A stretch of 64,000 nucleotides of DNA, from assembly GCF_004784465.1 (NCBI RefSeq), contig NZ_SRRU01000005.1, positions 372,001-436,000 of the forward strand, in the 5' to 3' direction. The notes beneath the pieces were generated by a model. It searched no databases. It saw only the letters and a list, made by a program, of their open reading frames with translations, and was not told the DNA's origin. The stretch comes from Streptomyces griseoluteus (GTDB taxonomy: Bacteria; Actinomycetota; Actinomycetes; Streptomycetales; Streptomycetaceae). Below, in pieces: positions 1-64,000 of the stretch. Both the position numbers and the translations under genes were made by a program. Positions within the stretch are counted from its first letter, which is position 1; each line of letters begins with the position of its first letter.

Positions 1-1107
1 GGTCGTCGCGCCGGGCGCGTTCTGCGCCCCTCGCACCGAGGTCTTGCTGCCGCGCGGTGCCGTGCAGCGCGCGTCGGTGTTCGCCGGGCGCGTGCTGGTG
101 TCGGCGGGGTCGCGCCGCTGGGTGCCGTAGCCCTGGGTGCACGCGGGCGGGTCGCCCGCGTTCACGACCATTCCGAAGTGGGTGGTGCCGTCGCCGGGAA
201 TGACCGTGTAGCTGCCCGCGACCGTGAGCGGCAGCGTGACCAGGGCCTGTTCGATGCCGGGCAGCCGGGCCACGGTGACCTGCCCGCCGCTGACGAGGTT
301 GGCCAGCAGGACCGGCACGTGCGGCCGCGTGGACCTCAGCAGGGAGTCGACCTGCTGCGCGGCGGGCGGCGTGTTGCCGATCAGCCGGCGCAGATCGCCG
401 TCGCTCGACTTCAACTGCGCCGTGAGGGTGGCGAGGTCGCGGGAGAAGGACTTGATGGCCGAGCCCTTGTCGGCCTGGGTCTTGAGCACCTTCCGGGAGT
501 CCTCGATCAGCGAGACCGTCTGGGGCAGCGACTCGGAGGCCGACTCGACCAGCGCGTCGCCGGAGTCCACCAGCCGGCTCAGGTTCGGCCCGGTGCCGGC
601 GAACGCCTTGCCCAGTTCGTCGACGGTGACCCGGAGGTCGTCCTTGCCGACCGAGTTGACCAGCCGGTCGAGGCTGAGGACCAGGTCGGTGACCGGCAGC
701 GGGGTCCGGGTGCGGCTGCGCGGGATCGGGGTGCCGTCCTTGAGGTACGGCCCGCCGGACCGCCGCGGCTGGAGGTCGACGTACTGCTCGCCCACCGCCG
801 AGCGGTCGGCGACCACCGCGAGCGTGTCGGCCGGGATCCGCGGGGCGCCGTCCTCGATCCTGAGCGCCACCGAGATCCCCGACCGGGTCAGCCGCAGGTC
901 GCCCACGCGGCCCACGGGCACGCCCCGGTAGGTGACCTCGGCGCCGGAGAAGATGCCCCCGGACTCGGCGAAGTCGGCGCGCACGGTGTATCCGCGGTGC
1001 AGGACGTCGTCCACCAGGCCCGTGTACCGGGCGCCGACGTACGACACCCCGAGGGCGGTGACGGTCGCGAAGGCGAGCAGCTGGGCCTTGACCGTACGTG
1101 TGATCAC
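1..1107 (-). CDS. mceF: MCE family protein, MceF position (partial, 3' end outside window)
   Basis: Six-protein Mce complexes form a periplasm-spanning channel that feeds lipids or sterols to YrbE permeases. The frame starts at a GTG that overlaps the stop of the preceding lipoprotein gene (GTGA) and stays open for 369 codons to the window edge. The N-terminus has one membrane anchor, followed by an MCE/MlaD domain (GGIFSGAEVTYRGVPVGRVG, about residues 40-60) and a long helical needle region. It is the last gene of the operon, matching MceF of mycobacteria. The C-terminus is not visible. The family is sure; the letter comes from gene order. Confidence 0.9.
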   Translation of the reverse strand, partial: MITRTVKAQLLAFATVTALGVSYVGARYTGLVDDVLHRGYTVRADFAESGGIFSGAEVTYRGVPVGRVGDLRLTRSGISVALRIEDGAPRIPADTLAVVADRSAVGEQYVDLQPRRSGGPYLKDGTPIPRSRTRTPLPVTDLVLSLDRLVNSVGKDDLRVTVDELGKAFAGTGPNLSRLVDSGDALVESASESLPQTVSLIEDSRKVLKTQADKGSAIKSFSRDLATLTAQLKSSDGDLRRLIGNTPPAAQQVDSLLRSTRPHVPVLLANLVSGGQVTVARLPGIEQALVTLPLTVAGSYTVIPGDGTTHFGMVVNAGDPPACTQGYGTQRRDPADTSTRPANTDARCTAPRGSKTSVRGAQNAPGATT

Positions 1108-2396
1108 GGCAGCATCCCCTTCAGCATCAGCTCGGCCAGGCCGGTGTCGACGCCCGGCGGGAGGCGGCGCGAGCCGCTCCCGGTGCCGTAGGCGGCGGTG
1201 CACACCGGCGGGCACAGCAGAGAGCTGCCGGCGGAGGGCGTCGCGGGCGCCGAGGGCACGGGCGGGGTGGACGGCAGCGGCGGGGCCGACGGCAGGGGCG
1301 GGACGGACGGAAGGGACGGCAGGGGGACGGGAGTGGGGACGGGGGGAAGGTGCGGTGTCCCGGGGGTCGGGGACTTCCCGCCCTTGCCGGGCTTGCCGGT
1401 GACGTTGCCGTAGAGGTCCGCCAGGTCGAGGTCGGCGGTGATCTTCAGGTTGACGTAGTCGCCCTTGACGGCGTCCGTCGCGTTGCGCGGGAACGGGTAG
1501 GTGGTGAGGATCTCCAGGGAGCCGGGCAGGTCGTCGCCCGCCTTGTTCAGCTCCTGGAGGATGGGCTGGAGCTTCTTCAGGTTGGCGACGGTGTCGTCGC
1601 GGGAGGCGTTCACCACCCTGGTGCCGGTCCTGCCGAGCCCGGAGAGGGCGGTGAGCATCTTCGTCAGGTCCTTGCGCTGGTCGGCGAGGACCTTCAGGGC
1701 GGGCGGCACGGTGTCGACGGCCAGGGCGATCGTCTTCTTCTCCTTCTTCAGCCGCTTGGCGAGCCGGTCGACGCCCTTCAGCGCGCGCACGATCTCCGCC
1801 CGCTGGCCGTCGAGGCCGCCGAGGAAGGTGTCGAGTTGCTTCAGCAGGGACCTGACCCGGTCCTCGCGACCGCCGAGGGCCTTGTTCAGCTCGACGGTGA
1901 TCGTCTTCAGCTGGGCCACCCCGCCGCCGTTGAGCAGCGCCGAGAGCGCCGACAGCACCTCCTCGACCTCCGGGTTGCGGCCGCTGCGGGACAGCGGGAT
2001 GCGGTCGCCGTCGCGGAGCCGTCCGACGGGCCGCGTGCCGGCCGACGGGGACAGGGCGACGTACTTCTCGCCGAGCATGCTGGTCTGCCGCAGGTCGGCG
2101 GCCGCGTTGCCGGGCAGCTTCACCGAGTCGGCGATCCTGAGCCGCACGCGGGCGTGCCAGCCGTCCAGTTCCACCTTCTCGACCGCGCCGACGGTGACGT
2201 TGTCGACCTTGACCGCCGACTGCGGCACGAGGTCCAGGACGTCCCGGAAGTCGACGGTGACGTGGTATGCGTGGCCGTCCGAGGCGGCGCCGCCGGGGAG
2301 CGGGACGTCGTACCAGCCGTTGAACTCGCAGCCGGTCAGCAGCAGCGAGCCGACCGTCGTCCAGGCGGCCGTCCGCGCCTTGCGCCGCGCGCTCAT
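1104..2396 (-). CDS. mceE: MCE family lipoprotein, MceE position
   Basis: 430 aa. The N-terminus carries a lipobox (LLTGC, Cys at about residue 23), so it should be a lipid-anchored MCE subunit, as MceE/LprK is in mycobacteria. An MCE domain follows (about residues 45-125, SAVKVDNVTVGAVEKV), then a helical region, and a proline-rich C-terminus with repeated PLPS/PPLPS blocks. The ATG at 2396 overlaps the stop of the upstream mce gene (ATGA). A longer frame reaches upstream only by running through the neighbouring gene out of frame, so it was not used. Start and family are well supported. Confidence 0.92.
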   Translation of the reverse strand: MSARRKARTAAWTTVGSLLLTGCEFNGWYDVPLPGGAASDGHAYHVTVDFRDVLDLVPQSAVKVDNVTVGAVEKVELDGWHARVRLRIADSVKLPGNAAADLRQTSMLGEKYVALSPSAGTRPVGRLRDGDRIPLSRSGRNPEVEEVLSALSALLNGGGVAQLKTITVELNKALGGREDRVRSLLKQLDTFLGGLDGQRAEIVRALKGVDRLAKRLKKEKKTIALAVDTVPPALKVLADQRKDLTKMLTALSGLGRTGTRVVNASRDDTVANLKKLQPILQELNKAGDDLPGSLEILTTYPFPRNATDAVKGDYVNLKITADLDLADLYGNVTGKPGKGGKSPTPGTPHLPPVPTPVPLPSLPSVPPLPSAPPLPSTPPVPSAPATPSAGSSLLCPPVCTAAYGTGSGSRRLPPGVDTGLAELMLKGMLP

Positions 2397-3502
2397 GCCG
2401 ATGCTCCCAGGATGCCGCCGAGGGTCTTGTCGGCCGTGCCCGTCGACGCGGGCGCCGACGGGATGTCGGGGAGCGAGTCGAGGAGTTTCTTCAGGCCGGC
2501 GCAGTTGTCGTGGTCCTCGCCGGTCGTCTTCAGGATCGAGCAGAGGAGGGAGGGCGGATCCTGCGGGGTCTGCGCGTTGTCGCGGGTGTCGAGGGTGCCG
2601 GCGGCGGGGTTGTAGGCGTTCTGCAGGTTCGACAGGCCCGTGGGGGCGACGGTCAACAGCTCCTCCAGAGCTTTCCGTTGGGTGACGAGGACCTTGGTGA
2701 CCTTGGCCAGGCCCCGCACGTCCGAGGTCAGCGCCTTCTTGTTGCCTTTCACGAAGCCGGACACGTCGCCGAGCGCGGCGGCCAGGTACTTCAGCGCGGC
2801 CGCGAGGTCCTTGCGCTCCCCGGCGAGTTGCCCGGCCACGTCGGCGAGGTCGGTGTTGAACGACCGCACACGGGCGTCGTCCGCCGCCAGCGCGGCCGTG
2901 AACACCTGGAGGTTCCGCACGGTCCCGAACAGGTCGCCGCGCCCGTCGGACAGCGTGGTGACCGCCTGGGACAGGTCCTCCACGGTCTGGTTGAGGTCCT
3001 TGCCCTGCCCGCGGAGGTTGTCCGCGCTCACCCCGAGCAGCCGGGACAGCGAGCCCTTCTTGTTGGCGCCGTTCGAGCCGAGCGCGTCGGCGGTGGTGTG
3101 CAGGCTGTCGAAGATCCGGTCCAGTTCGACGGGGACGGCCGCCCGGGACTGGGGGATGACGTCTCCGTCCCGCAGCACCGCGCCCTTGCGGTACACCGGC
3201 AGCAGCTGCACGTAACGGTCGCTGACGACCGAGGAGTTCACGATGGCGGCCTGTGCGCCGGCCGGCACCTTGCGGCCCCGGTCGTACTCCAGCTCGACCC
3301 GCACCCGGCCGCCCTCCGGCGTGATCTTCCTGACCTCGCCGATGCGGACGCCGAGGACGCGGACGTCGGAGCCGGGGTAGATGCCGACGGTGCGCGGGAA
3401 GTACGCCGTGACGCGGACGGGGCCGGGGCCCGGCCACAGGACGGCGGCCAGGCCGACGAGGAGCGCGAGCGCGGTGAACAGGGCCAGGAGTCTGCGGGTC
3501 AT
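2393..3502 (-). CDS. mceD: MCE family protein, MceD position
   Basis: 369 aa. One N-terminal membrane helix (about residues 5-25) is followed by an MCE domain in which IYPGSDVRVLGVRIGEV and the later SDRYVQLLP match the family core. The rest is a predicted helical barrel region. It overlaps both neighbours by four bases (ATGA), so it is translationally coupled in the operon. By analogy with mycobacterial Mce complexes it is one of six different subunits that share a lipid channel across the envelope. The cargo cannot be read from the sequence. Confidence 0.92.
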   Translation of the reverse strand: MTRRLLALFTALALLVGLAAVLWPGPGPVRVTAYFPRTVGIYPGSDVRVLGVRIGEVRKITPEGGRVRVELEYDRGRKVPAGAQAAIVNSSVVSDRYVQLLPVYRKGAVLRDGDVIPQSRAAVPVELDRIFDSLHTTADALGSNGANKKGSLSRLLGVSADNLRGQGKDLNQTVEDLSQAVTTLSDGRGDLFGTVRNLQVFTAALAADDARVRSFNTDLADVAGQLAGERKDLAAALKYLAAALGDVSGFVKGNKKALTSDVRGLAKVTKVLVTQRKALEELLTVAPTGLSNLQNAYNPAAGTLDTRDNAQTPQDPPSLLCSILKTTGEDHDNCAGLKKLLDSLPDIPSAPASTGTADKTLGGILGASA

Positions 3503-4773
3503 CGGGTGCCTCCTGTCCGCGGCGTGACCGGGGCGGCGACCAGGTTCTGGATGTAGGAGTCGAACCAGCGGCCGTTGCCGAGGGTGTTGGTGAAGAGCCG
3601 TACGTAGGGGGCGAGCAGCCGGACGCTGCGGTCGAGACTCGCCTGGTTTCGTTCGAGCATCGTCACGAAGGTGTCGAGGTTCTTCAGCGCGGGTCCGATC
3701 TCCTTGCTGTTGTCGTCGACCAGGCCGGACAGCTCGATGCCGAGCAGCGCGGAGCTCTTGAGCAGCTGGTGGATGGCCGCGCGCCGCCTGTCGATCTCCT
3801 TGAACAGGGCGTCACCGTCCTTCACCAGCGCGGAGAAGTCCTTCGTGTGGCCGGCCAGCACCTTGGTGACTCCGTTCGCGTGGTCGAGGAGTCCGCGCAG
3901 CGCCTCGTCGCGGGCGGCGACGGTCCGGGAGATCCGCGCGAGCCCCTTGATCGACGCCCGCACCTCCCCGGGGGAGTCCTGGAAGGTGACGGAGATCGTG
4001 TCCAGTGCCTTCGCGAGCCGGTCCGTGTCGACCTCCTCGGTGGTGGTCGTCAGGTCGCTGAAGGCCTGGACGACGTCGTACGCCGACACGGTCCGCCGGA
4101 GCGGGATCTCGCTGCCGGGGTTCAACTGGCCGGGCCCCTTCGGGTACAGGGCCAGGTACTTCGCGCCGAGGATCGTCTTGACCCGGATCGCCGCGCCCGT
4201 GTCGGTGCCGAACGCGGGACGGTCCTTCACCTTGAAGGTCACCTTGACGTGGTCGCCGTCCAGGTCGACGCCCTTGACCTTGCCGACCTTGACCCCGGCG
4301 ATCCGTACCTCGTCGCCCGGCTTGAGCCCGCTGGCCTCGGAGAACGCCGCGCTGTAGGTGTCGCCGCCGCCGATCAGCGGCAGGTTGTCGGCGTTGAAGG
4401 CGGCGACGGTGAGCAGCGCGAGGACGGTGAGGCCGACCGCGCCGACGACGACCGGGTTCCTCCCCCGGCTACCGCTGGGAGGTGCCCCCACGCGGAAGGG
4501 CTTCGGGCGCGGGCGCTGGAGCCGGATCCTGGGCAGCTTCGGCGGCAGGACGCGCACCTTCACCAGGGGCTCGCGGCGGGGTGCGCGCCTGGGCAGCAGC
4601 CGAGGGAGTTTCGGCAGCCGCGGTGGCAGGACCCGCACCTTCCCCAGCGGCTCGGGACGGGGTGCGCGCCTGGGCAGCAGCCGGGGAAGCCTCGGCAGCT
4701 TCGGCGGCAGGACCCGCACCTTCACCAGCGGCTCGGGACGGCGGGCGTCGCGCCGCCTGACGCGCCTGCTCAT
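3499..4773 (-). CDS. mceC: MCE family protein, MceC position, with cationic N-terminal repeats
   Basis: 424 aa from the ATG at 4773, which overlaps the upstream stop (ATGA); an ATG three codons earlier (4782) is possible but overlaps more. Unusually, about 100 residues precede the membrane helix. They are Arg/Pro/Leu-rich and contain nearly three copies of a 27-residue unit built around PLVKVRVLPPKLP. The helix (about residues 108-125) and a normal MCE domain (YSAAFSEASGLKPGDEVRIA) follow. The extension would lie in the cytoplasm. A palindromic repeat at 4461-4490 is translated in frame just before the helix. Channel role as for the other subunits; the function of the extension is unknown. 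Confidence 0.9.
   Translation of the reverse strand: MSRRVRRRDARRPEPLVKVRVLPPKLPRLPRLLPRRAPRPEPLGKVRVLPPRLPKLPRLLPRRAPRREPLVKVRVLPPKLPRIRLQRPRPKPFRVGAPPSGSRGRNPVVVGAVGLTVLALLTVAAFNADNLPLIGGGDTYSAAFSEASGLKPGDEVRIAGVKVGKVKGVDLDGDHVKVTFKVKDRPAFGTDTGAAIRVKTILGAKYLALYPKGPGQLNPGSEIPLRRTVSAYDVVQAFSDLTTTTEEVDTDRLAKALDTISVTFQDSPGEVRASIKGLARISRTVAARDEALRGLLDHANGVTKVLAGHTKDFSALVKDGDALFKEIDRRRAAIHQLLKSSALLGIELSGLVDDNSKEIGPALKNLDTFVTMLERNQASLDRSVRLLAPYVRLFTNTLGNGRWFDSYIQNLVAAPVTPRTGGTR
4461..4490. repeat. Dispersed-type GC palindromic element within mceC
   Basis: On the minus strand GGGGGCACCTCCC is followed by AGCGGTAGCC and GGGGGA, an imperfect palindrome. From memory this resembles a small palindromic repeat common between genes in Streptomyces genomes. 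Here it lies in a coding region and is translated as roughly VGAPPSGSRG. Only one copy was noticed in this window, so its repeat nature is inferred. Confidence 0.45.
4519..4737 (-). repeat. 81-bp tandem repeat inside mceC
   Basis: Almost three in-frame copies of an 81-bp unit encode residues 13-39, 40-66 and about 67-85 of the MceC-like protein. Copies 1 and 2 differ at only a few residues (V/G, K/R, R/K). The third diverges after about 17 residues. High identity at DNA level (recurring gggcagcagccg) points to recent duplication. Confidence 0.85.
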
Positions 4774-5810
4774 CCGCCGCACCTCGCCCGCGCCACGTGC
4801 AGCTCCGGGGTGATCACCTGCTTGGTCTTCGGCAGCACGATCCGGCCGTCGAAGTCACAGAGGTAGAAGTTGAACCACGAGCCGTACGAGGCGGTCCCCG
4901 TCAGCTTCTCGAGCTTGTTCGGCAGCCGTTTCAGGACGCCCTCCACGGTGTTCTCGTTCTTGTTCAGCGTTCCGGTGAGATCGCCGAGCCCGGCGATGTC
5001 GTCCTTCAGCGGTGGACGCGCGTCCTTCAGCAGCCCCGCCGTGACGTCCGTGAGGTCGCCGATGCTCACCAGAGACGCCCCGATGGGCTTGCGGTCGGCG
5101 GACAGCCCCGAGATCACCCGGCGCAGCTGCGTGAGCAGCCCGGAGAAACGGGAGCCGCGCTCGTCGAGCGTCTGCAGGACGGTGTTGAGGTTGTCGATCA
5201 CCGACCCGATGAGCTTGTCCCGGTCGGCGAGGGTGCTGGTGAGCGACGCCGTGTGCGCGAGCAGGCTGTTCACCGTGCCGCCCTCGCCCTGGAGGGTCTG
5301 GACGATTTCGGTGGCGAGCTGGTTGACGTCGCTCGGGCTGAGCGCGGCGAACAGCGGCTTGAAGCCGTTCAGCAGGGCGTTGAGGTCCAGCGCCGGCTGG
5401 GTCCGGGACAGCGGGATGGTGCCGCCCGGCCGCAGCCGGGCGGTGGCGTCGCCGGCGCCCCCGGTGAGCGCGATGTACCGCTGCCCGACCAGGTTGCGGT
5501 AGCGGACGACGGCGTGGGTCGCGGCGAGCAGCGGCCGGTCCGTGCTGACGGTGAACGTGACCTCCGCCAGGGTCCGGTCCTTGATCCGGATTCCCTGGAC
5601 CTCTCCCACCCGCACTCCGGCCACCCGGATGTCGTCGCCGGTCTCCAGCCCGGTGACGTCGGTGAACACCGCGTGGTACGTGTCCTTGGGGGTGAAGGAG
5701 ATGTTGACGATGGTGGCGGCGAGCAGCGCCGTCGCCGCGATCGTGACCAGCGCGAAGAGGCTGAACTTGACCAGCGGGGCGGCGGTCTGCCGGGCTCCTG
5801 ACCTGCTCAT
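4770..5810 (-). CDS. mceB: MCE family protein, MceB position
   Basis: 346 aa. An N-terminal membrane helix (about residues 14-36) precedes an MCE domain (YHAVFTDVTGLETGDDIRVAGVR, then QRYIALTGG) and a helical region with the ALDLNALLNGFKPLF segment typical of Mce subunits. It overlaps the downstream mceC-like gene and the upstream mceA-like gene by four bases each. It acts as one subunit of the heterohexameric lipid-transfer channel. Nothing looks truncated. Confidence 0.92.
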   Translation of the reverse strand: MSRSGARQTAAPLVKFSLFALVTIAATALLAATIVNISFTPKDTYHAVFTDVTGLETGDDIRVAGVRVGEVQGIRIKDRTLAEVTFTVSTDRPLLAATHAVVRYRNLVGQRYIALTGGAGDATARLRPGGTIPLSRTQPALDLNALLNGFKPLFAALSPSDVNQLATEIVQTLQGEGGTVNSLLAHTASLTSTLADRDKLIGSVIDNLNTVLQTLDERGSRFSGLLTQLRRVISGLSADRKPIGASLVSIGDLTDVTAGLLKDARPPLKDDIAGLGDLTGTLNKNENTVEGVLKRLPNKLEKLTGTASYGSWFNFYLCDFDGRIVLPKTKQVITPELHVARARCGG

Positions 5811-7075
5811 GCGACACTCACCGCCGTCCCGCGCGCGAGCGGCCCGAACAGCAGGGTCGCCACGGGCGGTACCCGGTCCGCGGGGACGCCCATGACGGGA
5901 GCCACGAGCGAGCCGACGGCCCGTTGCTCGGCCCGGGTGGCGGACACGCCGGCGCCTGCGGGCTGTGCGCCGCCGGAGCCCGCGGCCGACGTCCCGTCGT
6001 GTAGGTGGGGCTTCGGTCCGGGCACCTGTGGATGCGGCAGGCCGCGGCAGTCGGGGCCGGACCGCTCGCCGTACACCGGCTCCTCACCGGGCCGGTACGC
6101 CCCCTGCGGCCGGACGACCTCGAGGGTGATCCGCATCTCGCCGCCCCGGAACGCGTCCTCGGACGCCTTCTCCTGCCGGACCAGGCCCTGGAACAGGCAG
6201 GGGTACTCCGGTGAGTAGCGGGCGAACAGCTCCAGCGTGGGGCGGGAGACCCGGCCCAGGGTGATCAGCCGGTCGCCGTTCTCGGACAGGAAGTCGTTCG
6301 CCGTGCCCGCCACGGTGGCGGTCGCGCGCAGGGCCGATGCCAACTGGTCCTTCTTCTCGGTGATCGTCCGGCTGGTGGTGACCGTGTTGCGCAGGATCCG
6401 CATCAGGTCGGGCGCGGCGTCGCCGTACACCTCGGCGACGTCCGCGAACCGCGTGATGTCCTCCTTGAGGGAAGGCACGTGCGGGTTGAGGCGGCGCAGA
6501 TAGCCCTCGACCCGGGTGAGGTTGCCGCCGATCCGGTCGCCGCGGCCCTCCAGCGCGGTGGCGAACGCCGAGAGGGTGGCGTCGAGTTCGCCCGGCCGGA
6601 CCGTGCGCAGCAGCGGCAGCAGGTCGTTCATCAGCTGCTGCACCTCGATGCCGACCTTGGTGCGGTCCTGGGTGATGACGTCGCCCGCGCGGATGGACCG
6701 GGCCGGCTGCACGGCGCCGACGGGAGCGACCAGGTCGACGTACTTCTCGCCGAACAGCGTCTTGGGCAGCAGCCGCGCGTGCACGTCCGAGGGGATGTAC
6801 GACACGTACTGCGGCTTGAGCGCGATGTCGAGGGTCGCCTTCGTGCCGTCGGCGTGCACCGCGCGCACCTCGCCGACCAGCAGCCCGCGCAGCTTGACGT
6901 CGGCGCGCGGGTCGAGCTGGTTGCCGAGGGTGTCGGCCTCCAGGGTGACGGGCACGACGGAGGTGAACGCCTGCTGGTAGACGGCCACCGCGAGCGACAG
7001 CAGCAGCGCGACCACGGTGAGGAACGCGATGCCGTACAGCCTGAGCCTCGTTCTGTGCGTGCGCACCGCTCTCAC
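5807..7075 (-). CDS. mceA: MCE family protein, MceA position
   Basis: 422 aa. It has one N-terminal membrane helix (about residues 10-30), an MCE domain (VPVTLEADTLGNQLDPRADVKLRG and FGEKYVDLVAPVG), then a helical region that includes GIEVQQLMNDLLPLL, and a low-complexity Ala/Pro tail. It is the first MCE gene after the two permease genes, the MceA position. It overlaps the yrbE-type gene by four bases. In mycobacteria the operon imports fatty acids or sterols; the substrate here is not deducible. Confidence 0.92.
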   Translation of the reverse strand: MRAVRTHRTRLRLYGIAFLTVVALLLSLAVAVYQQAFTSVVPVTLEADTLGNQLDPRADVKLRGLLVGEVRAVHADGTKATLDIALKPQYVSYIPSDVHARLLPKTLFGEKYVDLVAPVGAVQPARSIRAGDVITQDRTKVGIEVQQLMNDLLPLLRTVRPGELDATLSAFATALEGRGDRIGGNLTRVEGYLRRLNPHVPSLKEDITRFADVAEVYGDAAPDLMRILRNTVTTSRTITEKKDQLASALRATATVAGTANDFLSENGDRLITLGRVSRPTLELFARYSPEYPCLFQGLVRQEKASEDAFRGGEMRITLEVVRPQGAYRPGEEPVYGERSGPDCRGLPHPQVPGPKPHLHDGTSAAGSGGAQPAGAGVSATRAEQRAVGSLVAPVMGVPADRVPPVATLLFGPLARGTAVSVA

Positions 7076-7896
7076 CCCGCTATCCGTACGGTCGTGTTGG
7101 CGCCCCAGATGGCGAGGCTCAGGAAGAAGTCCAGGACGTTGACGGCGACGATCGAGGTCCGCACCGCCCGGCCCACCGCGACGCCGACACCGGCCGGGCC
7201 GCCGCTCGCGTGGTAGCCGTAGTAGCAGTGCACCAGGATGATCAGCACGGCGAAGACGATCACCTTGCCGAAGGACCAGAACACGTCGACGGGCGGCAGG
7301 TACTGGTGGAAGTAGTGGTCGTACGTGCCGGTCGACTGCCCGTAGTAGCCGGTGGTGATGGTGCGGGCGGCCAGGTACGAGGACAGCAGCCCGACCACGT
7401 ACAGCGGGATCACCGCGACGAAGCCGGCGATCATCCGCGTCGTCACCAGGAACGGCAGCGAGGGGACGCCCATCACCTCCAGCGCGTCGGTCTCCTCGCT
7501 GATCCGCATCGCACCGAGCTGCGCGGTGAACCCGGCGCCGACGGTCGCGGACAGGGCGAGCCCGGCCACCAGCGGGGCGATCTCCCGGGTGTTGAAGTAC
7601 GCCGACAGGAACGCCACGAAGTTGGAGGTGCCGAGCTGGTTGAGGGCCGCGTAACCCTGGAGGCCGACCTCGGTGCCGGTGAAGAAGGACAGGAACGCGA
7701 TCACGCCGACCGTGCCACCGACGACGGCGAGCGCGCCGCGCCCGAAGCTCACCTCGGCGAGCAGCCGCAGGATCTCCTTCTTGTAGCGGCGCAGGGTGCG
7801 GCCCGTCCAGGCCAGGGAGCGTCCGTAGAAGGACAGTTGCGTCCCCAGCTCTTCGAGTGAGCGCAGGGGGCGGTCGAGGACGTCTCTCGGTCTCAT
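7072..7896 (-). CDS. MlaE/YrbE-type ABC permease, second copy
   Basis: 274 aa polytopic membrane protein of the MlaE family with about five or six hydrophobic segments. The conserved core GFTAQLGAMRISEETDALEVMGV is present at about residues 120-145 and marks the coupling region of these permeases. It lies three bases downstream of the first permease and overlaps mceA. It should form a heterodimer with the 7900-8670 product, energised by the ATPase encoded at 8667-9596. Confidence 0.95.
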   Translation of the reverse strand: MRPRDVLDRPLRSLEELGTQLSFYGRSLAWTGRTLRRYKKEILRLLAEVSFGRGALAVVGGTVGVIAFLSFFTGTEVGLQGYAALNQLGTSNFVAFLSAYFNTREIAPLVAGLALSATVGAGFTAQLGAMRISEETDALEVMGVPSLPFLVTTRMIAGFVAVIPLYVVGLLSSYLAARTITTGYYGQSTGTYDHYFHQYLPPVDVFWSFGKVIVFAVLIILVHCYYGYHASGGPAGVGVAVGRAVRTSIVAVNVLDFFLSLAIWGANTTVRIAG

Positions 7897-7899
7897 CGG

Positions 7900-8670
7900 C
7901 TAACCCCTCTGCGGGACGACCTGGAAGTACACGGCGGTCATCACGAAGTTGGTCACGAACAGCAACATGAAGGTGATCACCACGGACTGGTTGACGGCGT
8001 CACCCACGCCCTTCGGGCCGCCCTGCGCCGTCAGCCCCTTGTACGAGGCGACGATCGCCGCGATGGCCCCGAACACCAGCGCCTTGATCTCCGCCGCCCA
8101 CAGGTCGGACAGCTGGGCGAGGGTGGTGAAGGACGCCAGGTAGGCGCCGGGCGTGCCGTGCTGGAGGACGACGTTGAAGAAGTAGCCGCCCGCGACACCG
8201 ACCACCGAGACGAGGCCGTTGAGCAGTACGGCCACGGCCATCGACGCCAGCACCCGCGGTACGACGAGCCGGTGGATCGGGTCGATGCCGAGGACCTGCA
8301 TCGCGTCGATCTCGTCCCGGATCTTGCGTGCTCCGAGGTCCGCGCAGATGGCCGTGCCGCCCGCGCCCGCGATCAGCAGCGCCGTGACGATCGGCGAGGC
8401 CTCCCGCAGCACGGCCAGCACGGACGCGGCCCCGGAGAAGGACTGGGCGCCCAACTGCCGGGTCAGGCTGCCGATCTGCAGGGCGATGACCGCCCCGAAG
8501 GGGATCGAGACCAGGGCCGTCGGCAGGATCGTGACACTGGCGACGAACCACGCCTGCTGGATGAACTCTCGCGCCTGGAAGGGCCGTCGGGGCAGGGACC
8601 GGACGACGTCCAGCGCCATCGCGAACAGGTTGCCCGATTGGCGGAGGGCACCCGTCGGGGAGAGCCTCAT
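7900..8670 (-). CDS. MlaE/YrbE-type ABC permease, first copy
   Basis: 256 aa membrane protein of the MlaE family. The motif GTAICADLGARKIRDEIDAM followed by QVLGID is the conserved cytoplasmic segment that meets the ATPase. It begins within the last codons of the ATPase gene (four-base overlap), which indicates coupled translation. It corresponds to YrbEA of mycobacterial mce operons and pairs with the next gene to form the transmembrane part of the importer. Confidence 0.95.
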   Translation of the reverse strand: MRLSPTGALRQSGNLFAMALDVVRSLPRRPFQAREFIQQAWFVASVTILPTALVSIPFGAVIALQIGSLTRQLGAQSFSGAASVLAVLREASPIVTALLIAGAGGTAICADLGARKIRDEIDAMQVLGIDPIHRLVVPRVLASMAVAVLLNGLVSVVGVAGGYFFNVVLQHGTPGAYLASFTTLAQLSDLWAAEIKALVFGAIAAIVASYKGLTAQGGPKGVGDAVNQSVVITFMLLFVTNFVMTAVYFQVVPQRG

Positions 8671-9596
8671 GGGCTCGTCACCTCCGCCCCGTGCAGTTCC
8701 GCCTCGCGTCTGGCGATCGCCTCCCAGCGGGGCGGACGGGTGATGCCGGGGCCGGGCAGCAGGCGGGGAGCCGGCGCGCCGGCCGGGCCGTCCTCGTCGA
8801 TCTGGGCCAGCTCCTGCTCGACCTGGGCCGCGTCCTTCTCCTCCGCCATGCCGATCGGCCCCTGCATCCGGCCGTTCAGGAACTGCCGTACGACGGGCTC
8901 GTCGCTGGCCAGCAGCTTCTCGCGGGGCCCGAACATGACCAGCTCGCGCCGGAACAACAGCCCGATGTTGTCCGGGACCTGGCGGGCCGAGGCGATGTCG
9001 TGGGTGACGATCAGGAAGGTCGCGTCGATCTGTGCGTTGAGGTCGACGATGAGCTGGTTGAGGTAGGCCACGCGGACCGGGTCCAGGCCCGAGTCCGGCT
9101 CGTCGAACAGGATGATCTCCGGGTCGAGGACCAGGGCGCGGGCGAGTCCGGCCCGCTTGCGCATGCCGCCGGAGATCTCGCCGGGCAGCTTCCCCTCGGC
9201 GCCGAGCAGCCCGACCATGTCCATCTTCTCGAGGACGATCCGCCTGATCTCGCTCTCGGACTTACGGGTGTGCTCGCGCAGCGGGAAGGCGATGTTGTCG
9301 TAGAGGTTCATCGAGCCGAACAGCGCGCCGTCCTGGAACAGCACGCCGAACAGCTTCCGCACCTCGTACAGGTCGCGCTCGCGGAGCCTGGTGATGTCCC
9401 GGCCCTGGATCGTGATGGAGCCCCGATCCGGCTTCAGCAGCCCCACGAGCGTCTTGAGGAACACCGACTTGCCCGTCCCCGAGGGGCCGAGCATCACCGA
9501 GACCTCCCCGGCGGGCAGGGTCAGCGAGACGTCCTGCCAGATGACCTGGTGGCCGAAGGACTTGGTCAGCCCTTCCACACAGATCTCGACACCCAT
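8667..9596 (-). CDS. MCE-associated ABC transporter ATP-binding protein (MlaF/Mkl type)
   Basis: 309 aa ATPase. Walker A is GPSGTGKS (about residues 37-44), the signature is ISGGMRKRAGLARAL, and Walker B is IILFDEPDSGLDPV, with the DSGLDP form typical of Mla/Mce ATPases. A tail of about 60 residues after the nucleotide-binding domain includes the NGRMQGPIGM segment seen in this family. It is the first gene of the operon, with a GAAGGG ribosome site before the ATG. It supplies energy for lipid uptake through the two permeases. In mycobacteria one such ATPase is encoded apart from its mce operons; here it is linked. Confidence 0.95.
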   Translation of the reverse strand: MGVEICVEGLTKSFGHQVIWQDVSLTLPAGEVSVMLGPSGTGKSVFLKTLVGLLKPDRGSITIQGRDITRLRERDLYEVRKLFGVLFQDGALFGSMNLYDNIAFPLREHTRKSESEIRRIVLEKMDMVGLLGAEGKLPGEISGGMRKRAGLARALVLDPEIILFDEPDSGLDPVRVAYLNQLIVDLNAQIDATFLIVTHDIASARQVPDNIGLLFRRELVMFGPREKLLASDEPVVRQFLNGRMQGPIGMAEEKDAAQVEQELAQIDEDGPAGAPAPRLLPGPGITRPPRWEAIARREAELHGAEVTSP

Positions 9597-9656
9597 CCGG
9601 TCACACCCTTCGCCCGTGGAGCAGCTCCGACATCTGCTCTACGGGGAGGGAAGGGG

Positions 9657-9685
9657 CGTCCGTCGCTGCGGACGGGGATTTTTTT
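9657..9685 (+). terminator. Hairpin followed by seven T residues
   Basis: CGTCCG and CGGACG flank a six-base loop (9657-9674), then GGGGA and seven T (9679-9685). On the plus strand this looks like an intrinsic terminator, but no plus-strand gene ends here. It lies in the leader of the minus-strand mce operon, so it may instead be part of that promoter region. Confidence 0.35.
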
Positions 9686-9705
9686 ACGGCCGCGTGTACG
9701 GGGTG

Positions 9706-10809
9706 CTACGGCAGCGTCGGCGAAGGCGTGCGCGAAGGCGTCCCCAGGGTGGGGACGGAGAGCGGGGCGGCGGGGAGGACGGAGGCCGTGGGAAGCGACG
9801 GGACCGACGGGAGCGACGGGACGGCCGACTTCGTCGGCAGGTCCGGCACCGCGGTCGGCAGGTCCGGCGCGGCGGCCGTCAGGCCCGGCACCTCGGGCAC
9901 CTGGGGAACCCGCGGCACCGACAGCTTCGTGAGCGCGGACGCGGACACGTCGGGCAGGGACGGCACCTTCGGCATCCCCGGTGCCTCGGACCCCGGCAGC
10001 AGAGACGTTTCTCCGGTGAGTGAGGGCGTCCGGCCCCGGTCCCCCGGCGCCGAGGGGGAGGTGGCGAGCGTCCTAGGGGCGCGCCCCTGGCCCGTGGCCT
10101 CGCCGTCCAGGACCTGCGCGGGGCCGGACACGGCCGGCCACGGCGCCGGACCGTTCCCGTCTCCGCCCCCGCCGAGCGCGTACGGCAGCACGAACCCCGC
10201 CACCACCAGGGTCGCCGCCGTCGAGGTGACCGCGACCGCCTGCGCATGGCCGCCGCCGCGCAGCCGCCCGCGCCCGACCAGGAACAGCACCAGCCCGAGC
10301 GTCCCGGCCAGCGAGGCGCGCAGCGTCCGCCGGGCCCGGGCGAGCAGCGACTCGACGGTCCGGTAGCTGAGCCCCATCCGCACCGCGACCTGGCTCACGT
10401 CCAGGTCCTCGGACCTCAGCCGGAGCGCCTCCGCCTGCCGGGCGGGCAGCTCACCGCTGCGCACGGCGAGCCACTTGGCCTCGGCCCGGTCGCACACCGC
10501 CTCCTCGACGGGTACCGGGCCGGGCGCGACGAGTGTGGGGCGACTGCCCACCTCGGCCTCGCGGTTGACCTGCCGGTGCCGGTCGACGCACAGCCGCATC
10601 GTCACCGTCGTCAGCCAGGCGCCGAGCCGCTCGTCGTCCAGGTCCGGGCGCTCCGCGGCGCGCAGCATCGCCTCGTGCACGGCGTCCTCGGCGTCCTCCT
10701 GGCTCATGGATCGCCGCCGGGCCACCTTGAGCAGTTGCTCACGATGGCTCCACATGCGCTGCCAACGCTCGTCGGCGGCCGCTGTGTCCGCAGGCACGTC
10801 CGTCGCCAT
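9706..10809 (-). CDS. ECF-like sigma-70 family factor with transmembrane, proline-rich C-terminal extension
   Basis: 367 aa. Region 2 is recognisable at about residues 20-90 (AEDAVHEAMLRA, LGAWLTTVTMRLCVDRHRQ) and region 4 at about 130-180 (LPARQAEALRLR, then a helix-turn-helix with VAVRMGLSYRTVESLLARAR). A normal ECF factor would end there. Here a membrane segment follows (about 205-227, VTSTAATLVVAGFVLPYALGG), and about 140 residues rich in Pro, Ser and Thr with VPSLP-like repeats that would lie outside the membrane. Start chosen for the AAGGGG site eight bases upstream. No anti-sigma gene is adjacent, so the tail may sense envelope state directly; that is inference. Confidence 0.88.
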   Translation of the reverse strand: MATDVPADTAAADERWQRMWSHREQLLKVARRRSMSQEDAEDAVHEAMLRAAERPDLDDERLGAWLTTVTMRLCVDRHRQVNREAEVGSRPTLVAPGPVPVEEAVCDRAEAKWLAVRSGELPARQAEALRLRSEDLDVSQVAVRMGLSYRTVESLLARARRTLRASLAGTLGLVLFLVGRGRLRGGGHAQAVAVTSTAATLVVAGFVLPYALGGGGDGNGPAPWPAVSGPAQVLDGEATGQGRAPRTLATSPSAPGDRGRTPSLTGETSLLPGSEAPGMPKVPSLPDVSASALTKLSVPRVPQVPEVPGLTAAAPDLPTAVPDLPTKSAVPSLPSVPSLPTASVLPAAPLSVPTLGTPSRTPSPTLP

Positions 10810-10908
10810 GAGGGCCCCTTCGCACCACCCGCCGGTCCTGTACTTCCGACGGTGGCGACATTACCGCCGAGTAGTGGCAGTTGTGGAGGGGGCGGCGCCC
10901 CTCGTGTT

Positions 10909-11988
10909 CTAGCCGTGGCCGGTGGCCAGCTGCCCCGCGCCGGGCAGGACACCGCCGCCGGGCAGCGTGAGGGTCGGTCCGGGGACCGGAACCAGCGGCG
11001 TCCCGGACGCCTTCGGGAGACCGGCCGTGGGGGACGGGCCGGGAGCGGGTGGGGTGGGCGGCGCCGTCGGCGTGCGCGAGGGACCAGGGGCCGGCTTCCG
11101 GTCGTCCGACGGCTTCGACGGCGAAGGCTTCGACGGCGAGGGCTTCGACGGCGAGGGCTTCGGCTTCTTCGGGCCGGACGGCTCCGGCCGGTCCGAGGGG
11201 GATCCGCCGGACGCGTCCGGCACCACGCGATGCCCGGTCAGGTAGTACGCGTACCAGGCCTTGACGGTGTGCAGATAGGCGTCCGAGTGGTTGTAGCCGA
11301 GGATCGCCCGGTCCAGATCGGCGGGGTTCGACAGGTTCCGGCCGCCCGCGCACAGGTAGCGGCCGGCGGCGAGCGCCGCGTCGTAGACGTTGTTCGGATC
11401 CCTGCGTCCGTCGCCGTTGCCGTCCGCTCCCCAGCGGGCCCAGGTGGACGGGATGAACTGCATCGGGCCGACCGCGCGGTCGTACACCGCGTCCCCGTCG
11501 TACGCGCCGCCGTCGGTGTCCGCGACGGCGGCGAAGGCGCCACCCGTCAGGCGCGGGCCGAGGATGGGCGTCACGGTCGTACCGTCCCGGGTCACCCGGC
11601 CGCCCCGTGCCTGTCCGGACTCCACCTGCCCGATCGCGGCGAGCAGTTGCCAGCGCAGCCGGCAGCCCGGCGCACTGCGCGCCAGCTCCGCCTCGGCGCG
11701 CCGGTACGCGGCGAACACGCTCGCGGGCAGGGCACCGCCGCCGCCCGTCGCCTCCTGTGCCGGGCGGCCCTCCTTCCGCGTCCGCAGCGGGGGCAGGCCG
11801 GTGCGGTACGGGGTGTCCCCCGACACGGTGGGGCCGTGCTCGGCCGGTGCCGTGCTCCGCGCGGGCTGCGCGGCCTCGGCCGAGACCGCTCGCGGCGCCT
11901 GCGACGCGGTCAGCACGGCCATCGCCAGCGCCGCTGTCGCCGTAGCCCTGGCGCCCTTCAGTGCTCCCTTGAGTGCACGCGCTGTCAC
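10909..11988 (-). CDS. Secreted lytic transglycosylase
   Basis: 359 aa from a GTG at 11988 with a strong GGAGGGG site; a longer frame upstream lacks a signal sequence. The N-terminus is a signal peptide (ATATAALAMAVLTASQAPRAVSA). The SLT-type catalytic domain (about residues 95-245) has LLAAIGQVESGQ with the expected catalytic Glu, then VGPMQFIPSTWARWG and ILGYNHSDAYLHTV. The C-terminal 110 residues are low complexity, with a PSKPS block repeated four times. It should cleave peptidoglycan outside the cell. It follows the membrane-anchored sigma gene on the same strand, possibly a functional link. Confidence 0.9.
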   Translation of the reverse strand: MTARALKGALKGARATATAALAMAVLTASQAPRAVSAEAAQPARSTAPAEHGPTVSGDTPYRTGLPPLRTRKEGRPAQEATGGGGALPASVFAAYRRAEAELARSAPGCRLRWQLLAAIGQVESGQARGGRVTRDGTTVTPILGPRLTGGAFAAVADTDGGAYDGDAVYDRAVGPMQFIPSTWARWGADGNGDGRRDPNNVYDAALAAGRYLCAGGRNLSNPADLDRAILGYNHSDAYLHTVKAWYAYYLTGHRVVPDASGGSPSDRPEPSGPKKPKPSPSKPSPSKPSPSKPSDDRKPAPGPSRTPTAPPTPPAPGPSPTAGLPKASGTPLVPVPGPTLTLPGGGVLPGAGQLATGHG

Positions 11989-12189
11989 TGTGCAGTCCCC
12001 TCCCTGGGCGAGTCCGTCGTCTGCTCTACGCGGCCGGAGGGCTGGTCCGTCGCACGGAAGCGGCGGAATCGGGCGGGCGCTCCTGAGGGAGCGGGCACGG
12101 TGGCCGCGAAGGACGGCTGGTCCACCGGGAGTCCGGCGATGCGGGTGCGCCACCTCACCGCCACCGACGTGGTGTTCGCCTGTGACCCG

Positions 12190-12627
12190 TCACAGCGTCC
12201 ACCAGCAATACAGCCGCAGCCCAGCGGCATGAGCACGCCTGGCCAGACCGGCCAGTGCCTCCACGACCCCCGTGGCCGTCGCGGCATCGAGTCCGGTCGC
12301 CGAGCCGGACGCCACCCATGCCTCGGCCGCACGCACGGCGTCCTCCGCCGAGACGGAGACCAGGGCGTCGCGCAGGGTGTCCGACACGGTCAGCACGAAG
12401 GGGCTGTCCACCTCGGCGGACGACAGCAACTGCCCGACCCGCGGCCGCGCGCCGGCCTCTTCATGACTGCACCCCGTCATGACGGCTTCGAGCCCGACGA
12501 TGGCATCGACCGGGTCGACGTCCTTGAGGAAGACCACGTCCAGCCCGACACGCGCCGGACCACCACCCTCGATCACGGCGAGCGCGGACACGTCATCGGC
12601 GGCGGAGAAGTAATCAGCGTCCGGCAC
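12190..12627 (-). CDS. Conserved hypothetical protein
   Basis: 145 aa, starting at a GTG. No signal peptide, membrane segment or motif is recognised. The protein is acidic and alanine-rich, with a SAEVDSPFVLTVSDTLRDALVSVSAEDAVRAAEAW stretch (residues about 70-105) that looks helical and cytoplasmic. CAGAAT stands six bases before the start, so the message may be leaderless. The codon pattern is typical of the genome, so it is probably a real gene. The function is unknown. Confidence 0.7.
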   Translation of the reverse strand: MPDADYFSAADDVSALAVIEGGGPARVGLDVVFLKDVDPVDAIVGLEAVMTGCSHEEAGARPRVGQLLSSAEVDSPFVLTVSDTLRDALVSVSAEDAVRAAEAWVASGSATGLDAATATGVVEALAGLARRAHAAGLRLYCWWTL

Positions 12628-12668
12628 ACGCGGATTCTGACATGATCACCGCCAATTGCCCTCACCGC

Positions 12669-13709
12669 TCACGCCGACTCCCGCACCACCAGCTCCGGCT
12701 CGAAGATCAGCGACGCAGGCTCACTCCGCACCCCCCGGACATGCTCGTCCAGGAGCTGCGCCATCGCCGCGGCCATCTCCTCCACCGGTTGCCGCACGGT
12801 GGTCAGGGGTGGGCGGCAGCTCAGGGCCGCGCTGGAGTCGTCGAAGCCGACCACCGCGACGTCGTCCGGGACGCGGCGGCCGTGTTCGCGCAGGACCTGG
12901 CAGGCGCCCTGGGCCATGAGGTCGTTGGCGGCGAACACGCCGTCCAGGCCGGGGTGTTCGGCCAGCAGGGCGGCCATCGCGGACGCACCCGTGTCGAGGG
13001 TGAAGCCCCCCTCGGCGACCGGGACGCACGGATACCCCCGGCGGGCCATCGTGTCGCGGAACCCGGCGAGCCGCTCCCGGCTGGCGGCGACGTCGAGGGG
13101 GCCGGTGACGGTGCCGATGCGGCGGCAGCCGCGCGCCAGGAGGTGTTCGGCCGCGAGGGCCGCCCCGTCCCGGTGGGCGAGGTCGACATAGCTGAGGGGG
13201 ACGGGGCGGGAGGGGCGGGCGAAGAGGACGGCGGGGAGGCCGGCGTCGGCGAGGAGGGCGGGCAGTGGGTCGTCGGCGTGGGTGGAGACGACGAGGGCGC
13301 CGTCGGCACTGCCCTGGCGCAGGTCGGTCAGCACCTGGCGGCGGGTGTCCGCGGACTCGGCGAACATCAGGAGCGGGTGCATGGAGCGCGGGCGGAGGTA
13401 CCCGACGACACCGCTGACCACCCGCCCGAAGAAGGGGTCGGCGAACACGCGCGTCGCGACCGCGTTGTGCACCTCCTCCGGGGTGTCCCCCGCACCCGAC
13501 ACCACCAGGGCCACCGTCTGGCTGCGCCGGGTCACCAGCGAGCGGGCGGCCCGGTTGGGCGCGTATCCCGTCCGCTCGACGGCCCGGCGCACCGTCTCCT
13601 GGATGGCGGGGTCGACGTTGCGGACGCCGTTGATGACCCGCGAGACGGTCGCGCGGGAGACTCCCGCCTCCTGCGCGACGTCCTCCAGCGTGGGGGCGTC
13701 TCTGCTCAT
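12669..13709 (-). CDS. LacI family transcriptional regulator
   Basis: 346 aa. The N-terminal helix-turn-helix (TLEDVAQEAGVSRATVSRVI, residues 7-26) is followed by the hinge helix (NRAARSLVTRRS) and a periplasmic-binding-like sensor domain with the family end region (GFDDSSAALSCRPPLTTVRQP). TAGGGT lies six bases before the ATG, a leaderless arrangement. It stands just downstream of the secreted hydrolase and DUF1996 genes, and a LacI-type palindrome lies upstream of that pair. It probably represses them until a sugar ligand binds; the ligand is unknown. Confidence 0.93.
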   Translation of the reverse strand: MSRDAPTLEDVAQEAGVSRATVSRVINGVRNVDPAIQETVRRAVERTGYAPNRAARSLVTRRSQTVALVVSGAGDTPEEVHNAVATRVFADPFFGRVVSGVVGYLRPRSMHPLLMFAESADTRRQVLTDLRQGSADGALVVSTHADDPLPALLADAGLPAVLFARPSRPVPLSYVDLAHRDGAALAAEHLLARGCRRIGTVTGPLDVAASRERLAGFRDTMARRGYPCVPVAEGGFTLDTGASAMAALLAEHPGLDGVFAANDLMAQGACQVLREHGRRVPDDVAVVGFDDSSAALSCRPPLTTVRQPVEEMAAAMAQLLDEHVRGVRSEPASLIFEPELVVRESA

Positions 13710-13770
13710 CTCGGCACCCTAGCGGCCCTCCCGCGTGCCGGGACAGAGTGCTCCTGGCCCGTCGGCCGGT

Positions 13771-15507
13771 TCAGCCGTAGACCCCGAACTCGTAGAGCGA
13801 GTACCCCCAACCGGTGCCCCGCGCGGTCCCGTTGACCCGCACATAGCGCCCTGCCCCGGAGACGTCGAGGTCGTCGACGCCGCCGTTGCCGTCGGTGACG
13901 GCGCGGACGGTGGTCCAGTTCTGCCCGTCGTCCGAGGTCTGCACGGTGTAGGCCCGCGCGTAGGACGTCTCCCACACCAACTGCACGTGCCGGAAGGAGG
14001 TGCGGGTGCCGAGGTCGACGCGGAGCCACTGGGGGTCGCTCCAGTCGCTGGCCCATCGGGTGGCGAGGTTGCCGTCCACGGCGCCCGCGGCCGTGCAGGG
14101 GCAGTCCCCGCCGCCCGTCTGGGCCGAGGAGGCGGTCGCCGGCTTGCCCCGGGCGAGGTTCGTCCCCGACGGGACGGGCGGCACCACCCGGAAGGACCGG
14201 GTCTCGACGCCCACGTTGCCCTTGCCGTCCTTGGCCTTCACATAGATCTTCCAGACCCCCGGCCGGTCCGGCGCCGTGACCCGCAGCCGGCCCCCGCCCA
14301 GGTTGGTCGCGGGCAGCGTGACGAGCTGCTTGCTCTGGTCGATGTAGTTGCTGTTGTCCTGCACCTCGTACGTGATCGGGTCGCCGTCGGGATCGGTGAC
14401 CTTGACCGCGAGGGTGAGGTCACCGCCCGCCGGAACCTTGGCCGCGTCGCCCTCGATGCTCAGGTCGGAGATGACCGGCGGGGTGTTGTCCCGCGAGGTG
14501 TCCGCTCCGTACGCCCGCTTCACGGCGTAGTACGACAGCCGCTTCTCCCCGGCGGGCAGCAGGTTGAACCAGATGCCGCCGAAGTCGTACTCGGTGCCGT
14601 AGTGGAACATCGTGGCGCCGAGCGCGACACCCCGGTGCCCGGTGACGCAGTTCCAGGCCCGCGTGTACCCGTCGGCCTTGGCCCGGTCGGTGGGCTCGGC
14701 GGGGACGCCGTTCGCGTCGTCGGGCACCTCCCACTCCCCGGCCGGACCGGTCTCGGTCACGATGTAGGGCTTGGTGTAACCGCCCTGTTCCCAGGCCGCC
14801 TTGACGTCGCACACCGCGTTGTAGGCGTTGACGGCGTAGAGGTCGAGGTCGGGCGCGTTCTTCTTGTAGTACGGCCAGGCGCCGGTCCACGCGTCGGTGG
14901 AGGTGACCGGGTGGTTGGGGTCGACGGCGTGGATCTTCTTGGTGATGTCGTTGACGAGCGTGGTGTACGCGTCCCGCTGGCGCTCCAGCTCGGCGCCGCT
15001 GTAGCAGTTCTGCAGGCCGAGCACGGACTCGTTGCCGACGTTCCACATCAGGACGCCGGGGTTGTCCTTGTAGGTGGCCGCCCACTGCGGGAACTCGGTG
15101 AGCACCTGGTTCTTGTAGGCGGTGTCCGTCAGGTAGTTCACGCAGCCGCCGCTGCCGGGGCCACCTCCCGGCTGCAGCCAGAACCCGGCGATCACTTTGA
15201 TGCCCTGGGCCGCGGCGGCGTCGAAGAGCGGTTTGCTGGAGGCGTCGGTGCCCCAGGTGCGGACGGTGTTGACGCCCATCGACTTCAGGTCGGGCAGGTA
15301 GCGCGATGCGTCGGCGGTGGACGGCCCCCAGGTGAGGCCCTTGATCTGGTACGGGCTGCCGTCGACGGTCAGTTGCCAGTTGGCCTGCGAGCCGGTGACC
15401 CTGACGACGGAGCCGGCGGCGTGCGCGGGCGGGGCGGGCAGCGCGACGAGGGCTCCGGCGGCGAGCAGGCCCGCCGTGAGAGGTGCCGTGACACGGGATG
15501 CGGTCAT
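13771..15507 (-). CDS. Secreted glycoside hydrolase with C-terminal discoidin (F5/8) carbohydrate-binding domain
   Basis: 578 aa from the ATG at 15507; the frame extends upstream but the signal peptide begins here (TAGLLAAGALVALPAPPAHA). The catalytic TIM-barrel region spans about residues 40-350. NVGNES (Glu160) fits the clan A acid/base and VTETGP (Glu252) the nucleophile. An Ig-like domain with DPDGDP follows (about 355-450), then a discoidin/CBM32-like domain (about 455-578, NLARGKPATASS, ending YSLYEFGVYG). The protein should act on an extracellular polysaccharide. The family (GH2-like or GH5-like) and substrate are not assigned. It lies 88 bp after the DUF1996 gene, probably one transcript. 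Confidence 0.85.
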   Translation of the reverse strand: MTASRVTAPLTAGLLAAGALVALPAPPAHAAGSVVRVTGSQANWQLTVDGSPYQIKGLTWGPSTADASRYLPDLKSMGVNTVRTWGTDASSKPLFDAAAAQGIKVIAGFWLQPGGGPGSGGCVNYLTDTAYKNQVLTEFPQWAATYKDNPGVLMWNVGNESVLGLQNCYSGAELERQRDAYTTLVNDITKKIHAVDPNHPVTSTDAWTGAWPYYKKNAPDLDLYAVNAYNAVCDVKAAWEQGGYTKPYIVTETGPAGEWEVPDDANGVPAEPTDRAKADGYTRAWNCVTGHRGVALGATMFHYGTEYDFGGIWFNLLPAGEKRLSYYAVKRAYGADTSRDNTPPVISDLSIEGDAAKVPAGGDLTLAVKVTDPDGDPITYEVQDNSNYIDQSKQLVTLPATNLGGGRLRVTAPDRPGVWKIYVKAKDGKGNVGVETRSFRVVPPVPSGTNLARGKPATASSAQTGGGDCPCTAAGAVDGNLATRWASDWSDPQWLRVDLGTRTSFRHVQLVWETSYARAYTVQTSDDGQNWTTVRAVTDGNGGVDDLDVSGAGRYVRVNGTARGTGWGYSLYEFGVYG

Positions 15508-15595
15508 GAGTGTCCGTCCGGTGTGCGGGTGGGGGGATGGAGCCGGGGTCCCGCCGGCCGGGCCGTGTACCGGCCGGCGGGAGAGGTGCACGGAC

Positions 15596-16663
15596 TCAGG
15601 GGAGCCGGTAGTTCGCGTCGAGGGCGGCGCCCGCCTCGGGGTGCGTCTGGTCGTAGCCCCGGGCGTCGCACTGGAGGGCACCGACGACGCAGTGGTCCAC
15701 GAGCGCCTTCAGGGTCGGCGCGTCCCACGCGTTGAAGAAGTCGTAGTGGAACGAGTAGCCCGCCCCGCTCGACAGCTTGACCTGGCTCATGTCCCCGTTG
15801 ACCGGGAAGGCCATCTTGAACTCGATCATCGGCAGGGCGACGGGGTGGTCGTCCGGGCAGATGTTGTTGTTCGTGCCGGGGTTGACCACCGGGTACGCCA
15901 TGTGGCTCTGGTGGTTCGGGGTATCCAGGTACTTGCCGTCCCAGCAACTGGGCGCCTGGAAGCGGATGTTGAGCTGGACGTCGGCCCGGTTCGGGCACTG
16001 GGCGGGGATGTCGGTGTTGAAGTAGCTGTCACCGCACTCCCAGCCCTCCACGAAACCGCGGTGGGCGCGGAACTCGGCCGCCGACTGCATCGGGCTGCCG
16101 ACGACGAAGCGCAGCCCCTTCGGGAAGGGCCGCACGCTGGTGTAGTCGGTGACGCCCGCCTTGTAGTAGATGGTCTGCGGGCCGACCGGCAGCACCGGTG
16201 TACCGCCCTTGAGCAGGGTCGGCATCCAGTAGGCCGACTTGTCGCCGGGGGCCTTGCAGGTGGTGCCGCCCGCGTCGAGCGAGGCGGTGGTGCTGGCCGC
16301 GTTCGTGGTGGTGTTGCCCATGAACGTGTGGTCGTGCGACTTGCCCGGCTGGCCCGGGTAGACGATCGGGTCGTCGGGGCGGGTGTGGGTCACCGAGCAG
16401 TTCGCCTGGAACTCGTGGAAGTAGCGGTGCGGCGGCTCGGCCTTGGAGGGGACGACCCCGGTCACCGGCGGGTTCGCCGGGATGTACCCGTCGCCGTCCG
16501 GGTCCTCCGGCGAGGACTGCGTGGAGACGGGCATCGCATGAGCCGCGTGGACCGGCCCTGCCGCGGGGTCGGCGCTCACCGCCACGCCGGCCAGGCCGAG
16601 CGAGGTGAGGACCAGTGCGCTGGACACCAGTAATCCTGAGACGATCTTCGATCTCCGTGCCAT
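15596..16663 (-). CDS. Secreted DUF1996 domain protein (contains a TTA codon)
   Basis: 355 aa from the ATG at 16663, preceded by AGGAGG at five-base spacing. The signal peptide spans about residues 1-32. The rest is a DUF1996 domain, recognised by HEFQANCSVTHTRPDDPIVYPG, GKSHDHTFMGN, and NNNICPDDHPVALPMIEF. DUF1996 is found in secreted fungal and actinobacterial proteins and its activity is not established. Codon 11 is TTA (16631-16633), the leucine codon read by the developmentally regulated bldA tRNA. It is the first gene of a probable operon with the glycoside hydrolase, under the palindrome at 16781. Confidence 0.88.
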   Translation of the reverse strand: MARRSKIVSGLLVSSALVLTSLGLAGVAVSADPAAGPVHAAHAMPVSTQSSPEDPDGDGYIPANPPVTGVVPSKAEPPHRYFHEFQANCSVTHTRPDDPIVYPGQPGKSHDHTFMGNTTTNAASTTASLDAGGTTCKAPGDKSAYWMPTLLKGGTPVLPVGPQTIYYKAGVTDYTSVRPFPKGLRFVVGSPMQSAAEFRAHRGFVEGWECGDSYFNTDIPAQCPNRADVQLNIRFQAPSCWDGKYLDTPNHQSHMAYPVVNPGTNNNICPDDHPVALPMIEFKMAFPVNGDMSQVKLSSGAGYSFHYDFFNAWDAPTLKALVDHCVVGALQCDARGYDQTHPEAGAALDANYRLP

Positions 16664-16780
16664 GGAGACCTCCTGCCACGTCGATGGGGACGGTGGGGGT
16701 CGGGCGGCCGGGACCGGCGAGGGGGACGACGCCGTCCGCGACCGTCCGCGTGACGGTCCATCACATAAGCCGTGGAATCC

Positions 16781-16796
16781 GGGAGAGCGCTCTCCC
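16781..16796. promoter_or_regulatory. LacI-type operator palindrome
   Basis: GGGAGAGCGCTCTCCC is a perfect 16-bp palindrome with the central CG-containing form used by LacI-family repressors; the cellobiose regulator CebR uses a related TGGGAGCGCTCCCA. It lies 118 bp upstream of the DUF1996 start, with a LacI gene a few kilobases downstream in the same group. Confidence 0.75.
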
Positions 16797-16873
16797 GTCG
16801 TGGAGTGTTGTGGCGGTCGCGCGGGGGTGTCAAGGGAGGCGGCGGAAACCGGTGCGCCCGCACAGACGCCGAA

Positions 16874-16905
16874 GGGCGGCACCCCCCGTGAGGGAGGTGC
16901 CGCCC
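16874..16905 (-). terminator. groEL2 terminator hairpin
   Basis: GGGCGGCACC pairs with GGTGCCGCCC across a 12-base centre that can pair further. It begins 28 bases past the groEL stop codon and separates groEL from the DUF1996 operon. There is no T run, as is usual in Streptomyces. Confidence 0.8.
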
Positions 16906-16932
16906 TGGCGAAGGACGGTTGATCCGCGAGGA

Positions 16933-18663
<1,731 letters not shown>

Positions 18664-18682
18664 TCACCGACCCGGTCCTTCG

Positions 18683-18709
18683 TTGTCACTCTCACCTTCA
18701 GAGTGCTAA
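18683..18709. promoter_or_regulatory. CIRCE-like element, gene-proximal copy
   Basis: TTGTCACTC, nine bases, then GAGTGCTAA. The right arm is perfect and the left arm differs at two positions from the consensus TTAGCACTC. It lies just downstream of the predicted -10 of groEL2. Confidence 0.75.
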
Positions 18710-18714
18710 CGCAA

Positions 18715-18743
18715 TGATTAGCACTCACCCAGGGCGAGTGCAA
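18715..18743 (-). promoter_or_regulatory. groEL2 promoter
   Basis: On the minus strand TTGCAC (18738-18743) and TAATCA (18715-18720) are separated by 17 bp, a good vegetative promoter. Both elements lie within CIRCE arms, so HrcA binding would block polymerase. Confidence 0.75.
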
Positions 18744-18744
18744 G
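18718..18744. promoter_or_regulatory. CIRCE element, promoter-overlapping copy
   Basis: TTAGCACTC, nine bases, then GAGTGCAAG. The left arm is perfect and the right arm has two changes. It is eight bases from the other copy, and their inner arms also form an inverted pair. HrcA is the known ligand of CIRCE in Streptomyces. Confidence 0.8.
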
Positions 18745-18782
18745 CGCCTTCGGGGGATCAGGAGGGGACTTAACAGGACGAA

Positions 18783-18811
18783 GGGCCCGCACCCTGTACG
18801 GGTACGGGCCC
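18783..18811 (-). terminator. Cold-shock gene terminator
   Basis: GGGCCCGCACCC pairs with GGGTACGGGCCC around a five-base loop, about 20 bases after the stop of the cold-shock gene. It isolates that gene from the groEL2 promoter. Confidence 0.8.
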
Positions 18812-18830
18812 TGCGCTCAGCTGGAGACGT

Positions 18831-19034
18831 TCAGGCGGTGACGCGAACCATGTCGGCCTGCGGGCCCTTCTGACCCTGCGAGATCTCGAACTCGACCCGC
18901 TGACCCTCTTCCAGGCTGCGGTAGCCGTCCATCTGAATCGCGCTGTAGTGGACGAAGACGTCCGCACCACCGTCGACCGCGATGAAGCCGTACCCCTTCT
19001 CCGCGTTGAACCACTTGACGGTGCCCTGAGCCAT
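18831..19034 (-). CDS. Cold-shock domain protein (CspA family)
   Basis: 67 aa, the normal size. It has the RNP-1-like [11 protein letters not shown] and the RNP-2-like VFVHYSAI motifs in a single five-stranded beta-barrel. It binds single-stranded RNA and DNA and acts as an RNA chaperone. The start [14 protein letters not shown] is standard. It stands alone between two hairpin terminators. About 400 bp of relatively AT-rich DNA upstream probably holds its promoter and a long leader, common for cold-shock genes. Confidence 0.97.
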
Positions 19035-19390
19035 GGCTAACTCCCCTATTACTGGCCCTTGCGCAGATCCACACCTCGTGAACCTGGGTCAGACCTCGCC
19101 CCCCAATCGGTCGGGGGCGTGCGCCGGAACGCGTCGACCGCGGCTGAATGTATCTGTCCAACTGCCGTCTGCAACAGGTCAATCGGACGAGAATTCTGGA
19201 CGGACACAGTCCGGAATCTGCCGCAACTTCGGCCGAATTCGGGGCAAGTCGGGCCCCATAAATGCAACAAATGCCGCACATTACCCGCGCATTTTGGCTG
19301 CTTCTTGTCGGGCCGACGGCATCAATCAAGGATGCCCGGTCCGCGGGACCGGGAGCGCGTTCCCCAACTCTACCGCGCTCAATCACGCAG
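19035..19390. other. Intergenic region, relatively AT-rich, upstream of the cold-shock gene
   Basis: No convincing gene is seen here. The base composition is clearly lower in GC than the flanks, which suits a promoter and leader for the minus-strand cold-shock gene. Short open frames on both strands lack codon bias. Confidence 0.5.
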
Positions 19391-19427
19391 AATGGCCCCC
19401 TCCGTTTCTCTTGCGGAGAGGGCCATT
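19391..19427 (-). terminator. Terminator of the thrC-like/sulfur-carrier operon
   Basis: AATGGCCC and GGGCCATT arms with inner TCCG/CGGA pairing form a strong hairpin 15 bases past the stop of the sulfur-carrier gene. Confidence 0.8.
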
Positions 19428-19441
19428 ACCGAGGGTAAATT

Positions 19442-19717
19442 TCAGCCGCCGGCGACCGCCGGAATGATGGAGACACCCGCGCCGTCGGGCGTGGCGGTCT
19501 GAAGTCCGCCCTCGAAACGCACGTCGTCGTCATTGACGTAGACATTCACGAACCGGCGCAGCCTGCCCTGGTCGTCCAGGACGCGTGCGGCAATGCCCTG
19601 GTGGTGCTTCTCCAGATCCTCGATGACCTCCGCGAGCGTGCCGCCTTCGGCGGCGACCTCGGCCTGCCCGCCGGTGTAGGTGCGCAGGATGGTCGGGATG
19701 CGAACGGTCACGCTCAT
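19442..19717 (-). CDS. ThiS/MoaD-family ubiquitin-like sulfur carrier protein
   Basis: 91 aa with a beta-grasp pattern and the C-terminal Gly-Gly (VAGG) that is adenylated and thiocarboxylated in this family. It overlaps the stop of the threonine-synthase-like gene by four bases, so the two are translated together. Related carriers give sulfide for cysteine (CysO) or homocysteine synthesis. With a SAM riboswitch upstream, sulfur delivery to methionine synthesis is the likelier role. I recall a Streptomyces pair of this kind being named MetM/MetO; I could not check that here. Confidence 0.9.
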   Translation of the reverse strand: MSVTVRIPTILRTYTGGQAEVAAEGGTLAEVIEDLEKHHQGIAARVLDDQGRLRRFVNVYVNDDDVRFEGGLQTATPDGAGVSIIPAVAGG

Positions 19718-20988
19718 GCGAGGCCAGCCTCTCGGAAGGAGTCCAGGTTCGGGCGGATGGTCGCGGTCAGACCGGTGCCGGCGACCGCGTCCAGGGTCTT
19801 GAGGCCGTCGCCGGTGTTGAGGACGACGGTGGTGAGCGAGGGGTCCAGCGCGCCGGACTCGATCAGCTTGCGGGTGACACCGACCGTCACCCCGCCCGCC
19901 GTCTCGGCGAAGATGCCCTCGGTGCGGGCCAGCAGCTTGATGGCGTCCACGATCTGCGGGTCCGTCACGTCCTCCACCGCCCCGCCGGTGCGGCGCGCGA
20001 TGTCCAGCACGTACGGCCCGTCGGCCGGGTTGCCGATGGCGAGGGACTTGGCGATGGTGTCCGGCTTCTGCGGCCGCACCACGTCGTGGCCCGCCTTGAA
20101 CGCGGCCGACACCGGCGAGCAGCCCTCAGCCTGGGCGCCGAAGATCTTGTACGGCTTGTCCTCGACCAGGCCGAGCGCGATCAGCTCCTTCAGCCCCTTG
20201 TCGATCTTGGTGAGCTGGGAGCCGGAGGCGATCGGCACCACGAGCTGGTCCGGCAGCTTCCAGCCGAGCTGCTCGCAGATCTCGTACGCCAGCGTCTTGG
20301 AGCCCTCGGCGTAGTACGGCCGCAGGTTGACGTTGACGAAGCCCCAGCCCTCGCCGGCCGGGTCGCCGATCAGCTCGGAGCAGAAGCGGTTCACGTCGTC
20401 GTAGTTGCCCTCGATGCCGACCAGCTCACCGCCGTAGACCGCGGCCATGACGACCTTGCCCTGCTCCAGGTCGTGCGGGATGAACACGCAGGAGCGCAGG
20501 CCCGCGCGGGCGGCGGCGGCGCCGACCGCGCCGGCCAGGTTGCCGGTGGAGGAGCAGGAGAGGGTGGTGAAGCCGAAGGCACGGGCGGCCTCCAGCGCCT
20601 GGGCGACGACGCGGTCCTTGAAGGAGTGCGTCGGGTTGCCGGAGTCGTCCTTCACGAACAGCCCGCCGGTGACGCCGAGTTCACGCGCCAGGCGGTCGGC
20701 CTTGACCAGCGGGGTCCAGCCGGGGTTGAGGTTCGGCTTGTCGGCCACGTCGGCGGGGACGGGCAGCAGCGGGGCGTAGCGCCAGATGTTCGCGGGGCCG
20801 GACTCGATGCGGGCCCGGAGCTTGTCGGTGTCGTACGCGGAGAAGTCGTAGGCGATCTCCAGCGGCCCGAAGCACTCCTCGCAGGCGAAGACGGGACCGA
20901 GCGGGACGCGGTGTCCGCACTCCCGACAGCTCAGGGCGGCGGCGGGTCCGAGATCGACGGTGGGGGTGGCGACAGTCTGCACAGCCAT
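19714..20988 (-). CDS. thrC: Threonine synthase family PLP enzyme; possibly an O-phosphohomoserine-dependent homocysteine synthase
   Basis: 424 aa, fold-type II PLP enzyme. An N-terminal zinc ribbon (CREC and CEEC, residues about 20-37) is followed by HSFKDR, which holds the PLP lysine, and by STGNLAGAV for phosphate binding. Annotation by similarity would be threonine synthase, which converts O-phosphohomoserine to threonine. The context argues for a variant role: a SAM-I riboswitch in the leader and a sulfur carrier in the same operon, with no hom or thrB nearby. The ATG at 20988 is chosen because longer starts would lie in the riboswitch P1 stem. The family is sure; the substrate is open. 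Confidence 0.88.
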   Translation of the reverse strand: MAVQTVATPTVDLGPAAALSCRECGHRVPLGPVFACEECFGPLEIAYDFSAYDTDKLRARIESGPANIWRYAPLLPVPADVADKPNLNPGWTPLVKADRLARELGVTGGLFVKDDSGNPTHSFKDRVVAQALEAARAFGFTTLSCSSTGNLAGAVGAAAARAGLRSCVFIPHDLEQGKVVMAAVYGGELVGIEGNYDDVNRFCSELIGDPAGEGWGFVNVNLRPYYAEGSKTLAYEICEQLGWKLPDQLVVPIASGSQLTKIDKGLKELIALGLVEDKPYKIFGAQAEGCSPVSAAFKAGHDVVRPQKPDTIAKSLAIGNPADGPYVLDIARRTGGAVEDVTDPQIVDAIKLLARTEGIFAETAGGVTVGVTRKLIESGALDPSLTTVVLNTGDGLKTLDAVAGTGLTATIRPNLDSFREAGLA

Positions 20989-21007
20989 GGAGGCGAGGCC
21001 CTTTCTC

Positions 21008-21161
21008 CTCATCTTCCTCACGACGCATCTCGCCGTGAGACGGATTTGGCACCTTCCCTAGCCGGGAGCCTCGCGCGTGCCGCGGTGTGTCGCGCACGGG
21101 AGACCGGCTGGAGGGTTGCCGGGGCTTCATCGGGCCGTATCCCTCTGCCCCTCTGGATGAG
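21008..21161 (-). ncRNA. SAM-I riboswitch (S-box leader)
   Basis: Read on the minus strand, P1 is CTCATC (21156-21161) pairing with GATGAG (21008-21013). Between them lie the invariant S-box blocks GGCCCGATGAAGCC (21123-21136), GGCAACC (21114-21120), and AAGGTGCCAAAT (21044-21055), in the right order and spacing. It ends 20 bases before the thrC-like ATG. P1 abuts the AGGAGAAAGGG region, so control is probably by ribosome-site access. SAM-I riboswitches usually shut off sulfur-assimilation and methionine genes when SAM is high. Confidence 0.93.
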
Positions 21162-21251
21162 CGGTATTCGGTTGTGAACGCCGTCCGACCTCGACATGCG
21201 ATGGTCATCGGCGTTGTTCAAGACTGTAACCGAAGGCCAGGAGAGTTGAAG

Positions 21252-22244
21252 GTGTCGTCCGAACCGCGAGATGGATCAGGCAGTGAGGAGCCGCAGACCA
21301 TGATGGAAGAAACCGAGCGCTGGCTGGCCACCCACTCCTGGTCCGTGGCCGACCGCCCGCTGCACCGCGTGCTGGCCGCCAAGCAGCGGTCCGGACAGCA
21401 GGTCTCCGTGGTGCTGCCCGCGCTGAACGAGGAGGCGACGGTCGGCGAGATCGTCTCCGTGATCCGCCACGACCTGGTCTTCCAGGCGCCGCTGGTGGAC
21501 GAGATAGTCGTGGTGGACTCCGGGTCCACCGACCGCACCGCCGAGGTGGCCGCCGCCGCGGGCGCGCGGGTGGTGCACCGGGACGAGATCCTGCCCCGGC
21601 TGCCCGCCGTGCCCGGCAAGGGCGACGTGCTGTGGCGCTCCCTGCTGGCGACCAGCGGCGACATCGTCGCCTTCGTGGACGCCGACCTGCGCGAGTTCTC
21701 CTCCGACTTCGTGCTCGGCATCGTCGGCCCGCTGCTCACCGATCCGGGGATCGACCTGGTCAAAGCGATGTACGACCGCCCGCTGGGCGGTGCCGCCGGG
21801 CAGGGCGGCCGGGTGACCGAGCTGATGGCGCGCCCGCTGCTGAACATGCACTGGCCGCAGCTCGCCGGGTTCGTGCAGCCGCTCGGCGGGGAGTACGCGG
21901 CCCGGCGCTCCCTGCTCGAGCGGCTGCCCTTCCCGGTGGGGTACGGGGTCGAGCTGGGCATGCTGGTGGACTCGCTGCATCTGGTCGGGCTGGACGCGCT
22001 GGCCCAGGTGGACGTGGGCGTGCGCAAGCACCGGCACCAGGACGGGCAGGCGCTCGGCCGGATGGCCGCCGCGATCTACCGCACCGCGCAGCTCCGGCTC
22101 GCGCGCGGGCATCTGGTGCGGCCGGCGCTGACCCAGTTCGAGCGGGGGGTGAGCGGGTTCGAGCCGCGTACGTACTCGGTGGACACCGAGGAGCGGCCGC
22201 CGATGGCGGAGATCGCGGAGTACGCGGCACGGGAAGTGGCGTGA
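21252..22244 (+). CDS. gpgS: Glucosyl-3-phosphoglycerate synthase (GT2/GT81-type glycosyltransferase)
   Basis: 330 aa from a GTG at 21252 with GGAG upstream; an ATG at 21300 is possible. The GT-A fold has VVLPALNEEATVGEIV, VDSGSTDRT, and the metal-binding AFVDADL. The later GGEYAARRSLLERLPFPVGYGVE and VRKHRHQ segments match GpgS, which transfers glucose from an NDP-sugar to 3-phosphoglycerate. The product is a compatible solute or a primer for methylglucose polysaccharide. It stands upstream of otsA on the same strand, so both concern glucose-based solutes. Confidence 0.85.
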   Translation: MSSEPRDGSGSEEPQTMMEETERWLATHSWSVADRPLHRVLAAKQRSGQQVSVVLPALNEEATVGEIVSVIRHDLVFQAPLVDEIVVVDSGSTDRTAEVAAAAGARVVHRDEILPRLPAVPGKGDVLWRSLLATSGDIVAFVDADLREFSSDFVLGIVGPLLTDPGIDLVKAMYDRPLGGAAGQGGRVTELMARPLLNMHWPQLAGFVQPLGGEYAARRSLLERLPFPVGYGVELGMLVDSLHLVGLDALAQVDVGVRKHRHQDGQALGRMAAAIYRTAQLRLARGHLVRPALTQFERGVSGFEPRTYSVDTEERPPMAEIAEYAAREVA

Positions 22245-22317
22245 GCGGGCTGTATACGGTCCGGCTCGCCGGTCGCGCGTACGTTTGAGCGTTTGTGGGC
22301 CGGGCTAGGTTGAGGCC

Positions 22318-23733
22318 ATGGCTACGCAGGGTGCTGAGGTGCTGGTCGCGTCCAATCGCGGCCCGGTTTCGTACACGGTGGGTCCGGACGGGTCCTTGAG
22401 TTCCCGCCGGGGCGGCGGCGGTCTCGTCTCGGGGCTGTCGGCGATCGGTCCGGACACGGACGCGGTGTGGGTGTGTGCCGCGCTCGGGGACGGCGACCGG
22501 GAGGCGGTGCGGCGCGCGGACGGCGGACTGCTTCCCGCCGAGGACACCGGCGGGCAGCGGGTGCGGATGCTGGACATCGACGCCGAGGTCTACGCCGACG
22601 CGTACAACGGGATCGCCAACTCCGCGCTGTGGTTCGTGCACCACATGATGTACCAGACGCCTCTGGAGCCGGTGTTCGACGCGGAGTTCCGCCGGCAGTG
22701 GGACGCGTACCGGGCCTACAACCAGGCGTTCGCGGAGGCGCTGGCCGAGGAGGCGGCGCCGGGGGCGGCGGTCCTGATCCAGGACTACCACCTGGCGCTG
22801 GCCCCCCGGATGCTGCGCAAGCTCCGGCCCGACCTGCGCATCGGCCACTTCTCGCACACCCCCTGGGCGCCGCCGGACTACTTCCGTCTGCTCCCCGACG
22901 ACGTCGCGGCCGAGCTGCTCACCGGCATCCTGGGCGCCGACCGGGCGGCCTTCCTGACCCGGCGCTGGGCGGACGCGTTCACCGACTGCTGCCACGCGGT
23001 CCTGGGTCCGGGCATTCCCTCGGGTACGGAGATCGGGGTGCACGGGCTCGGCGCGGACGCGGAGTTCCTGCGGGAGCGGGCGCACCGGGCCGACGTGGAC
23101 GAGCGGATGGCGGTGCTGCGGGAGCAGATCGGCGAGGGGCGCCGGTCGATCGTCCGGGTGGACCGCACCGAGCTGTCCAAGAACATCGTGCGGGGTCTGC
23201 TGGCGTACCGCCGCCTCCTGGAGGACCACCCCGAGTGGCGCGAACGCGTGGTCCACGTCGCCTTCGCCTACCCCTCCCGGCAGGACCTCGCCCTGTACCG
23301 CTCCTACATGGATGAGGTACGCCGGGTCGCGGAGCAGATCAACTCCGAGTACGGCACGGCCGGCTGGACCCCGGTCATGCTCCACCTCGACGACGACTTC
23401 GCCCGTTCCCTCGCCGCCTACCGCCTCGCCGACGTGGCCCTGGTGAACCCCATCCGCGACGGCATGAACCTGGTCGCCAAGGAGGTCCCGGTCGTCTCGG
23501 ACGAGGGCGTGGCCCTGGTCCTGTCCCGCGAGGCGGGCGCCTACGAGGAACTCTCCGAGCACGCCATCACGGTCAACCCGTACGACGTCGTCGGCACGGC
23601 CGAGGCCCTCCACGAGGCCCTGACCCTCCCGGACGCCGCCCGAGCCGAACGCTCCAAGCACCTGTCCGACGCGGCCACGGCCCTGCCCCCCACCAAGTGG
23701 TTCCTGGACCAGCTGAACGCGCTGCGGGGGTGA
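22318..23733 (+). CDS. otsA: Alpha,alpha-trehalose-phosphate synthase
   Basis: 471 aa, GT20 family. RGPVSY and a glycine-rich loop (RRGGGGLVSGL) form the N-terminal sugar-phosphate site, with IQDYHLAL, HTPWAPPDYF, RVDRTELSKN, and RDGMNLVAKE as the other family blocks. It joins NDP-glucose to glucose 6-phosphate to give trehalose 6-phosphate. TAGGTT lies six bases before the ATG and there is no ribosome site, so the message is probably leaderless. otsB is encoded convergently just downstream. Confidence 0.96.
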   Translation: MATQGAEVLVASNRGPVSYTVGPDGSLSSRRGGGGLVSGLSAIGPDTDAVWVCAALGDGDREAVRRADGGLLPAEDTGGQRVRMLDIDAEVYADAYNGIANSALWFVHHMMYQTPLEPVFDAEFRRQWDAYRAYNQAFAEALAEEAAPGAAVLIQDYHLALAPRMLRKLRPDLRIGHFSHTPWAPPDYFRLLPDDVAAELLTGILGADRAAFLTRRWADAFTDCCHAVLGPGIPSGTEIGVHGLGADAEFLRERAHRADVDERMAVLREQIGEGRRSIVRVDRTELSKNIVRGLLAYRRLLEDHPEWRERVVHVAFAYPSRQDLALYRSYMDEVRRVAEQINSEYGTAGWTPVMLHLDDDFARSLAAYRLADVALVNPIRDGMNLVAKEVPVVSDEGVALVLSREAGAYEELSEHAITVNPYDVVGTAEALHEALTLPDAARAERSKHLSDAATALPPTKWFLDQLNALRG

Positions 23734-23757
23734 AGGCCGTTGGGAAAAGCGCCCTTG

Positions 23758-23790
23758 CATGGCCTCATCCCCGACGGGGATGAGGCCATG
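23758..23790. terminator. Bidirectional terminator between otsA and otsB
   Basis: Perfect 15-bp arms (CATGGCCTCATCCCC and its complement) flank a GAC loop. It sits between the convergent stops of otsA and otsB and can serve both. Confidence 0.9.
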
Positions 23791-23794
23791 GGTG

Positions 23795-24655
23795 TCACTC
23801 GGTGTGGGTAGCCAGGGCGTTCAGCAGGTCCACCACGCCCTCCGGGCCGTCCACCACCAGGTCGGCGCGTTCCGCCAGTTCCGTCACCTCGCTGCTGCCG
23901 CTGCACACCAGGAGGGACGGGGTGCCCTCGGAGCGGAGTTTTTCGAGGGCCGCGAAGGCGGGGAGGTCGCCGAGGTCGTCGCCGGCGTAGAGGACGGACT
24001 CGGCGCCGGTGGCGCGGAGGTGGTCGAGGAGGGCTACGCCCTTGTCCATGCCGGGCGGGCGGAGTTCGAGGACGAGGCGGCCGGGTTCGACGATGAGGCC
24101 GTGGCGGGTGGCGAGGTCGGTGAGGGGGGCCCGGAGGGTCTCGAAGGCGGCCTCGGGGTCCTCGGCGCGGCGGGTGTGGACGGCGACCGCGCGGCCCTTC
24201 TCCTCGATCCAGGTTCCGGGCCAGGCGCCGGCCCGGTCCAGGACGCCCGGCAGCTCCGCGCGGACCGCGGCGATGCCGGGGTGCGGGGCGGGCGCGGTGA
24301 CGGTGCCGGTCGCGGCGTCCCAGCGCTCGGCGCCGTAGTGGCCGAGGACGACGAGGTGCTCCAGACCGGGGACCCCGGCGAAGCCGCCGTTGCGGACCGC
24401 GACCCCGGCCGGCCGGCCGGTGACCACGGCGACCGAGGCCACCTTCGGCGCCAGCACCGCCAGCGCGGGCACCGCGCCGGGGTGGGCGCGGGCCTGGTCG
24501 GGGTCGGCCACGATGGGGGCCAGCGTGCCGTCGAAGTCGAGGCCGATCACGGCGGTGCGGGGCCGCTGGAGCAGCGCCCGCAGGCCGTCGCGGCCCGCCT
24601 GGGTCACCGGTACCGGCAGCGTGCTGTCGTCGGCGGTGTTGTCAGGGTTGCCCAT
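23795..24655 (-). CDS. otsB: Trehalose-6-phosphate phosphatase
   Basis: 286 aa, HAD superfamily. LDFDGTLAPI (Asp40 nucleophile, Asp42) is motif I, and VVTGRPAG and VLYAGDDLGDLPAF are the later motifs. KGVALLDHL is the OtsB-type cap-to-core segment. It dephosphorylates trehalose 6-phosphate made by OtsA. TAGTGT lies six bases before the ATG, a leaderless start. Confidence 0.95.
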   Translation of the reverse strand: MGNPDNTADDSTLPVPVTQAGRDGLRALLQRPRTAVIGLDFDGTLAPIVADPDQARAHPGAVPALAVLAPKVASVAVVTGRPAGVAVRNGGFAGVPGLEHLVVLGHYGAERWDAATGTVTAPAPHPGIAAVRAELPGVLDRAGAWPGTWIEEKGRAVAVHTRRAEDPEAAFETLRAPLTDLATRHGLIVEPGRLVLELRPPGMDKGVALLDHLRATGAESVLYAGDDLGDLPAFAALEKLRSEGTPSLLVCSGSSEVTELAERADLVVDGPEGVVDLLNALATHTE

Positions 24656-24706
24656 AGGGCGACACTATCCGCGCCGGGCCGCCCTCACGCCTGTCGAAAA
24701 GAGGCT

Positions 24707-24931
24707 CTACCGTTCCGACCTTCGCGCCTCGCGGACCCGCCGCAGCCGGTTGACCGTCACCGGGTCGTGCCGGAGGGCGCGCTCGTCGTCCAGCAGGGCG
24801 TTGAGGAGCTGGTAGTAGCGGACCGGCGCCAGCCCGAGCTGCTCGCGGATGGCGCGCTCCTTCGCGCCGGGGCCGGGAAAGCCCCGGCTCTCCAGCGCGA
24901 GGATCGCCTTCTCACGGCTGCCGAGTTCCAT
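24707..24931 (-). CDS. DUF3263 domain small protein
   Basis: 74 aa. Residues 5-60 (REKAILALESRGFPGPGAKE, then REQLGLAPVRYYQLLNALLD) match DUF3263, a short actinobacterial domain that resembles a helix-turn-helix. Its function is unknown; DNA binding is plausible. TACGGT lies seven bases before the ATG, so it has its own leaderless promoter. It lies between otsB and an orphan sugar-binding protein, and no partner is evident. Confidence 0.85.
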   Translation of the reverse strand: MELGSREKAILALESRGFPGPGAKERAIREQLGLAPVRYYQLLNALLDDERALRHDPVTVNRLRRVREARRSER

Positions 24932-24966
24932 GCCGGCAACCGTAACCCCGGCCACTGACAGCGGGC

Positions 24967-26295
24967 TCAGCCCTGGGACTGGGCCGTGCTGTCGGCGGCC
25001 GTGGCGGCGGCCTGGAGCCGGGTGAGCACGCCCGCGGGGCTGCCGTCGGGAGAGACCGCCTGCCCGATGTCCTGCTTCACGGCCGCGCTGACCGCCGCCC
25101 AGGAGGTCTTGTTCACCGGGTACTGCTCCGCGCTCGGCAACTGCTCCAGGAACGCGTGCAGCGGCGCGTCGGACTTCGCGTCCGACTGGCTCATCGCCTC
25201 GGAGGCGGAGGTGGTGACGGGCAGCAGACCGTACTTGCGGGAGAAGTCGAGTACGTTCTTCTGCTCGTACACGAAGTCCAGGAAGCTGCCGATCTGGCGG
25301 GCGTGGCCGTTCTGCTTGAAGGCCAGCATCCAGTCGGTGACACCCATCGCGGCCCGGGCCCGCCCGGTGCGGCCCGGCATCGGGACCATGCCGAACTTCA
25401 CGCCCTTCGCCTCGGCCTGCCGGATCAGCGTGGGGTGGCCGTTGAGCATGCCGACCTGCCCGTCCGCGAACGCGGCGAACGCGGCGGCCCGGTTGAGCCG
25501 GCCGGGGGCGACGGGCCCGGTGAGCCCCTTGCCCACCAGGTCGTCCTTGAGCCAGGTGAACGTCTCCCCGTTCAGCGCGGAGTCGATCGTGTAGGTGCCG
25601 ATGTCGTCGGTGTAGCCGCTGCCGCCGCTGAGCAGCCACTGCATGGTCTCGGCCTGCGCCTCCTCCGGGCCGAGCGGCAGCGCGAACGGGTACTTCACGC
25701 CCTTGGCCTTGAGCGCCTCGGCGTCGGAGGCCAGCTCGTCCCAGGTGGTGGGCGGGGTGATGCTGGCCTGCTGGAACAGCGACTTGTTGTAGAAGAGGAC
25801 GCGCGTGGAGGCCGCGAACGGCATCGCGTACGGCGTGTGGTTCCAGTCCCCCGCGTCGGCGAGCTGCGGCACGAAGTCGGCCTGCGTGCCGATGGAGAGC
25901 GTGTCGGACATCGGGTACAGCTTCCCGGCGGCCGCGTAGTCGGCGTACGCGCCGATCTGGGCCATGTCGGGGGCGTTCCCGGAGTCGACCATCTCCTTGA
26001 CCTTGGCGTCGACGTCGTTCCAGGAGTAGACGCTGACCTGGACCTTCACATCGGGGTGCGTCGCCTCGTAGGCGTCGACCAGCGCGGCCCAGTACTTCTT
26101 GGAGCTGTTGGCGGGGGAGTCGCCGTAGTCGGCGGCGACCAGCTTGAGGGTGGTGTCCGAGGAGCCCGTGCTCCCACAGCCGCCGAGCATCGCCGTCATG
26201 CCCAGTGCGGACACCACCGCGATCGTTCCTGCCGTACGCCGACGCACCCTCAAAGCCCCTGTCCCCTTGGTCAGACCATTCGATTTCGAACGCAT
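24967..26295 (-). CDS. Extracellular sugar-binding lipoprotein (ABC transporter)
   Basis: 442 aa from the ATG at 26295. The signal sequence ends in a lipobox (MLGGC). The mature part is a family 1 solute-binding protein, with the VDAYEATHPDVKVQVSVYSW and YNKSLFQQASITPPTTWDEL blocks. No permease genes are adjacent, so it is an orphan binding protein that needs a transporter encoded elsewhere. MsiK in this window is a likely ATPase. It is divergent from nagK, and two DasR-like sites lie in the 60 bp between them, suggesting an aminosugar ligand. That ligand is inference. Confidence 0.9.
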   Translation of the reverse strand: MRSKSNGLTKGTGALRVRRRTAGTIAVVSALGMTAMLGGCGSTGSSDTTLKLVAADYGDSPANSSKKYWAALVDAYEATHPDVKVQVSVYSWNDVDAKVKEMVDSGNAPDMAQIGAYADYAAAGKLYPMSDTLSIGTQADFVPQLADAGDWNHTPYAMPFAASTRVLFYNKSLFQQASITPPTTWDELASDAEALKAKGVKYPFALPLGPEEAQAETMQWLLSGGSGYTDDIGTYTIDSALNGETFTWLKDDLVGKGLTGPVAPGRLNRAAAFAAFADGQVGMLNGHPTLIRQAEAKGVKFGMVPMPGRTGRARAAMGVTDWMLAFKQNGHARQIGSFLDFVYEQKNVLDFSRKYGLLPVTTSASEAMSQSDAKSDAPLHAFLEQLPSAEQYPVNKTSWAAVSAAVKQDIGQAVSPDGSPAGVLTRLQAAATAADSTAQSQG

Positions 26296-26310
26296 AAGGT
26301 CTACACCACG
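26295..26310. promoter_or_regulatory. DasR-responsive element (dre)-like site, left
   Basis: TAAGGTCTACACCACG agrees with the dre consensus (ACTGGTCTAGACCACT) at 11 of 16 positions, including GGTCTA and ACCAC. DasR is the GntR regulator of GlcNAc use. It overlaps the start codon of the binding-protein gene. Confidence 0.55.
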
Positions 26311-26312
26311 TG

Positions 26313-26328
26313 AGTGGACTAGACCTTT
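26313..26328. promoter_or_regulatory. DasR-responsive element (dre)-like site, right
   Basis: AGTGGACTAGACCTTT agrees with the dre consensus at 13 of 16 positions. It is two bases from the left site and 27 bases before the nagK start. DasR sites upstream of nagKA are established in Streptomyces coelicolor. Confidence 0.7.
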
Positions 26329-26355
26329 CTCGGGTCGGCGGGTCACACTGGGCCG

Positions 26356-27300
26356 GTGAGACATGTCATCGCCCTGGACGTGGGCGGTACCTCGATGAAG
26401 GCCGCGCTCGTCGGCGAGGACGGCGCGGTGCTGCACCGCGCCCGCCGCGCGACGGGCCGCGAGGGCGGACCGGACGCGGTCGTCGACAACCTCCTCGCCT
26501 TCGCCGCCGACCTGCGCGCGCACGGCGCCGAGCACCTCGGCGCCCCCGCGCTCGCGGCCGGCGTCGCCGTCCCCGGCACCGTCGACGAGGCGAACGGCAC
26601 CGCCCTGTACTCGGCCAACCTCGGCTGGCGCGACGTACCGCTGCGCGCGCTGCTCACCGAGCGGCTCGGCATGCCCGTCGCCCTCGGCCACGACGTGCGC
26701 ACCGGCGGCCTCGCCGAGGGCCGCGCCGGGGCCGGCCGGGGCGCCGACCGCTTCCTGTTCGTCGCGCTGGGCACCGGCATCGCCGGGGCGATCGGCCTGG
26801 CCGGCGGTGTCGAGGCGGGCGCGAACGGCTTCGCCGGGGAGATCGGCCACATCGTGGTACGCCCCGGCGGCCGCCCCTGCCCGTGCGGCCAGACCGGCTG
26901 CCTGGAGCGGTACGCCTCCGCCGCCGCCGTCGGCACCGCCTGGGCGGCGGCGAGCGGACGCGCGGACGCGGACGCCGTCGACTGTGCGCGGGCCGTCGCC
27001 GCCGGGGACCCGGACGCGGCCCGCGTCTGGACCGAGGCGGTCGACGCGCTCGCGGACGGCCTCGTCACCGCGCTCACCCTGCTCGACCCCGGCACACTGA
27101 TCGTCGGCGGTGGGCTCGCCGAGGCCGGTGACGTGCTGTTCCGGCCGCTCGGCACGGCGATCGGGCGCCGGATCACCTTCCAGGGCACGCCCGTCCTCGT
27201 CCCGGCCTCGCTCGGCGACGGCGCCGGTTGCCTGGGCGCGGCGCTGCTGGCCCAGGACCTGCTCCAGCACATCCCCCAGACCACGGAGGTACGCACCTGA
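26356..27300 (+). CDS. nagK: ROK family N-acetylglucosamine kinase
   Basis: 314 aa. DVGGTSMKAALV (residues about 7-18) is the ATP-binding loop. The ROK zinc motif CPCGQTGCLERYAS and EIGHIVV complete the family pattern. It starts at GTG. It phosphorylates N-acetylglucosamine at position 6 in the cytosol. The adjacent nagA begins inside its stop codon (TGATG), so the two steps of GlcNAc breakdown are coupled. Two dre-like sites upstream suggest DasR control. Confidence 0.9.
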   Translation: MRHVIALDVGGTSMKAALVGEDGAVLHRARRATGREGGPDAVVDNLLAFAADLRAHGAEHLGAPALAAGVAVPGTVDEANGTALYSANLGWRDVPLRALLTERLGMPVALGHDVRTGGLAEGRAGAGRGADRFLFVALGTGIAGAIGLAGGVEAGANGFAGEIGHIVVRPGGRPCPCGQTGCLERYASAAAVGTAWAAASGRADADAVDCARAVAAGDPDAARVWTEAVDALADGLVTALTLLDPGTLIVGGGLAEAGDVLFRPLGTAIGRRITFQGTPVLVPASLGDGAGCLGAALLAQDLLQHIPQTTEVRT

Positions 27301-28454
27301 TGGCCGACAACAGCGCACGCCCGCTGGTGCTCACCGGCGGCACCGTGGTGCTGCCCACCGGCGAGGTGCCCGGCGGCCGGGTCGCCGTCGACGGCCGCCG
27401 GATCGCGGAGCGCGCGCCCGAGGGCGCCGACGTGCTCGACGTGACCGGGCACTGGGTGGTCCCCGGCTTCGTGGACCTGCACAACCACGGCGGCGGCGGC
27501 GCGGCCTTCTCCGGCGGCGCCGAGGACGCGCTCACCGCCGTCCGCACGCACCGCGAGCACGGCACCACCACGCTGGTCGCCTCCACCGTCACCGACGACC
27601 TGGACGTACTGGGCCGCCAGGCCGGGATGCTGGCCGAACTGGCCGAGCAGGGCGACATCGCGGGTGTCCACTTCGAGGGGCCGTTCATCTCCCCGTGCCG
27701 CAAGGGCGCGCACTCCGAGGCGCTGCTGCGGGACCCGGACCCGGCCGAGGTCCGCAAGCTGGTCGACGCCGCGCGCGGCCACGCGAAGATGGTCACCCTC
27801 GCCACCGAGCTGCCGGGCGGCCTGGACTCCGTACGCCTCCTCGCCGAGCAAGGGGTGATCGCGGCCGTCGGGCACACCGACGCGAGCTACGAGCAGACGG
27901 TCGCCGCCATCGACGCGGGCGCCACCGTCGCCACCCACCTCTTCAACGCGATGCCCCCCATCGGCCACCGAGCTCCCGGCCCGATCACCGCGCTGCTGGA
28001 GGACGGCCGGGTCACCGTCGAGCTGATCAACGACGGCACCCATCTGCACCCGGCCGCACTGCAGTTGGCCTTCCACCACGCGGGTGCCGAACGCGTCGCC
28101 TTCATCACGGACGCGATGGACGCGGCGGGCTCCGGCGACGGCCGCTATCTGCTCGGCCCGCTGGAGGTCGAGGTGCGCGACGGCGTGGCCCGGCTGGTGG
28201 AGGGCGGCTCGATCGCGGGCTCCACGCTGACCCTGGACCGCGCCTTCCGGCGGGCGGTCACCGTGGACGGCCTCCCGGTCACGGACGTGGTCAAGGCGCT
28301 GTCCGCCAACCCGGCCCGGCTGCTCGGCATGGCGGACCGGGTCGGCTCGCTGGAGCCCGGCAAGGACGCCGACCTCGTGCTGCTGGACGGCGACTTCGCG
28401 CTCAAGGGCGTCATGCGCCGGGGCGAATGGGTGATCACGCCCCAACTGCCCTGA
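27300..28454 (+). CDS. nagA: N-acetylglucosamine-6-phosphate deacetylase
   Basis: 384 aa amidohydrolase. VPGFVDLHNHGGGG gives the N-terminal metal ligands, HFEGPFISP carries the metal-binding Glu, and GHTDASYEQ, THLFNAM, and ITDAMDAAG follow in order. It removes the acetyl group of GlcNAc-6-phosphate to give glucosamine-6-phosphate. The ATG overlaps the last base of the nagK stop codon. An upstream in-frame start would lie within nagK and is not needed. Confidence 0.96.
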   Translation: MADNSARPLVLTGGTVVLPTGEVPGGRVAVDGRRIAERAPEGADVLDVTGHWVVPGFVDLHNHGGGGAAFSGGAEDALTAVRTHREHGTTTLVASTVTDDLDVLGRQAGMLAELAEQGDIAGVHFEGPFISPCRKGAHSEALLRDPDPAEVRKLVDAARGHAKMVTLATELPGGLDSVRLLAEQGVIAAVGHTDASYEQTVAAIDAGATVATHLFNAMPPIGHRAPGPITALLEDGRVTVELINDGTHLHPAALQLAFHHAGAERVAFITDAMDAAGSGDGRYLLGPLEVEVRDGVARLVEGGSIAGSTLTLDRAFRRAVTVDGLPVTDVVKALSANPARLLGMADRVGSLEPGKDADLVLLDGDFALKGVMRRGEWVITPQLP

Positions 28455-28472
28455 TCCGTACCCGGCTTCGTC

Positions 28473-28510
28473 AGACGGCGTCCGTCCCCCAACTGGGCCG
28501 GACGCCGTCT
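28473..28510 (+). terminator. nagKA terminator
   Basis: AGACGGCGTCCG pairs with CGGACGCCGTCT across a 14-base loop, 18 bases past the nagA stop. Transcription of the next kinase probably restarts after it. Confidence 0.85.
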
Positions 28511-28572
28511 CTTTGGCATGATCGGGGCCCCGGAAACCGAGGCGTACGAACCATCGAGGGAGGTCGGACCGG

Positions 28573-29502
28573 GTGATCCTGACGGTCACGCTGAACACCG
28601 CTCTCGACATCACGTACCGCGTGACATCGCTGCGGCCGCACGCCGAGCACCGGGTGTCGGAGGTCGTGGAGCGGCCCGGCGGCAAGGGCGTCAACGTGGC
28701 CCGCGTGCTCGCCGCGCTCGGGTACGCGGTGACGGTCGCCGGTTTCGCGGGCGGCCCGACCGGCCAGGTGCTGCGCCAGCGGCTCGCGGCCGCGCCGGGG
28801 ATCACCGACGCGCTGGTGCCGGTCACCGGCCCGACCCGCCGCACGGTCGCCGTGGTGGACGAACTCACCGGTGACACAACCCAGTTGAACGAGCCCGGCC
28901 CGCACATCGGCGCCGCCGAATGGGCCGCCTTCCTGCGCGCCTACGACACTCTCCTCGCGGACGCCCGGGCGGTCGCCCTCTGCGGCAGCCTGCCACCGGG
29001 CGTGCCGGTGGGCGCGTACGCGGGGCTGATACGGGTGGCCCGGTCGGCCGGGGTGCCGGTGCTGCTGGACACGGGCGGGGAGCCGCTGCGGCGCGGGATC
29101 GCCGCCCGGCCCGACATCGTCAAGCCCAACGCGGCCGAACTGGCCGAACTCACCGGCTCCCACGAGCCGGCCCGCGCCACCCGCGACGCCCGCCGCCGGG
29201 GCGCCCAGTCGGTGGTCGCCTCACTGGGCCCGGACGGCCTGCTGGCCGCGACCCCCGAGGGCCACTGGCGCGCCGCCCCGCCCGCCCGGCTGCGCGGCAA
29301 CCCGACCGGCGCGGGCGACGCGGCGGTGGCGGGCCTGCTGTCGGGCCTGGTCGACGGCCTCCCCTGGCCCGCCCGCCTCACCCGCGCCACCGCCCTCTCG
29401 GCGGCGGCCGTACTGGCGCCCACGGCTGGGGAGTTCGACCCGGCGGACTACGAACGGCTGCTGGCCGCGGCCACGGTGACGGACGAGGAATCGGCGGCGT
29501 AA
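28573..29502 (+). CDS. PfkB family sugar kinase (1-phosphofructokinase-like)
   Basis: 309 aa, from a GTG with GGGAGG upstream. The start MILTVTLNTALDITY and PGGKGVNVARVLAALG match the 1-phosphofructokinase/tagatose-6-phosphate kinase branch. GNPTGAGDAAVAGLLSGL holds the catalytic GAGD near residue 245. It should phosphorylate a sugar phosphate such as fructose-1-phosphate or tagatose-6-phosphate. It follows nagKA but past a terminator. The exact substrate is not certain. Confidence 0.88.
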   Translation: MILTVTLNTALDITYRVTSLRPHAEHRVSEVVERPGGKGVNVARVLAALGYAVTVAGFAGGPTGQVLRQRLAAAPGITDALVPVTGPTRRTVAVVDELTGDTTQLNEPGPHIGAAEWAAFLRAYDTLLADARAVALCGSLPPGVPVGAYAGLIRVARSAGVPVLLDTGGEPLRRGIAARPDIVKPNAAELAELTGSHEPARATRDARRRGAQSVVASLGPDGLLAATPEGHWRAAPPARLRGNPTGAGDAAVAGLLSGLVDGLPWPARLTRATALSAAAVLAPTAGEFDPADYERLLAAATVTDEESAA

Positions 29503-29515
29503 GAGCCGTTACCGG

Positions 29516-30436
29516 CTACCGCCAGCCCTTTTCCAGCCAGAACTGGTCCAGGTTGACGTCGCACTGGTTGCCGCTGCCGCACGAGATGCTGATCGTGTTC
29601 GAGCCCTTCTGGAGCTGGAGGTTGGCCCAGGTGTGGGTCCAGCCGCGCTCCCAGTCGCCCTCGGGGGCGTGGGCGAAGTTCGACATGTTCAGCGGGCGGT
29701 TCTGCGAGGTGCCGTTGATCGTCAGCGTGGTGTTGGCGTCCTTGCCCGGCACGCCGTAGTTGACGTTCAGCGTGTACTTGCCCGGCTTCGGCACGTCCAC
29801 CGTCCAGGTCACCGACGCGCCGACGTGGTTCAGGCCGCCCACGTAGGAGCCGCCCGCCGACTTGGCGCCCTTGATGTCGGAGGCCGGGGCGGCTCCGCCC
29901 GCGAGCTGCACCGAGTCGTCGACCGCGTCGGCCTTCGGCAGCTCGCCGGCCTCGCCGGTGCTGGTCGCCCCCGCGCTCGGCGGGGCCTCCTGCGACTGGG
30001 TCGGGGAGGCGTCCGCCTGGTTGCCGCCCTTGTCGTCGTCGGAGTTGCCGTTGAGCATCGCGATGCCGATGCCGATCACGACCGCCGCGACCACCGCGAT
30101 GGCGCCGATCAGCAGGCCCTTGGTGTTCGGCCCGCGCCGCCCGCCGCCACCGCCGCCGTGCGACGCCTGCCGGGAGGTGGGAGCACCGCCGGGCATCGTC
30201 TCCGGCGCCTGGTAGTGGGCCGCGGTCGTCTGCCCGTAGCCACCCTGCTGCGACGGGGCGGTCTGCTGCGCTTGGCCGTACTGGCGCTCACCGACCGGGC
30301 GCACCCTGTTGACCGCGTTGGGATAGCCGTAACCACCGGACGGCGGCTGGGCCCCCCGGGCCTGGCCGTCGGCGTACAGGTAGCCGAACGGGTCGTCTTC
30401 CTCGGGCTTGCTCGCGCCGTTGTCGCCGGGCGTCAT
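29516..30436 (-). CDS. Membrane-anchored protein with extracellular carbohydrate-binding (CBM35/CBM6-like) domain
   Basis: 306 aa. Residues 1-105 are cytoplasmic, Gly/Gln/Tyr-rich and disordered (GGYGY, QQGGYGQ). One membrane helix lies at about 109-130 (GLLIGAIAVVAAVVIGIGIAML). A Ser/Thr/Pro linker follows, then a beta-sandwich of about 135 residues (VQLAGGAAPASDIKGAKSAG, GGLNHVGASVTWTVDVPKPG, ending CDVNLDQFWLEKGW) that looks like CBM35. It probably binds wall or extracellular glycans from the cell surface. No catalytic domain is present. Confidence 0.82.
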   Translation of the reverse strand: MTPGDNGASKPEEDDPFGYLYADGQARGAQPPSGGYGYPNAVNRVRPVGERQYGQAQQTAPSQQGGYGQTTAAHYQAPETMPGGAPTSRQASHGGGGGGRRGPNTKGLLIGAIAVVAAVVIGIGIAMLNGNSDDDKGGNQADASPTQSQEAPPSAGATSTGEAGELPKADAVDDSVQLAGGAAPASDIKGAKSAGGSYVGGLNHVGASVTWTVDVPKPGKYTLNVNYGVPGKDANTTLTINGTSQNRPLNMSNFAHAPEGDWERGWTHTWANLQLQKGSNTISISCGSGNQCDVNLDQFWLEKGWR

Positions 30437-30589
30437 CCCTGGGTACTCCTCAACAAGTGCGGGCGGGCGGGGTACGGGGTTGGAATGGCGAGCCTACCCT
30501 CCCGCACACCCCGATTCGCTCGGACGGGGGACCCCCGAACGGGCGCCCGAAGCGCGGAGCCCAGCACTGTCAGCGCACTGACCTGCGTT

Positions 30590-32242
30590 TCACCCGGCAC
30601 GCCGATGCTGTTTGGGACGAGATCGTTTCTCAACGTACATCCGCTCGTCGGCGGACTTCAGCACTTCGTCGGCCGTCATCCCGCAGTGCGCCCAGCCGAT
30701 GCCGAAGCTGGCGCCCACCCGGACCGCCCGGCCCTCGGCCCGGATCGGCTGGATGATCTCGTTGCGCAGCCGCACCGCGAGGTCGGCGGCGTCGGCCTGG
30801 CCGAGACCGTCGGCGAGGATCACGAACTCGTCGCCGCCGAGCCGGGCCACGGTGTCGCCGTCCCGCAGTCCCGCGCTGAGCCGGCGGGCCACCTCGATGA
30901 GGACCGCGTCGCCCGCGTTGTGCCCGAAGCGGTCGTTGATCGACTTGAAGCCGTCCAGGTCGCAGAAGAGGACCGCGAGCCCCTTGGTGCCGTCGTCGGG
31001 GCCCTGCTGGGGGGCGACGGCGTGCACATGGTGGTCGAACGTGTCGTACGCCTCCGGGCCCGGCGGGAAGTCGAAGCCGTGGGCGTCGCCGGAGCCGGCC
31101 GGGTGGCCGTAGGCGGCGTCCAGGGAGTCCAGGGCGTCGGGGTGGGCCGGGCGGCGGCACAGCCGGGCGGCGAGCCGGGAGCGCAGCTCGGCGGAGTTGG
31201 GCAGCCCGGTCAGGGAGTCGTGGGAGGCGCGGTGGGCGAGCTGGAGCTCACGGCGCTTGCGCTCCTCTATGTCCTCGACGTGGGTCAGCAGGAAGCGCGG
31301 GCCGTCGGCCGCGTCCGCGACCACGGAGTTGCGCAGCGACACCCATACATAGCTGCCGTCGCGCCGGGCGAGCCGCAGCTCGGCCCGTCCGCCCTCGGCG
31401 GAGGTGCGCATCAGGGTGCCGATGTCCTCGGGGTGGACGAGGTCGGAGAAGGAGTAGCGGCGCATCGCGGAGGCGGGCCGGCCGAGCAGGCGGCACAGGG
31501 CGTCGTTGGTGCGCAGGATGCGGCCGTGCTGGTCGCCGCCCATCTCGGCGATGGCCATGCCCGAGGGGGCGTATTCGAACGCCTGACGGAAGGATTCCTC
31601 ACTGGCCCGCAGGGCCTGCTGGTCGCGTTCCAGACGGACCAGGGCGCGCTGCATGTTGGCGCGGAGGTGGGCGTTGCTGATCGCGATGGCGGCCTGGAAG
31701 GCGTACATCTGCAGGGCCTCGCGGCCCCAGGCGCCGGGGCGCCGGCCGGTGAGGGGGCGGTCGACGGATATGACGCCCAGCAGTCCGCCGCGAGCGCTCC
31801 CCTGGGCGCCGGGGGCGTACATCGGGGCGAAGAGGCGGTCGCCGGGGTGCCACTCGTCGGGAAAGCGGGGCGAGGGGCCCTCGGTGTACCACTGGGGGAC
31901 GTCGTCGTCGTCCAGGACCCAGCCCTCGGTGTGGGGTATGAACACCAGGTCGCCCCAGAGTTCGCCCATGCCCAGGCGGCGGTCCCAGGACTCGCGGGAG
32001 CCGGTGCGGCCGGTGATGAGGGCCTCGGCGGCGGAGTTGCCGGACACGGCGGCGACGACCAGGTCTCCGTCGGGGCGCACAAGGTTGACGCAGGCCATCT
32101 CGTAGCCGAGGGCGGAGACCGCGCCGTCCGCGACGATCTGAAGGGTGTCGGCCTGGCTGCGCGCGGTGTTCATCTCGGCCATGACCTGGTGAAGCTGACG
32201 CAGTGACGTCAGAGGGACGTACGGCTCCTGATCGGTCTCCAT
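30590..32242 (-). CDS. cdgB: Diguanylate cyclase with GAF-PAS-GGDEF architecture, CdgB-like
   Basis: 550 aa, with GGGAGGG before the ATG at 32242. A GAF-like domain (about residues 15-175) is followed by a PAS/PAC domain (about 200-320) and a GGDEF domain with intact LGGDEF and an RDGD inhibitory site five residues before it. It should make cyclic di-GMP from two GTP. About 65 extra residues (His/Pro-rich) are inserted between DSLTGLPNSAEL and the FCDLDGFKSIND strand. The architecture, with a BldD-like box upstream, matches CdgB of Streptomyces, which controls development. No EAL domain is present. Confidence 0.9.
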   Translation of the reverse strand: METDQEPYVPLTSLRQLHQVMAEMNTARSQADTLQIVADGAVSALGYEMACVNLVRPDGDLVVAAVSGNSAAEALITGRTGSRESWDRRLGMGELWGDLVFIPHTEGWVLDDDDVPQWYTEGPSPRFPDEWHPGDRLFAPMYAPGAQGSARGGLLGVISVDRPLTGRRPGAWGREALQMYAFQAAIAISNAHLRANMQRALVRLERDQQALRASEESFRQAFEYAPSGMAIAEMGGDQHGRILRTNDALCRLLGRPASAMRRYSFSDLVHPEDIGTLMRTSAEGGRAELRLARRDGSYVWVSLRNSVVADAADGPRFLLTHVEDIEERKRRELQLAHRASHDSLTGLPNSAELRSRLAARLCRRPAHPDALDSLDAAYGHPAGSGDAHGFDFPPGPEAYDTFDHHVHAVAPQQGPDDGTKGLAVLFCDLDGFKSINDRFGHNAGDAVLIEVARRLSAGLRDGDTVARLGGDEFVILADGLGQADAADLAVRLRNEIIQPIRAEGRAVRVGASFGIGWAHCGMTADEVLKSADERMYVEKRSRPKQHRRAG

Positions 32243-32304
32243 GCTCGCCCTCCCCCTGCTGTCCACAGGCTTTCCGCCACTGAATCACAGCGCGCTGCTC
32301 ACTC

Positions 32305-32319
32305 GGTACACAGGGTCAA
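32305..32319. promoter_or_regulatory. BldD box upstream of cdgB
   Basis: The 15-bp stretch with core ACACAGGGTCA matches 9 of the 10 fixed positions of the BldD consensus (nTnACnCWGnGTnAn). It lies 63 bp upstream of the cdgB start. BldD, whose activity depends on c-di-GMP, is known to target cdgB. Confidence 0.65.
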
Positions 32320-32334
32320 CAATTCCGCACTCCT

Positions 32335-32350
32335 TGTGACTCAAGTCACA
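32335..32350. promoter_or_regulatory. Crp-type palindrome
   Basis: TGTGACTCAAGTCACA has perfect TGTGA/TCACA arms with six-base spacing and also fits the Streptomyces Crp motif GTG-N6-GNCAC. It lies 93 bp upstream of cdgB. Confidence 0.6.
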
Positions 32351-32546
32351 GAAGAAGTTGAACAATTGAGTGCAGTTTCCGCACTTTCCCGTTGCGTTCT
32401 CCGATCGCAAAGGCTGCGAAGTTGCGCATATGCCGCTGGCCGGTCCGGGCGGTCCTTCCGCCACAGGTCCGGTCCTTTGGTCCTAGGTCCGGGTTACGCC
32501 GGAGGCCCGATGCGGCGGACGCGGGCGGCCGATTAGCGTTTGCGGT

Positions 32547-33119
32547 GTGCTGAACCCTCCCTCCCCCACCGCCGCGGCCGCTTCTGTGCATGCTGAAGGG
32601 GTGAGCGACGACGAGTTCCGGGCGGCGATGTCCCGGCTGGCCGCGGGCGTGGTCCTGGTGACCGCGCAGGAACCGCCGCTGGACCCCGACGACCCGTACG
32701 CGCCGGGCGGCGAGGACGCGGGCATGACGGCCACGGCCTTCATGTCGGTCTCGCTGGACCCGCCGCTGGTGCTGGTCAGTCTGCGCACCGGCTCCCGGAT
32801 GGACGACCTGCTGGACGAGCAGCCGCTCTGGGCGGTGTCCGTCCTCGCCGAGCACCAGCGGCAGATCGCGGGGCGATTCGCCATGAAGGGCCGGGTCAGC
32901 GACCGCCTCCTCTTCGCCGACCTCGCCTGCGACCGCGGCGAGGCCACGGGCGCCCCCCTGATCCCCGACGCCCTGGCCACCCTGGAGTGCCGGACCGAGC
33001 AGCGCGTCGAGGCCGGCGACCACACCCTCGTCATCGGCCGCGTCCTGACGGCCCGCGTCCCGAGCGCGGAGGGCGGCCCCCTGCTGTACTACCGGGGGCG
33101 GTACCGGCACTTGGGCTGA
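32547..33119 (+). CDS. Flavin reductase-like domain protein
   Basis: 190 aa. The flavin reductase split-barrel core is visible (FRAAMSRLAAGVVLVTA, MTATAFMSVSLDPPLVLVSL, and FAMKGRVSDRLLF). Such proteins bind FMN and reduce flavin with NAD(P)H, often for a partner monooxygenase. TAGCGT sits exactly seven bases before the GTG at 32547, so a leaderless start is preferred; a later GTG at 32601 is possible. No monooxygenase is adjacent. Confidence 0.85.
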   Translation: MLNPPSPTAAAASVHAEGVSDDEFRAAMSRLAAGVVLVTAQEPPLDPDDPYAPGGEDAGMTATAFMSVSLDPPLVLVSLRTGSRMDDLLDEQPLWAVSVLAEHQRQIAGRFAMKGRVSDRLLFADLACDRGEATGAPLIPDALATLECRTEQRVEAGDHTLVIGRVLTARVPSAEGGPLLYYRGRYRHLG

Positions 33120-33157
33120 GCGCAACCGGCCGGGGGCCGGCGGATGTCCCCTCCCGC

Positions 33158-33616
33158 ATGACCGTCGCCCTCTACATCGCCGCGCTCTGGGCCCCGCTGC
33201 TGATGCCCTGTCTGGCCGCCCCGTCGGCCGTGGCCCTGGCCGTACGCATCCGCACACGCACCTGGGGCCGTGCCTGGTACGCCCCGGACACCGCTCCCAG
33301 CTTCTTACTGGCCCTCATGACCGCCGCCGCGGCCTTCGGCCTCTTCGGCTACGGGGTGGCGTGCGGCTTCTACATCCTCGACCCGGACCAGATGTGTGCG
33401 GCACAGGGCGTGCCCGGCGACCGGATCGTCACGCACGAGACCCTGCCCGTCAGCGCTCAGTGCGTCACCGAGGCGGGCGCGGCGACGGAACTGGTCCCGT
33501 CCTGGGTGAACCCGACGATCTGCCTCTGCCTGCTGGTGTGCGCGGCGTCCGTCACCGCGGGGGCCGCGTCGTTGCTGCGCCGTAGAGAGATGGTGCCCGC
33601 GGACCCCGCTTCGTAG
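33158..33616 (+). CDS. Small membrane protein of unknown function (contains a TTA codon)
   Basis: 152 aa with three predicted membrane segments (about residues 5-28, 48-73, 115-138). The loop between the second and third has three Cys (including DPDQMCAAQG), possibly paired outside the cell. No family is recognised. Codon 50 is TTA (33305-33307), so translation should depend on the bldA tRNA. Start chosen at the ATG before the first hydrophobic segment. Confidence 0.7.
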   Translation: MTVALYIAALWAPLLMPCLAAPSAVALAVRIRTRTWGRAWYAPDTAPSFLLALMTAAAAFGLFGYGVACGFYILDPDQMCAAQGVPGDRIVTHETLPVSAQCVTEAGAATELVPSWVNPTICLCLLVCAASVTAGAASLLRRREMVPADPAS

Positions 33617-33625
33617 GGTGCGCGC

Positions 33626-34090
33626 ATGTCGCCCCGTCTTGCCGAGGTCACACCGGTGAACCTCGAGACCGCCCTGGCCATCCGGGTGCGTCCCGATCAG
33701 GAGCACGCCGTCGAACCGGTCGCACACTCGCTGGCGGAGGCGTACGTGCGCCCCGCCGGGGTGGCCTGGCCGCGGCTGATTCTCGACGGGGACAGGGCGG
33801 TCGGGTTCCTGATGGCCTTTGTGGACATCGACTGGCGCGCGGACGGCGGGAGCCTGCGGCGCTCCGGGCTGTGGCGGCTGAACATCGACGCGGGCCAACA
33901 GGGCAAGGGGTACGGCCGGTTCGCCGTGGAGTCGGTCGCCGCCGAGCTGCGGCGGCGCGGGTGCGGGGAGCTGTACGTCACCTGGCATCCCGGCGCGGAC
34001 GGGCCCGGCGAGTTCTACCGGCGGCTCGGCTTCCGTACGACCGACGAGACGAGCGGGGGCCAGACGGTCGGGGTGCTCGACCTGGGCTAA
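33626..34090 (+). CDS. GNAT family N-acetyltransferase
   Basis: 154 aa. The acetyl-CoA loop is QQGKGYGRFAVESV (about residues 88-101), preceded by the LWRLNIDAGQ strand and followed by YVTWHPGADGPGEFYRRLGFR. It transfers acetyl from acetyl-CoA to an amine not identifiable here; the layout resembles spermidine/aminoglycoside-type enzymes. TAGGGT lies six bases before the ATG (leaderless). Its stop overlaps the convergent arfB stop by four bases. Confidence 0.88.
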   Translation: MSPRLAEVTPVNLETALAIRVRPDQEHAVEPVAHSLAEAYVRPAGVAWPRLILDGDRAVGFLMAFVDIDWRADGGSLRRSGLWRLNIDAGQQGKGYGRFAVESVAAELRRRGCGELYVTWHPGADGPGEFYRRLGFRTTDETSGGQTVGVLDLG

Positions 34091-34515
34091 CCCCAGTCCC
34101 GGCCGGAGCGGCCGCGCTTGGTGTCGGCGCGCTGCTTCTTCTCCCTGAGCCGGCGTTCGTTGATGCCGCGTGGGATGCGGGTGGGGCGGCGGGGCTTGGG
34201 CGGGGGTGCGGTGGCCTCGGCGAGGAGGGCGGCGAGGCGTACGGCGGCGGTCTCCCGGTTGCGCCACTGCGAGCGGTGCTCGGAGGACCGTACGACGATC
34301 ACACCGTCCACCAGGCGCCCGGCCAGGCGTTCGAGCGCGCGTTCCTTCCACACGGGGGGCAGTGCCTCGGTGCGGGCGAGGTCGAAGCGCAGCTCCACCT
34401 GGGAGTCGCTGGTGTTGACGTGCTGGCCGCCGGGCCCGGAAGACCGCGAGAAACGCCAGTTCAGCTCGGCCTCGGGAAGCGAGACCGAGCCGCGGATGAG
34501 ATAGGGCCCGGACAT
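34087..34515 (-). CDS. arfB: Peptidyl-tRNA hydrolase ArfB (ribosome rescue)
   Basis: 142 aa from the ATG at 34515; an ATG at 34542 is possible. The catalytic SSGPGGQHVNTSDSQVELRF contains the GGQ motif of class I release factors. The C-terminal basic tail (RREKKQRADTKRGR-like, Lys/Arg-rich) inserts into the empty mRNA channel. It frees peptides from ribosomes stalled without a stop codon. Length and tail are typical of ArfB/YaeJ. Confidence 0.92.
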   Translation of the reverse strand: MSGPYLIRGSVSLPEAELNWRFSRSSGPGGQHVNTSDSQVELRFDLARTEALPPVWKERALERLAGRLVDGVIVVRSSEHRSQWRNRETAAVRLAALLAEATAPPPKPRRPTRIPRGINERRLREKKQRADTKRGRSGRDWG

Positions 34516-34700
34516 GCGTCCCATGTTCCCGGCTCCGGGCACTCCGAGTCACCCCGATTTCCGGCGCGCCTGCCGACGGCGGCGGAGCAGCTCGGTAAAA
34601 AAGGTAAAGCGGGGCGGAACCTGAGGCACCCCTCCCGCCGTTCTACCCGGTGACGTAGCTTCGTCGGCACAGATACTCAAAAGGGAAGGGACTCCCGATC

Positions 34701-35276
34701 ATGGCTGTAAGCCTGTCCAAGGGTGGCAACGTCTCGCTCACCAAGGAGGCACCGGGCCTGACCGCCGTCACCGTGGGCCTCGGCTGGGACGTCCGCACCA
34801 CCACCGGCACGGACTTCGACCTGGACGCCTCCGCCATCGCGGTCAACGGCCAGGGCAAGGTCTACTCCGACCAGCACTTCGTCTTCTTCAACAACAAGCA
34901 GACGCCGGACAGCTCCATCGTCCACACCGGTGACAACCGCACGGGCGAGGGCGCGGGCGACGACGAGGCGATCAACGTCAACCTTGCCGCCCTCCCGGCC
35001 GACGTGGAGAAGATCGTCTTCCCGGTCTCCATCTACGACGCCGAGAACCGCGGCCAGAACTTCGGCCAGGTCCGCAACGCCTACATCCGCATCGTCAACC
35101 AGGCGGGCGGCGCGGAGATCGCCCGCTACGACCTCTCCGAGGACGCGGCCACCGAGACCGCCATGGTCTTCGGCGAGCTGTACCGCAACGGTGCGGAGTG
35201 GAAGTTCCGTGCCGTCGGCCAGGGTTACGCCTCCGGCCTGGTCGGCATCGCCCAGGACTTCGGCGTGAACGTCTGA
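34701..35276 (+). CDS. TerD family stress protein
   Basis: 191 aa, full length. GLGWDVR, FDLDASA, and [19 protein letters not shown] hold the acidic residues that bind calcium in TerD proteins. It has the family end ([15 protein letters not shown]). AAGGGAAGG precedes the ATG. TerD proteins are linked to tellurite resistance, and in Streptomyces also to calcium and development. No other ter genes lie here. Confidence 0.95.
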
Positions 35277-35288
35277 GAGCGGTTGCCG

Positions 35289-35318
35289 CCCGGCTCCGGG
35301 GTCTGCCCCGGGGCCGGG
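35289..35318 (+). terminator. terD terminator
   Basis: CCCGGCTCCGGGG faces CCCCGGGGCCGGG across a four-base loop, starting 13 bases past the stop of the TerD gene. Confidence 0.8.
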
Positions 35319-35367
35319 TCACCGAATTCCCCCGGCTGAGGCGGGCGCGCGCGTTAGCGTGCGGCGG

Positions 35368-36297
35368 GTGATCCTCGAACCCGTGCCCGCCGGGGGCGTT
35401 CCGCCCGTGCTCGGCGAACTGACGGCGCTGTACGCCTCCCAGCGGGCGTTCCACACGCTCAGCGGGGAGTTCCCCGACCCGGCGGACATCCGGCCGGAGC
35501 AGGTCGCGCAGGCGGTCGCGGGCGAACTGGCCCACCCCGACGGGGAGGTGCTGCTCGCCCGGGTGGAGGGTCGGCTGGTCGCGGTCGTGAACACGCTGGC
35601 CCGTCACCCCGATCCGGCCGATCCCGACCCGTGGATCGGGCTGCTCCTGGTCGATGCCGCTCAGCAGGGCAAGGGGTACGGCCGCCAAGCCGCCGAACTG
35701 ACCGAGGCCCGCTTCCGCGCGGCCGGCCGCCAGGCAGTCCGCCTCGCCGTCCTCGACGGCAACCACGCCGGCCTGGCCTTCTGGAAGTCCCTCGGCTACA
35801 CACCCCTCGCCCACCGCCACGACCGCGCCCTGAACCGCCCCTGCACAGTCCTGCGCAAGCCGCTGCGCACGCCGAGGCAGGCCGCGCGTACCGCCGTGGT
35901 CGACCCGGAGGGCGCCGTGTTCCTCTTCCGGTACGACAACTCCGAGGTCGGCGTCCACTGGGCACTGCCCGGCGGCGGGCTCGAACCAGGCGAGACCCCC
36001 CGCGAGGGCGCCGCGCGGGAACTGGCCGAGGAGACCGGCTGGACCGACCTCGTCCCCGGCCCCCTGCTGTGCACGTGGGAACACGACTTCACCCGCGCCG
36101 GTGTCCCCGTCCGCCAGCACGAGCACATCTACGTCACCCCCGGCCCCCGCCGCGACCCCACCGCCTCCGCCCGCGCCGCCCACTTGGCCGAGGGCATCCT
36201 GGGCGGTCGCTGGTGGACCCCCGCCGGACTGGCCGCCCCCGCCGAGCCCGTATGGCCGCCGGACCTGGGCCGGCTGCTGGCCGAGCGGGCACGCTGA
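35368..36297 (+). CDS. Fusion of GNAT acetyltransferase and Nudix hydrolase
   Basis: 309 aa. Residues about 1-165 are a GNAT domain (WIGLLLVDAAQQGKGYGRQA, NHAGLAFWKSLGY). Residues about 170-305 are a Nudix domain with a perfect Nudix box (GGGLEPGETPREGAARELAE, then ETGW). TAGCGT lies seven bases before the GTG at 35368; another GTG nine bases earlier overlaps that element. The enzyme may acetylate and hydrolyse related nucleotide-linked substrates. The substrates are unknown. Confidence 0.88.
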   Translation: MILEPVPAGGVPPVLGELTALYASQRAFHTLSGEFPDPADIRPEQVAQAVAGELAHPDGEVLLARVEGRLVAVVNTLARHPDPADPDPWIGLLLVDAAQQGKGYGRQAAELTEARFRAAGRQAVRLAVLDGNHAGLAFWKSLGYTPLAHRHDRALNRPCTVLRKPLRTPRQAARTAVVDPEGAVFLFRYDNSEVGVHWALPGGGLEPGETPREGAARELAEETGWTDLVPGPLLCTWEHDFTRAGVPVRQHEHIYVTPGPRRDPTASARAAHLAEGILGGRWWTPAGLAAPAEPVWPPDLGRLLAERAR

Positions 36298-36321
36298 GCC
36301 CCCGGCGTGGGACCATCTGAC

Positions 36322-36822
36322 GTGCTCGACATCGGCTACGCGCTCTCCAACCGCTTTCCGGACCCCCCGCAGACGGACTACCGGCGGGCGGACGTCCGGG
36401 CGCTCAGGCACGATCTGTTCTGCGGGGACGTCTACCTCGCGGACACCAAGTCGGACCGGGAGTTGTCCACAGCCTGGGGATGGGTGCCGGTGCTGGACTT
36501 CGCGTGGGCGTTGTGCGACATCGCGGAGCAGCTGGACAAGGACCCGATGGGCTCGCGTGCCGCCCGCCCGCAGCGCGCGGAGCTGGACTTCACCGAGTCC
36601 ACCGACCGCATGCTGTTCGAGCGCCGCTTCGGCTGGGTGGACATCGAGTCGGACTGGATGCCCGCCGAGGAACCCCCGCTGAGCTTCTCGCACGCCGAGT
36701 TCCGCCGCGAGGCCCGCGACTTCCTGCACGACGTGATCGCGGACCTGACCGACATGCACGAGGACCTCGCCGAGAACCCCGCGATCTGGACCCTCCAGGC
36801 CCGCTACCCCCGTATCTCGTGA
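36322..36822 (+). CDS. Conserved hypothetical protein
   Basis: 166 aa from a GTG at 36322; a GTG at 36307 is also possible. It is acidic, soluble, and rich in Trp and Asp, with ADVRALRHDLFCGDVYLAD and ELDFTESTDRMLFERRFGWVDIESDW as the most distinctive blocks. No motif is recognised. Codon use fits the genome, so it is a real gene. The role is unknown, and neighbours offer no clue. Confidence 0.7.
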   Translation: MLDIGYALSNRFPDPPQTDYRRADVRALRHDLFCGDVYLADTKSDRELSTAWGWVPVLDFAWALCDIAEQLDKDPMGSRAARPQRAELDFTESTDRMLFERRFGWVDIESDWMPAEEPPLSFSHAEFRREARDFLHDVIADLTDMHEDLAENPAIWTLQARYPRIS

Positions 36823-36828
36823 CCCTCG

Positions 36829-37521
36829 CTACCCCTCCACCCTGATCCCCAGCTCCGCCGCCAGCAGCGGAGCGAGGTCCAGCAGCTGCCCGGTGCCGAT
36901 CAGCGCGCCCGAGAGCCGGTCCAGCCCACGGGTGATCTCCAGCGGAGCCGCCCCCCGCAGATCGACGTCCTTCAGCGTGGCGCGGGAGAGGTCGGCGGAC
37001 TTCAGGGCGCAGTCGACGAACTCCACCCGCTCCAGCCGGGCCCCGCCGAAGTCGGGCTCCACCAGCACGCAGGACTCGAAGACCACGTCCTTCAGCCGCG
37101 CCTCCCGCAGGTTGAGGAAGTCGAGCTTGCCCCCGCGCACCACGACCCGCTCCAGCACCGCCCCGTGCAGCTGGGCGCCCCCGAGCCGGGGCGAGCGGAA
37201 CTCCACGTCCCGGAAGGTGGCCTCGGCGAGCTGCGTACCCACCCCCCGCACCCCGTCGAGCACCGAGTCCAGCACCCGCGCCCGCCCGAGCCCGGTCTCG
37301 TCCAGCACGCACCCGGTGAGCGCGCAGTCCATGAACCGGGAGCCCCCGCCCTGCTGTCCCGACAGGTCGGCCTCCTGGAACTCCACCCCGTCGTAGTCCC
37401 CGTCCCGCTCCAGTTCCAGCTCCGCCCAGGGGGTCAGGGGCGGCAGCCGCAACTCCGGGCGCCGCGCACCCCTCACCGCCGTACCGCCGCCGCCCGTACC
37501 CGTCGCTCGCCTCGTCGCCAT
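36829..37521 (-). CDS. Pentapeptide repeat protein
   Basis: 230 aa from the ATG at 37521; an ATG five codons upstream is possible. From about residue 40 to 200 runs a right-handed quadrilateral beta-helix of A(D/N)LXX-type repeats (EADLSGQ, LREARLKDVVFESC, FGGARLERVEFVDC, LSRATLKDVDLRG). Some such proteins mimic DNA and protect gyrase, but most have unknown targets. The N-terminus is Arg/Gly-rich. Confidence 0.85.
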   Translation of the reverse strand: MATRRATGTGGGGTAVRGARRPELRLPPLTPWAELELERDGDYDGVEFQEADLSGQQGGGSRFMDCALTGCVLDETGLGRARVLDSVLDGVRGVGTQLAEATFRDVEFRSPRLGGAQLHGAVLERVVVRGGKLDFLNLREARLKDVVFESCVLVEPDFGGARLERVEFVDCALKSADLSRATLKDVDLRGAAPLEITRGLDRLSGALIGTGQLLDLAPLLAAELGIRVEG

Positions 37522-37625
37522 GCGCCCATGCTGCACCCCCGCACTGACACCGCCTTGACCTCGAGCGCCCTTGAGGTCGGAGAGTGGGCCTTCCGGAAGC
37601 GGAGGAATATCAACCAGGGGGTCCC

Positions 37626-38600
37626 ATGCACGCCGTCCGTCTGTACGCCTTCGGGCCCGCCGAGAACCTGACGTACGAGAAGACCGACGACCCCGCCCCC
37701 GGCCCCGGCCAGGTGCGGATCGCGGTCGCGGCGGCCGGGGTGCATCTGCTGGACACGGCCCTGCGGGAGGGGCGGCAGGGGCCGTTGCCCGGGCTGCCCG
37801 CGCTGCCGAGCGTGCCCGGCCGGGAGGTCGCCGGGGTGGTGGACGCGCTCGGGGAGGGCGTGGACGGGGCGTGGCTCGGCAGCCGGGTCGTCGCCCACCT
37901 CGGCTTCGCCCCCGGCGGGTACGCCGAACTCGCCGTCACCGACGCGACCCGGCTGCACCCGGTGCCGGAGGGCCTGGGCTTCGCCGAGGCCGTCGCCATG
38001 ATCGGCACCGGCCGCACCGCGCTCGGCATCGCCGGCTTCGCGGAGCCGGGCCCGGAGTCGGTGGTGGTCGTACCGGCGGCGGCCGGCGGCATCGGCACCC
38101 TGCTCGTGCAGCACGCGCGGAACGCCGGGGCGACGGTGGCCGGCCTGGCGGGCGGCGCCGGGAAGACCGCACGGGTACGGGCGAACGGCGCCCACCTCGC
38201 CGTGGACTACACCCGCCCCGGCTGGCCCGCCGAGGTCCGGGCGCGGCTGGCCGGACGGGAGGCCACGCTCCTCTACGACGGGGTCGGCGGCGAGGTCGCC
38301 CGCGAGGCCGTCGCCCTGCTCGGTCCGGGCGGCCGGCACCTGGTCTTCGGCTGGTCCGCCGAGGGCATCGGGGACGGGGCACGGGGCCACTTCGTGGACG
38401 GGGTCTCCGAGTCCGTGCTCGGCCCGGAGATGCTCCGGCGCGGCGGCGGCCTGCGCGCCCTGGAGGAGCGGGCCCTCGCCGAGGCCGCGGCGGGACGGCT
38501 GCGCCCGGCCGTCACCCGGTTCCCCCTCGCCGAGGCGGCCGCCGCGCACCGCGCGCTCCAGACGCGCGGGACGGTCGGGAAGGTGGTGCTCGAACCATGA
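37626..38600 (+). CDS. Zinc-type alcohol dehydrogenase/quinone oxidoreductase family protein
   Basis: 324 aa medium-chain dehydrogenase/reductase. The N-terminal GroES-like domain (about residues 1-120) lacks structural zinc cysteines, as in quinone oxidoreductases. The Rossmann domain has VVVPAAAGGIGTLLVQHARNAG (about 142-163). It probably uses NADPH to reduce a quinone or enone. The ATG at 37626 follows AGGGGG. Its last codons overlap a possible start of the MFS gene. Confidence 0.88.
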   Translation: MHAVRLYAFGPAENLTYEKTDDPAPGPGQVRIAVAAAGVHLLDTALREGRQGPLPGLPALPSVPGREVAGVVDALGEGVDGAWLGSRVVAHLGFAPGGYAELAVTDATRLHPVPEGLGFAEAVAMIGTGRTALGIAGFAEPGPESVVVVPAAAGGIGTLLVQHARNAGATVAGLAGGAGKTARVRANGAHLAVDYTRPGWPAEVRARLAGREATLLYDGVGGEVAREAVALLGPGGRHLVFGWSAEGIGDGARGHFVDGVSESVLGPEMLRRGGGLRALEERALAEAAAGRLRPAVTRFPLAEAAAAHRALQTRGTVGKVVLEP

Positions 38601-38677
38601 GGAACCGTTACGGCGCCGGGCGGCGCGGGCCCTCCGACGCGGATGCGACCCGCCCCGATACGTGGTCTTCTGGCCAG

Positions 38678-40186
38678 ATGAGCATCGGCCGAACGGGTGA
38701 GCGCGGTCCGGTCCCCGCCGAAGCCGATCCCCGCCGCTGGTGGGGCCTTGTCGTGATCGCGCTGGCCCAGTTGATGGTGGTGCTGGACGCGACGATCGTG
38801 AACATCGCCCTTCCCTCCGCGCAAGCCGCCCTGCACATGTCCGACGGCAACCGGCAGTGGGTGATCACGGCCTACACGCTCGCCTTCGGCGGGCTTCTGC
38901 TGCTGGGCGGGCGGATCGCGGACCTGGTGGGGCGCAAGCGCACTTTCGTCATCGGCCTGATCGGCTTCGCGCTGGCCTCCGCGCTGGGCGGCGCGGCGGC
39001 AAGTTCCGGAATGCTCTTCGGCGCCCGCGCGCTCCAGGGCGTGTTCGCCGCCGTCCTCGCGCCGTCCGCGCTGTCCCTGCTGACCACGACGTTCACCGAC
39101 CCGCGCGAACGCGGCAAGGCGTTCGGGATCTACGGCGCGCTCGCGGGCAGCGGCTCGGCGATCGGGTTCATCCTGGGCGGCCTGCTCACGGAGTACCTGA
39201 ACTGGCGCTGGTGCCTGTACGTCAACGTGCCGATCGCGATCATCGCCGTCCTCGGCGCCTTCGCCCTGCTGCACGACCGGCCCGGCCACGGCGGCACCGC
39301 CCGGCTCGACGTGCCCGGCGCGGTGCTCGGCTGCGGGGGGCTGGTGGCCGTCGTGTACGGGTTCAGCGAGGCCGAGCCGCGCGGCTGGACCGATCCGCTG
39401 GTGCTGGCGCTGTTCGCGGTGGGGATCGTGCTGCTGGCGGTGTTCGTGTGGTGGCAGAACCGGGCGCCGGACCCGCTGCTGCCGCTGCACATCGTGCGGG
39501 ACCGGAACCGTGCGGGGTGCTTCCTCACCATGCTGCTCGCGGTGATCGGCATGTTCGGGCTGTTCCTGTTCATGACCTACTACCTCCAGGTCATCCTCGG
39601 CTACTCCCCCGTCCGGGCGGGCCTCGCCTTCCTGCCGCTGACCGCCGCGATCATCATCGGGTCGACCCAGATATCCGCCCGCCTGCTGAACCGGGTGGCG
39701 CCGCGCCTGCTGATGGTGCCGGGCATGCTGCTGGCCTGCGGGGGGCTGCTGCTGCTCACGCGGATGACGGTGCACTCGTCGTACACCTCGGAGATCCTGC
39801 CCGCGCTGCTGCTGCTCGGGCTCGGCATGGGCCTCACCTTCATGCCGGTGTTCGCCACCGCCACGGCCGGGGTGGCGCCTCGCGACTCCGGGGTCACCTC
39901 GGCGACCGTCAACACCGCCCAGCAGGTCGGCGGCTCCATCGGTACGGCCCTGCTCAACACCGTCGCCACCACCAGCGCCGCCGCGTATGTCACCGCCCAC
40001 CTGCGCGGCCCGGCCGACCGCGCCACCGTGGTACCGGCGGGCGTGGTGCACGGCTACACGGTGGCCATCTCGTGGGCGGCCGCGGTCATGCTGCTGGCCG
40101 CCGTGGTGGCGGGCCTGATGGTCACGGCGAAGCCGCCCCGGCACGGGGTGCCCGGAAAGGCGCAGGTGCGGGAGTCGGTCGGCTGA
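38678..40186 (+). CDS. MFS transporter, DHA2 (14-TMS) drug exporter family
   Basis: 502 aa from the ATG at 38678; an ATG at 38597 overlapping the upstream stop is an alternative (529 aa). Fourteen membrane segments are evident. Motif A is GRIADLVGRKRTF and motif C-like GSGSAIGFILGGLLTEY lies in the fifth segment. LDATIVNIALPSAQ in the first segment carries the acidic residue typical of QacA/EmrB pumps. It should export drugs or small molecules using the proton gradient. No TetR-type regulator is adjacent. Confidence 0.92.
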   Translation: MSIGRTGERGPVPAEADPRRWWGLVVIALAQLMVVLDATIVNIALPSAQAALHMSDGNRQWVITAYTLAFGGLLLLGGRIADLVGRKRTFVIGLIGFALASALGGAAASSGMLFGARALQGVFAAVLAPSALSLLTTTFTDPRERGKAFGIYGALAGSGSAIGFILGGLLTEYLNWRWCLYVNVPIAIIAVLGAFALLHDRPGHGGTARLDVPGAVLGCGGLVAVVYGFSEAEPRGWTDPLVLALFAVGIVLLAVFVWWQNRAPDPLLPLHIVRDRNRAGCFLTMLLAVIGMFGLFLFMTYYLQVILGYSPVRAGLAFLPLTAAIIIGSTQISARLLNRVAPRLLMVPGMLLACGGLLLLTRMTVHSSYTSEILPALLLLGLGMGLTFMPVFATATAGVAPRDSGVTSATVNTAQQVGGSIGTALLNTVATTSAAAYVTAHLRGPADRATVVPAGVVHGYTVAISWAAAVMLLAAVVAGLMVTAKPPRHGVPGKAQVRESVG

Positions 40187-40214
40187 GCGGGCCAGGTCCG
40201 TCAGCGCCGGCAAG

Positions 40215-40871
40215 TCAGCCGGACGGCGCGGCCGGGCTCCGGAACGGCTTCCACGTACTCCCCCGGTCCCGCACCAGCGGATAACAGGCCAGCCCGATCA
40301 GCGCGGCCAGGGCGTGCCCGACGTCGGTGAAGGTCCGGCCGCCGGCCAGGGGGACGGTGTAAACGGCGAGCAGCACGGCGAGGTACGCGTACTTCCAGGG
40401 CGCCGCGATCCGGTACGTCAGCACCCCCATGACCCCCGCGAGGGCGTAACTGACCCCGATGTCCAGTGTGTTCACGGCCGAGGCGGGAGCATGCCCGTCG
40501 TTTATCGCCCTCAGCAGCGCCAGCTCACTGATCAGCGTCGCCAGCACATGCGCGGCCACACACACCACGACCCACCGAGCCGTCCCCACCCACCGCTCCA
40601 CCTGTGCGTGGAACACGCTGTACGCCGCCACATACGGCAGCCAGTGCCCCCCGTCGATCCACATCCCGCTCGTGATCAGCACCCGCACCGGGTTCTGCGA
40701 CAACTCATGGATGTTCGTGGACCGCTGCCGCAGAAACTCCTTCTCGAACTCGGGCGACATGTGGTGCAGAGCCACAGTGGTGAAAAACAGAATGGCAAGC
40801 CACACATAGGTGCCGGGCGCTGACCGCACGTAGGCCACCACCGCTCGCCCCAACCCGGCACCCCGTCTCAC
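40215..40871 (-). CDS. Rhomboid-like membrane protein
   Basis: 218 aa from a GTG at 40871. About six membrane segments are present. GVSYALAG supplies a GxS motif and DVGHALAALIGL a later helix with His, the positions of the rhomboid protease dyad. It could therefore be an intramembrane protease, but the oxyanion-side motifs are weak. CATACT lies seven bases before the GTG, and the promoter overlaps that of the divergent kinase-like gene. Confidence 0.75.
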   Translation of the reverse strand: MRRGAGLGRAVVAYVRSAPGTYVWLAILFFTTVALHHMSPEFEKEFLRQRSTNIHELSQNPVRVLITSGMWIDGGHWLPYVAAYSVFHAQVERWVGTARWVVVCVAAHVLATLISELALLRAINDGHAPASAVNTLDIGVSYALAGVMGVLTYRIAAPWKYAYLAVLLAVYTVPLAGGRTFTDVGHALAALIGLACYPLVRDRGSTWKPFRSPAAPSG

Positions 40872-40878
40872 ACCGGTC

Positions 40879-40886
40879 AGTATGGT
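40879..40886. promoter_or_regulatory. Overlapping divergent -10 elements
   Basis: CATACT on the minus strand (40879-40884) and TATGGT on the plus strand (40881-40886) overlap by four bases. Each is exactly seven bases from a GTG, at 40871 (minus) and 40894 (plus), so both messages would be leaderless and only one polymerase could bind at a time. Confidence 0.6.
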
Positions 40887-40893
40887 CACCCAC

Positions 40894-41736
40894 GTGCCCA
40901 CCCCGCCCTCCGACCGTCCTGCCCTGACCCGCCGGGCAGACCGCTTCCTGACCCACTGGTCCCTGCGCGCCGACGGCCCGCACCTGTCCGGCATCGCGGC
41001 CTTGGTCCTCCCGGTGACCGCCGCCGACGGCACCCCGGCGGCGCTGAAGGTCCAGCACCTGGACGAGGAGTGCGCGGGCGAGGCGACGGCCCTGCTCACC
41101 TGGGCCGGAGACGGCGCCGTACGCCTGCTGGCGCACGACCCGCCCACCGGCACCCTCCTGCTGGAACGGCTGGACGAGCACCGCCCCCTCTCCGCGCTCC
41201 CCGACACCCGCGAGGCGGTCGACGTCCTGGGCGCACTGCTGGCCCGGCTCACCGCCCACCCCGCCCCGCCGGGACTGCGCCGACTGGGTGACATCGCGCG
41301 CGGGATGACGGCCCGCCTCCCGCGAGCCCTCCGCGCGGAGGCCGATCCCGGCACCCGGCGTCTGCTGCGGGACTGCGCGGCCGCTCTGGGCGAGGTCGCG
41401 GACGAGCCCGGTGACCGGCTGCTGCACTGGGACCTCCACTACGGCAACGTCCTCGCAGCGGCCCGCGCGCCCTGGCTGGCCATCGACCCCAAGCCGCTGG
41501 CCGGCGACCCCGGCTTCGAGCTGCTCCCCGCGCTCGCCAACCGGTACGACCCCTCGGACACCCGCCGCCGCTTCGACGCGCTGACCGCCGCCCTGGGGCT
41601 GGACCGGGAACGGGCGCGGGCCTGGACGCTGGCCCGCGTGCTCCAGAACCGGCTGTGGCAGCTGGAGGAGGGCCGGGCCGGGCGGCCCCGGGACGACGTA
41701 AGGCTCGCCGTGGGGCGGGCGTTGCGAGCCCTTTGA
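40894..41736 (+). CDS. Aminoglycoside/hydroxyurea phosphotransferase family (APH(6)-like) kinase
   Basis: 280 aa from the GTG at 40894; an in-frame ATG 12 bases earlier is less likely because it overlaps the -10. ALKVQHLDEECAGEATALLTW is the N-lobe with the ATP-contacting Lys. LLHWDLHYGNVL is the catalytic loop and LAIDPKPLAGDPGFEL the metal site, the pattern of streptomycin 6-kinases and hydroxyurea kinases. It may phosphorylate an aminoglycoside or another alcohol. Resistance is not shown by sequence alone. Confidence 0.88.
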   Translation: MPTPPSDRPALTRRADRFLTHWSLRADGPHLSGIAALVLPVTAADGTPAALKVQHLDEECAGEATALLTWAGDGAVRLLAHDPPTGTLLLERLDEHRPLSALPDTREAVDVLGALLARLTAHPAPPGLRRLGDIARGMTARLPRALRAEADPGTRRLLRDCAAALGEVADEPGDRLLHWDLHYGNVLAAARAPWLAIDPKPLAGDPGFELLPALANRYDPSDTRRRFDALTAALGLDRERARAWTLARVLQNRLWQLEEGRAGRPRDDVRLAVGRALRAL

Positions 41737-41800
41737 CAGACACGCCCCCGGACGGACCATCGCATGGGATACCGGATTAAGCGGTCATACCGTACGCGGT

Positions 41801-42868
41801 ATGAAGAGATGTCACCTCGCATATCTCGCCTGTGGCGCGGCGCTCGTGAGCGCGGGAGTGGGGGCGGTCCCGGCGGCCGCCACTCACCAGACCCTCGTGG
41901 TCCGGCCGGGCGAGTCGATTCAGAAGGCCGTCGACGCCGCGCGGGCCGGGGACACCGTGCTGGTGCTCCCCGGTACCTACCACGAGAGCGTGCTGATCAG
42001 CACGGACCGCGTCACGCTGCGCGGTGTGGGCGCCCGTACGGTCGTCAAGCCCGCCGCCGTCAAGACCGGCAAGGACGCCAACGGCTGCGCCAAGGACGGC
42101 AGCGGCATCTGCGTCCTCGGCACCAAGAAGAAGAACGTCGAGGGCGTCACCGTCGCGGACCTCACCGTCACCGGCTTCACCCACGCCGGGGTCTTCGGCA
42201 TGGCGACCGACCGCATGACGGTCCGCCATGTGCACGCCGTCGGCAACGACACCTGGGGCATCGCCCAGGAGCGCTCCACGCGCGGCGTGTTCCGCGAGAA
42301 CGTCGCCGAGCGCAACGGTGACGCCGGAATCTTCCTCGCCAACACCATCAAGGAGGAGGCGGGCGCGTACGACGCCGGACGGACCCTCGTCGAGCACAAC
42401 CGCCTCAGCGACAACCGCATCGGCGTCACCGTCCGCCGCCTGCGCAACGTGAACGTCCAGTACAACGGCATCCGCGGCAACTGCGCCGGTGTCTTCGTCG
42501 TGGGCGACGAGAACACCCCGAAGGCCGGTCACCTGACCGTCGCCCGCAACCGGGTCCTGGAGAACAACAAGTCCTGCCCGAAGACCCAGCGCCTTGCCGC
42601 CCTCCAGGGCTCCGGCATCGTGCTGACCGGCGTCGAGCAGACCCGCGTGACCGGCAACTACGTGCGCGGCAACGCCGGCAAGTCCCCGTTCTCCGGCGGC
42701 ATCGTGCTCTTCAGGAGCATGGTCGGCGCCACCGGCGACAACAACCGCGTCGACGGCAACACGCTGTCGGCCAACGCCCCCGCGGACCTGGTGAACACCG
42801 ACACGGGCAAGGGCAACAGCTTCACGCGCAACTCCTGCCGGGCCTCAAAGCCCGCGGGCCTGTGCTGA
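41801..42868 (+). CDS. Secreted right-handed parallel beta-helix protein
   Basis: 355 aa. A signal peptide (residues 1-27, cut after AAA) is followed by a pectate-lyase-like beta-helix. SIQKAVDAARAGDTVLVLPGTY is the typical entry motif, then repeated coils such as VEHNRLSDNRIGVTV and VARNRVLENN. Cysteines near 100 and 108 and at the end could form disulfides. It probably binds or cleaves a polysaccharide. The catalytic residues are not identified. TACCGT lies seven bases before the ATG (leaderless). Confidence 0.85.
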   Translation: MKRCHLAYLACGAALVSAGVGAVPAAATHQTLVVRPGESIQKAVDAARAGDTVLVLPGTYHESVLISTDRVTLRGVGARTVVKPAAVKTGKDANGCAKDGSGICVLGTKKKNVEGVTVADLTVTGFTHAGVFGMATDRMTVRHVHAVGNDTWGIAQERSTRGVFRENVAERNGDAGIFLANTIKEEAGAYDAGRTLVEHNRLSDNRIGVTVRRLRNVNVQYNGIRGNCAGVFVVGDENTPKAGHLTVARNRVLENNKSCPKTQRLAALQGSGIVLTGVEQTRVTGNYVRGNAGKSPFSGGIVLFRSMVGATGDNNRVDGNTLSANAPADLVNTDTGKGNSFTRNSCRASKPAGLC

Positions 42869-42927
42869 CCGCCCGCCCGCTGCCCATCGATGACCGAAGA
42901 AGGCCGAAGAACGAGAGAGGGCAGCAG

Positions 42928-43953
42928 ATGACGACCGCTGAGACAGCCCCACCGCCCCCCATGCGCCTGCGCGAGCTGGTGTTCGGGGCGGCCTGCGCCG
43001 CCGCCGTCCGGGCCGCCGCCCGGCTCGGCGTGGCGGACGCCCTCGGTGACGACCCCAAGCCCGTGGAGGACCTGGCGGCCTCGGTGAAGGCCGAGCCCAA
43101 GCCGCTGCGCCGGCTGCTGCGCGCCCTGTCCTGCTACGGCGTCTTCGCCGAGCGCCCGGACGGCACCTTCGCGCACACCGACATGTCCCGCCTGCTGCGC
43201 GAGGACGACCCCAACAGCCTCCGCGCCATCGCCCTGTGGTGCACCGAGCCGTGGACCTGGGATGCCTGGCCCAGGCTGGACGAGGCCGTGCGCACCGGGG
43301 AGAACGTCGTGGAGTCCCTCTACGGCAAGGAGTTCTTCACCTACCTCAACGAGGACGCCCCCGAGTCCGCGGACGTCTTCAACCAGGCCATGACCCGCTC
43401 CAGCGAGCAGTCGGCCCGCGAGGTCGCCGCCCTGCTCGACCTGTCCGGCGCCTCCTCGGTGGCGGACCTCGGCGGCGGCCAGGGCCATGTGGTGGCCTGC
43501 CTGCTGGACAAGTACCCGACGATGCGAGGCAGCCTGCTGGACCTGCCCCGCGTGGTCGAGAACGCCCTGCCCCGGCTGCGTACCGGCGACCTCGCCGACC
43601 GTGCCGAGATCGTGCCCGGCGACGTGCGCGCCTCGGTCCCGGTGAAGGCCGACGTCTACGTCATCAAGAACATCCTGGAGTGGGACGACGAGAGCACCGC
43701 CCGGCTGCTCGGCAACGTCACCGCCGCGGGCGGCCCCGGCACCCGCGTCATCGTCATCGAGAACCTGGTGGACGACACCCCCTCGATGCGCTTCAGCACC
43801 GCGATGGACCTGCTGCTCCTGCTGAACGTGGGCGGCGCCAAGCACACCACCGAGTCCATGGTCGGCCGGCTCACCTCGGCGGGCCTGGTCGTGGACGACA
43901 TCCGTCCGGTCAACCCGTACCTGCACGCCTTCGAGTGCCACGTCGCCGGCTGA
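42928..43953 (+). CDS. SAM-dependent O-methyltransferase of the spore-pigment cluster
   Basis: 341 aa from the ATG at 42928 with GAGAGAGGG before it. The N-terminal dimerisation domain with winged helix (about residues 10-100) is followed by a Rossmann domain with VADLGGGQGHVVACLL (motif I, about 175-190), and NILEWDDESTARLL. This is the polyketide O-methyltransferase family. It converges on the type II polyketide genes and probably methylates a phenol of the pigment. A shared hairpin separates it from the cyclase gene. Confidence 0.88.
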   Translation: MTTAETAPPPPMRLRELVFGAACAAAVRAAARLGVADALGDDPKPVEDLAASVKAEPKPLRRLLRALSCYGVFAERPDGTFAHTDMSRLLREDDPNSLRAIALWCTEPWTWDAWPRLDEAVRTGENVVESLYGKEFFTYLNEDAPESADVFNQAMTRSSEQSAREVAALLDLSGASSVADLGGGQGHVVACLLDKYPTMRGSLLDLPRVVENALPRLRTGDLADRAEIVPGDVRASVPVKADVYVIKNILEWDDESTARLLGNVTAAGGPGTRVIVIENLVDDTPSMRFSTAMDLLLLLNVGGAKHTTESMVGRLTSAGLVVDDIRPVNPYLHAFECHVAG

Positions 43954-43973
43954 CGCGGTCCCCGTACGGCAGA

Positions 43974-44015
43974 ACCGGCCGACGGGCCCGCGACGCTGCG
44001 GGCCCGGCGGCCGGT
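43974..44015. terminator. Convergent terminator between O-methyltransferase and cyclase genes
   Basis: ACCGGCCG, then CGGGCCCGC, pair with GCGGGCCCG and CGGCCGGT around a six-base loop, with one mismatch. It lies between the two convergent stops. Confidence 0.85.
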
Positions 44016-44040
44016 GGTCTTCTTCAGGGGAGCCGGACGG

Positions 44041-44364
44041 CTAGTCGCGCTCCCACACGTAGAAGCGCTCCGCCATCGCGTCCTTCGGGGAGCGCCAGGT
44101 CTCCGGGTCGTACGCGCTGACGTACGCCGACAGGCGCTCGCTGATCCCGCGGAACTCCGGGTGGCCGGCCACCTTGGCGATGGCCGGGGCCGGGTCGCTG
44201 TCCGACTCGACGAGGTGCATGTACACATCGCCGAACTGGAACAGGCTGCGGCGGCGCACCCCGACGAGGTGCGGCAGCTCGCCCCGGTCCGACTCCGCGA
44301 AGATCTTGGCGATGTCCCGGGCCGAGCCCGGTGCCATCCGGGCCACGATCAGTCCCTGGTGCAT
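44041..44364 (-). CDS. TcmI-type polyketide cyclase (whiE ORFVII-like)
   Basis: 107 aa. MHQGLIVARM and SDRGELPHLVGVRRRSLFQF and YMHLVESD match the TcmI/WhiE-ORFVII family, a small alpha/beta dimer that folds later rings of the polyketide. The ATG at 44364 is chosen for homology; the frame runs upstream through the next gene. It is the last gene of the minus-strand pigment operon. Confidence 0.9.
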   Translation of the reverse strand: MHQGLIVARMAPGSARDIAKIFAESDRGELPHLVGVRRRSLFQFGDVYMHLVESDSDPAPAIAKVAGHPEFRGISERLSAYVSAYDPETWRSPKDAMAERFYVWERD

Positions 44365-44393
44365 GGCAGGTGTCCTCTTCTCCCGCTCGCCGG

Positions 44394-45129
<736 letters not shown>

Positions 45130-45153
45130 GCCGTTCTCTCCTTTGCTGTTCGC

Positions 45154-46392
45154 CTACCGGTCGCCGTGCCGCAGCACCAGCGCCGAGTTCGACCCCATGA
45201 GGCCCCGGCTGAGGACCAGTGCCGTGCGCGGCTCGGCCACGCGGGCGCTCCCGGTCACGAGGTCCAGGTCGTGGCAGACGTCCACCACGTTCGGCGTCGG
45301 CGGGATCAGGCCGTGCTCCATCGCCAGCACCGCCGCCGACACGTCCAGCACCGGTGCCGCGCAGTAGCCGCGGCCGATACCGGTCTTCGGTGCCGTCACC
45401 GGCACCCGGCGCCCGTGGTCACCGAGCGCGTCCACCAGCGCCAGCGCCTCGGCACGGTCCGCCTCCGGCACCCCGAGGGCGTCGGCGAAGACCATGTCGA
45501 CCTCCTCCGGGGCGCAGCCGGCTTCCGCCAGCGCGTTCCGGACGGCCTGCGCCAGCCCCTCGCGGGACTCCTCCCAGCGGGAGGCTCCGGTGAACGTCGC
45601 CGCGTGTCCCGCGACGTACGCCCGGACCTCGGCCCCGCGCTCCCGCGCGGACCGCTCCGCCTCGACGACGAGCATCGCCCCGCCCTCGGCGGGCACGAAC
45701 CCGCACGCCGCGTCGGTGAAGGGGCGGTACGCGCGCGCCGGGTCGCTCTCCCCGCTCAGCTCCCCGTACCCGAGCTGGCAGACCACCGAGTACGGCGCGA
45801 GGGGCGCCTCGGTGGAGCCGGCCACCATCACATCGGTGCCCCGGCGGACCGCGCGGGCGGCGTGCGCGAGGGCGTCCAGACCGCCCGCCTCGTCGGAGGC
45901 GACCACCGAGCAGGGCCCCTTGAGGCCGCGCCGGATGGAGATCTGGCCGGTGCTGGCCGCGTAGAACCAGGCGATGGACTGGTACGGGCCGACGAACCGG
46001 CTGCCCTTGCCCCACAACTGCTGGAGCTCGCGCTGGCCGAACTCGCCGCCGCCGGAGCCGGAGGCGGTGACCACCCCGATGGAGTAGGGGTCCGCCGCGG
46101 TGTCCGCCTGGCCCAGGCGGGCGTCCTCCAGGGCCAGGTCCGCCGCCGCCATGGCGAAGTGCGTGAAGCGGTCGGTCTGCACCAGGAAGCGTTCCTCGAC
46201 CACGGCCGGGTCGAACGCGCGGACCTCGCCCGCCACCTTCAGCGGCAGGTCCTGGCAGCCCTCACGGGTCACCCGGTCCAGGACGCTGATGCCCTCCTGG
46301 GTGGACTTCCAGAAGGTCTCGGTGCTGATGCCGTTCGGCGCGACCACCCCGATACCGGTGACGGCCGCACGCCGTTCCTCGGTTGCGCTCAT
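45154..46392 (-). CDS. Type II PKS chain-length factor (KS-beta, whiE ORFIV-like)
   Basis: 412 aa with the ketosynthase fold. At the position of the catalytic Cys it has VVASDEAGGLDA, so residue 168 is Glu. Most chain-length factors have Gln there (AEQAGGLDA), which matters for malonyl decarboxylation and priming. The remaining catalytic His positions are replaced as in KS-beta proteins. It pairs with the adjacent ketosynthase to set chain length. Eight bases separate the two genes. Confidence 0.95.
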   Translation of the reverse strand: MSATEERRAAVTGIGVVAPNGISTETFWKSTQEGISVLDRVTREGCQDLPLKVAGEVRAFDPAVVEERFLVQTDRFTHFAMAAADLALEDARLGQADTAADPYSIGVVTASGSGGGEFGQRELQQLWGKGSRFVGPYQSIAWFYAASTGQISIRRGLKGPCSVVASDEAGGLDALAHAARAVRRGTDVMVAGSTEAPLAPYSVVCQLGYGELSGESDPARAYRPFTDAACGFVPAEGGAMLVVEAERSARERGAEVRAYVAGHAATFTGASRWEESREGLAQAVRNALAEAGCAPEEVDMVFADALGVPEADRAEALALVDALGDHGRRVPVTAPKTGIGRGYCAAPVLDVSAAVLAMEHGLIPPTPNVVDVCHDLDLVTGSARVAEPRTALVLSRGLMGSNSALVLRHGDR

Positions 46393-46399
46393 CGTGTCC

Positions 46400-47659
46400 T
46401 CACTCCCTCGGCCGGGTCAGGATCACCGCGGACTGGAAACCGCCGAACCCGCTGCCCACGGAGAGCACGCCGTTCAGCTTCCGCTCCCGGGCCTCCCGCG
46501 GGACGTAGTCCAGGTCGCACTCGGGGTCGGGGGTCTCGTAGTTCGCGGTCGGCGGGACGGCCTGCTTGGCAAGCGCCAGCACACACGCCACCACCTCGAT
46601 GGCACCGATCGCCCCTAGGGAGTGCCCCACCATCGACTTGATGGAGCTCATCGGGGTGTCGTAGGCGTGCTGCCCGAGGGCCCGCTTCACCGCGGCCGTC
46701 TCGTGGCGGTCGTTCTGCCGGGTGCCGGAACCGTGCGCGTTGACGTAGTCGATCGCGGTGGGGTCGATCCGGGCCTGGTCCATGGCGGTCTCGATCGCGC
46801 GGGCCATCTCCAGGCCCTCGGGGGTCAGACCGGTCATGTGGTACGCGTTGCCGAACGTGGCGTACCCGCTCAGCTCGCAGTACACGTGCGCACCGCGGGC
46901 CCGGGCGTGCTCCAGCTCCTCGAGCACCAGCACCGCGCCGCCCTCGCCCATGACGAACCCGTCACGGTTGTTGTCGAAGGGGCGGGAGGCGTGCGCCGGG
47001 TCGTCGTTGTTCGGGGACGTCGCCTTGATCGCGTCGAAGCACGCCATCGTGATCGGGGATATCGGCGAGTCGGAGGCACCGGCCAGGCAGATGTCCGCCC
47101 GGCCCTCCTGCACGGTGTGGAAGGCGTACCCGACGGCGTCCAGGCCCGAGGTGCAGCCCGTGGACACCGTCTGCACCGGGCCCCGCGCGCCGAACCGCTC
47201 GGCCACCGACGAGGCGACCGTGCTGGGCGAGAACGCCCGGTGCAGTTCGGGCCGGGCCTGGGTGTGGTCCACATCCCAGCGCTGGCCACCATGGCTGACC
47301 AGCACATAGTCGTTCTCCAGCCGGGTGGTGCCGCCGACCGCGGTGCCGACCGACACCGCGATCCGCCACGGGTCCTCGGCCGCGAGGTCGAGTCCTGAGT
47401 CGTGCACCGCCTCGTCGCCGGCCACCAGCGCGAACTGGATGTACCGGTCCGCCCGCTGCACCTGCTCGGCGTCGAGCCCGTAGGCCGCCGGGTCGAAGTC
47501 GCACTCGGCGGCGATCCGGGAACGCAGCCCCGAGGGGTCGAAGAAGGTGATGCCGCGCGTCGCGGTCCGGCCGTTGGACAGCAGGTCCCAGAACGCGGGC
47601 GTACCGATCCCGCCCGGAGCCACGATGCCTATGCCCGTGACCGCCACCCGCCGGGTCAT
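46400..47659 (-). CDS. Type II PKS ketosynthase (KS-alpha, whiE ORFIII-like)
   Basis: 419 aa. The catalytic triad is intact: Cys169 in [15 protein letters not shown], His in [15 protein letters not shown], and His in [14 protein letters not shown]. It condenses malonyl-ACP units into the pigment backbone together with the chain-length factor. The ATG overlaps the stop of the cupin gene by four bases, so the genes are coupled. Confidence 0.97.
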
Positions 47660-48117
47660 GAGCGCACCTGGTCCCGGCCGGCGGCCACGGCACCACCGGC
47701 CTCGGTCACCACGGCGGCGGCCCCGATGACGTCCGTCTCCTCGGTGTCCACGTGACCGAGCTGCGGGCGCGGGGCCAGCGGACCCAGGTGGAAGACGAGG
47801 CGGGCCTCCTCGTCACCCACGTTGCGGAAGCGGTGCCGCATGTGGGCGGGGATCATCAGGCCCTGCTCCGGCTTGAGGGGGTGCGCCTCACCGTCGAGGT
47901 CCACCTCCAGCCGGCCGCAGATCACGTACACGAACTCCTCGGAGTACGGGTGGTAGTGCTCACCGATGCGGTCACCGGGCTGCACGATGGCCACGCCCAT
48001 GAAACCGCTGGTGGAGCCGACCGTCGCCGGGGTCAGCATGGCGCGCAGGTCGCCGCCGCGCCGGGTGTTGTGCTCGGTGTCCTTAAGGTCGATGATCTTG
48101 GGACGGTGTTGGATCAC
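47656..48117 (-). CDS. Cupin domain protein of the spore-pigment cluster (whiE ORFII/CurC-like)
   Basis: 153 aa. Both cupin motifs are present: the first around [21 protein letters not shown], with metal-binding His and Glu, and the second around [12 protein letters not shown]. CurC/WhiE-ORFII proteins are constant in spore-pigment clusters, and their exact step is unsettled (ring shaping or oxygenation). It lies between the SchA/CurD-like gene and the ketosynthase gene. Confidence 0.92.
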
Positions 48118-48173
48118 AGCTTCCTCCGTGGGATGTGCCTTCGGCGGTTGCGGGGGGAGAGGCGGCCACCGGA

Positions 48174-49259
48174 TCAGGCGTCCGAGGCGCGGCGGTCGGT
48201 GACGAGGTCCATCCGGGCGGCGTCGCCGTCCAGCAGCGCGCGCAGCTCGGATGCCGCGGCCGCGTCGGCGGGCAGCGCGTCCACGCTGTTGCCGCGCACG
48301 TCCACCAGGCGCACCACCACGTCGTCGCGCTGGAAGACCGTGCTGCGCAGCACCGCGCTCGCCGGGTCGCCGGCCGCGCGCTGGTCGTGCTGGGAGAGCA
48401 GCTCGGCCAGCCGCATGCCCTGGCCGGCACGGGCCGGGTAGAACAGCGCGAGGCGGTTGCCCTCCACCTGCTCGTCGGCGACCACGTGGTGCACCGCGGG
48501 GAGCGCCGCACGGGTGAAGAACATCCGGGCCGACTCCTGGTCGTTCAGGTCCCGGTCCTGTTCCAGATAGGGGTTGATGGCCTCCTCGACCGCCCGCACC
48601 TCGGGCTGGCGGGCCACGTGCCGCAGCGCCGCGAGCAGGTCGCCGCGCACCTCGATGGCCCGCACCACCCGGTTGCCCTGCATGAACAGCGAAGTCCGCA
48701 GCAGCTGCGTGGTGTCGTCCACGCGGGCCTTCGGCGAGGCGTAGTCCGCGAGGATGGCCGCGACCTTCTTCTCGGTGCCGGGCTTCACGGTGAAGGTGAG
48801 CGCGTGCCGGATGACTCCGTCACCGATGCGCGGGTGCTCCTGGAGGCGGCGGCCGGGGGCGGACTCGGCGGGGACCGCCGGGCCGCCCGTCTCGCGGACG
48901 ATGTGGAAGCGCAGCGAGCGGGTGTCGCGCACGCAGGAGTGCAGCGGCTCCACCATGTGCACGTGCTCCTCGCTGTTCACCCAGGTGAGGAACGGCGGGG
49001 CGCTCTCCCACTCGCTGGTGATGAGCCACTGCGAGGGGTTCTCGATGGACTGGCAGAGCTGGTCGCTGACGTGACCGGGCACCTGGGTGACCTGGGAGCA
49101 GAGCTGCTCGTACGCCTCCAGGAACTGCTGCTGCGCGCCGTCGTACACGTCGACCAGGAGGACGACCCGCAGCGGGGAGCCGTCGAACACGGACTGGGAT
49201 ACACGCCTGGACACCTCGCGTGCCGGCGTTTCTGAGGGACGTTCAGACGTGGTGGTCAT
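48174..49259 (-). CDS. SchA/CurD-like domain protein (whiE ORFI-like)
   Basis: 361 aa from the ATG at 49259, with AGGAG nine bases upstream. The N-terminal part (about residues 28-120, [20 protein letters not shown]) resembles an antibiotic-biosynthesis monooxygenase barrel. The middle (about 145-260, [33 protein letters not shown]) is the SchA/CurD domain, and a third barrel-like part follows. It is the first gene of the operon and is unique to spore-pigment clusters (curamycin, sch, whiE). It may oxidise the polyketide; this is not proven. Confidence 0.9.
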
Positions 49260-49460
49260 CCTGCACACATCTCCTTCGCGGGGCAGAACCGGTTGCCTGC
49301 CTTGGATCGGGCCCGGCAGCGTTCCTTGATCCTGTGCCGGGCTCCACGAGCCCGCGACTCCTGTGAACCACGTGGGTGATTGGGCACGCGGAGGTGCCGC
49401 CACCGGGAAGGAAGAGTCACGAGCACCCCGCGCGCCCACCCCCAGCCACTGGAGGCTTCG

Positions 49461-51101
49461 ATGCATCAGAAAGCCGACCACCGGGTCCCCGTCCTCATCG
49501 TGGGCGGCTCACTGGTGGGCCTGTCCATGTCCGTGTTCCTGGGCCGTCTCGGTGTGCGGCACATGCTCGTCGAGCGGCATTCCGGGACCTCGGTCCACCC
49601 GCGCGGACGCGGCAACAACGTCCGCACGATGGAGCTGTTCCGGGTCGCCGGGGTGGAGCCCGACATCAAGGCGGCCGCCTCACTCCTCGCCGACAACCAC
49701 GGCATCCTCCAGACGCCCACCCTCGTGGGTGACGCCGGGGAGTGGCTGTTCCGGAACATCGACCCGGGCGGCGGTCTGGCGAAGTTCAGCCCCACCGCCT
49801 GGTGCCTGTGCAGCCAGAACGACCTGGAGCCGGTCCTGCTGGACAGCGCGCGTGAACTCGGCGGCGACCTGAAGTACTTCCACCAGATGGAGTCCTTCGA
49901 GCAGGACGCCGACGGAGTGACGGCGACGGTCCTCGACCGGAACACCGGGGACCGGTTCACCGTCCGCGCGGACTACCTCGTCGCCGCCGACGGCCCGCGC
50001 AGTCCCGTACGGCGTGCCCTCGGCATCGGGCAGAGCGGGCCCGGTGACCTGTTCGCCAACGTCAGCGTCACCTTCCGGTCCAGCGCGCTGGCCGACGTGG
50101 TCGGCGACCGGCGCTTCATCTGCTGCTACCTCACCCACCCGGACGCGGACGGCGCGCTGCTGCCCGTGGACAACAAGGAGAACTGGGTCTTCCACGCGCC
50201 CTGGCACCCCGAGCGCGGCGAGACCCTGGACGACTTCACCGAGGAGCGGCTGCGCGACCACATCCGCCGCGCGGTCGGGGTGGAAGAACTCGACGTGAAG
50301 ATCACCGGTATGGCCTCCTGGCGTGCCGCCGAACGCGTCGCTGACCTCTACTCCTCGGGGCGGGTCTTCCTCGCCGGCGACTCCGCCCACGAGATGTCCC
50401 CGACCGGGGCTTTCGGTTCCAACACCGGTATCCAGGACGCCCACAACCTCGCCTGGAAGCTGTCCGCGGTGCTCTCCGGCTGGGCCGGCCCCGGCCTGCT
50501 GGAGTCCTACGGTGCCGAGCGCCGCCCGGTCGCGGCCGCGACCAGCGCCCGCGCCTCGGCCCGCTCCGTCGAGCACAGCCACCCCGGCTTCGCCCCGGCC
50601 CCCGGGGTGGGCGGCGCCAAGCGCGGCGGCATCCTCAACGTGGTCCTCGGCTACCGCTACCCGGCCGGCGCGGTCCTCGGCGCCGACCCCTACGCCGAGG
50701 TCGTCCCGGACGACCTCGCCCTCGACGGCCGCCCCGGCAGCCGGGCCCCCCACCTCTGGCTCCGCCGGGGCGGCCTGCGGCTGTCCACCCTCGACCTGTA
50801 CGAGCGCTCGATGGTCCTCCTCACCGACGCCCCCGACGACGCGGGCTGGTACGCGGCGGCCCGCCGCGTCGCGGCGGAGGACGGCGTCGCCCTCGACGCC
50901 TACCGCGTCGGCCCCGGCCCGGACGCCGACCTCACCTACGACACCGAGGGCTCCGACTGGGCGAAGGCCCATGGCACCACCGCCGACGGCGCGGTCCTCA
51001 TCCGCCCCGACGGCTTCGTCGCCTGGCGCGCCACCAGCGCGGCGGCGGACCCGGACACGGTCCTCCGCGAGGCCCTGACGTCCTTGCTGATGCCGGCCTG
51101 A
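49461..51101 (+). CDS. FAD-dependent aromatic hydroxylase (whiE ORFVIII-like)
   Basis: 546 aa from the ATG at 49461, with GGAGG before it. VLIVGGSLVGLSMSVFLGRL is the FAD-binding motif, VAADGPRSPVRRALG the DG motif, and LAGDSAHEMSPTGAFGSNTG the second FAD motif of class A flavoprotein hydroxylases. The C-terminal thioredoxin-like domain is present. It is divergent from the rest, as ORFVIII is in whiE, and should hydroxylate the pigment. About 200 bp between the start codons holds both promoters; no sigma-F-type element was identified. Confidence 0.94.
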   Translation: MHQKADHRVPVLIVGGSLVGLSMSVFLGRLGVRHMLVERHSGTSVHPRGRGNNVRTMELFRVAGVEPDIKAAASLLADNHGILQTPTLVGDAGEWLFRNIDPGGGLAKFSPTAWCLCSQNDLEPVLLDSARELGGDLKYFHQMESFEQDADGVTATVLDRNTGDRFTVRADYLVAADGPRSPVRRALGIGQSGPGDLFANVSVTFRSSALADVVGDRRFICCYLTHPDADGALLPVDNKENWVFHAPWHPERGETLDDFTEERLRDHIRRAVGVEELDVKITGMASWRAAERVADLYSSGRVFLAGDSAHEMSPTGAFGSNTGIQDAHNLAWKLSAVLSGWAGPGLLESYGAERRPVAAATSARASARSVEHSHPGFAPAPGVGGAKRGGILNVVLGYRYPAGAVLGADPYAEVVPDDLALDGRPGSRAPHLWLRRGGLRLSTLDLYERSMVLLTDAPDDAGWYAAARRVAAEDGVALDAYRVGPGPDADLTYDTEGSDWAKAHGTTADGAVLIRPDGFVAWRATSAAADPDTVLREALTSLLMPA

Positions 51102-51114
51102 CCCCCGGGAACCA

Positions 51115-51152
51115 CGAAGGCCGCCCACACCTCGAGGTGCGGGCGGCCTTCG
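51115..51152. terminator. Terminator between the hydroxylase gene and tRNA-Thr
   Basis: CGAAGGCCGCCC pairs with GGGCGGCCTTCG, with an inner ACCTCGAGGT palindrome. It can end transcription from both sides. Confidence 0.9.
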
Positions 51153-51160
51153 CCGTGCGG

Positions 51161-51235
51161 AGCCCCCTGTCGGATTCGAACCGACGACCTACGCATTACA
51201 AGTGCGTTGCTCTGGCCGGACTGAGCTAAGGAGGC
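51161..51235 (-). tRNA. tRNA-Thr (anticodon TGT)
   Basis: On the minus strand a 75-nt cloverleaf is seen: the acceptor stem GCCTCCT pairs with AGGGGGC, the D-arm has AGCTCAGTCCGG, the anticodon loop is CTTGTAA, and the T-arm has GGTTCGAATCC. The anticodon TGT reads ACA. CCA is not encoded. It sits between the pigment cluster and msiK. Confidence 0.96.
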
Positions 51236-51317
51236 GGGGGCCGGTGGGCCCGTGTGTGTGCAGTGTACCCATGCGGGGGTGTGGGGCGGTGGGGGAAATT
51301 CGAGGGCGCCCGGGTAC

Positions 51318-51346
51318 TGACAGGGCAGGTCGGGGACGGGTACGGT
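51318..51346 (+). promoter_or_regulatory. Predicted msiK promoter
   Basis: TGACAG (51318-51323) and TACGGT (51341-51346) are separated by 17 bp, close to a vegetative promoter. The expected start of transcription is near 51353. Confidence 0.55.
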
Positions 51347-51353
51347 CCTGCCA

Positions 51354-51369
51354 GTTCACCTGGGTGAAC
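51354..51369. promoter_or_regulatory. Operator-like palindrome at the msiK transcription start
   Basis: GTTCACCTGGGTGAAC is palindromic except for the central TG pair. It lies just past the predicted -10, where a repressor would block initiation. The binding protein is unknown. Confidence 0.5.
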
Positions 51370-51435
51370 CAATGAACCACCTTCCTACAACGGATCGTCC
51401 GGCACGTTCCTGCCGGTAGAAGGGGGCCCCTCACC

Positions 51436-52575
<1,140 letters not shown>

Positions 52576-52598
52576 CCGGGGAACACAGGCAGTTCACA

Positions 52599-52626
52599 GG
52601 GAGGGGGTCCTGCGGGGCCCCCTCCC
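52599..52626 (+). terminator. msiK terminator
   Basis: GGGAGGGGG faces CCCCCTCCC with CC/GG inside and a short loop, 24 bases past the msiK stop. Confidence 0.8.
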
Positions 52627-52777
52627 GCCGTACCCGGCACGGTTTGGCGGATATCCCGGCACACGGATCAATTCGGGCGCCCGGCGTCAACCCCTTACCC
52701 AGAAAGCAGCCCGGCTTCATCCCCCGTAAGGGTGACTAAATGTCGCCAAATAAGCACCGGGCGCTACCCTCACTCGC

Positions 52778-53257
52778 GTGACGCACTCCACCATCCCTCA
52801 GACGCGACGCGGCCACCGGGGCGGCCCTGCCCGCCGGATCGGCCGCACTCTCGCCCTCGTCCTGCCCGTCGTCCTGGTGCTCTCCGGCACCCTCGCGGTC
52901 ACGCGGGTCAACTGGACCGGGGACTCCGAAGGCTCCGTGCTCACCGCCTCGGACGTCGCCCAGGCCCCCGCGAAGACCGGCACCGCCCGTACGGTCACCG
53001 CCAAGAAGGCGGCGCCCCAGGACGTCCTGCGCGACCGGCTGCTGACCGAGCTTCAGGACAAGAACCCCGGCGTGGTCCTCACCCACCTCCAGCAGGCGGT
53101 CAACGGCCACCCCGCGCTCGCCGAGCACTGCACCTCCATCGCCCGCACCCTGGGCCGGGCCGCGGTCCGTCTCTACGGCGCCTCCCGGGCCCAGTCCTAC
53201 GCCCGCCCGGTGTGCGACACGTCCTTCGCGACGGGTGTGCTGGCGGCACACAGCTGA
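52778..53257 (+). CDS. Small membrane-anchored or secreted protein of unknown function
   Basis: 159 aa from a GTG preceded by TACCCT at seven bases, a leaderless start. One hydrophobic segment at about residues 24-45 (TLALVLPVVLVLSGTLAV) follows an Arg-rich N-terminus, so it is an anchor or signal. The outer part has two Cys (EHCTSIA and RPVCDTS), possibly paired, and helices around HLQQAVNGHPALAEHC. It is conserved in this gene order in Streptomyces but has no known role. Its last codons form the first unit of a tandem repeat. Confidence 0.75.
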   Translation: MTHSTIPQTRRGHRGGPARRIGRTLALVLPVVLVLSGTLAVTRVNWTGDSEGSVLTASDVAQAPAKTGTARTVTAKKAAPQDVLRDRLLTELQDKNPGVVLTHLQQAVNGHPALAEHCTSIARTLGRAAVRLYGASRAQSYARPVCDTSFATGVLAAHS

Positions 53258-53351
53258 TCCGCACATAGCTGACCGGCACATAGCTGACCCGCACACAGCG
53301 GGTCGACACATGGCTGACCGGCCCATGGCCGACCGGCCCATGGTTGACCGG
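53247..53351. repeat. 15-bp tandem repeat, seven units
   Basis: Seven consecutive 15-bp units with consensus CACATAGCTGACCGG run from within the 3' end of the preceding gene to 53351. Unit 1 contains that gene's stop codon (AGCTGA). Units 2, 3 and 5 are nearly identical, and unit 4 is the most diverged. No function is evident. Confidence 0.88.
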
Positions 53352-53413
53352 CACACCCAAGCGGCCCTGTCGCGCCCCTGTACCCCGGCGGGGCGCCACG
53401 TACAGTTCGGGGC

Positions 53414-54145
53414 ATGACCCATCCGAACGTCGCTGCGCGCCCCACCCAAGCCGTTGTCCTGGCCGGGGGCCAGGGGTCCCGGCTGCGCCCCTACACGGAC
53501 GACCGGCCCAAGCCGATGGTCGAGATTCCCGGCACGGGCACCCCGATCATCGGCCACCAGCTCAACTGGCTGGCCGAAGAGGGCGTCACGGACGTGGTGG
53601 TCTCCTGCGGCCACCTCGCCGAGGTCCTCCAGAAGTGGCTGGCCACGGCCGAGCTGCCGCTGTCCGTCACCACCGTCGTGGAGACCGAGCCGCTCGGCCG
53701 GGGCGGCGGCCTGAAGTACGCCGCCGCGCACCTCCCTCGCCCCGACCGGCCCTGGTACGCCACCAACGGCGACATCTGGACCCGCTTCTCCCTGCGGGAC
53801 ATGGCCGACTTCCACACCGAGCGGGACGCGGTCGCCACCCTCGCGCTGGCCCGGCCGCGCATCCCCTGGGGCGCCGTGCGCACGGACGGCTTCGGGCACA
53901 TCACCGACTTCATCGAGGCCCCGCCGTCCACCGTCGAGATCAACGCCGGTGTGTACGTCTTCTCCCCCGAGTTCCGCGACCTGCTGCCCGACCGGGGCGA
54001 CCACGAGCGGGCGACGTTCCCCCGCCTGGCCCGCGAGCGCAAGCTCGCCGGGTTCCCGCTGCCCCAGGGCTCCTACTGGCGGGCCATCGACACCGTCAAG
54101 GACCTGACCGAGGCCGCCAAGGAGCTGGACGCCGGCCGCGCCTGA
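53414..54145 (+). CDS. Sugar-phosphate nucleotidyltransferase
   Basis: 243 aa. The N-terminal VVLAGGQGSRLRPYTDDRPKP is the nucleotide-binding signature, and NGDIW carries the metal-binding Asp. EINAGVYVFSPEF completes the fold. Enzymes of this type form NDP-sugars such as GDP-mannose or NDP-glucose. This one lacks the C-terminal beta-helix, so it is a short form. TACAGT lies seven bases before the ATG. The sugar is not determined. Confidence 0.88.
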   Translation: MTHPNVAARPTQAVVLAGGQGSRLRPYTDDRPKPMVEIPGTGTPIIGHQLNWLAEEGVTDVVVSCGHLAEVLQKWLATAELPLSVTTVVETEPLGRGGGLKYAAAHLPRPDRPWYATNGDIWTRFSLRDMADFHTERDAVATLALARPRIPWGAVRTDGFGHITDFIEAPPSTVEINAGVYVFSPEFRDLLPDRGDHERATFPRLARERKLAGFPLPQGSYWRAIDTVKDLTEAAKELDAGRA

Positions 54146-54158
54146 CGAGCACACACCG

Positions 54159-54195
54159 AAGGGCCCCGTACCTCACCGCGAGGTACGGGGCCCTT
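54159..54195. terminator. Bidirectional terminator
   Basis: Perfect 15-bp arms (AAGGGCCCCGTACCT and complement) flank a seven-base loop between the convergent nucleotidyltransferase and DoxX genes. Confidence 0.9.
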
Positions 54196-54211
54196 GGCGT
54201 GCCGCAGGGGG

Positions 54212-55897
54212 TCAGTTGCCGAACAGACCGCCCACCAGCCCGGGCTGACCGGTGGAGGAGCCACCCGCGTCACTGCCCCCGCCCGGCTGTGTGCCGCCGC
54301 CCGAAGTGCCCGAGCCGGTGCCGCCGGTCGCCGTACCGCCCGCGCTGCTCGGCCCCGCCGTGGTGCTCGGGGCACCGCCCCCGCCCCCGGTGGTCGGGGT
54401 GGTCCGCCGGGGCGGAGCCTGTCCCGTGGTGCCCTGGGTCTGGCTGGGCGCGGCAGGAGCCGTACCGGCCGTACGGCCCGCTCCGGGAGTACCGGCCGCG
54501 CCGGACGGGCTCGCGCCCGCCGAGGCGCCGCCCGTGGGCGTGCTGGACGCCGAGGGGCTGGCCTGCCCGCGCGGAGCACCGGGCTCCGAGGGCAGCGGCG
54601 AACCGGGCTGGTTGTTGCGCGGCGCCTCACCCGGACCGGGCACGACCACCCGGCTGGACTCGCGCACCGCACCGCCGAGCAGCGAGCCGGTCAGCAGGGT
54701 CAGCCCCACGGTGACGGCCGTGATCAGCGCGCCCCGGCGCAGCACGTACCGGCGCAGGTCCCAGATGGCGGCGCGCGGGCCCAGTGTGCGCCAGGCGCTG
54801 CCCGCGAGCCTGCCGTCCACGGAGTACACCGGGGCGCCCGCGATGACCAGCGGGGACCAGGCGGCCAGGTAGATGATGTCGGGCGCGTCGTACGCCGGGA
54901 CCGTCTTCCAGCTCACGGTGACGATGAGCGCGGCCGAGAGCAGCGCGCCCACCACCGCGGCGACCCGCTGCCAGCAGCCCAGGATGGTCAGCACACCGAC
55001 CACGACCTGGAGGAAGGCGATGACCAGTCCGGAGCCCACCGGGTGGTGCAGCGCGAACTGGCGCAGCGGCTCCGCCACGTCCCACGGGTGCAGGGTGTTG
55101 AGCCACTTGACCATGGAGCCGCGCTCGCCGCCGTCGAAGTAGACGGGGTCGCACAGCTTGCCCATGCCGGCGTAGATCGAGATGAAGCCGAGGAAGACGC
55201 GCAGCGGGAGCAGCACCACACCGAGGTTCATCCGGCGGCCGGGGTAGTACGCGTGCCGCGCCGGGTCGTCGCCGCGCCGGGCCGCCCGTGAGCCGGAGGG
55301 CCGGAGGGCCGGCTCGTCGGGGTCGAACTCGTCGCCGCCGTACGGCGGTTCGTCGTACGGGGGCTCGTCGTAGGCGCTGCCGACCGGGCGCATGTGGGGC
55401 AGCAGGCGGGTGCCGCCGTCGGGGCTGGTGCGCTGGTGGCCGAGGACGGGGGTCTCGACGGTCGGGTCGAGCCGGTCGTAGGCGTCCGCGTAGCCGGTGT
55501 GGTCCGGGTCGAGGCGCGGGATCACCTGGGTGGCGCCGGCCGGTTCGTCGGGGTGGCGCACGCTGCTGCCCCGGACGGCCTGGAGCAGGCGGTGGGTGCC
55601 GGTGTCGTCGGGCGCGGACCGGCCGCTCCAGACGACCGGACGGCGCCGGCCCGCGGCCCCGCCCGCCGGACCCGCGGCGGACATGCGCGCGGGGTCCTGA
55701 GCGCTCAGGCTCCGGGCGATTCTCGGGGACTGGGTTCGCCTGCCCGCCGTCCCCAACTGCACGCGAAAGCTGGCGTGATTGACGATGACCTGCGCCGGAT
55801 CGCTCGGCACCTTCACCATGCTCAGCGCGGGAGCGTCGTCGAAGCCCGACGAGCGGTCCCCCGTGGGAGTGCGGGGTGTTCTGGTGTCCACACTCAT
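54212..55897 (-). CDS. DoxX family membrane protein with long disordered termini
   Basis: 561 aa. Residues 1-225 are hydrophilic and mostly disordered, with an acidic YDEPPYDEPPYGGDEFDPDE stretch. A DoxX core of about four membrane segments follows (about 228-370, RVFLGFISIYAGMGKLCDP). A further helix near 395-415 precedes a 140-residue Gly/Ser/Thr/Pro tail. DoxX proteins are linked to respiratory or thiol redox control in mycobacteria, but their activity is not fixed. The long tails are far beyond the usual 140-180 aa. Confidence 0.85.
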   Translation of the reverse strand: MSVDTRTPRTPTGDRSSGFDDAPALSMVKVPSDPAQVIVNHASFRVQLGTAGRRTQSPRIARSLSAQDPARMSAAGPAGGAAGRRRPVVWSGRSAPDDTGTHRLLQAVRGSSVRHPDEPAGATQVIPRLDPDHTGYADAYDRLDPTVETPVLGHQRTSPDGGTRLLPHMRPVGSAYDEPPYDEPPYGGDEFDPDEPALRPSGSRAARRGDDPARHAYYPGRRMNLGVVLLPLRVFLGFISIYAGMGKLCDPVYFDGGERGSMVKWLNTLHPWDVAEPLRQFALHHPVGSGLVIAFLQVVVGVLTILGCWQRVAAVVGALLSAALIVTVSWKTVPAYDAPDIIYLAAWSPLVIAGAPVYSVDGRLAGSAWRTLGPRAAIWDLRRYVLRRGALITAVTVGLTLLTGSLLGGAVRESSRVVVPGPGEAPRNNQPGSPLPSEPGAPRGQASPSASSTPTGGASAGASPSGAAGTPGAGRTAGTAPAAPSQTQGTTGQAPPRRTTPTTGGGGGAPSTTAGPSSAGGTATGGTGSGTSGGGTQPGGGSDAGGSSTGQPGLVGGLFGN

Positions 55898-56025
55898 CTA
55901 ACCGAGTGACGCCGAGTTAGGACACTGCTTTGACCGGCCCGATGTGTCCGGGCCGCGTCAAAGTCGTCGTGAACGCCGGTCATCCCCCGGAATTACCGCA
56001 TCCGGGGGAATTGCCGAACGGTCGT

Positions 56026-56964
56026 TCAGGAGCGGCGGCGGGACGCCTCGTACAGCACGACACCGGCGGCGACACCGGCGTTGAGGGACTCCGCGCCACC
56101 CGGCATGGGGATGCGGACGCGGTGGTCGCAGGTCTCGCCGACCAGGCGGGACAGGCCCTTGCCCTCGCTGCCGACCACGATGACGACCGGGCCGGACAGC
56201 GCCGCCAGGTCGCCCACCTCGGCCTCCCCGTCGGCGGCCAGGCCGACCACGGTGATCCCGGCCTTCTTGTACTGCTCCAGGGTCCGGGTGAGGTTGGTGG
56301 CACGGGCGACCGGCGTACGGGCGGCCGCACCGGCCGACGACTTCCAGGCACCGGCGCTCATGCCGGCCGAGCGGCGCTCGGGCACGACCACACCGTGACC
56401 GCCGAAGGCGGAGACGGAGCGGACGACGGCGCCGAGGTTGCGCGGGTCGGTGACGCCGTCGAGGGCGACGATCAGCGGGTCCTCGCCCTTGTCGTAGGCG
56501 CCGGCGGGCAGGTCCTCGGGGTGCGCGTACTCGTACGGCGGAACCTGGAGGACGAGGCCCTGGTGGTTCAGGCCGTTGGTCATCCGGTCCAGCTCGGGGC
56601 GCGGGGCCTCCATGAGGTGGATGTTGCCGCGCTCGGCGGCGAGCTGGAGGGCCTCGCGGACGCGCTCGTCGTTGTCGATGAACTGCTGGACGTAGAGCAT
56701 CGTGGCGGGCACGCCGTCACGCAGCGCCTCGTACACCGGGTTGCGGCCGACGACCAGCTCGGAGGAGGAGCGGCCGGCGCCCTTGCGCTGCTGCGGGCGG
56801 CCCTGGGCGCGGCGGACCTTGGCGGCGGCGGCACGCTGCTTGGCGTGACCCTTGCGCATCTCGGCCGGGGGCGTGGGGCCCTTGCCCTCCAGGCCACGGC
56901 GCCGCTGGCCGCCGCTGCCGACCTGGGCACCCTTCTTGCCTGACATGCGGCGGTTGTTCGCCAT
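56026..56964 (-). CDS. rlmB: 23S rRNA (guanosine-2'-O-)-methyltransferase RlmB (SpoU/TrmH family)
   Basis: 312 aa. A basic N-terminal tail (Arg/Lys/Gly-rich, about 60 residues) and a substrate-binding domain precede the knotted SpoU domain. Its motifs are [29 protein letters not shown], and [22 protein letters not shown]. It methylates a ribose of 23S rRNA using SAM. It lies downstream of cysS on the same strand, a conserved actinobacterial arrangement. Confidence 0.95.
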
Positions 56965-57051
56965 GAGTTACCCGTCTCCGTAAGCGTTCGTACGTATGTA
57001 TGCAGTGTGCCGCCCGGATCGCCGGGCGGCACACTCGATCAAGCCGTGTGG

Positions 57052-58455
57052 CTAGCGCGGGCCGAGGCTCCAGCGCGGGCCGTGCGGGCTGTCCTCGACG
57101 ACCAGGCCGGACTGGCCGAGCTGGTCGCGGATGGCGTCGGCGGTGGCCCAGTCCTTGCGGCCGCGCGCGGACTCGCGCTGCTCCAGGACGAGCCGGACGA
57201 GGCTGTCCACCACACCGTGGAGGTCTTCGCCGCGCTCGCCGCCCTCACCGGCCCACTCGGGGTCCAGCGGGTCGAGTCCGAGGACGCCGAGCATGGCGCG
57301 CACCTCGGCGAGGCGGGCGACGGCCGCCTCCTTGTCGTCGGCGGCCAGCGCGCTGTTGCCCTGGCGGACCGTGGTGTGCACGACGGCGAGCGCCTGCGGC
57401 ACGCCCAGGTCGTCGTCCATCGCCTCGGCGAAGGCCGGCGGGACCTCGGTGGCCGGTTCGACCTCGCCCCCGGCCTTCTCCAGCGCGCGCTGCACGAAGC
57501 CCTCGATGCGGGCGAACGCCACCTCGGCCTCGCGCAGCGACTCCTCGCTGTACTCGATCATCGAGCGGTAGTGCGGGGTGCCGAGGTAGTAGCGCAGGAC
57601 GATGGGACGCCACTGCTTGACCATCTCGGAGACCAGCACGCTGTTGCCCAGCGACTTGGACATCTTGTCGCCCGCCATGGTCACCCAGGCGTTGTGCACC
57701 CAGTACCGGGCGAAGTCGTCGCCGAACGCCTTGGCCTGGGCGATCTCGTTCTCGTGGTGCGGGAAGATCAGGTCCAGGCCGCCGCCGTGGATGTCGAAGA
57801 CGGTGCCGAGGTATTTGTGCGCCATGGCCGAGCACTCCAGGTGCCAGCCGGGGCGGCCGGGCCCCCAGGGCGTCGGCCAGCTCGGCTCGCCCGGCTTGAC
57901 CGCCTTCCACATGGCGAAGTCGCGCGGGTCCCGCTTGCCGGTCTCGCCCTCGCCGGACGGCTGGAGCAGGTTGTCCAGCTCCTGGCGGGACAGCTCCAGG
58001 TAGTCGTCGAAGGAGCGCACGTCGAAGTAGACGTTGCCGTCGGCCTCGTAGGCGTGGCCGCGCTCGATGAGGCCCTGCATCATCTCGATCATCTCGGTGA
58101 TGTGGCCGGTGGCGCGGGGCTCGTAGGTGGGCGGCAGGCAGCCGAGCGCGGCGTAGGCGTCGTTGAACGCCCGCTCGTTCTCGTACCCGATGGCCCACCA
58201 GGGGCGCTTCTGCTCGTGGGCCTTGTTGATGATCTTGTCGTCGATGTCCGTGACGTTGCGGATGAACGTCACGTCGTAGCCGCGGTACTCGAACCAGCGG
58301 CGCATGATGTCGAAGTTCAGGCCCGAGCGGATGTGCCCGATGTGCGGTGCCGCCTGCACGGTGGCGCCACACAGGTAGATCGAGACGCAGCCCGGCTGGA
58401 CCGGGGTGAAGTCGCGGATCTGCCGGGCGCTGGTGTCGTACAGGCGAATGGTCAC
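57052..58455 (-). CDS. cysS: Cysteinyl-tRNA synthetase
   Basis: 467 aa, full length. The HIGH motif is in [11 protein letters not shown] and KMSKS is present at about residue 270 ([12 protein letters not shown]). Cys28 in [10 protein letters not shown] begins the zinc site. The GTG at 58455 ([16 protein letters not shown]) is preferred to an upstream in-frame start because TACCCT lies six bases before it and homologues begin here. Confidence 0.97.
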
Positions 58456-58536
58456 CACACCAGGGTAGTGGGAGCGGGGCCGTGCGATGCCACCGGACGG
58501 TGACATCGCCGCTCCGTGCTGTCCCCTGCGGGTCCG

Positions 58537-58941
58537 CTAGAGGCTGCCGACCACCTTGCGCGGGGTGATGCGGACGACGACACGCTCGGCGTCGTCGGCG
58601 GAGGCCGGGTTGAACTCGGCGTACTTCTTGCCGGTGTACTTCAGCGACAGCTCGTCGATGAGGGCCTGGCCACCCTCGGTGGTCAGCTCGGCGGTGCCGC
58701 GGATCTCGGCGTACTCGTAGGGGTTATCCGGGTCCATGACGACCACGGTGGCCCGCGGGTCGCGCCGGAGGTTCTTCTCCTTGCGCCGGCCGACCGTGGT
58801 GGAGATCAGGACGTCGTCCCCGTCCCGCTTCACCCACACCGGTGACATCTGCGGACTGCCGTCGGGCTGGACGGTGCCGACGACGATGAACACGGGCGTG
58901 TCCAGCAGGGACTTGAGCCGGTCGGACAGCGCTGCGGACAT
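58537..58941 (-). CDS. PPOX-class F420-dependent oxidoreductase (split beta-barrel)
   Basis: 134 aa from the ATG at 58941 with GAGGAGG upstream. The split-barrel is shown by FIVVGTVQPDGSPQMSPVWV and KEKNLRRDPRATVVVMDPDNPY, the pattern of pyridoxamine-oxidase-like F420-binding proteins (Rv1155 type). It likely uses the deazaflavin F420 to reduce an unknown substrate. It is encoded between cysS and ispF. Confidence 0.88.
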   Translation of the reverse strand: MSAALSDRLKSLLDTPVFIVVGTVQPDGSPQMSPVWVKRDGDDVLISTTVGRRKEKNLRRDPRATVVVMDPDNPYEYAEIRGTAELTTEGGQALIDELSLKYTGKKYAEFNPASADDAERVVVRITPRKVVGSL

Positions 58942-58990
58942 GAAGATCCTCCTCGATCGACGATGGCTGTGCGGGTACCCTCGCACGCCC

Positions 58991-59485
58991 CTACGACACG
59001 CGCACCACGAGCGCCGTGGCGACCGCCATCAGCCCCTCCTCCCGGCCGGGGAAACCGAGCCCGTCGGTGGTCGCGCCGGAGACGGAGACCGGTGCCCCGG
59101 CGGCGGCGCTGAGGATCCGCTGCGCCTCGTCCCGCCGCTTGCCGATCTTCGGGCGCGGCCCGACGACCTGCACCGCCACATTGCCGATGGCGAAGCCGGC
59201 GTCCCGCACGATCCGGGCCGCCTCGGTGAGCAGGACGACCCCGGAGGCGCCGGACCACTCGGGCCGGCCGGTGCCGAAGTGCTGCCCAAGGTCACCGAGG
59301 CCGGCGGCGGAGAACAGCGCGTTGCAGGCGGCGTGCGCGACCACGTCGGCGTCGGAGTGCCCGGCCAGGCCCGGCCCGGCGTCCTCCCACTTCAGCCCGG
59401 CGCACCACAGCTCGCGGCCGTCCTCGAAGGCGTGGATGTCGGTGCCGATGCCCACCTGGGGCAGCGCGGGGATCTCAGAAGCCAT
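58991..59485 (-). CDS. ispF: 2-C-methyl-D-erythritol 2,4-cyclodiphosphate synthase
   Basis: 164 aa. GIGTDIHAF holds the zinc ligands Asp and His, and [13 protein letters not shown] the third ligand and phosphate site. [10 protein letters not shown] and the C-terminal [17 protein letters not shown] complete the family. It forms the cyclic diphosphate in the MEP isoprenoid route. The start overlaps the ispD stop by 11 bases, so the two consecutive genes are coupled. Confidence 0.97.
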
Positions 59486-60239
59486 CGTTGAGCCTCCTGC
59501 GGGTGAGGACCGCCTCGGCGAGGACGAGGTCCAGCGGCCGGGTCACCTTGAACGCCTCCTCGTGACCGGTCACGGTCACGACCCGCTCGCCCAGCCGCTC
59601 GACCATGCTCGCGTCGTCGGTGACGTCCTCGGTGACCGTCTCGTGGGCGCGGACCAGCGTGGCCCGGTCGAAGCCCTGCGGAGTCTGTACGGCGCGCAGC
59701 CGGGCCCGGACGGGGGTGCCGAGCACCGGCTCGGGCTCGCCGGGGACGGCCGCGGGCTCGACCTCCTTGACCGTGTCGGCCAGCGGCAGCGCCGGGACCA
59801 CGGCCGGGGCGCCGTCGCACACCGCCTCGACAACCGTGTCCACGGTGTCGACGGGGACGAGGGGGCGGGCGGCGTCGTGCACCAGGACGACGTCGTAGGC
59901 GGGGGGCAGGGCGTCCAGGCCCAGGCGGACCGACTCCTGGCGGCTCTCCCCGCCGGGCACGACCAGGAAGTCCGTGCGCTCGGGCAGCGCGTGCGCGTCC
60001 AGCAGCGACTTGACCTCGGCGGCGCCGTCCGGCGGGGCGACGACGACCACCAGGGAGACGTGCCGGGAGGCGGCCAGGGCCCGGATCGCGTGGATCAGCA
60101 TGGGCGTGCCGTTCAGCGCGCGGAGCGCCTTGGGGGCGCCCGGACCGAGGCGTACGCCCCGGCCGGCGGCGGGGATCACGGCGGCGACACGGCTGTCCTG
60201 GCGCGGCTCGGCGGGCGCGGGACGCGATTCGTCAGACAT
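59475..60239 (-). CDS. ispD: 2-C-methyl-D-erythritol 4-phosphate cytidylyltransferase
   Basis: 254 aa. [20 protein letters not shown] is the CTP-binding loop, [12 protein letters not shown] holds the metal Asp, and [11 protein letters not shown] and [10 protein letters not shown] match the family. It makes CDP-methylerythritol, the third step of the MEP pathway. ispF follows in the same operon, carD lies upstream about 280 bp away. Confidence 0.97.
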
Positions 60240-60521
60240 CGGTTCCTGTCAGGTTTGTGTGCTCGGGACCGGTGGGTATGGCCTGGAGGAGCGCCGGGCG
60301 CGACGCCTTGACCGGACCCTTTCCGTGAACCGCGGTCGAGCCGTCCACTCCCGGATGCGAGAACGACACAGGGGGCTGAACGACAGGGGCAGTGCACGGG
60401 GGGAGGCATGCGGGGACGAATATGCCGCAGCGCCCGGCGACAGGGTGAGTGTCATCGGGCACCACGGCATTTTTGCTGCGCTGGACGTGAAGGCGGGCGG
60501 GGCCACGCCGCCCGCTCCGTG
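60240..60521. other. Intergenic region between carD and ispD
   Basis: About 280 bp. No gene or clear hairpin is seen. It should hold the ispD promoter and the end of the carD transcript. Confidence 0.4.
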
Positions 60522-61004
60522 TCAGGAGGCGAGTACCTCGTCGAGCAGCGCCTCGGCCTTGTCCTCGTTGGTGTTCTCCGCGAGGGCCAGCTCGCTCACC
60601 AGGATCTGGCGGGCCTTGGCGAGCATGCGCTTCTCACCGGCGGAGAGTCCGCGCTCGCGCTCGCGGCGCCACAGGTCACGCACGACTTCCGCGACCTTGA
60701 TGACGTCGCCGGAGGCGAGCTTCTCCAGATTTGCCTTGTAGCGGCGCGACCAGTTCGTGGGCTCCTCGGCGTACGGCGCGCGCAGCACCTCGAAGACCCG
60801 GTCGAGACCGTCCTGACCGACCACATCACGCACGCCGACGAACTCCGCATTGTCCGCTGGCACACGTACCGTCAGGTCGCCCTGGGCGACCTTCAGCACC
60901 AAGTAGGTCTTGTCCACGCCTTTGATCTGACGAGTTTCGATTGCCTCGATCAGCGCGGCCCCGTGATGGGGATAGACCACGGTGTCGCCAACCTTGAACG
61001 TCAT
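60522..61004 (-). CDS. carD: CarD-family RNA polymerase-binding transcription regulator
   Basis: 160 aa, standard size. The N-terminal Tudor-like domain ([21 protein letters not shown]) contacts the RNA polymerase beta subunit. The helical C-terminal domain (about residues 65-160, [24 protein letters not shown]) contains the conserved Trp that wedges the open-complex bubble. It stabilises open complexes at rRNA and housekeeping promoters. It is encoded alone and faces a long intergenic region. Confidence 0.97.
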
Positions 61005-61159
61005 GTGACAGGTACCCCTTCCGTGGCTATCCAGGGTAACACGGATACGGCGTCTTCTGAATGGCGTTTTCGCAGGTCAGGGCATATCTCGGGGCTTGAC
61101 AACAGTAACCGGAACGTGCTGCGGGCCACCTGAGGGACCGGGTATTCGCAGGTGGGAGC

Positions 61160-61177
61160 CACTCTGCGTGCAGAGTG
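61160..61177. promoter_or_regulatory. 18-bp palindrome upstream of carD
   Basis: CACTCTGC and GCAGAGTG flank GT. It lies 156 bp upstream of the carD start. It could be an operator. Confidence 0.4.
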
Positions 61178-61299
61178 AAACATCTACGTCACACGCCCCA
61201 GGGAGCCGCCACGATTGGTTGAATGTCCCGGTTTGGGCGCTTCCAAGCGTGCGACTTCCGCTCCTTCGTTCGATGACCGGAGTCGGGTACGAGACGATT

Positions 61300-61338
61300 C
61301 CGGAATTGATCACGCCACCGGGCGGTGATCAATTCCGG
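61300..61338. repeat. 39-bp inverted repeat in the carD-lipoprotein gap
   Basis: CCGGAATTGATCAC and GTGATCAATTCCGG are perfect 14-bp arms around an 11-base centre that can extend the stem by GCC/GGC. No coding region ends near it, so it is either an sRNA terminator or a protein site. Confidence 0.7.
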
Positions 61339-61619
61339 ACACGCGCGTATTCCTTCACGGAAATGCCGCGCGGAGTGTCGCGGAGTGTCACCGGGATGCC
61401 GTCAACGGCGTCGTACGGCGTTATCCGAACGACGGACGGGAAGCTCGTGGCCGGTGATCAGCGGGGTGCCCGGTACCCCCAGCGGGAGGGAAGCGGGGCA
61501 GTTGGGGAGGGTCGGGTGCGGCGGCGCGTGAACGGCTCGGTAGCCTGAGGGCGCTGACAGATCCTTAGGGCGGCTTTACAGGACAGCCGCCCCTGTGCGT
61601 TCAAGGAGTTGCCGCCGCC

Positions 61620-62276
61620 GTGAGCAGCAGCCTTCGACGCGGCGCCCTCGCCGCATCCGCCCTCGCGTTCTCGATCGCCTCGCTCGCCGCCTGCGGCGCC
61701 GGCAACAACGCCCAGACCCTGGAGATCCGGCCGGACAACGCCGAGACCAGCGTCGGGGCCATCAAGGTGCAGAACGCCCTGATCATCACCCAGCCCGACG
61801 CCAAGGCCGACGGCCCGGCCGCCATCGCCGCCACGCTGTTCAACGGCGGCTCGACCGACCAGGACCTCCAGTCGATCGCCGTCGACGGCAGCAACGAGAA
61901 GGTCGAGCTGAAGCCCGCCAAGGGCGGAAGTCTCACCGTCCCGGCCCACGGCCGCCTCGTCATCGGCGGCAAGGGCAACGCCTCCGCCATGCTGCCCAGC
62001 GGCCGCGAGGCGGTCCAGAACGGCAACGCGCAGAAGGTCACCTTCACCTTCAGCAAGACCGGTGCGGTCAGCCTGCGCGCCTTCGTCGTCCCGGCGACCA
62101 GCTACTTCAGCGACTGGGGTCCGAGCGAGGTGCCGTCCGCGCCGGCCGCCGCGACCTCCTCGCCGTCCGACAGCCCCTCCGCGGACGACAAGCCGGCGGG
62201 CGACAAGGCCGGCTCGTCCGCCTCCGCCCAGGCGTCCTCCCCGAGCGACTCCGCGTCGGCGTCCGCGGGGCAGTGA
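61620..62276 (+). CDS. Secreted lipoprotein, DUF461/PCu(A)C-like
   Basis: 218 aa from a GTG. The signal peptide ends in a lipobox (SLAAC, Cys at about 25). The mature domain to about residue 165 is a beta-sandwich (VQNALIITQPDAKADGPAAI, VTFTFSKTGAV) like the DUF461/PCu(A)C proteins, but the His/Met copper ligands are not evident. The last 50 residues are Ser/Ala/Pro-rich. It converges on phoP. The role is unknown. Confidence 0.82.
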   Translation: MSSSLRRGALAASALAFSIASLAACGAGNNAQTLEIRPDNAETSVGAIKVQNALIITQPDAKADGPAAIAATLFNGGSTDQDLQSIAVDGSNEKVELKPAKGGSLTVPAHGRLVIGGKGNASAMLPSGREAVQNGNAQKVTFTFSKTGAVSLRAFVVPATSYFSDWGPSEVPSAPAAATSSPSDSPSADDKPAGDKAGSSASAQASSPSDSASASAGQ

Positions 62277-62285
62277 GCACGTACG

Positions 62286-62329
62286 CGTGACTTAAGGGGG
62301 CTCCCGGCCGGGAGCCCCCTTAAGTCACG
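62286..62329. terminator. 44-bp perfect palindromic bidirectional terminator
   Basis: Two perfect 22-bp arms meet without a loop, with GC core (GGGGGCTCCCGG) and CTTAAG flanks. It lies between the convergent stops of the lipoprotein gene and phoP. Confidence 0.92.
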
Positions 62330-62348
62330 TACGGACCGCTCTCGCGGC

Positions 62349-63029
62349 CTACGGCTCGAACTTGTAGCCCAGCCCGCGCACCGTCACCAGATAGCGCGGC
62401 GCGCCCGGGTCCGGTTCGATCTTGGCGCGCAGCCGCTTCACATGGACGTCGAGGGTCTTGGTGTCGCCCACGTAGTCGGCGCCCCACACCCGGTCGATGA
62501 GCTGCATCCGGGTCAGCACCCGGCCGGCGTTGCGCAGCAGCATCTCCAGCAGGTCGAACTCCTTCAGCGGCAGGTCGATCTTGGCCCCGGACACCGTCAC
62601 CACATGGCGGTCGACGTCCATCCGGACCGGCCCGGCCTCCAGCGCCGCCGGGGTGACCTCCTCCGGCTCGCCGCGCCGGCGCAGCACCGCGCGGATACGG
62701 GCGACCAGCTCGCGCGAGGAGAAGGGCTTGGTGACGTAGTCGTCGGCCCCTATCTCCAGGCCGACGACCTTGTCGATCTCGCTGTCCTTGGCGGTCACCA
62801 TGATCACCGGGACGTTGGAGCGGCCGCGCAACTGGCGGCACACCTCGGTGCCGGGCAGCCCCGGCAGCATCAGGTCCAGCAGCACCAGGTCGGCGCCGTT
62901 GCGTTCGAACTCGTCCAGGCCGTCGGGGCCGGTCGCGGCGACGGCGACCTCGAAACCCTCCTTGCGCAGCATGTACGACAGGGCGTCGGAGAAGGACTCC
63001 TCGTCCTCGACGACGAGCACTCGGGTCAC
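62349..63029 (-). CDS. phoP: Phosphate regulon response regulator PhoP
   Basis: 226 aa from the GTG at 63029, which overlaps the phoR stop. The receiver domain has the acidic pair EDE near residue 8, phospho-acceptor Asp52 (LLDLMLPG), and Lys in VTKPFSSREL. The OmpR-type winged helix (about 130-226) includes KEFDLLEMLLRNAGRVLTR and TLDVHVKRLRAKIE. PhoP activates phosphate scavenging and represses antibiotic and nitrogen genes in Streptomyces. The order carD, lipoprotein, phoP, phoR matches the known locus. Confidence 0.96.
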   Translation of the reverse strand: MTRVLVVEDEESFSDALSYMLRKEGFEVAVAATGPDGLDEFERNGADLVLLDLMLPGLPGTEVCRQLRGRSNVPVIMVTAKDSEIDKVVGLEIGADDYVTKPFSSRELVARIRAVLRRRGEPEEVTPAALEAGPVRMDVDRHVVTVSGAKIDLPLKEFDLLEMLLRNAGRVLTRMQLIDRVWGADYVGDTKTLDVHVKRLRAKIEPDPGAPRYLVTVRGLGYKFEP

Positions 63030-64000
63030 GGAAGGACCTCCGGGGAGGGAAGCGAAGCGTACGGGGACTGATCGGCGGGACCGGACGCGTCGTCGAGTCC
63101 GGGGTGCCTGGCCGCGCGGTCGCGGGCGACGCCCGCCTCCGGCAGCCGCAGGGTGAAGGTGGAGCCCTGGCCCTCGGCGCTCCAGACCGAGACCTCGCCG
63201 CCGTGCGAGGCGACCACGTGCTTGACGATGGCGAGGCCGAGGCCGGTGCCGCCGGTGGCGCGCGAGCGGGCCGGGTCGACGCGGTAGAAGCGCTCGAAGA
63301 TGCGCTCCTTGTCCTTGTCGGAGATGCCGATGCCCTGGTCGGTGACGGCGAGCTCGATCAGCTCGCCGCCCGGGGCGGAGATCCGGCGGGCGGAGATGCC
63401 GACGCGGGTGTGGGCCGGGGAGTAGTTGACCGCGTTCTCGACCAGGTTGCCGAGGGCCGCGGCGAGCTGGCCGCGGTTGCCCCATACGTGCAGGCCGGCC
63501 CGTACCGCGCCGGGCGGGTCCTGGATGGCGGTGGCCATGACGATCTGCTTCGTACCGGCCTGGTGGCGGCAGCGGTCGACGGCCTCGGCGACCAGCTCCT
63601 CCACGCGCACCGGCTCGGCGTCCTCCAGCGGGTCGTCGTTCTGCACCCGCGAGAGGTCGATCAGCTCCTGGACGAGGTTGGTCAGCCGGGTGGCCTCGAT
63701 CTGCATCCGCCCGGCGAAGCGCTGGACCGCGTCGGGCTCGTCGGAGGCGTCCATGACCGCCTCGGAGAGCAGGGAGAGAGCTCCTACGGGGGTCTTCAGC
63801 TCGTGGCTCACATTGGCCACGAAGTCACGGCGTACCGCCTCGATGCGGCGGGCGTCGGTCAGGTCCTCGACCAGCAGCAGCACCAGCCGGGAGCCGAGCG
63901 GGGCCACGCGGGCGGACACGGCCAGGGCCTCGCCCCGTCCGGTGCCGCGCCGGGGCAGGTCCAGCTCGACCTGTCGTATCTCCCCGTCGCGCCGGGTGTC
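63026..64000 (-). CDS. phoR: Phosphate regulon sensor histidine kinase PhoR (partial, 5' end outside window)
   Basis: At least 325 codons are visible, and the start lies beyond the edge. The H-box is NVSHELKTPVGALSLLSEAV, followed by N-box NLVENAVNYSP, G1 DQGIGISDKDKERIFERFYR, and G2 GGTGLGLAIVKH. It phosphorylates PhoP under phosphate starvation. An internal ATG at 63919 is not the start, because the frame remains open with kinase-type sequence upstream. The C-terminal 35 residues are low complexity. Confidence 0.95.
   Translation of the reverse strand, partial: DTRRDGEIRQVELDLPRRGTGRGEALAVSARVAPLGSRLVLLLVEDLTDARRIEAVRRDFVANVSHELKTPVGALSLLSEAVMDASDEPDAVQRFAGRMQIEATRLTNLVQELIDLSRVQNDDPLEDAEPVRVEELVAEAVDRCRHQAGTKQIVMATAIQDPPGAVRAGLHVWGNRGQLAAALGNLVENAVNYSPAHTRVGISARRISAPGGELIELAVTDQGIGISDKDKERIFERFYRVDPARSRATGGTGLGLAIVKHVVASHGGEVSVWSAEGQGSTFTLRLPEAGVARDRAARHPGLDDASGPADQSPYASLPSPEVLP

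Follow-up and report, generated by a model that had tools for sequence, protein, structure and literature searches.

Genes and candidate sites at the cdgB locus

The window, by which we mean the whole 64-kb stretch of DNA that was analyzed, carries on its minus strand the diguanylate cyclase gene cdgB, whose product contains GGDEF and PAS domains (Pfam) and is 85 to 90% identical across 80 Streptomyces loci (the best 80 of 578 relatives). The gap between cdgB and a divergent flavin-reductase-like gene holds a Crp-type palindrome, a BldD-box-like element, and a third element, called el3 here. The features are listed below.

30590..32242, minus strand: cdgB, encoding a diguanylate cyclase of 550 aa; the ATG is at 32242
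32279..32290, minus strand: el3, CTGTGATTCAGT, an almost invariant element 48 nt from the cdgB ATG
32306..32318, no strand assigned: BldD-box-like 13-mer GTACACAGGGTCA (TGACCCTGTGTAC in cdgB orientation), with five of the six defined letters of TNAC(N)5GTNA
32335..32350, no strand assigned: Crp-type palindrome TGTGACTCAAGTCACA (TGTGACTTGAGTCACA in cdgB orientation), exact, 93 bp from the cdgB ATG at 32242
32547..33119, plus strand: divergent flavin-reductase-like gene (PF01613, Pfam), the other possible target

In cdgB orientation the upstream order is therefore TGTGACTTGAGTCACA (32335-32350), then TGACCCTGTGTAC (32306-32318), and then el3 (32279-32290).

CdgB is among the best-conserved GGDEF/EAL proteins of Streptomyces, and together with the phosphodiesterase RmdB it is the most abundant of them in S. 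venezuelae (PMC6205966). Several regulators have already been placed at the gene. Its regulation by BldD and the idea of a feedback have been published (PMC4151990, PMC7026642), and binding of BldD to the S. ghanaensis cdgB promoter was demonstrated by EMSA (PMC7026642); thus, the feedback loop through BldD that an earlier note on this DNA had drawn at cdgB is right but already in print (PMC4151990, PMC7026642). Additionally, cdgB is an MtrA target by ChIP-seq in two species (PMC5845573), and WhiA ChIP signal nearby goes with moderate repression of cdgB by WhiA, which also represses crp (PMC3781837). The WhiA motif GACAC was absent from the cdgB upstream gap of the window (32243-32546); in several other Streptomyces it lies directly after el3.

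The earlier note had located TGTGACTCAAGTCACA 93 bp upstream of the cdgB start, and it lies exactly there, at 32335-32350 with the minus-strand ATG at 32242. Its arms are 7-bp perfect inverted repeats around a 2-bp center, and this is the only place in the window matched at three or fewer mismatches (shuffle mean, 0.10). A Crp site in its E. coli/actinobacterial form has TGTGA-N6-TCACA arms and a free middle, and in the window site these arms are perfect. Perfect copies of TGTGAN6TCACA number five in the 6.84-Mb genome and zero in the reversed control, so that at genome density one is expected by chance in about 2e-4 of 304-bp gaps. By our reading of the other four, one precedes a nuoB-like gene and one a cydA-like gene; of the remaining two (L182 2001-2016 and L184 2001-2016, C16 and C21), one separates a sigma-factor gene from an Asp23-like gene and the other lies in front of a phospholipase-D-like gene. 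The sites upstream of the nuo- and cydA-like genes (L181 2001-2016 and L183 2001-2016) match known Rex operators, while those in L182 and L184 are candidate Crp sites. Since Rex-type sites account for two of the genome's five perfect copies, the TGTGAN6TCACA frame by itself does not separate Crp from Rex.

The strong consensus of Streptomyces Crp, for which 393 target genes have been reported, is GTG(N)6GNCAC (PMC10033298), and the window palindrome matches it on both strands. Across the 64 kb of the window this pattern has 21 exact strand-hits, and a single match therefore means little. One such match, GTGTGATCTGTCAC, is found in the crp promoter (L185, minus strand, crp start at 3086), where autoregulation is possible.

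Conservation of the palindrome beside cdgB

Upstream regions of cdgB were anchored on el3 (at most one mismatch) and not on the palindrome. A search for the BldD core plus el3, with the palindrome left out of the pattern, had matches in 59 of 121 family genomes, representing 8 of 17 genera; beyond the window's genus, 20 of the 34 matches were taken and 14 left out, and the start of cdgB is present beside all 20. The gene was also taken from 24 of the 62 non-matching family genomes and from one genome of another family, and lower-identity cdgB matches were added (61 of the window's genus and one from G199). Duplicates were counted once (L208/L209 are the same as L171/L172, and L179 is the same as L230), 30 loci (L081 to L110) were left out of all counts, and L272 was not used. 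Viral contigs, searched as a further source, contained no relative.

Of 183 cdgB upstream regions, 180 could be anchored on el3, and these come from 15 genera and comprise 179 distinct segments. All 180 have the palindrome slot, with perfect arms in 172 and one arm mismatch in 8. When the 20 regions that had been chosen by their BldD block and el3 are set aside, 152 perfect and 8 one-mismatch slots make up the 160 regions that are left, from 10 genera. The slot has the offset -59 in 163 regions and -60 in 17, the window being among the latter. Control windows of equal size, shifted 60 to 220 bp upstream, had 3 to 7 mismatches at best, with the exceptions of one perfect match and one match with two mismatches. 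The three regions without an anchor are L225 (g14), L230 (f2), and L231 (g19), and whole-locus scans of them found neither the palindrome nor el3.

Other ways of placing the regions gave similar counts. Within Streptomyces, the arms were perfect in 78 of 79 loci and carried a single mismatch in the other one (79 of the best 80 of 578 relatives being long enough). When the BldD-side block, and not the palindrome, served as the anchor, 140 of 142 regions were placed (L022 and L130 were too short), and the slot was present in all of them, as the exact 16-mer in 126. A strict joint pattern of the palindrome with TTGTTGACCCTGTG matched 157 of 199 genomes of the window's genus, and its reversed control matched none; the two joint-pattern-negative genomes examined out of 42 (G056 and G127) have a perfect palindrome and miss the strict letters on the BldD side. 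The earlier note had proposed to look for the palindrome in other species and would have given up its reading if close relatives lacked it. Such a lack was not seen, since the slot is in every one of the anchored regions, its arms kept and its center drifting.

The BldD-box-like element, el3, and their spacing

The published BldD consensus is TNAC(N)5GTNA, with a spacing of 5 (PMC4151990). The best 13-mer in the gap, GTACACAGGGTCA, has five of its six defined letters, and the match of nine letters out of ten claimed in the earlier note, which did not give its 10-letter consensus, could not be reproduced. At one mismatch or fewer, the gap contains four strand-hits, that is, two sites read on both strands, the second at 32327-32339, compared with 0.6 expected from the density in the window (about 0.3 when counted as sites). 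A single box occurs by chance in about one gap in four, and the box is thus weak evidence when taken alone; it is conservation that makes it credible. In all 180 regions TNAC(N5)GT stands 28 bp before el3, with nine forms of the N5 stretch, 20 of the 180 having been selected for this block. The last A of the full consensus is missing in all 180 rows, the window included, and for that reason we name the element BldD-box-like.

The third element is identical in 179 of the 180 anchored regions and has one mismatch in the other, within an anchoring that allowed one mismatch and left 3 of 183 regions without el3. Its 13-base form occurs perfectly once in the genome. As a recurring genome motif el3 was rejected, with 22 matches at two or fewer mismatches against 21 in the reversed control, and it fitted none of the motifs with which it was compared. 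A leader peptide at GTGATTCAG was judged unlikely by eye, since TGA or TAG follows directly in some loci.

The palindrome and the BldD box are separated by 15 bp in 163 of the 180 regions and by 16 bp in 17, in 115 different spacer sequences, which places their centers 29.5 or 30.5 bp apart, or by arithmetic about three helical turns. A spacer fixed in length and drifting in sequence suggests bound proteins that need the same relative face of the helix. The window's own spacer is one base longer than in most of its genus. The distance from el3 to the ATG varies from 48 to 207 (160 rows ending at the ATG or at its estimated place), and the window has the shortest one seen (48). A scan for a sigma70-type promoter found none, and neither did its shuffles, so that the scan has little power; TAnnnT lies between el3 and the ATG in two of the inspected regions (L037 and L120), and this assigns the palindrome to no class of Crp site.

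Which regulator the palindrome fits

The 180 anchored regions contain 23 distinct palindrome 16-mers, and 22 of these keep GTGA/TCAC intact. Among 15 genus representatives, changes in the arms were confined to positions 1 and 3, whereas five of the six middle positions vary. Position 6 is C in 12 of the distinct 16-mers, G in 6, T in 4, and A in 1, and position 11 is G in 16, C in 5, A in 2, and T in none. Of the 23, 18 fit the strong consensus GTG(N)6GNCAC on at least one strand. This drift of the center between kept arms is the pattern of a Crp site, and of Crp, Rex, MtrA, and a BldD site with 4-bp spacing, Crp fits best. However, position 8 is T in 180 of 180 regions and 130 of 141 rows of the window's genus share the middle CTTGAG; this is more conservation than Crp specificity alone demands and counts against the Crp reading. 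Predicted Crp sites in Streptomyces are also not always confirmed, as tagged S. tsukubaensis Crp did not shift the cya promoter, which was said to hold a Crp site (PMC10033298). The claim of the earlier note that the palindrome is a Crp site is therefore upheld as a reading of sequence, conservation, and arm-versus-center drift, and its binding part stands as a prediction.

The main rival is the redox sensor Rex, which would control cdgB or the flavin reductase from a Rex operator in place of Crp. Rex operators of Streptomyces share the 16-bp TGTGA/TCACA frame (PMC5355995), and two of the perfect sites in this genome lie at nuo and cyd, which are published Rex targets, the nuo site having been footprinted (PMC5355995); the divergent gene is, moreover, a flavin reductase. 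What makes Rex the main rival is that it shifted an echA7 probe whose listed site, TCGTGACGACAGTCACAA, has GTGAC/GTCAC arms (PMC5355995). The Rex consensus TTGTGAANNNNTTCACAA nevertheless prefers A6 and T11 (PMC5355995), and the cdgB slot is mostly C6/G11: both Rex letters occur together in 0 of the 23 distinct 16-mers and either one in a single 16-mer, T11 never. The S. avermitilis Rex table (PMC5355995) does not include cdgB, a weak point since it lists only selected ones of 36 motifs. Overall, we regard a Rex operator as unlikely. Still further from the data is the idea that the arms are half-sites of BldD (TNAC N4 GTNA) or of MtrA (GTnAC repeats). TGACTTGAGTCA does fit TNAC(N4)GTNA exactly, and both proteins bind this promoter, MtrA by ChIP-seq in two species (PMC5845573), but the C6 and G11 that either arrangement needs are present together in just 9 of the 23 distinct 16-mers. 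For BldD, the published spacing is 5 (PMC4151990) and all 180 regions retain an N5 box distinct from the palindrome. For MtrA, whose consensus is the direct repeat GTnAcC-n5-GTnAcn (PMC13189361), the simplified pattern GTNAC(N6)GTNAC has no match in the gap at one mismatch or fewer, a result that is not final since the published consensus is loose. Half-sites of either kind are thus a very improbable account of the arms.

The palindrome could also be a Crp site that mainly serves the divergent flavin-reductase gene, its conservation beside cdgB being incidental. The reductase is divergent beside cdgB in 136 of 143 regions (the other seven are six short flanks and f2), and one operator can serve both genes. 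Against this, both of the other conserved elements are located toward cdgB. In the two g6 genomes examined (L228 and L229), the 1494 bp that precede cdgB did not yield the reductase, whereas the palindrome (with one arm mismatch), TNAC(N5)GT, and el3 all stay with cdgB; conversely, g14 has the reductase and lacks the palindrome and el3. These two cases make cdgB the likelier target on comparative grounds, and we give the reductase a chance slightly below that of Rex. An RNA origin of the block, with a hairpin leader in place of DNA operators, was rejected as hardly credible. A stem of 6 bp is possible within the palindrome, and the element does precede cdgB, but the fold z-score was -0.63 and 52 of 200 shuffles folded as well, the one Rfam match (E 0.34) was far below the gathering score, and positions 6 and 11, compared by reading, do not change together across the 16-mers.

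Crp in the window's genome and its relatives

The genome contains eight cNMP-binding matches, one of which, a protein of 224 aa, has a Crp-type helix-turn-helix, and the recognition-helix segment of this protein, ASRETVNKALADFA, is identical to that of the solved M. tuberculosis CRP. The protein at L114 is another of these matches and has a different recognition helix; by a reading of the frames, the remainder have no such helix. Crp was found in 19 of 20 genomes searched (E cutoff of 1e-40), with ASRETVNKALADFA in all 19. In the genome without a hit at that cutoff, G309 (g16), the perfect TGTGAN6TCACA slot at cdgB is kept, and the crp locus (L270) aligns to Crp only as overlapping pieces in two frames; this may be a fault of the assembly, or else the genome has the site and no working Crp. 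The f2, g14, and g19 genomes have Crp and a cdgB locus without the palindrome and el3. Both observations count against the Crp reading, G309 being its main counter-example.

DISCUSSION

We read the palindrome as a candidate Crp operator within the cdgB control region, where a BldD box and el3 are its neighbors, and we hold this reading, with the working proposed for it, to be probable. A conserved Crp-type site at this place suggests cAMP control of c-di-GMP production. In the proposed working, cAMP-Crp would raise cdgB transcription in early vegetative growth, and the c-di-GMP made by CdgB would arm BldD, so that sporulation is held back. At high c-di-GMP, BldD would repress cdgB itself, and the branch would later be shut by WhiA through its repression of crp and of cdgB. 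Binding of Crp to cdgB and its dependence on cAMP are what we infer from the DNA, and the positive sign of Crp is a guess that leans only slightly toward activation over repression.

Much of this has precedents. At the same promoter, the published regulation of cdgB by BldD has the same feedback logic (PMC7026642, PMC4151990, PMC3781837), and the palindrome and el3 come in addition here, the cited portions of those papers having no Crp site at cdgB. The window site resembles the Streptomyces Crp regulon in that it matches the strong consensus on both strands (PMC10033298), and it shares with Rex operators the frame but not the letters at positions 6 and 11 (PMC5355995). The literature searched on Streptomyces Crp and on cAMP with diguanylate cyclases, a scope that does not take in the targets reportedly determined by Crp ChIP-chip in Streptomyces (Gao 2012), yielded no paper that places Crp at cdgB. 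Judging by its title, a paper on gcsA is said to treat crosstalk of c-di-GMP and cAMP on gcsA transcription. In Pseudomonas putida, CRP binds the gcsA promoter and cAMP-CRP represses gcsA, and in Vibrio cholerae cAMP-CRP regulates cdgA negatively (PMC11139211). The earlier note knew of no described link between cAMP and c-di-GMP synthesis; this agrees with the Streptomyces literature searched and does not hold more widely, since diguanylate cyclase genes elsewhere are known to be under cAMP-CRP control (PMC11139211). As with gcsA and cdgA, cAMP-CRP at a diguanylate cyclase gene would couple two second messengers, here as a prediction from sequence; unlike those cases of negative control in Gammaproteobacteria, the organism is a sporulating actinomycete, the effector is BldD, and the Crp site is a candidate. 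Therefore, with BldD, WhiA, and MtrA known at cdgB and cAMP-CRP known at diguanylate cyclase genes, what would be new, if true, is Crp at cdgB, in another phylum and with another effector.

A broader and more tentative view, which we think possible but doubtful as a whole, is that the cdgB control region is an ancient and rigid device of the Streptomycetaceae, in which cAMP through Crp and c-di-GMP through BldD would be read about three turns apart, with an uncharacterized third factor or an unusual core promoter at el3, and in which the c-di-GMP threshold at which vegetative growth is left would be set by cAMP. The almost invariant el3 offers a defined target for further regulatory input. In S. 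coelicolor, cAMP is tied to aerial growth and antibiotics (PMC6988585, PMC7674942), and the cited portions of those papers contain no route to the BldD switch. Since c-di-GMP decides when BldD releases sporulation (PMC4151990), a conserved Crp-type site at cdgB would, if the reading is true, provide a direct and easily tested route from cAMP to that switch.
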